Shown here one piece after another: positions 1 through 14,916 of a DNA stretch of 14,916 nt (positions are counted from its first letter, which is position 1; the number at the start of each line of letters is the position of its first letter). A program made the position numbers and the translations under genes. Source of the stretch: Methylophaga sp. (GTDB lineage: Bacteria > Pseudomonadota > Gammaproteobacteria > Nitrosococcales > Methylophagaceae); NCBI GenBank assembly GCA_014762585.1, contig JABURN010000245.1, positions 1-14,916 of the forward strand, given 5' to 3'. The notes under the pieces were generated by a model, which made no database searches, was not told the DNA's origin, and was given only the letters and a program-made list of their open reading frames with translations.

Positions 1-81
1 CAGCACAGTTAAATAGGTTTTGTAAATATGGAATTTGTAGTGAGCAACTAGATCTGATTTAGCAGGCAGATGCGAAGGCTG

Positions 82-143
82 GCCCGATACATTGCCCGGT
101 CATTGTCCACGTAACTCAGCGGGATAGAGCGGCCCCACCTTAA
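82..143 (+). repeat. Degenerate promoter + 5' part of tRNA-Arg(CCU), copy A
   Basis: The -10-like TACATT (88-93) lies 11 bases before a tRNA-like stretch at 105-143. That stretch matches the first 39 bases of the intact tRNA-Arg at 6583 in 32 positions, including the D-arm core CAGC and GGATAGAGCG. The match reaches through the anticodon loop (AA at 142-143) and then stops, so there is no T-arm or acceptor 3' strand. Acceptor and D-stem bases are mutated, so it cannot make a tRNA. No -35-like TTCG is seen at the expected place. The rest of 1-264 holds nothing else I can support. It is probably the oldest of three displaced fragments. Confidence 0.75.
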
Positions 144-264
144 TGAATACACATACTGAAGAAAACGACCGAATTCAGCTGTCGGTGATAAGACTTCATT
201 GTGAAATAGCCTCGAAAGCCATCTTAAATCACTACAGGCTATGCGCTCCGCTTTTGGCCTGTGC

Positions 265-1938
265 TCAGAGGTTTTTGTCGGTGACTGCACCTTCAGATGC
301 AGAGGAGACCGTTTTGGCATATTTCGCCAAGACGCCGCGTGTATAGCGCGGTGGAACGGGCTGCCAGGCTTCACGTCTTTGTCGAATTTCTGTATCACTC
401 AGGTGGAGATGTATTTCGGCGTTTTCCGCGTCAATCGTTATTTCATCACCATTTTCAACCAGTGCAATCGGGCCGCCATCAAAAGCTTCAGGGGTAATGT
501 GGCCAGCCACAAAACCGTGGCTGCCGCCAGAGAAGCGACCATCAGTTATCAAGGCCACGTCGTTGCCCAGGCCTTTGCCAATAACGGCAGAAGTAGGGCT
601 TAGCATTTCCCGCATGCCCGGTCCGCCTTTGGGACCTTCATAGCGAATAACGATGACATCACCTTTCACGACGGTGCCATTCAGGATATCTCGTTGCGCC
701 TCTTCTTCAGAATGGAATACCCGGGCTTTACCGGTAAAACGCAAGCCTTCTTTACCGGTAATTTTGGCCACGGCGCCCTCTGGTGCCAGATTTCCCTTGA
801 GAATGACCAGATGGCTGTCTTTTTTGATGGGGTTGTCAAAGGAACGAATAATGTTTTGGTTTGCAGGATAGGGAGCGACATCGGCCAGGTTCTTAGCCAG
901 GGTTTTGCCGGTTACTGTCAGGCAATCACCATGCAGTAATCCCCGTTCTAACAGGCTTTTCATCAGTGGCTGAATGCCGCCGATGGCAATGAGTTCCGAC
1001 ATCATGTATTGGCCACTGGGACGCAAGTCAGCCAATACCGGAACATTGCGGCCGATGCGGGCAAAATCATCCAGGCTGAGTTCAACATTCACTGCATGAG
1101 CCATACCTAATAAATGCAAAACGGCATTGGTCGAGCCACCCAGCGCGATCAATGTGGTAATGGCATTTTCAAAGGCTTCACGGGTCATGATGTCGGTAGG
1201 TTTGATGTCCTTTTCCAGCAATGCCATAACGGCAGCGCCTGCGCGGCGGCAATCCTCGGCTTTTGAGGGAGAGACAGCTTCCTGTGCAGAGCTGTTAGGC
1301 AAACTCATGCCCAGGGCTTCAATCGCTGAAGCCATGGTATTGGCTGTGTACATTCCGCCACAGGAACCGGCGCCGGGAATCGCCGTTTCTTCAATCTGTT
1401 TTAATTCATCCGCTGACATATCGCCGCGTGCGTGTTTGCCTACGGCCTCGAATACAGAAACAATATCAGTGTGGTTTGCGCCAGGCTGAATTGTGCCACC
1501 GTAAACAAAGACCGATGGGCGGTTTAAGCGGGCTAGGCCTATCAGGCAACCCGGCATGTTCTTATCGCAGCCACCAATGGCAACCAGCCCATCGAATCCC
1601 TCACAGCCGGCAACGGTCTCAATCGAGTCGGCAATCACTTCACGAGACACCAAAGAATATTTCATGCCGATGGTGCCATTAGCAATGCCATCAGAGATGG
1701 TGATGGTGTTAAAAATAACCCCTTTAGCGCCAGCCCCGTTGGCACCCTCGCAGGCAAAATCAGCCAGATGGTTGATATGCATATTGCAAGGAGTGACCAT
1801 ACTCCAGGTTGAGGCGATGCCAATTTGTGGCTTCTGGAAATCGCTATCGTCGAAGCCAACTGCTCTTAGCATTGCTCTGGCTGGTGCTTTGCCGGTCCCG
1901 TCGACCACTTTGGAGGAATGTTTTCGCGTATCTGTCAT
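265..1938 (-). CDS. ilvD: Dihydroxy-acid dehydratase, short-type
   Basis: IlvD removes water from 2,3-dihydroxy-isovalerate and 2,3-dihydroxy-3-methylvalerate, the third shared step of valine and isoleucine synthesis, in the cytoplasm. The 557-residue protein is complete. Likely Fe-S cysteines are C51 (TPCNMH), C124 (GGCDKNMPG) and C193 ([10 protein letters not shown]), and the C-terminal part carries the expected DGRFSGG and the ending [10 protein letters not shown]. The length and GGCDKNMPG motif fit the short class found in plants, cyanobacteria and many other bacteria. The classical enterobacterial enzyme is about 616 residues and has GNCDKITPG. The start is preceded by GGTGAG at usable spacing. 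The gene sits alone between tRNA fragments A and B, with no ilv neighbour and no clear terminator. Inference: an extra or replacement copy brought by insertion at the tRNA. Confidence 0.95.
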
Positions 1939-2126
1939 AGCCTGTACTCACCGAAATGCTGATAAGAGAACTTTAACATCTAAGTCGAATAGGACTTCAT
2001 CGAAAAGTTAATCCGATATGGATGTAATATTTGCCTGAGTTCAAAAAATACATCACAGAGCAGAGAAAACCGAGATCGCGAGGCTTTCCGATTATCAGCC
2101 GGTCAGTCACCGACTGTATGTTTAGA

Positions 2127-2194
2127 ATTCGTTGGTAGAAAACAGCCCTGTTATAACGCCCAGAAACTGTCCCTCTAGTTCAGCTGGATAGAGC
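2127..2194 (+). repeat. Promoter + 5' half of tRNA-Arg(CCU), copy B
   Basis: TTCGTT (2128-2133), an 18-base spacer and TATAAC (2152-2157) reproduce the promoter layout of the intact tRNA gene. After the same 11-base gap comes a 26-base tRNA 5' part (2169-2194) matching 23 of 26 positions. Similarity ends at GATAGAGC, and the stop codon of the leftward hxlR gene follows 16 bases later. No 3' half exists here, so the fragment is not functional as a tRNA. Confidence 0.8.
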
Positions 2195-2210
2195 TATCTT
2201 CAAAAAATAT

Positions 2211-2534
2211 CTATAGCTCATTCTCAAGCGTCCAGTTTTTCAGTTCTTCTAGGATAGTTAGTGCACTGAGTCCTCGAGGAGCAATATCGTATTGCACTGC
2301 CACCGGTTTCATTGAGATCACTTCTCTTGTGATGAGCTGATTGTCTTCCATAGCCTTTAGCCTCTCAGCAAGCACTTTTTTGCTGGCGCCGGCAAGTTGT
2401 CTGGCAATTTCATTAAATCGCATCGGATGGTCTTTCAGATGCCATAAGATCGAGCCTGTCCATTTATTGCCTATGATCCTCATGCCCCGTTCGACTGGGC
2501 AAGGTTTGTAACAAGTCTGACTGTTTTCATTCAT
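2211..2534 (-). CDS. HxlR-family winged-helix transcriptional regulator
   Basis: This 107-residue protein shows the HxlR (MarR-like) pattern: an N-terminal cysteine region (C8, C12 in CYKPCPVERG), then GNKWTGSILWHL, then the winged helix RFNEIARQLAGASKKVLAERL, and LITREV with a Y-D wing near residues 90-95. HxlR proteins act as dimers and often sense electrophiles or oxidants through an N-terminal cysteine; C8 and C12 are candidates. It is divergent from an oxidoreductase gene, and the gap holds a strong inverted repeat. Known family cases such as QorR repress a neighbouring quinone oxidoreductase gene. Control of both genes by this protein is inferred. The Shine-Dalgarno sequence is weak (AGAAG). 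Confidence 0.9.
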   Translation of the reverse strand: MNENSQTCYKPCPVERGMRIIGNKWTGSILWHLKDHPMRFNEIARQLAGASKKVLAERLKAMEDNQLITREVISMKPVAVQYDIAPRGLSALTILEELKNWTLENEL

Positions 2535-2543
2535 GATTACTTC

Positions 2544-2582
2544 TAGGTTACAAAATGTTAACTGGTTGACTATTGTAACCTA
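2544..2582. promoter_or_regulatory. Inverted-repeat operator between hxlR and the oxidoreductase gene
   Basis: TAGGTTACAA (2544-2553) and TTGTAACCTA (2573-2582) are perfect 10-base inverted arms with 19 bases between them. The inner side of each arm carries a poorer mate (GTTAAC at 2557-2562 and GGTTGAC at 2564-2570), so the block can also be read as two adjacent dimer sites. A -35-like TTGACT (2566-2571) lies inside, with a weak TAGTTT 16 bases on, so binding would cover the rightward promoter. The role as HxlR operator is inferred from position. Confidence 0.65.
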
Positions 2583-2623
2583 AATGGTAGTTTGTGGGTT
2601 TGTTTTCTAACAGGAGCGAACAC

Positions 2624-3634
2624 ATGAAAGGCAAATCGATTTATGTCGAAGCAGGAGGTGGCTTTCACAACGTTTCAGTCGATGAGGCAGAAGCACAGAA
2701 ACCAGGAGAAGGTGAAATCCTTGTCAGACTTCATGCTAACTCTCTGAACTTTCACGACTATGCGGTGGTAAAAGGGCTATGGGCCGCCTCAGAAAAAAGG
2801 ATACCGATGGCAGATGGCGCAGGTGAGGTCATAGAGGTGGGAGCTAACGTCACTGAGTTTGAGGTCGGTGACAACGTAGTTAGTACTTTTTTCCCGTCAT
2901 GGTTAAATGGCGAACCACTAGTTGATGGGTTTGCAACCGTCCCAGGCGACGGGGTAGACGGCTACGCACGAGAATATGTCACGGCTAAGGCCGAGTCATT
3001 TACAAAGTCTCCCAAGGGTTGGTCTCACATAGAGGCGTCCACTCTCACTACAGCTGCCTTAACTGCATGGCGGGCGCTGTTTGACTTCAATCCATTGAAA
3101 TCCGGCGATACTGTACTCCTCGAAGGCACCGGGGGGGTGTCTATTTTCGCCTTACAGTTTGCCAAAATGGCGGGTGCCAAAGTGATCGCCACCTCATCTA
3201 GTGAACAAAAACTCAAGCGTCTCAAAGAGCTGGGTGCCGATCATGTTATCAACTATAAGGAAGAGCCTAAATGGGGGCACCTTGCCCGAGAGCTAAATGA
3301 CGGGAGAGGCGTTGACCACGTGGTAGATATTGGTGGCGCTGAAACATTGGATCAAGCGCTGAACGCTGTACGAGTGGGTGGTCAAATTTCTTTAATCGGT
3401 ATTCTCTCTGGACAGACATGTGAGATAAACATCGTGAAATCTTTTGTGAAACAGGCCAGACTCCAAGGGGTGCTTGTCGGCAGCAGGGTGCAACAACAAG
3501 ACATGATCAAGGCCATTGAAGTTAATCAAATCAAACCGATCATTGATAAGGTGTTTCCGCTTGAAGAAATAGTACAGGCTTTTGAGTACCAAGAGACAAA
3601 TCAGCACTTTGGTAAGATTTGTCTGGAATTTTAA
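2624..3634 (+). CDS. Zinc-free MDR oxidoreductase, quinone reductase-like
   Basis: This 336-residue medium-chain dehydrogenase/reductase has an N-terminal GroES-like fold (NSLNFHD at 39-45, then ADGAGEV and GDNV) and a nucleotide-binding domain with GTGGVS (168-173) and SSSEQKL. The only cysteines lie near the C-terminus, so neither catalytic nor structural zinc sites are present. That fits NAD(P)H quinone oxidoreductase-like enzymes, which reduce quinones or enones; the true substrate cannot be told. An upstream in-frame GTG at 2594 exists, but ATG 2624 has AGGAG at 2612-2616 with ideal spacing, so I use it. The gene is divergent from hxlR with a shared operator and is followed by a terminator. 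Probably an electrophile-inducible detoxification pair. Confidence 0.88.
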   Translation: MKGKSIYVEAGGGFHNVSVDEAEAQKPGEGEILVRLHANSLNFHDYAVVKGLWAASEKRIPMADGAGEVIEVGANVTEFEVGDNVVSTFFPSWLNGEPLVDGFATVPGDGVDGYAREYVTAKAESFTKSPKGWSHIEASTLTTAALTAWRALFDFNPLKSGDTVLLEGTGGVSIFALQFAKMAGAKVIATSSSEQKLKRLKELGADHVINYKEEPKWGHLARELNDGRGVDHVVDIGGAETLDQALNAVRVGGQISLIGILSGQTCEINIVKSFVKQARLQGVLVGSRVQQQDMIKAIEVNQIKPIIDKVFPLEEIVQAFEYQETNQHFGKICLEF

Positions 3635-3647
3635 TTATTAATTTTAC

Positions 3648-3670
3648 AGGCCCTTCTCGAAGGGCCTTTG
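3648..3670 (+). terminator. Rho-independent terminator after the oxidoreductase gene
   Basis: AGGCCCTT pairs with AAGGGCCT around a CTCG loop, 13 bases after the stop codon. The T run is short (TTTG), so termination may be only moderately efficient. Confidence 0.7.
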
Positions 3671-3700
3671 TCCGCTCAGCCGCCGGTTGGGCTCAAATCG

Positions 3701-3769
3701 ATTCGAAGCCCATATCAACGCCTGTTATAATGCCCAGCCATTGTCCCCGTAGCTCAGCTGGATAGAGCG
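3701..3769 (+). repeat. Promoter + 5' half of tRNA-Arg(CCU), copy C
   Basis: TTCGAA (3702-3707), an 18-base spacer and a perfect TATAAT (3726-3731) stand 11 bases before 27 bases (3743-3769) identical to the 5' end of the intact tRNA. The 11-base gap also matches the intact copy except for two bases. After GATAGAGCG the sequence continues CCAGAAAAATT and is no longer tRNA. The promoter looks functional, so it should transcribe a tRNA 5' half and run on antisense into the leftward gene whose stop lies 10 bases away. Confidence 0.9.
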
Positions 3770-3778
3770 CCAGAAAAA

Positions 3779-4375
3779 TTATTGAATTCTTCCAGTCTGC
3801 AAGACATTGATTCCAAGGGAATAAAGTTGTCTTTTGAGGGTTTCATCCCCCGTGGCTTGCCAGCGTCTATGGAGGGCAAATATTTCTTCTGCATCGAACT
3901 GAATTTTCCTCTGGCATACAGAACCGATGATTTGTAATAAACGGGGGAAACGAACTGATAGTTCGTTAAATACATCCGGGTTGCAATAATTCTGTTCGGC
4001 AAGCGTGCTGTATGCACCGCCGCCCATACCAATGAAATAGTCTTTTCTTATACCAGCTCGCATGAGTTTGTCAGGGAATAGCGAACCAATAAACAGTGAT
4101 ACATCACCCAGACGACGGAGCTTGGTCAGTTTTTGTGACGTCGTTTTTGCTTCGTGAGCATCTCGAAAGATGAAGGCCAAGGAAGGCAAGCTGAGACCAT
4201 GGTCACTCTCTTCAAAAAAATGCCGGCTATCTGAATAGTGGACGAGCAGGTTAACCAGATAGCTTAAGGTATCTTCAGAGAGTGCCAGTGAAGTGTTTCG
4301 TGTTGCATCTGAAAGCCTGTATTTAAACCATTCATTGAGATTGTTGTTAGCAATCAGTGTTGTGGTTCTCTCCAT
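3779..4375 (-). CDS. Hypothetical protein of unknown function
   Basis: I do not recognise this family. From ATG 4375 it is 198 residues, without a signal peptide or membrane segment, so probably cytoplasmic. Visible stretches are an aromatic and charged block HYSDSRHFFEE, then FRDAHEAKTTSQKL, a hydrophobic RRLGDVSLFIGSLFPD, and a glycine-rich KDYFIGMGGGAYSTLAE near the middle, which look like conserved cores. The C-terminal third is rich in R, Q and L and probably helical. An earlier ATG at 4390 lacks a ribosome site; ATG 4375 has GGGG seven bases before it. It is divergent from groES and begins 37 bases from the sigma-32 promoter. Codon use and an uninterrupted frame support a real gene. Whether it is heat-shock linked cannot be told. 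Confidence 0.75.
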   Translation of the reverse strand: MERTTTLIANNNLNEWFKYRLSDATRNTSLALSEDTLSYLVNLLVHYSDSRHFFEESDHGLSLPSLAFIFRDAHEAKTTSQKLTKLRRLGDVSLFIGSLFPDKLMRAGIRKDYFIGMGGGAYSTLAEQNYCNPDVFNELSVRFPRLLQIIGSVCQRKIQFDAEEIFALHRRWQATGDETLKRQLYSLGINVLQTGRIQ

Positions 4376-4411
4376 GCCTTTACCCCACATGAAAAATTTT
4401 TACATAAGACT

Positions 4412-4439
4412 CTTGAAAACAAAATTTCATTCCCCAAAT
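4412..4439 (+). promoter_or_regulatory. Sigma-32 (heat-shock) promoter for groES-groEL
   Basis: CTTGAAA (4412-4418), a 13-base spacer and CCCCAAAT (4432-4439) match the RpoH consensus CTTGAAA-N13-15-CCCCATNT almost exactly. It stands about 70 bases before groES. No CIRCE element (TTAGCACTC-N9-GAGTGCTAA) is present, so HrcA control is unlikely. Confidence 0.85.
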
Positions 4440-4507
4440 GCTTGCTTGTTCAGTGGTTTAGCCCTGAACTTGTACAGTGACTTAATTGTGATTTTAGGAG
4501 GAGTTTG

Positions 4508-6441
<1,934 letters not shown>

Positions 6442-6457
6442 AGCATCGCGATCCATC

Positions 6458-6487
6458 AAAAAAGGGGAGTTGACGCTCCCCTTTTTT
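6458..6487. terminator. Rho-independent terminator after groEL
   Basis: GGGGAG pairs with CTCCCC around a 6-base loop, flanked by six A on the left and six T on the right. The symmetry lets it work in both directions. Confidence 0.9.
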
Positions 6488-6541
6488 CTTCACCCCTGTT
6501 CGCCGATCATCTGCCGTTCATTCAGCCGCACTCAACACCCA

Positions 6542-6571
6542 TTCGTCGAGATTGCAGACGCCTGTTATAAT
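6542..6571 (+). promoter_or_regulatory. Promoter of tRNA-Arg(CCU)
   Basis: A weak -35 TTCGTC (6542-6547), an 18-base spacer and a perfect -10 TATAAT (6566-6571) lie 11 bases before the mature tRNA 5' end. The layout is repeated at copies B and C, which supports it as a real element. Confidence 0.75.
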
Positions 6572-6582
6572 GCCCGACCATT

Positions 6583-6659
6583 GTCCCCGTAGCTCAGCTG
6601 GATAGAGCGTCCCCCTCCTAAGGGGAAGGTCGCAGGTTCGACTCCTGCCGGGGACGCCA
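6583..6659 (+). tRNA. tRNA-Arg, anticodon CCU
   Basis: The 77-base gene folds fully: acceptor GTCCCCG/CGGGGAC, D-stem GCTC/GAGC, anticodon stem TCCCC/GGGGA with loop CTCCTAA (anticodon CCT, reading AGG), T-stem GCAGG/CCTGC with TTCGACT loop, discriminator G and an encoded CCA. It is the only complete copy in the window. The stop codon of the leftward dsrE2-like gene begins two bases after CCA, leaving no room for a terminator. In E. coli the equivalent gene argW is a known prophage integration site. Confidence 0.97.
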
Positions 6660-6661
6660 GC

Positions 6662-7126
6662 TTAGATGTAAAGCGTGATATCAGCTTCGGAGGCAAATTC
6701 CAGAAAAGTGGCAGCACCGCCGCTGCTGATGCCTTCAACAAAGTCTTCGTGTTTGAAGTCGAACAAGTCCACAGTCATCTGGCAGGCTATCAGTTCAACC
6801 CCTGACTCGATACATATTTCCCTGAGTTCTTCAACGCTGGCCACGCCTTTCTTTTTCAATTTGCGTTTCATCATCCAGGTGGCAAAGCCTTCCAGCCCGG
6901 GCAGAACCTGGACAATGCTGGGCACAGTGACCGGCATTGGCATGGCCGGGTTACCCAGTGGTGAGACTTTGAGGTTCAGCTCTTTGTTGAGTAATTGCAG
7001 GCCATAAAAAGTGAAGAAAATCTTGGCTTCAAAGCCCAGCGCCGCAGCGGTGGAGGCAAGCAGGAACGGTGGATAGGCGCCGTCCAGTGTACCTTTGCTG
7101 GCAATGATGGCTAGTTTCTTAGCCAT
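6662..7126 (-). CDS. DsrE2-like sulfur-relay protein (DsrE/DsrF family)
   Basis: DsrE2-type proteins belong to the DsrE/F/H superfamily and take part in cytoplasmic persulfide transfer, often beside TusA. From ATG 7126 the protein is 154 residues: MAKKLAIIASKGTLDGAYPP at the start, a Rossmann-like alternation, a loop rich in M and P (NPAMPMPVTVPS), and C115 in ELIACQMTVD, the place of the conserved cysteine in this family; C105 is a second one. ATG 7126 has GGGAG before it and lies inside the end of tusA (8-base overlap), so I prefer it to an ATG 39 bases earlier. It forms an operon with tusA. The exact sulfur donor and acceptor are unknown. Confidence 0.88.
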   Translation of the reverse strand: MAKKLAIIASKGTLDGAYPPFLLASTAAALGFEAKIFFTFYGLQLLNKELNLKVSPLGNPAMPMPVTVPSIVQVLPGLEGFATWMMKRKLKKKGVASVEELREICIESGVELIACQMTVDLFDFKHEDFVEGISSGGAATFLEFASEADITLYI

Positions 7127-7361
7127 TGGCTTCTCCCTTTTCGATAGTGAAGTACAGTTTGCCATCGGCCTCTGAACTGTCGAGCAGTGGGTTGCCGGTC
7201 ATTTTGCAGAAGGCCGGGATGTCCTTGTTAGCACCGCGATCGGTGGCGATCAGGTGCAGCTTCTGACCGACAGTCATATCAGCCAGGGCTTTGCGGGCTT
7301 TTAATACAGGAAGTGGACAATTGAGACCTGATGAGTCAATTTCTACATCAAATTCTGACAT
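7119..7361 (-). CDS. tusA: TusA-family sulfurtransferase
   Basis: TusA proteins carry sulfur as a cysteine persulfide between partner proteins in the cytoplasm, for tRNA thiolation, molybdenum cofactor synthesis or dissimilatory sulfur oxidation. The 80-residue protein is the standard size and has the signature CPLPVLKARKAL with the active cysteine C15, then GQKLHLIATDRGANKDIPAF. Coupling to a DsrE2-like gene is typical of the sulfur-oxidation branch rather than the tRNA-modification TusA. No rhodanese gene lies beside it. It is divergent from bepA-soxYZ across about 100 bases. Confidence 0.93.
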   Translation of the reverse strand: MSEFDVEIDSSGLNCPLPVLKARKALADMTVGQKLHLIATDRGANKDIPAFCKMTGNPLLDSSEADGKLYFTIEKGEANG

Positions 7362-7464
7362 ACTTGCGATCCAGGAATAATTCTAGTGATGGCTAAATGA
7401 TAAACGGAATTACATTCATTGTCTTGCCGGAACCCCTATCATGGGGTATGAGTCTATGCACTGT

Positions 7465-8910
7465 ATGAAACGAATAATCACCCTGAGTTTACTGGCCTGC
7501 CTGTCGTTGCCGCTGACACAGAGCAATGCCCTCGACATTGCGCTGCCGGAAATGGGAGACAGTGCCGGTGCGCTGATTTCTCCCCGTGAGGAATACGAAA
7601 TCGGCCAGGCTTTTTTCTGGCGTCTGCAGCAATCCACCGAGTTGATTGAAGATCCGGAAATCAACAGTTACATCCAGTCTCTGGGTTATCGTCTCGCCGC
7701 CAATAGTGATGAGCCGGGACTCGACTATACCTTTTTTATGCTGCCCGATCCGAGCGTCAATGCTTTTGCCGCACCCGGAGGTTTTATCGGTGTAAACAGT
7801 GGCCTGTTGCTGACCGCGGAAAGCGAGTCGGAGCTGGCCTCGGTCATGGCGCACGAGATCGCTCACATCACGCAGCGGCATATTCTGCGCAGCTTTGAGC
7901 GCCACAAACGAATGACCATTCCCCGTACCGCGGCAATGATTGCTGCAGCACTGTTGGGCGCGGCTGATCCCAGAGCGGGGTCGGCAGCGATGATGGCGGT
8001 CCAGGCCGGCGATATTCAGAGTCAGCTTGATTACAGCCGGGCGCATGAAGCCGAAGCCGATAATCTCGGTATGCAGACACTGGTCGAATCCGGGTTCGAC
8101 CCCTATGCGATGCCCAGCTTTTTTGAAAAGTTACAGCAGGCCAGCCGATACTACGGCGGCGATAACATTCCTGAATTCCTGCGGACTCACCCTGTGACTA
8201 CGTCCCGTATCGCTGATGCCAGAGGCCGCGCTGCAAATTATCAGGTGAAACCGCAACTGTCAGATCATAAGCAGTTCTACCTTATTAAGGAAAAGCTGCG
8301 GGTGATGATGACGGAAGACGCGAGTGATCTGCTGCAACATTACAAATCGGCGATGTCACGTGATGATGACACCAACAAGGAAGCGGTTCGCTACGGTTAT
8401 GCACTCGCGTTGCTCAAGAGCGGTCAACATACGCTGGCCAGAGAGGCGCTGCAGCCTTTACTCGATAAAGACAAGGACAGATTGGCATACCAGCTGGCTC
8501 TGGCCGATATCGAAATGGCCGTCGGTCGGGTAGAGGCGGCGCTGGAAATATATGAAGATAATCAGCGCCTTTATCCCGATGATCAGGCGCTGACGATGGA
8601 GCAGGTCAGAGCGCTGCTGAAAAACGGCCGCGCTTTTGAAGCTGATAAACTGCTGCAAACACAGATTGAACTCGGCGAAAACTCCCGAAACGTGTATAAA
8701 CTGCTGGCCCAGGCCAAAGGCCAGATGGGGCAGAAGAGCCAGTCGCACAGCTGGCTGGCAGAATATTATTATCAGTCGGGCCTGCTTAAAGCGGCGGCGG
8801 ATCAATTGCAACTGGCAGCAGAAGCTGCCGGCAGCGATGAATATCAACGTGCCAAAATTGCTTCCAGGCTGCGTGAAGTAGAACAAGCCATGGCACAAAT
8901 GGAACAGTAA
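7465..8910 (+). CDS. bepA: BepA/YfgC-like periplasmic M48 metallopeptidase with TPRs
   Basis: BepA-type proteins are periplasmic zinc peptidases and chaperones that police outer-membrane protein assembly (LptD, BamA). From ATG 7465 the protein has 481 residues: signal peptide (MKRIITLSLLACLSL, to about 22), peptidase domain with HEIAH (H130, E131, H134) and SRAHEAEAD (likely third ligand E195), the RTHPVTTSRI segment, and a helical TPR C-terminal half from about 270. The length and order match BepA. In-frame ATGs at 7441 and 7456 exist, but 7465 gives the best signal peptide; no strong ribosome site decides it. The palindrome ACCCC-N6-GGGGT (7432-7447) overlaps the first ATG. It stands first in a group with soxYZ. 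Confidence 0.88.
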   Translation: MKRIITLSLLACLSLPLTQSNALDIALPEMGDSAGALISPREEYEIGQAFFWRLQQSTELIEDPEINSYIQSLGYRLAANSDEPGLDYTFFMLPDPSVNAFAAPGGFIGVNSGLLLTAESESELASVMAHEIAHITQRHILRSFERHKRMTIPRTAAMIAAALLGAADPRAGSAAMMAVQAGDIQSQLDYSRAHEAEADNLGMQTLVESGFDPYAMPSFFEKLQQASRYYGGDNIPEFLRTHPVTTSRIADARGRAANYQVKPQLSDHKQFYLIKEKLRVMMTEDASDLLQHYKSAMSRDDDTNKEAVRYGYALALLKSGQHTLAREALQPLLDKDKDRLAYQLALADIEMAVGRVEAALEIYEDNQRLYPDDQALTMEQVRALLKNGRAFEADKLLQTQIELGENSRNVYKLLAQAKGQMGQKSQSHSWLAEYYYQSGLLKAAADQLQLAAEAAGSDEYQRAKIASRLREVEQAMAQMEQ

Positions 8911-8914
8911 CAGC

Positions 8915-9403
8915 ATGACTCACCAAGCCGATCCCAAACGGCGCTCGTTTATCAAAGGCGCCATTTCCGCTTCCACCCTGGCACTGGTTGCCAGCAGCGG
9001 TTTGCTATTACCTCGCCGTCTTCTGGCTCACTGGCCCAGTGATGCTTTCACTGCCGAGACAGTGGAAGATGCTTTGCTGGCTTTACTGGGTGAGGCTGAA
9101 GTCGCTAATGACAAGCAAATCGCTTTTAAACTCGGGGCACCGCCGAGTTATGCCGTGAACGGTGCCTCGGTGCCGGTCGAGATTCGCAGTGAGCTGGCCA
9201 ATGTCGAACGAATCGCTATTCTGGTCGATAAAAATCCCAATCCACTGGCGATGAGTGTTGATTTGACTCCGGACGTAGCCCTGCCATTCAAAAGCATGAT
9301 CAAGGTGGCTGAAGACTCTGAAGTGATTGCCGTGGTGCGTGCGGATGGTAAGCTCTATAGAACATCGCGTGATATTGCGGTGGATATTGGAGGTTGTGCC
9401 TGA
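8915..9403 (+). CDS. soxY: SoxY-like thiosulfate/sulfur carrier subunit
   Basis: SoxY carries sulfur on a C-terminal cysteine on a swinging arm, as a heterodimer with SoxZ in the periplasm. The 162-residue protein has a Tat signal (RRSFIKG at 9-15, hydrophobic stretch, LLPRRLLA), then the immunoglobulin-like SoxY domain, and C161 in the ending IGGCA. The classic ending is GGCGG, so the arm is cut short by about one residue, though the cysteine and the two glycines before it remain. The gene starts four bases after bepA, and its TGA overlaps the soxZ ATG. No soxA, soxX, soxB or soxCD is in the window, so full Sox thiosulfate oxidation is not shown. Confidence 0.9.
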   Translation: MTHQADPKRRSFIKGAISASTLALVASSGLLLPRRLLAHWPSDAFTAETVEDALLALLGEAEVANDKQIAFKLGAPPSYAVNGASVPVEIRSELANVERIAILVDKNPNPLAMSVDLTPDVALPFKSMIKVAEDSEVIAVVRADGKLYRTSRDIAVDIGGCA

Positions 9404-9720
9404 TGGCAATCAAAGCCAGAGACAGAATACGAGCCAAGCTGACAGATGAGCAGACCACCGTGCGGGTTCTGCTTGCTCACCCCATGCATACCGGCCGCGG
9501 TGAAAACGAGCAGGGAGAGTTGATACCCGCTGAATTTATCCAGGATATCCGTTGCTGGCGTAACGGCAAGGAAGTCCTGACCATCAAGTGCGGCACTGCA
9601 ACGGCCCGTAATCCTTATTTTTCATTTCAGCTGGCAGGTGGTGCTTCCGGCGACAAAATCATGGTTCGCTGGGTGGACAACCTCGGCGCCAAGGGGATTG
9701 CCGAGACCACCCTGTCATGA
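9403..9720 (+). CDS. soxZ: SoxZ-like sulfur carrier partner
   Basis: SoxZ is the partner of SoxY and has no signal of its own, travelling with SoxY through Tat. The 105-residue protein shows the family pattern: VRVLLAHPMHTGRGENEQGELIPA, then FIQDIRCWRNGKEV, ARNPYFSFQL and a closing WVDNLGAKGIAETTLS. ATG 9403 is chosen over 9394 because GGAGG lies at 9389-9393 and it forms TGATG with the soxY stop; that same GGAGG encodes the last glycines of SoxY. Its own stop overlaps the start of the next gene (ATGA at 9717), linking the carrier translationally to the sensor kinase. Confidence 0.92.
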   Translation: MAIKARDRIRAKLTDEQTTVRVLLAHPMHTGRGENEQGELIPAEFIQDIRCWRNGKEVLTIKCGTATARNPYFSFQLAGGASGDKIMVRWVDNLGAKGIAETTLS

Positions 9721-11429
9721 GTCTCAAGCTCAAGGTTAATCTTTTTTTCACCATCCTCTTGCTGGCTTCATTAATGGCCGGCACCGGCGTGCTGATTTCC
9801 AATGCCCGTCACTCAGTCGAAAAAGAAGTGCAGGACACCATGGATGCCGCAGCAAGACTGATCACCCTGACCCTGGCTGACAGACCCCTTAACAGGGAAT
9901 TGGGCATCAATGAGCAGATGCACGAAATGATCAAGGCGCTGAGTGAAATCCGTAGCCTGCATATTCTGCTGTTTGATGCGCAGGGCCTCCTTTATGAAGG
10001 TGAGCCGGAACCCACCCTGGAAGTCGAGCCGCCCGAATGGTTCGTTAAAATTCTGTTTCCGGAAATCACCCCCCTGAGTAAACGTTTCGGCAACGGCCAT
10101 ATGGTGATTTATGCGGCACCGATGCAGGAAATCAGTGACCGCTGGCAAGACATTCGCAGCATCATCGGGCTGGGGATGGTGGTGTTTGTGTTTGTCAGTA
10201 TCTTTTTGTACTGGGGGGTTGACTGGTTTTTGCGTCCTTTGCAGCGTTTGCTACAGGCGCTGGCGGCTTTTGAGCGGGGAGACCTGCATTCCAGGCTGCC
10301 CAGTTTCACGCTGCCGGAGATGAACCAGATCAGCCAGACCTTCAACCGCATGGGGCAGGCACTGGAGCTGAGTTCAGCTGAAAACCAGCGTCTGGCGATG
10401 CTGGTCAGACAGTCCGGCGATGCCATTCTGGCGCTCGATCATGCCGGCAATATCACTTTCTGTAACTCCACCGCCGAAAGATTGTTTGCCAAGCAAACGC
10501 CGGTACTGAAAGGCGAAGCGCTGGCGAATCTCGGTTTTGATCATCAGCGCAAGAACATCGCCCGTGTGCTGGAAAACTGCGAAACCATTGAAAATATGGA
10601 AACCACACTGACCCGACCGGATGGTGAGCAACTGACCCTGTTGATGTCCAGCGTGCCGCTGTATGACAACAATCAGCAGATTATCGGCCTGGTCTGCACA
10701 CTGCGTGATATCACCGAGCTGAAACAGGCGGAAATGGCCCGCAACCAGTTACGTGAAACCCGCCTGCTGACCAAACATATGGATGAAGTGCAGGAAGCAG
10801 AGCGCCGGCACCTGGCGCGTGAATTACATGATGAACTGGGACAATGCCTGACCGCCATCAAGACTGATGCTGTATTGATACGAAATCGCACTCAGGATAG
10901 CGAACCCAGAATTCATGGCAGTGCTCAGGCGATAATTGATACCGCCAGTCACATCTATGATGTGGTGCATAACATGATTACCCGGTTGCGTCCCAGCCCG
11001 CTGGATGATCTGGGTCTGGTGCCGACGCTGGAGCAGAGCATCGCCAGTTGGCGTGAACGCGAAGCTGAGATAAATTTTGTGTTGCAGATCAGCGGCAAAC
11101 TCGACAATCTGAACGAAGCCATGAACATGACGGTCTTCAGAGTAGTACAGGAAGCCATCACCAATGCGGTGCGTCATGCCCAGGCCAGCCAGATCAAGGT
11201 CCAGATTCATGCCGAGCAGGGTGGAGATAAGGACGAGCTGAGCATCGATATCAGCGACAACGGTAAAGGTATGGTGGTTAAAGATTTTCATTCTGATGTC
11301 GACTTTGGGCTGCTGGGAATGCGCGAACGGGTTCAGAGCATGGGCGGCGAGTTCAAGTTGCTGAGCGAGCCCGGTGACGGAGTGGCGATAAAAATTAAGA
11401 TTCCTCTGGGAGCGGACAGACTGATATGA
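9717..11429 (+). CDS. NarL/UhpB-type sensor histidine kinase with PAS
   Basis: This 570-residue membrane kinase should phosphorylate the regulator encoded just after it. Domains: TM1 (about 8-28), periplasmic sensor (29-145, with PPEWFV at 105-110), TM2 (147-168), HAMP (170-222), PAS (about 224-337), HisKA_3 with phospho-acceptor H371 in ARELHDELGQ, and HATPase (EAITNAVRHA at 479-488, SDNGKGM at 513-519, GLLGMRERV at 531-539). All catalytic motifs are intact. The start overlaps the soxZ stop (ATGA) and the end overlaps the regulator start (ATGA). Kinases of this class govern PQQ alcohol dehydrogenases in Paracoccus and Pseudomonas; a similar job here is inferred from pqqA and xoxF nearby. The signal is unknown. 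Confidence 0.93.
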   Translation: MSLKLKVNLFFTILLLASLMAGTGVLISNARHSVEKEVQDTMDAAARLITLTLADRPLNRELGINEQMHEMIKALSEIRSLHILLFDAQGLLYEGEPEPTLEVEPPEWFVKILFPEITPLSKRFGNGHMVIYAAPMQEISDRWQDIRSIIGLGMVVFVFVSIFLYWGVDWFLRPLQRLLQALAAFERGDLHSRLPSFTLPEMNQISQTFNRMGQALELSSAENQRLAMLVRQSGDAILALDHAGNITFCNSTAERLFAKQTPVLKGEALANLGFDHQRKNIARVLENCETIENMETTLTRPDGEQLTLLMSSVPLYDNNQQIIGLVCTLRDITELKQAEMARNQLRETRLLTKHMDEVQEAERRHLARELHDELGQCLTAIKTDAVLIRNRTQDSEPRIHGSAQAIIDTASHIYDVVHNMITRLRPSPLDDLGLVPTLEQSIASWREREAEINFVLQISGKLDNLNEAMNMTVFRVVQEAITNAVRHAQASQIKVQIHAEQGGDKDELSIDISDNGKGMVVKDFHSDVDFGLLGMRERVQSMGGEFKLLSEPGDGVAIKIKIPLGADRLI

Positions 11430-12070
11430 GCCTAAACAAAACAAAAGTCTTGCTGGTGGATGACCACGAGCTGGTGAGGGCTGGCTTTCGCCGTTTACTG
11501 GAAGATGGTGATAAGTTCACTGTGGTTGCCGAGTCCGGTAGCGGTGAACAGGCGGTGCAGGATTTCAACAAGCACCACCCGGATGTAGTGGTGATGGATA
11601 TTTCCATGCCCGGTATCGGTGGCGTCGGCGCCATAGAACGCATCATCGCCCGGGAGCCCCATGCGAGAATTCTGGTACTTAGTGTCCATGAGGACAGCGT
11701 GTTCACTACCCGGGCCATGCAGGCCGGTGCGCTGGGGTTTATTCCCAAACGTAGCGCCCCTGAGGAAATGCTGAAAGCTGTAGAACTGGTCGCGCAGGGT
11801 AAAACCTGTATTGCACCTGAAATCGCGCAGCAACTGGCAATGCAGAAATTAACCGGCTCTGAAAACCCGCTCGATGTGTTAAGCCAACGCGAGTTTGAGG
11901 TGTTCCGCCTGTTAGCAGAGGGCAAAACCGTTAATGAGATCGCGGATATTCTCAGCTTGAGCCCAAAAACAGTGGGTACACATCACACCAATATCAAACA
12001 GAAGCTGAATGTCTCCAACTCGGCAGAACTGGCTCGGTTGGCTATCCGCAGTGGTCTGGTGGATGCTTGA
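11426..12070 (+). CDS. LuxR/NarL-type response regulator, partner of the first kinase
   Basis: This 214-residue regulator has a receiver domain (acidic pair D12-D13, phospho-acceptor D58 in VVVMDISMPG, S86, K108 in GFIPKRS) and a LuxR-type helix-turn-helix at about 150-210 (LSQREFEVFRLLAEGKT, then SPKTVGTHHTNIKQKL). Everything needed for phosphorylation and DNA binding is present. The ATGA overlap with the kinase gene makes the pairing very likely. Its end is 129 bases before pqqA, so pqqA is an obvious candidate target; this is inference. Confidence 0.94.
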   Translation: MSLNKTKVLLVDDHELVRAGFRRLLEDGDKFTVVAESGSGEQAVQDFNKHHPDVVVMDISMPGIGGVGAIERIIAREPHARILVLSVHEDSVFTTRAMQAGALGFIPKRSAPEEMLKAVELVAQGKTCIAPEIAQQLAMQKLTGSENPLDVLSQREFEVFRLLAEGKTVNEIADILSLSPKTVGTHHTNIKQKLNVSNSAELARLAIRSGLVDA

Positions 12071-12154
12071 TATCGATTCAGGAAAATCCTGAGTCACGAC
12101 GAGCAAATTCCTCTCTGGCTTTTTTCATGGGCTCTGTAATCTATCACTCAACGA

Positions 12155-12182
12155 ATCCGGTTATCCGGTGTTTCAAGAAACA
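12155..12182. promoter_or_regulatory. Repeat/dyad cluster upstream of pqqA
   Basis: A tandem direct repeat ATCCGGTT/ATCCGGTG (12155-12170) overlaps the dyad TGTTTC-AA-GAAACA (12169-12182), ending 17 bases before the pqqA start. A -10-like TGTAAT (12135-12140) lies upstream without a good -35, as expected of an activator-dependent promoter. Binding by one of the adjacent LuxR-type regulators is only a suggestion; if transcription starts near 12147 the elements would lie in the leader. Confidence 0.35.
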
Positions 12183-12199
12183 AAAAAGAGGTGATTACT

Positions 12200-12271
12200 A
12201 TGTGGACTAAACCAGAATATTCAGACATGCGTTTCGGTTTCGAAGTCACTATGTACATTTGCAACCGCTAA
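12200..12271 (+). CDS. pqqA: PQQ precursor peptide PqqA
   Basis: PqqA is the ribosomal peptide whose glutamate and tyrosine side chains are joined by PqqE and then cut out to become pyrroloquinoline quinone, the cofactor of methanol dehydrogenase. This 23-residue peptide begins MWTKPEYSD and ends [10 protein letters not shown]. The invariant Glu15 and Tyr19 lie in E-V-T-x-Y, the same spacing and total length as Klebsiella PqqA. GAGGTGA (12188-12194) sits five bases before the ATG. It is followed by a strong terminator and not by pqqB, so it is a lone pqqA; pqqBCDE must lie elsewhere. The stand-alone unit may allow the precursor to be made in excess over the enzymes. Confidence 0.95.
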
Positions 12272-12292
12272 TTGCATAGAGAAACCAAACTC

Positions 12293-12320
12293 AAAAAACC
12301 CGGCTCTGCCGGGTTTTTTT
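12293..12320 (+). terminator. Rho-independent terminator after pqqA
   Basis: CCCGGC pairs with GCCGGG around a TCT loop, with six A before and seven T after. It starts 21 bases after the pqqA stop codon and closes the one-gene unit. Confidence 0.93.
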
Positions 12321-12419
12321 ATGTCTGCTGTTTCAAAGAATAGCCGAAAAAGGAATTTCTCCTATCTCCTTCTCCCCGGGTGAGCCATAAAATGCAGTTT
12401 TATTTATTGCTCCCCCATC

Positions 12420-13757
12420 ATGAATCTCAGATTCAGACTTAACCTTATTGTCACCATCATCTTATTCGTCATCGTGCTGCTCGGTGCCATGACGACGGTT
12501 CATAATGCCCGTGAAAATGTGAGGGCAGAAGTGGATTCCACGATGGACCTCGCCCTGCATATGCTTGAAGCTGAGCTCAATCATTTCAAGCGTACGGGCC
12601 TGATGAGCGCAGACGAAGACATGTCGCTTTTCAATCTGGGGCGTCTCTCAGGTGTTCGCCATCTACGCATAGAATTTTACGACAGCCATGGCTTTCTGGT
12701 TGAGACCAATCAGGTTGATGATGCCCATGATGAAAATGATCCGCCCAGCTGGTTCGTGTCACAGATGCAGGCCGGTCTGGACAACATGACTCTCAAATCC
12801 CTTCCTGTCAGTATCAACAATCGAGAGATCGGCAAACTGGTCATTAGTCCCGAGCCGGGCAATGAAATCAGTGAAGCCTGGCATGAAACCAAAACTATGC
12901 TTGAACTGATTGCCTTGTTCTTCGTGTCGGTCAATGTGGTTGTTTATATCGCTGTCGGGCTGTCGCTGAAACCTATCGACAATATTATTGATGCTTTGAC
13001 GGATATTGAGGCTGGCCATCTGGACCGACGTCTGCCTGTCTTCAACCTGCCAGAGATGGCCAGTATCAGCCATAAGTTCAACGGCATGGCTTCCGCCTTA
13101 CAGATCAGCACCCGTAACAATCATCGTCTTACCCAGCAAATCATCCGCCTGCAGGAAGCGGAGAGAAAAACCATCGCCCATGAATTACATGATGAAATCG
13201 GCCAGCATCTGACTGCGATCCATGTCGATGCTTCTGTTATCAAAAGTTGTCAGGATCTGGCTTGTGCCAAGCGCAGTGCTGTAGCGATTGATGAGGTCGC
13301 CAGACAAGTGATGGACATCATCAGAACCATGCTGCATCGATTGCGACCGGGTGGACTCGATGAAATCGGCTTTCTTGCCGCAGTACAGGACTTGGTCAAT
13401 AACTGGCAACAGCGGCACAAAAATATCGAAGTGCTCACCTATATTGAAGGCGACTTTTCCGATTTAGACGAAAACGAACAACTGACGCTCTATCGCGTCC
13501 TGCAGGAATGCCTGACCAATATCAGCCGACATGCAAATGCGAAGCTTGTAGAAATCTCATTGCTGGAGAGTGGCAAAGAGCGTTTGCTGATTGTGAAAGA
13601 TGATGGACAGGGCTTTGAGCTTGGACGTCATCCACAGCGTTTTGGACTGGCCGGCATGCATGAGCGCGTGGACAGTATCGGCGGAAAATTAAACATTACC
13701 AGTCAATATCAGCAAGGTGTGACAGTGCAGGTCACGCTTGCTAAACAAGGAGAATAA
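12420..13757 (+). CDS. NarL/UhpB-type sensor histidine kinase without PAS
   Basis: This 445-residue kinase is a paralogue of the one at 9717, sharing the N-terminal pattern (NLRFRLNLI, HNARENV, EVDSTMDLA) and the periplasmic PPSWFV (108-113), EIG and P-x-x-EIS features. Domains: TM1 (about 9-28), periplasmic sensor (29-160), TM2 (161-182), HAMP (183-235), then directly HisKA_3 with H257 in AHELHDEIGQ, and HATPase (ECLTNISRHA at 363-372, KDDGQGFE at 393-400, GLAGMHERV at 409-417). The PAS of the first kinase is absent. The ATG has no clear ribosome site; TAAAAT (12388-12393) could be a -10, giving a short leader. It is followed by its regulator gene and then xoxF, making methanol or lanthanide control a plausible but unproven role. 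Confidence 0.93.
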   Translation: MNLRFRLNLIVTIILFVIVLLGAMTTVHNARENVRAEVDSTMDLALHMLEAELNHFKRTGLMSADEDMSLFNLGRLSGVRHLRIEFYDSHGFLVETNQVDDAHDENDPPSWFVSQMQAGLDNMTLKSLPVSINNREIGKLVISPEPGNEISEAWHETKTMLELIALFFVSVNVVVYIAVGLSLKPIDNIIDALTDIEAGHLDRRLPVFNLPEMASISHKFNGMASALQISTRNNHRLTQQIIRLQEAERKTIAHELHDEIGQHLTAIHVDASVIKSCQDLACAKRSAVAIDEVARQVMDIIRTMLHRLRPGGLDEIGFLAAVQDLVNNWQQRHKNIEVLTYIEGDFSDLDENEQLTLYRVLQECLTNISRHANAKLVEISLLESGKERLLIVKDDGQGFELGRHPQRFGLAGMHERVDSIGGKLNITSQYQQGVTVQVTLAKQGE

Positions 13758-13759
13758 GC

Positions 13760-14404
13760 ATGGAACAATCAATAAAAGTCATGCTCACTGACGACCACGC
13801 GGTAGTGAGATCAGGACTTGGCAGGTTGCTTGAACAAAATGAAGGTATTCAGATTGTTGGGGAAGCCGAAAGCGGTGAGCAGGCTTATCAGACTTTTTCG
13901 GAAATCAGGCCGGATGTGTTGGTGATGGATATGTCGATGCCGGGTATGGGGGGACTTGAGGCGATGCGTCGCATTCTTAACCGTTGGCCTCAAGCCCGGA
14001 TAATCATGTTCTCAATGCATGAAAACGCGACTTTCGCTATTCAGTCGATGACCTCAGGCGCCCTTGGCTATGTGGCAAAATCGGGACATGCGGAGGATCT
14101 GGTTAAAGCTGTCCGGGAAGTGGCGCAGGGGCGCAGCTTTCTGAGTTCGGACATGGCACAGAAAGTAGCCTTGCAAAGCCTGACCGGAGGCGATAATCCG
14201 GCCCAGAAACTGACCTCGCGTGAGTTTGAAGTATTTCGTTTACTGTCTGAGGGAATGCTGGTTGAGGAAATAGCGCTCAGCCTCAATATCGGTCACAAAA
14301 CCGTTGCCAATTATCAGACCAGTCTGAAACAAAAGTTGGGTATCAACTCACCTGTGGACCTGGTCAGGCTGGCACTGAAATATGGTGTCATTAATGAGCA
14401 TTAA
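13760..14404 (+). CDS. LuxR/NarL-type response regulator, partner of the second kinase
   Basis: This 214-residue regulator has D11-D12, phospho-acceptor D57 in VLVMDMSMPG, S85 and K107 in the receiver, and a helix-turn-helix at about 150-210 (LTSREFEVFRLLSEGML, then GHKTVANYQTSLKQKL). It is the same length as the first regulator and clearly paralogous, but the recognition helix reads VANYQTS rather than VGTHHTN, so the two should prefer different DNA sites. AAGGAG lies before the ATG, two bases after the kinase stop. It is the gene just upstream of xoxF and is the strongest candidate for its activator, by position only. Confidence 0.94.
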   Translation: MEQSIKVMLTDDHAVVRSGLGRLLEQNEGIQIVGEAESGEQAYQTFSEIRPDVLVMDMSMPGMGGLEAMRRILNRWPQARIIMFSMHENATFAIQSMTSGALGYVAKSGHAEDLVKAVREVAQGRSFLSSDMAQKVALQSLTGGDNPAQKLTSREFEVFRLLSEGMLVEEIALSLNIGHKTVANYQTSLKQKLGINSPVDLVRLALKYGVINEH

Positions 14405-14436
14405 TTTCAATATAAACAGGGCCTTATGTTTTATTT

Positions 14437-14453
14437 TCATAGTTGTGCTATGA
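14437..14453. promoter_or_regulatory. Dyad in the xoxF upstream region
   Basis: TCATAG and CTATGA are perfect 6-base inverted arms around TTGTG, 33 bases after the regulator stop and 121 before xoxF. No T run follows, so it is not a standard terminator. A weak TTGTGC (14443-14448), 17 bases, then TAAAAC (14466-14471) could be a promoter overlapping it. A response-regulator site is possible; nothing confirms it. Confidence 0.35.
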
Positions 14454-14482
14454 CTTTCTCATGGATAAAACAGGAGTCAGTA

Positions 14483-14548
14483 ATGATGATTCTCAGGCCT
14501 TGTCAGCATAGAGTAAAAACATGCTCGAGACAGTCGTGCATCAATTGA
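14483..14548 (+). CDS. Possible 21-aa leader peptide upstream of xoxF
   Basis: An ATG with a strong ribosome site (AGGAG at 14472-14476, six-base gap) opens a 21-codon frame ending in TGA at 14546-14548, 25 bases before xoxF. The peptide begins MMILRPCQHR and contains three cysteines (C7, C14, C19), one histidine and several arginines. I know of no matching family. It could be a regulatory leader peptide, or a chance frame with a fortuitous Shine-Dalgarno. Nothing else occupies this gap. Confidence 0.3.
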   Translation: MMILRPCQHRVKTCSRQSCIN

Positions 14549-14573
14549 TTAATACAACAATAGGGAATTAACT

Positions 14574-14916
14574 ATGAAGCTGAAAACATTATCTCTGGCG
14601 ATAATGTCGCTGACCGTCGCAGGTGCGGCACAAGCTGACGAATTGCTGACCATGCAAAAGAATGCCAATAACTGGGTTATGCCAGCGGGCAACTATGCAA
14701 ACCAGCGTTATTCAGAACTGACACAAATCAATAAAGATAACGTCAAAGATCTGAACATGGCCTGGTCTTTCTCCACAGGTGTATTGCGCGGTCACGAAGG
14801 TAATCCACTCATCATCGACGGCACCATGTATGTTCACACACCATTCCCCAATATTGTGTTTGCACTGGATCTGAACAACGACGGTGCGATCAAGTGGAAA
14901 TACGAGCCTAAGCAAA
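14574..14916 (+). CDS. xoxF: XoxF-type PQQ methanol dehydrogenase, N-terminal part
   Basis: The enzyme oxidises methanol to formaldehyde (or formate) in the periplasm with PQQ and, in XoxF, a lanthanide, passing electrons to a cytochrome c. Only 114 codons are in the window; the frame is open at the right edge. A signal peptide (MKLKTLSLAIMSL... with AQA before D22-E23) is followed by NYANQRYSELTQINKDNVKD, WSFSTGVLRGHEGNPLI, MYVHTPFPNIVFALDL and KWKYEPKQ. VLRGHEG, HTPFPN and KYEPKQ are XoxF-like, whereas MxaF usually has LLNGHEG, HTSFPN and a different stretch before PKQ. The lanthanide-binding aspartate lies beyond the edge, so the assignment rests on N-terminal motifs. AGGGA stands about eight bases before the ATG. 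Confidence 0.88.
   Translation, partial: MKLKTLSLAIMSLTVAGAAQADELLTMQKNANNWVMPAGNYANQRYSELTQINKDNVKDLNMAWSFSTGVLRGHEGNPLIIDGTMYVHTPFPNIVFALDLNNDGAIKWKYEPKQ

Follow-up and report, generated by a model that had tools for sequence, protein, structure and literature searches.

Serial arrays of gene blocks marked by promoter and tRNA-Arg(CCU) 5′-half units in Methylophaga: probable repeated insertion within a tRNA gene

We analyzed a stretch of 14,916 nucleotides (the window), contig JABURN010000245.1 (C242), from a 2.37-Mb Methylophaga sp. genome (G000) whose assembly, GCA_014762585.1, is 86% complete. ARAGORN identified a single tRNA in the window, a tRNA-Arg with anticodon CCT at 6583-6659. Three partial copies of a tRNA lie upstream on the same strand, with nucleotide 1 at positions 105 (copy A), 2169 (copy B), and 3743 (copy C). 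Together with the promoter region of the live tRNA (D), they mark three blocks of genes:

78..143, + strand: copy A, the oldest stranded promoter and tRNA-Arg 5′ half (profile match at 78-131, 8e-11; 30.7 bits when the profile excludes window copies)
265..1938, − strand: block 1 cargo, dehydratase of the IlvD/Edd family (Pfam PF00920/PF24877)
2088..2194, + strand: copy B (tRNA nt 1-26, with promoter and upstream arm region), which ends block 1 on the right and was left stranded by block 2
2211..2534, − strand: block 2 cargo, HxlR-family regulator (Pfam PF01638)
2594..3634, + strand: block 2 cargo, zinc-type alcohol dehydrogenase/quinone oxidoreductase family (Pfam PF00107, PF08240)
3701..3769, + strand: copy C (tRNA nt 1-27, with promoter), which ends block 2 on the right and was left stranded by block 3
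3779..4390, − strand: block 3 cargo, 203-aa protein with no Pfam match
4505..4822, + strand: block 3 cargo, groES-like ORF of 105 aa, named from position and sequence
4819..6441, + strand: block 3 cargo, second GroEL (Pfam PF00118)
6500..6582, + strand: D, arm region and promoter of the live tRNA, right end of block 3; stranded counterpart in G005 (contig C77)
6583..6659, + strand: complete tRNA-Arg(CCU), the putative integration target (ARAGORN)

The window was scanned with a profile trained on copies from other genomes only, with the window copies excluded. Scores were 70.9 bits for C, 64.5 for D, 42.3 for B, and 30.7 for A, while the best score in 200 dinucleotide shuffles of the window was 12.2 bits; the copies are thus not due to chance. 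The original prediction of four units in the same orientation, each with a promoter and a tRNA-Arg(CCU) 5′ half and only the last with a 3′ half, agrees with these scores and with the one complete tRNA. Its match counts were reproduced when we recounted by eye: C is identical over 27 nt, B matches at 23/26 positions, and A at 32/39. The match to the tRNA ends at nt 26-27 in B and C. In A it extends to nt 32 according to the score, and inspection by eye plausibly takes it to nt 39.

The similarity between B and D extends about 80 bp upstream of the tRNA start. In D, a TATAAT begins at 6566, with 11 bases between it and the tRNA. Copies B and C share this spacing, and in both a TTCG-type −35 hexamer precedes the −10 by about 18 bases, as predicted. 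The 11-base spacing had been claimed for all four units; it holds for B, C, and D, but the −10 of copy A is degenerate. A plain sigma-70 consensus scan of positions 1-6700 did not list the promoters of the copies and found no excess of promoter-like sites (5 versus 6.6 expected). Because the scan misses them, we apply the term promoter on the basis of conservation and position.

The cargo is varied. Three IlvD/Edd-family matches are present in G000, the block 1 gene and two others, and a homologous IlvD/Edd-family cassette in G019 adjoins the live tRNA of that genome. The pair of HxlR regulator and alcohol dehydrogenase (HxlR-ADH) recurs as one block in other genomes, and homologues of the 203-aa protein adjoin groESL in G005 and G013. 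G000 encodes another GroEL on contig C128. Arrays elsewhere hold a Na+/H+ antiporter, a PLP enzyme of Cys/Met metabolism, an autotransporter, a GGDEF protein, chemotaxis proteins, and an RND pump, and blocks with an integrase (described below) carry type I restriction in G002 and type IV restriction with a retron-type RT-protease in G022. A 1347-aa protein in G016 had no match among defence models. The site gathers both defence genes (type I and type IV restriction, the retron-type RT-protease) and extra copies of housekeeping genes such as groEL.

We read the tRNA-Arg(CCU) region in 21 of 24 genomes of the genus and found stranded copies in 13 of the 21, as well as in 5/23 further genomes of the family. 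Several contigs of the further family genomes end shortly past the tRNA, which makes these lower bounds. In total there were 39 distinct stranded copies in 18 family genomes, after 4 of 43 listed rows were removed as overlapping stretches and excluding two longer remnants that extend to nt 44 (G026) and nt 49 (G004). All 30 copies that could be placed relative to a live tRNA-Arg(CCU) on their own contig were upstream of it and on the same strand. Junctions fell at nt 25-30 in 24 of the 39 copies, at nt 31-35 in 5, and at nt 39-40 in 10, one of these last being cut by a contig end; the method is blind to ends before nt 22. Decay with distance was weak: of 8 arrays, 5 had fewer mismatches in the copy nearest the tRNA than in the most distant one, 2 had equal numbers, and 1 showed the reverse.

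Comparison of relatives revealed sites with and without particular blocks. G011 and G019 are 89% identical over 16.6 kb up to tRNA nt 27, and the match then resumes at 94% from position −22 onward; G019 has one clean extra block of about 2.06 kb, containing the IlvD/Edd-family gene and flanked by a 49-bp direct repeat. The live promoter and tRNA of G007 match a stranded copy in G022 exactly to nt 39, and two further blocks lie between that copy and the live tRNA of G022. Comparison of G006 with G017 showed three extra blocks. We compared 24 stranded copies with 14 live promoters over 150 bp. Six of the 24 had a clear live counterpart in another species (G019/G011, G005/G000, G022/G007, G022/G023, G017/G006, and G017/G021) at 0.79-0.90 identity, with the next unrelated promoter at 0.59-0.67. 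The remaining 18, copy B of the window among them (best 0.67), had none (0.73 or less).

The window fits into such a series. Copy B corresponds to the live tRNA of G019, within an alignment of 262-2194 with G019 16675-18612 at 80.6% identity. This link rests on the 1.9-kb alignment, since G019 does not stand out when promoters are compared over 150 bp (0.66, against 0.67 for both G016 and G021). Promoter D, live in the window, corresponds to the stranded copy on contig C77 of G005 at 0.86 identity over 150 bp, and G005 has four further blocks. In these alignments the site is empty in some relatives, partly filled in others, and occupied by different blocks in others again, which supports serial displacement. 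The prediction had proposed repeated insertion within the tRNA, each block bringing a fresh promoter and 5′ half, and a promoter that is live in one species and stranded in another is what was found. The search for relatives with fewer or other blocks upstream, suggested along with it, turned up widely differing layouts, empty sites included.

Repeated partial copies on one strand could also reflect tandem duplication of the tRNA followed by decay, with genes inserted later between the copies. Full-length tRNAs at the copies in relatives had been named as the observation that would favour this, and in 20/21 genus genomes read there was no second full tRNA-Arg(CCU) upstream. Relatives have an empty site with a single tRNA, each copy has a different promoter upstream, and the copies stop sharply in the D or anticodon arm. 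We therefore rejected tandem duplication as highly improbable. The one exception to the single full copy, G005, has two contigs that each end in a full tRNA and is a bin with 4% contamination. A foreign second tRNA is present at the site in G004.

The prediction had also stated that no recombinase is visible. This stands for the window's own genome, in which we found no integrase match (assembly 86% complete), but not for the family: a dedicated tyrosine recombinase of 407-409 aa (E ≤ 1e-60) is encoded inside such blocks, at the same tRNA, in 6 of 57 family genomes. The six sequences are 84-96% identical to the first, contain PF00589 and the arm-binding domain PF13356, and come from uninterrupted genes within the element. 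Each gene lies directly upstream of tRNA-Arg(CCU) and antiparallel to it. Five of the six are bracketed by 5′ copies on one contig; the sixth (G033) adjoins the tRNA at a contig start, and its left partner is at the end of another contig. These loci share with tRNA-targeted tyrosine-integrase islands the partial-tRNA direct repeats at the ends, the tRNA rebuilt at one junction, and, in these 6/57 genomes, an integrase gene inside the element, which the window's own blocks lack. In other collections the integrase matched one distant viral contig at 25% and two Vibrio plasmids at about 37%, and among phage records there were three matches, the best at 40%.

The integrase elements break the old tRNA at nt 39, where the anticodon loop ends, and a 105-bp left end common to eight copies follows directly. 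By this association, the integrase is tied to the blocks that break the tRNA at nt 39 and start with the 105-bp left end. A profile of the left end found no matches beyond its eight training sequences. We considered whether the conserved sequence past the nt-39 junction is the end of an integrase ORF and rejected this, as the nearest long ORFs, where present, end more than 100 bp away. Five left ends gave no support for a structured RNA or terminator (z-scores −1.38 to 0.80). Copy A was considered as a left-end-bearing copy, since nt 28-39 match at 9/12 positions by eye, but the left-end profile gave no match there. A candidate arm motif, CCGNT[CT]A, occurred in 19/30 element right ends, 6/8 left ends, 0/9 native-type promoters, and 49/2000 random windows; it is only suggestive, because both the motif and the promoter classes, sorted by eye, were picked after the sequences had been viewed.

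Taken together, we consider it probable that the array was built by repeated site-specific insertion inside tRNA-Arg(CCU). The tRNA-side end of an incoming block would comprise its own arm region, a promoter, and the tRNA 5′ half. Insertion would rebuild the tRNA from the 5′ half of the block and the 3′ half of the host, transcription would then start from the promoter of the block, and the previous promoter and 5′ half would be left on its far side. The genome comparisons show clean insertions in which the 5′ unit is duplicated, as well as nested pairs of live and stranded copies. The integrase would exchange strands in the anticodon loop, at about nt 33-39, and could act in trans on blocks that have no integrase and keep both ends. 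Such action is plausible because one G022 block, carrying an RND pump, retains both ends without an integrase.

Counter to this model, the anticodon loop does not include the junctions at nt 25-30, which account for 24 of the 39. The copies concerned, B and C of the window included, are without the conserved left end. They are found beside cargo of unrelated kinds and also in family members outside the genus (nt 26 in G034, nt 27 in G060, nt 25 in G078). We tentatively favour the view that cassettes of this kind are former or trans-mobilized members of the system described above. Possible origins are an insertion followed by loss of the left end, a recombinase acting at the D arm, and homology-assisted insertion. 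The prediction had named homology-assisted illegitimate recombination, and this may apply to the cassettes without an integrase, which make up the majority of the arrays and include B and C.

A second, unseen recombinase acting at the D arm would imply two overlapping systems, one producing the nt-39 elements through the anticodon loop and the other the nt 25-30 cassettes. The junctions form one group of 10 at nt 39-40 and another of 24 at nt 25-30, and 5 fall in the gap. This split, the recurrence of the nt 25-30 group across cargo and genera, and the clean G011/G019 insertion with its nt-27 junction all speak for two systems. We nevertheless regard this as unlikely, given that no recombinase gene was recognized among those genes of the cassettes that were searched against families, and that deletion after insertion could also give these junctions. 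A related and doubtful suggestion is of a separate gene-capture system made up of the small cassettes, with the tRNA as platform, the promoter and tRNA 5′ half (nt 1-27) as cassette tag, recombination or exchange at the boundary of D arm and anticodon stem, and renewal of the tRNA promoter at each gain. If so, the tRNA, an indispensable RNA gene, would anchor an integron-like ratchet.

Cassettes also appear to move between genomes. Cassette identity was out of step with flank identity in both directions. The HxlR-ADH cassettes of G016 and G021 were 91.6% identical versus 79-82% for their flanks, while those of G017 and G021 (85% versus 93-94%) and of G000 and G005 (83% versus 95-97%) were less similar than their flanks. 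An autotransporter tract shared by G007 and G012 was 93% identical versus 75.5-79%. Cassette order also varies: the window has HxlR-ADH to the left of groESL, and G005 has it to the right of groEL. Along with the cargo, the exchanged tracts of G007 and G012 contain the left-hand copy and a portion of the adjacent cassette, and for these moves homologous exchange is indicated. We tentatively suggest, at somewhat less than even confidence, that strains now trade the nt 25-30 cassettes through homologous recombination within the repeated 5′ units, one end lying in the tRNA.

A rival possibility is natural transformation in which only one end is homologous. Donor DNA carrying cargo, promoter, and tRNA would recombine at the tRNA, and the other end would be closed by an illegitimate joint in the 5′ half of the recipient. 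This accounts for the restored tRNA, the stranded 5′ half, and the missing recombinase, and the G007/G012 tracts fit homologous exchange. We find it rather improbable, as joints formed illegitimately would be expected throughout the promoter and the genes upstream, whereas those observed cluster at nt 25-30, the lower edge of this cluster being partly a product of the method because ends before nt 22 escape it. The integrase elements would also go unexplained.

Under the preferred reading of site-specific insertion, the right ends call for comment. By eye, the bases immediately before the tRNA, and the 5′ half in part, look like those of the host lineage, which simple import would not predict unless blocks circulate within lineages. 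Because the bases just before the tRNA follow the host lineage, the host 5′ half may have been duplicated locally at insertion, but one G022 right end, at 17228, differs from its neighbours at tRNA nt 17.

The blocks upstream of tRNA-Arg(CCU) carry 5′ repeats rather than the 3′ repeats of the classic layout, consistent with the earlier statement that they are the reverse of the usual island. Relatives of the integrase at 37-42% identity were found in 9/369 genomes drawn from the class, at ten loci. A tRNA lay within the stretch read at four of these, tRNA-Pro(GGG), tRNA-Pro(CGG), and tRNA-Met twice; the other six had none there and give no polarity. At all four readable loci the repeat runs from nt 30-33, in the anticodon arm, through the 3′ end, which we interpret as ordinary 3′ restoration. 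The Methylophaga elements appear to use the same loop but carry the 5′ half and promoter. Because integrases about 40% identical use the same loop yet restore the 3′ half, polarity seems to have flipped, and the strand-exchange site may have been kept while the homologous arm switched sides. Separate 3′-type repeats from nt 28 occur downstream in G008, G009, and G023. In G009 and G023 they accompany a second kind of integrase that adjoins the tRNA on its own strand, which indicates that the Methylophaga tRNA is used from both sides; in G008 the 3′ repeat goes with another integrase-like gene.

In textbook tRNA islands the 3′ end is swapped and the host promoter stays, while here the mobile block would take over transcription of the host tRNA. 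Integrons, characterized by IntI and attC sites, likewise build ordered arrays of cassettes of one to a few genes, added at one end. In the Methylophaga arrays, however, blocks insert in a tRNA and the repeated unit comprises a promoter and tRNA 5′ half. The tycheposons of Prochlorococcus are defined by hallmark genes and a deep-branching tyrosine recombinase. For islands at the 5′ end of dusA, we know of no serial array. The available text on dusA islands describes integration at the 5′ end of a gene, as here, but of a protein gene (PMC4482086).

According to the accessible sections of a review on archaeal tyrosine recombinases, a rebuilt bacterial tRNA keeps its original promoter with very few exceptions, and the use of a tRNA 5′ half by pTN3-like archaeal integrases is seldom paralleled in bacteria, for which the review cites Williams 2002 (PMC8371274). 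The pTN3-like elements of Thermococcales, as far as the available portions of two sources describe them, likewise have attB in the tRNA 5′ half and cut the rebuilt tRNA off from its original promoter, but there the integrase gene is split on integration and its promoter drives the tRNA, and no serial cassette arrays appear in those portions (PMC8371274, PMC5495485). In Methylophaga the integrase (407-409 aa) is intact inside the element, and the right end has a tRNA promoter of its own.

The Dehalococcoides ssrA islands, in the available part of their description, are similar in that many lie in tandem at one small-RNA gene, each bounded by a partial repeat, and many lack integration genes and are possibly mobilized by neighbours; they differ in using the ssrA 3′ end, 20-bp repeats downstream, and an integrase of serine recombinase type related to Ccr (PMC3146451). 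The Methylophaga repeats consist of promoter and 5′ half and lie upstream. Additive flexible islands of Alteromonas and Methylophilaceae, as given in the accessible text, also gather variable cassettes at a tRNA with partial tRNA repeats, but these repeats are of the tRNA 3′ end, the last 52 and last 20 nt (PMC4119200, PMC10872708). Phages with tRNA-dependent lysogeny likewise combine a tyrosine integrase in a tRNA with an element that supplies the lost tRNA function, but, in the available portion of the report, they bring a whole tRNA and none is rebuilt at the junction (PMC10865867). The G004 site resembles this solution; the arrays do not. In the literature searched we found no description of serial arrays of promoter and tRNA 5′ half. 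Restoration of the 5′ half is known but rare in bacteria, and a serial cassette array built in this way is new; we count the arrays as a new variant because they combine the rare polarity with serial build-up.

The stranded halves constitute a readable record of insertion order, and the integrases of about 40% identity that act with opposite polarity at the same loop make the evolution of polarity testable. Because the 5′ half of a block must pair with the 3′ half of its host, the tRNA itself may limit which lineages can swap blocks.

We found that a family of small, secreted-looking proteins (the C6 cluster) recurs as single-gene cassettes in four of the stretches read from relatives (L046, L048, L053 and L062), often immediately ahead of a 5' copy. 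A Pfam search with one member of the family returned no match. The block of relative G022 that bears the tyrosine integrase also encodes two proteins resembling known defence genes:

L049 9655-10575, type IV restriction-like protein
L049 13951-15306, retron-type RT-protease (type XI model)

Separate array stretches were found on three contigs (L040, L041 and L042) of a single bin, G005, and two of these contigs carry a complete tRNA-Arg(CCU). The contamination of this bin is 4%, and the three array contigs probably reflect a mixture of strains.

The same site is arranged differently in relative G004:

L061 1446-1701, minus strand, tRNA-Arg(CCU) site
G004:C1:21051-21647, tyrosine integrase match beside the tRNA pair

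Here the host-type tRNA-Arg(CCU) is interrupted after approximately nt 49, and a second, complete and different tRNA-Arg(CCU) comes after the cut copy, within ~60 bp. The site looks like that of an element importing a whole replacement tRNA.

Downstream of the tRNA in the window (9717-14404), clustering by sequence similarity points to two tandem gene pairs, each of which we take to be a sensor kinase and a LuxR-type regulator. Three relatives carry 3'-half copies downstream of the tRNA:

L039 1337-1386, 3'-half copy, G023
L045 2075-2124, 3'-half copy, G008
L055 1494-1543, 3'-half copy, G009

All three begin exactly at tRNA nt 28; they are classic islands on the opposite side of the same tRNA-Arg(CCU).
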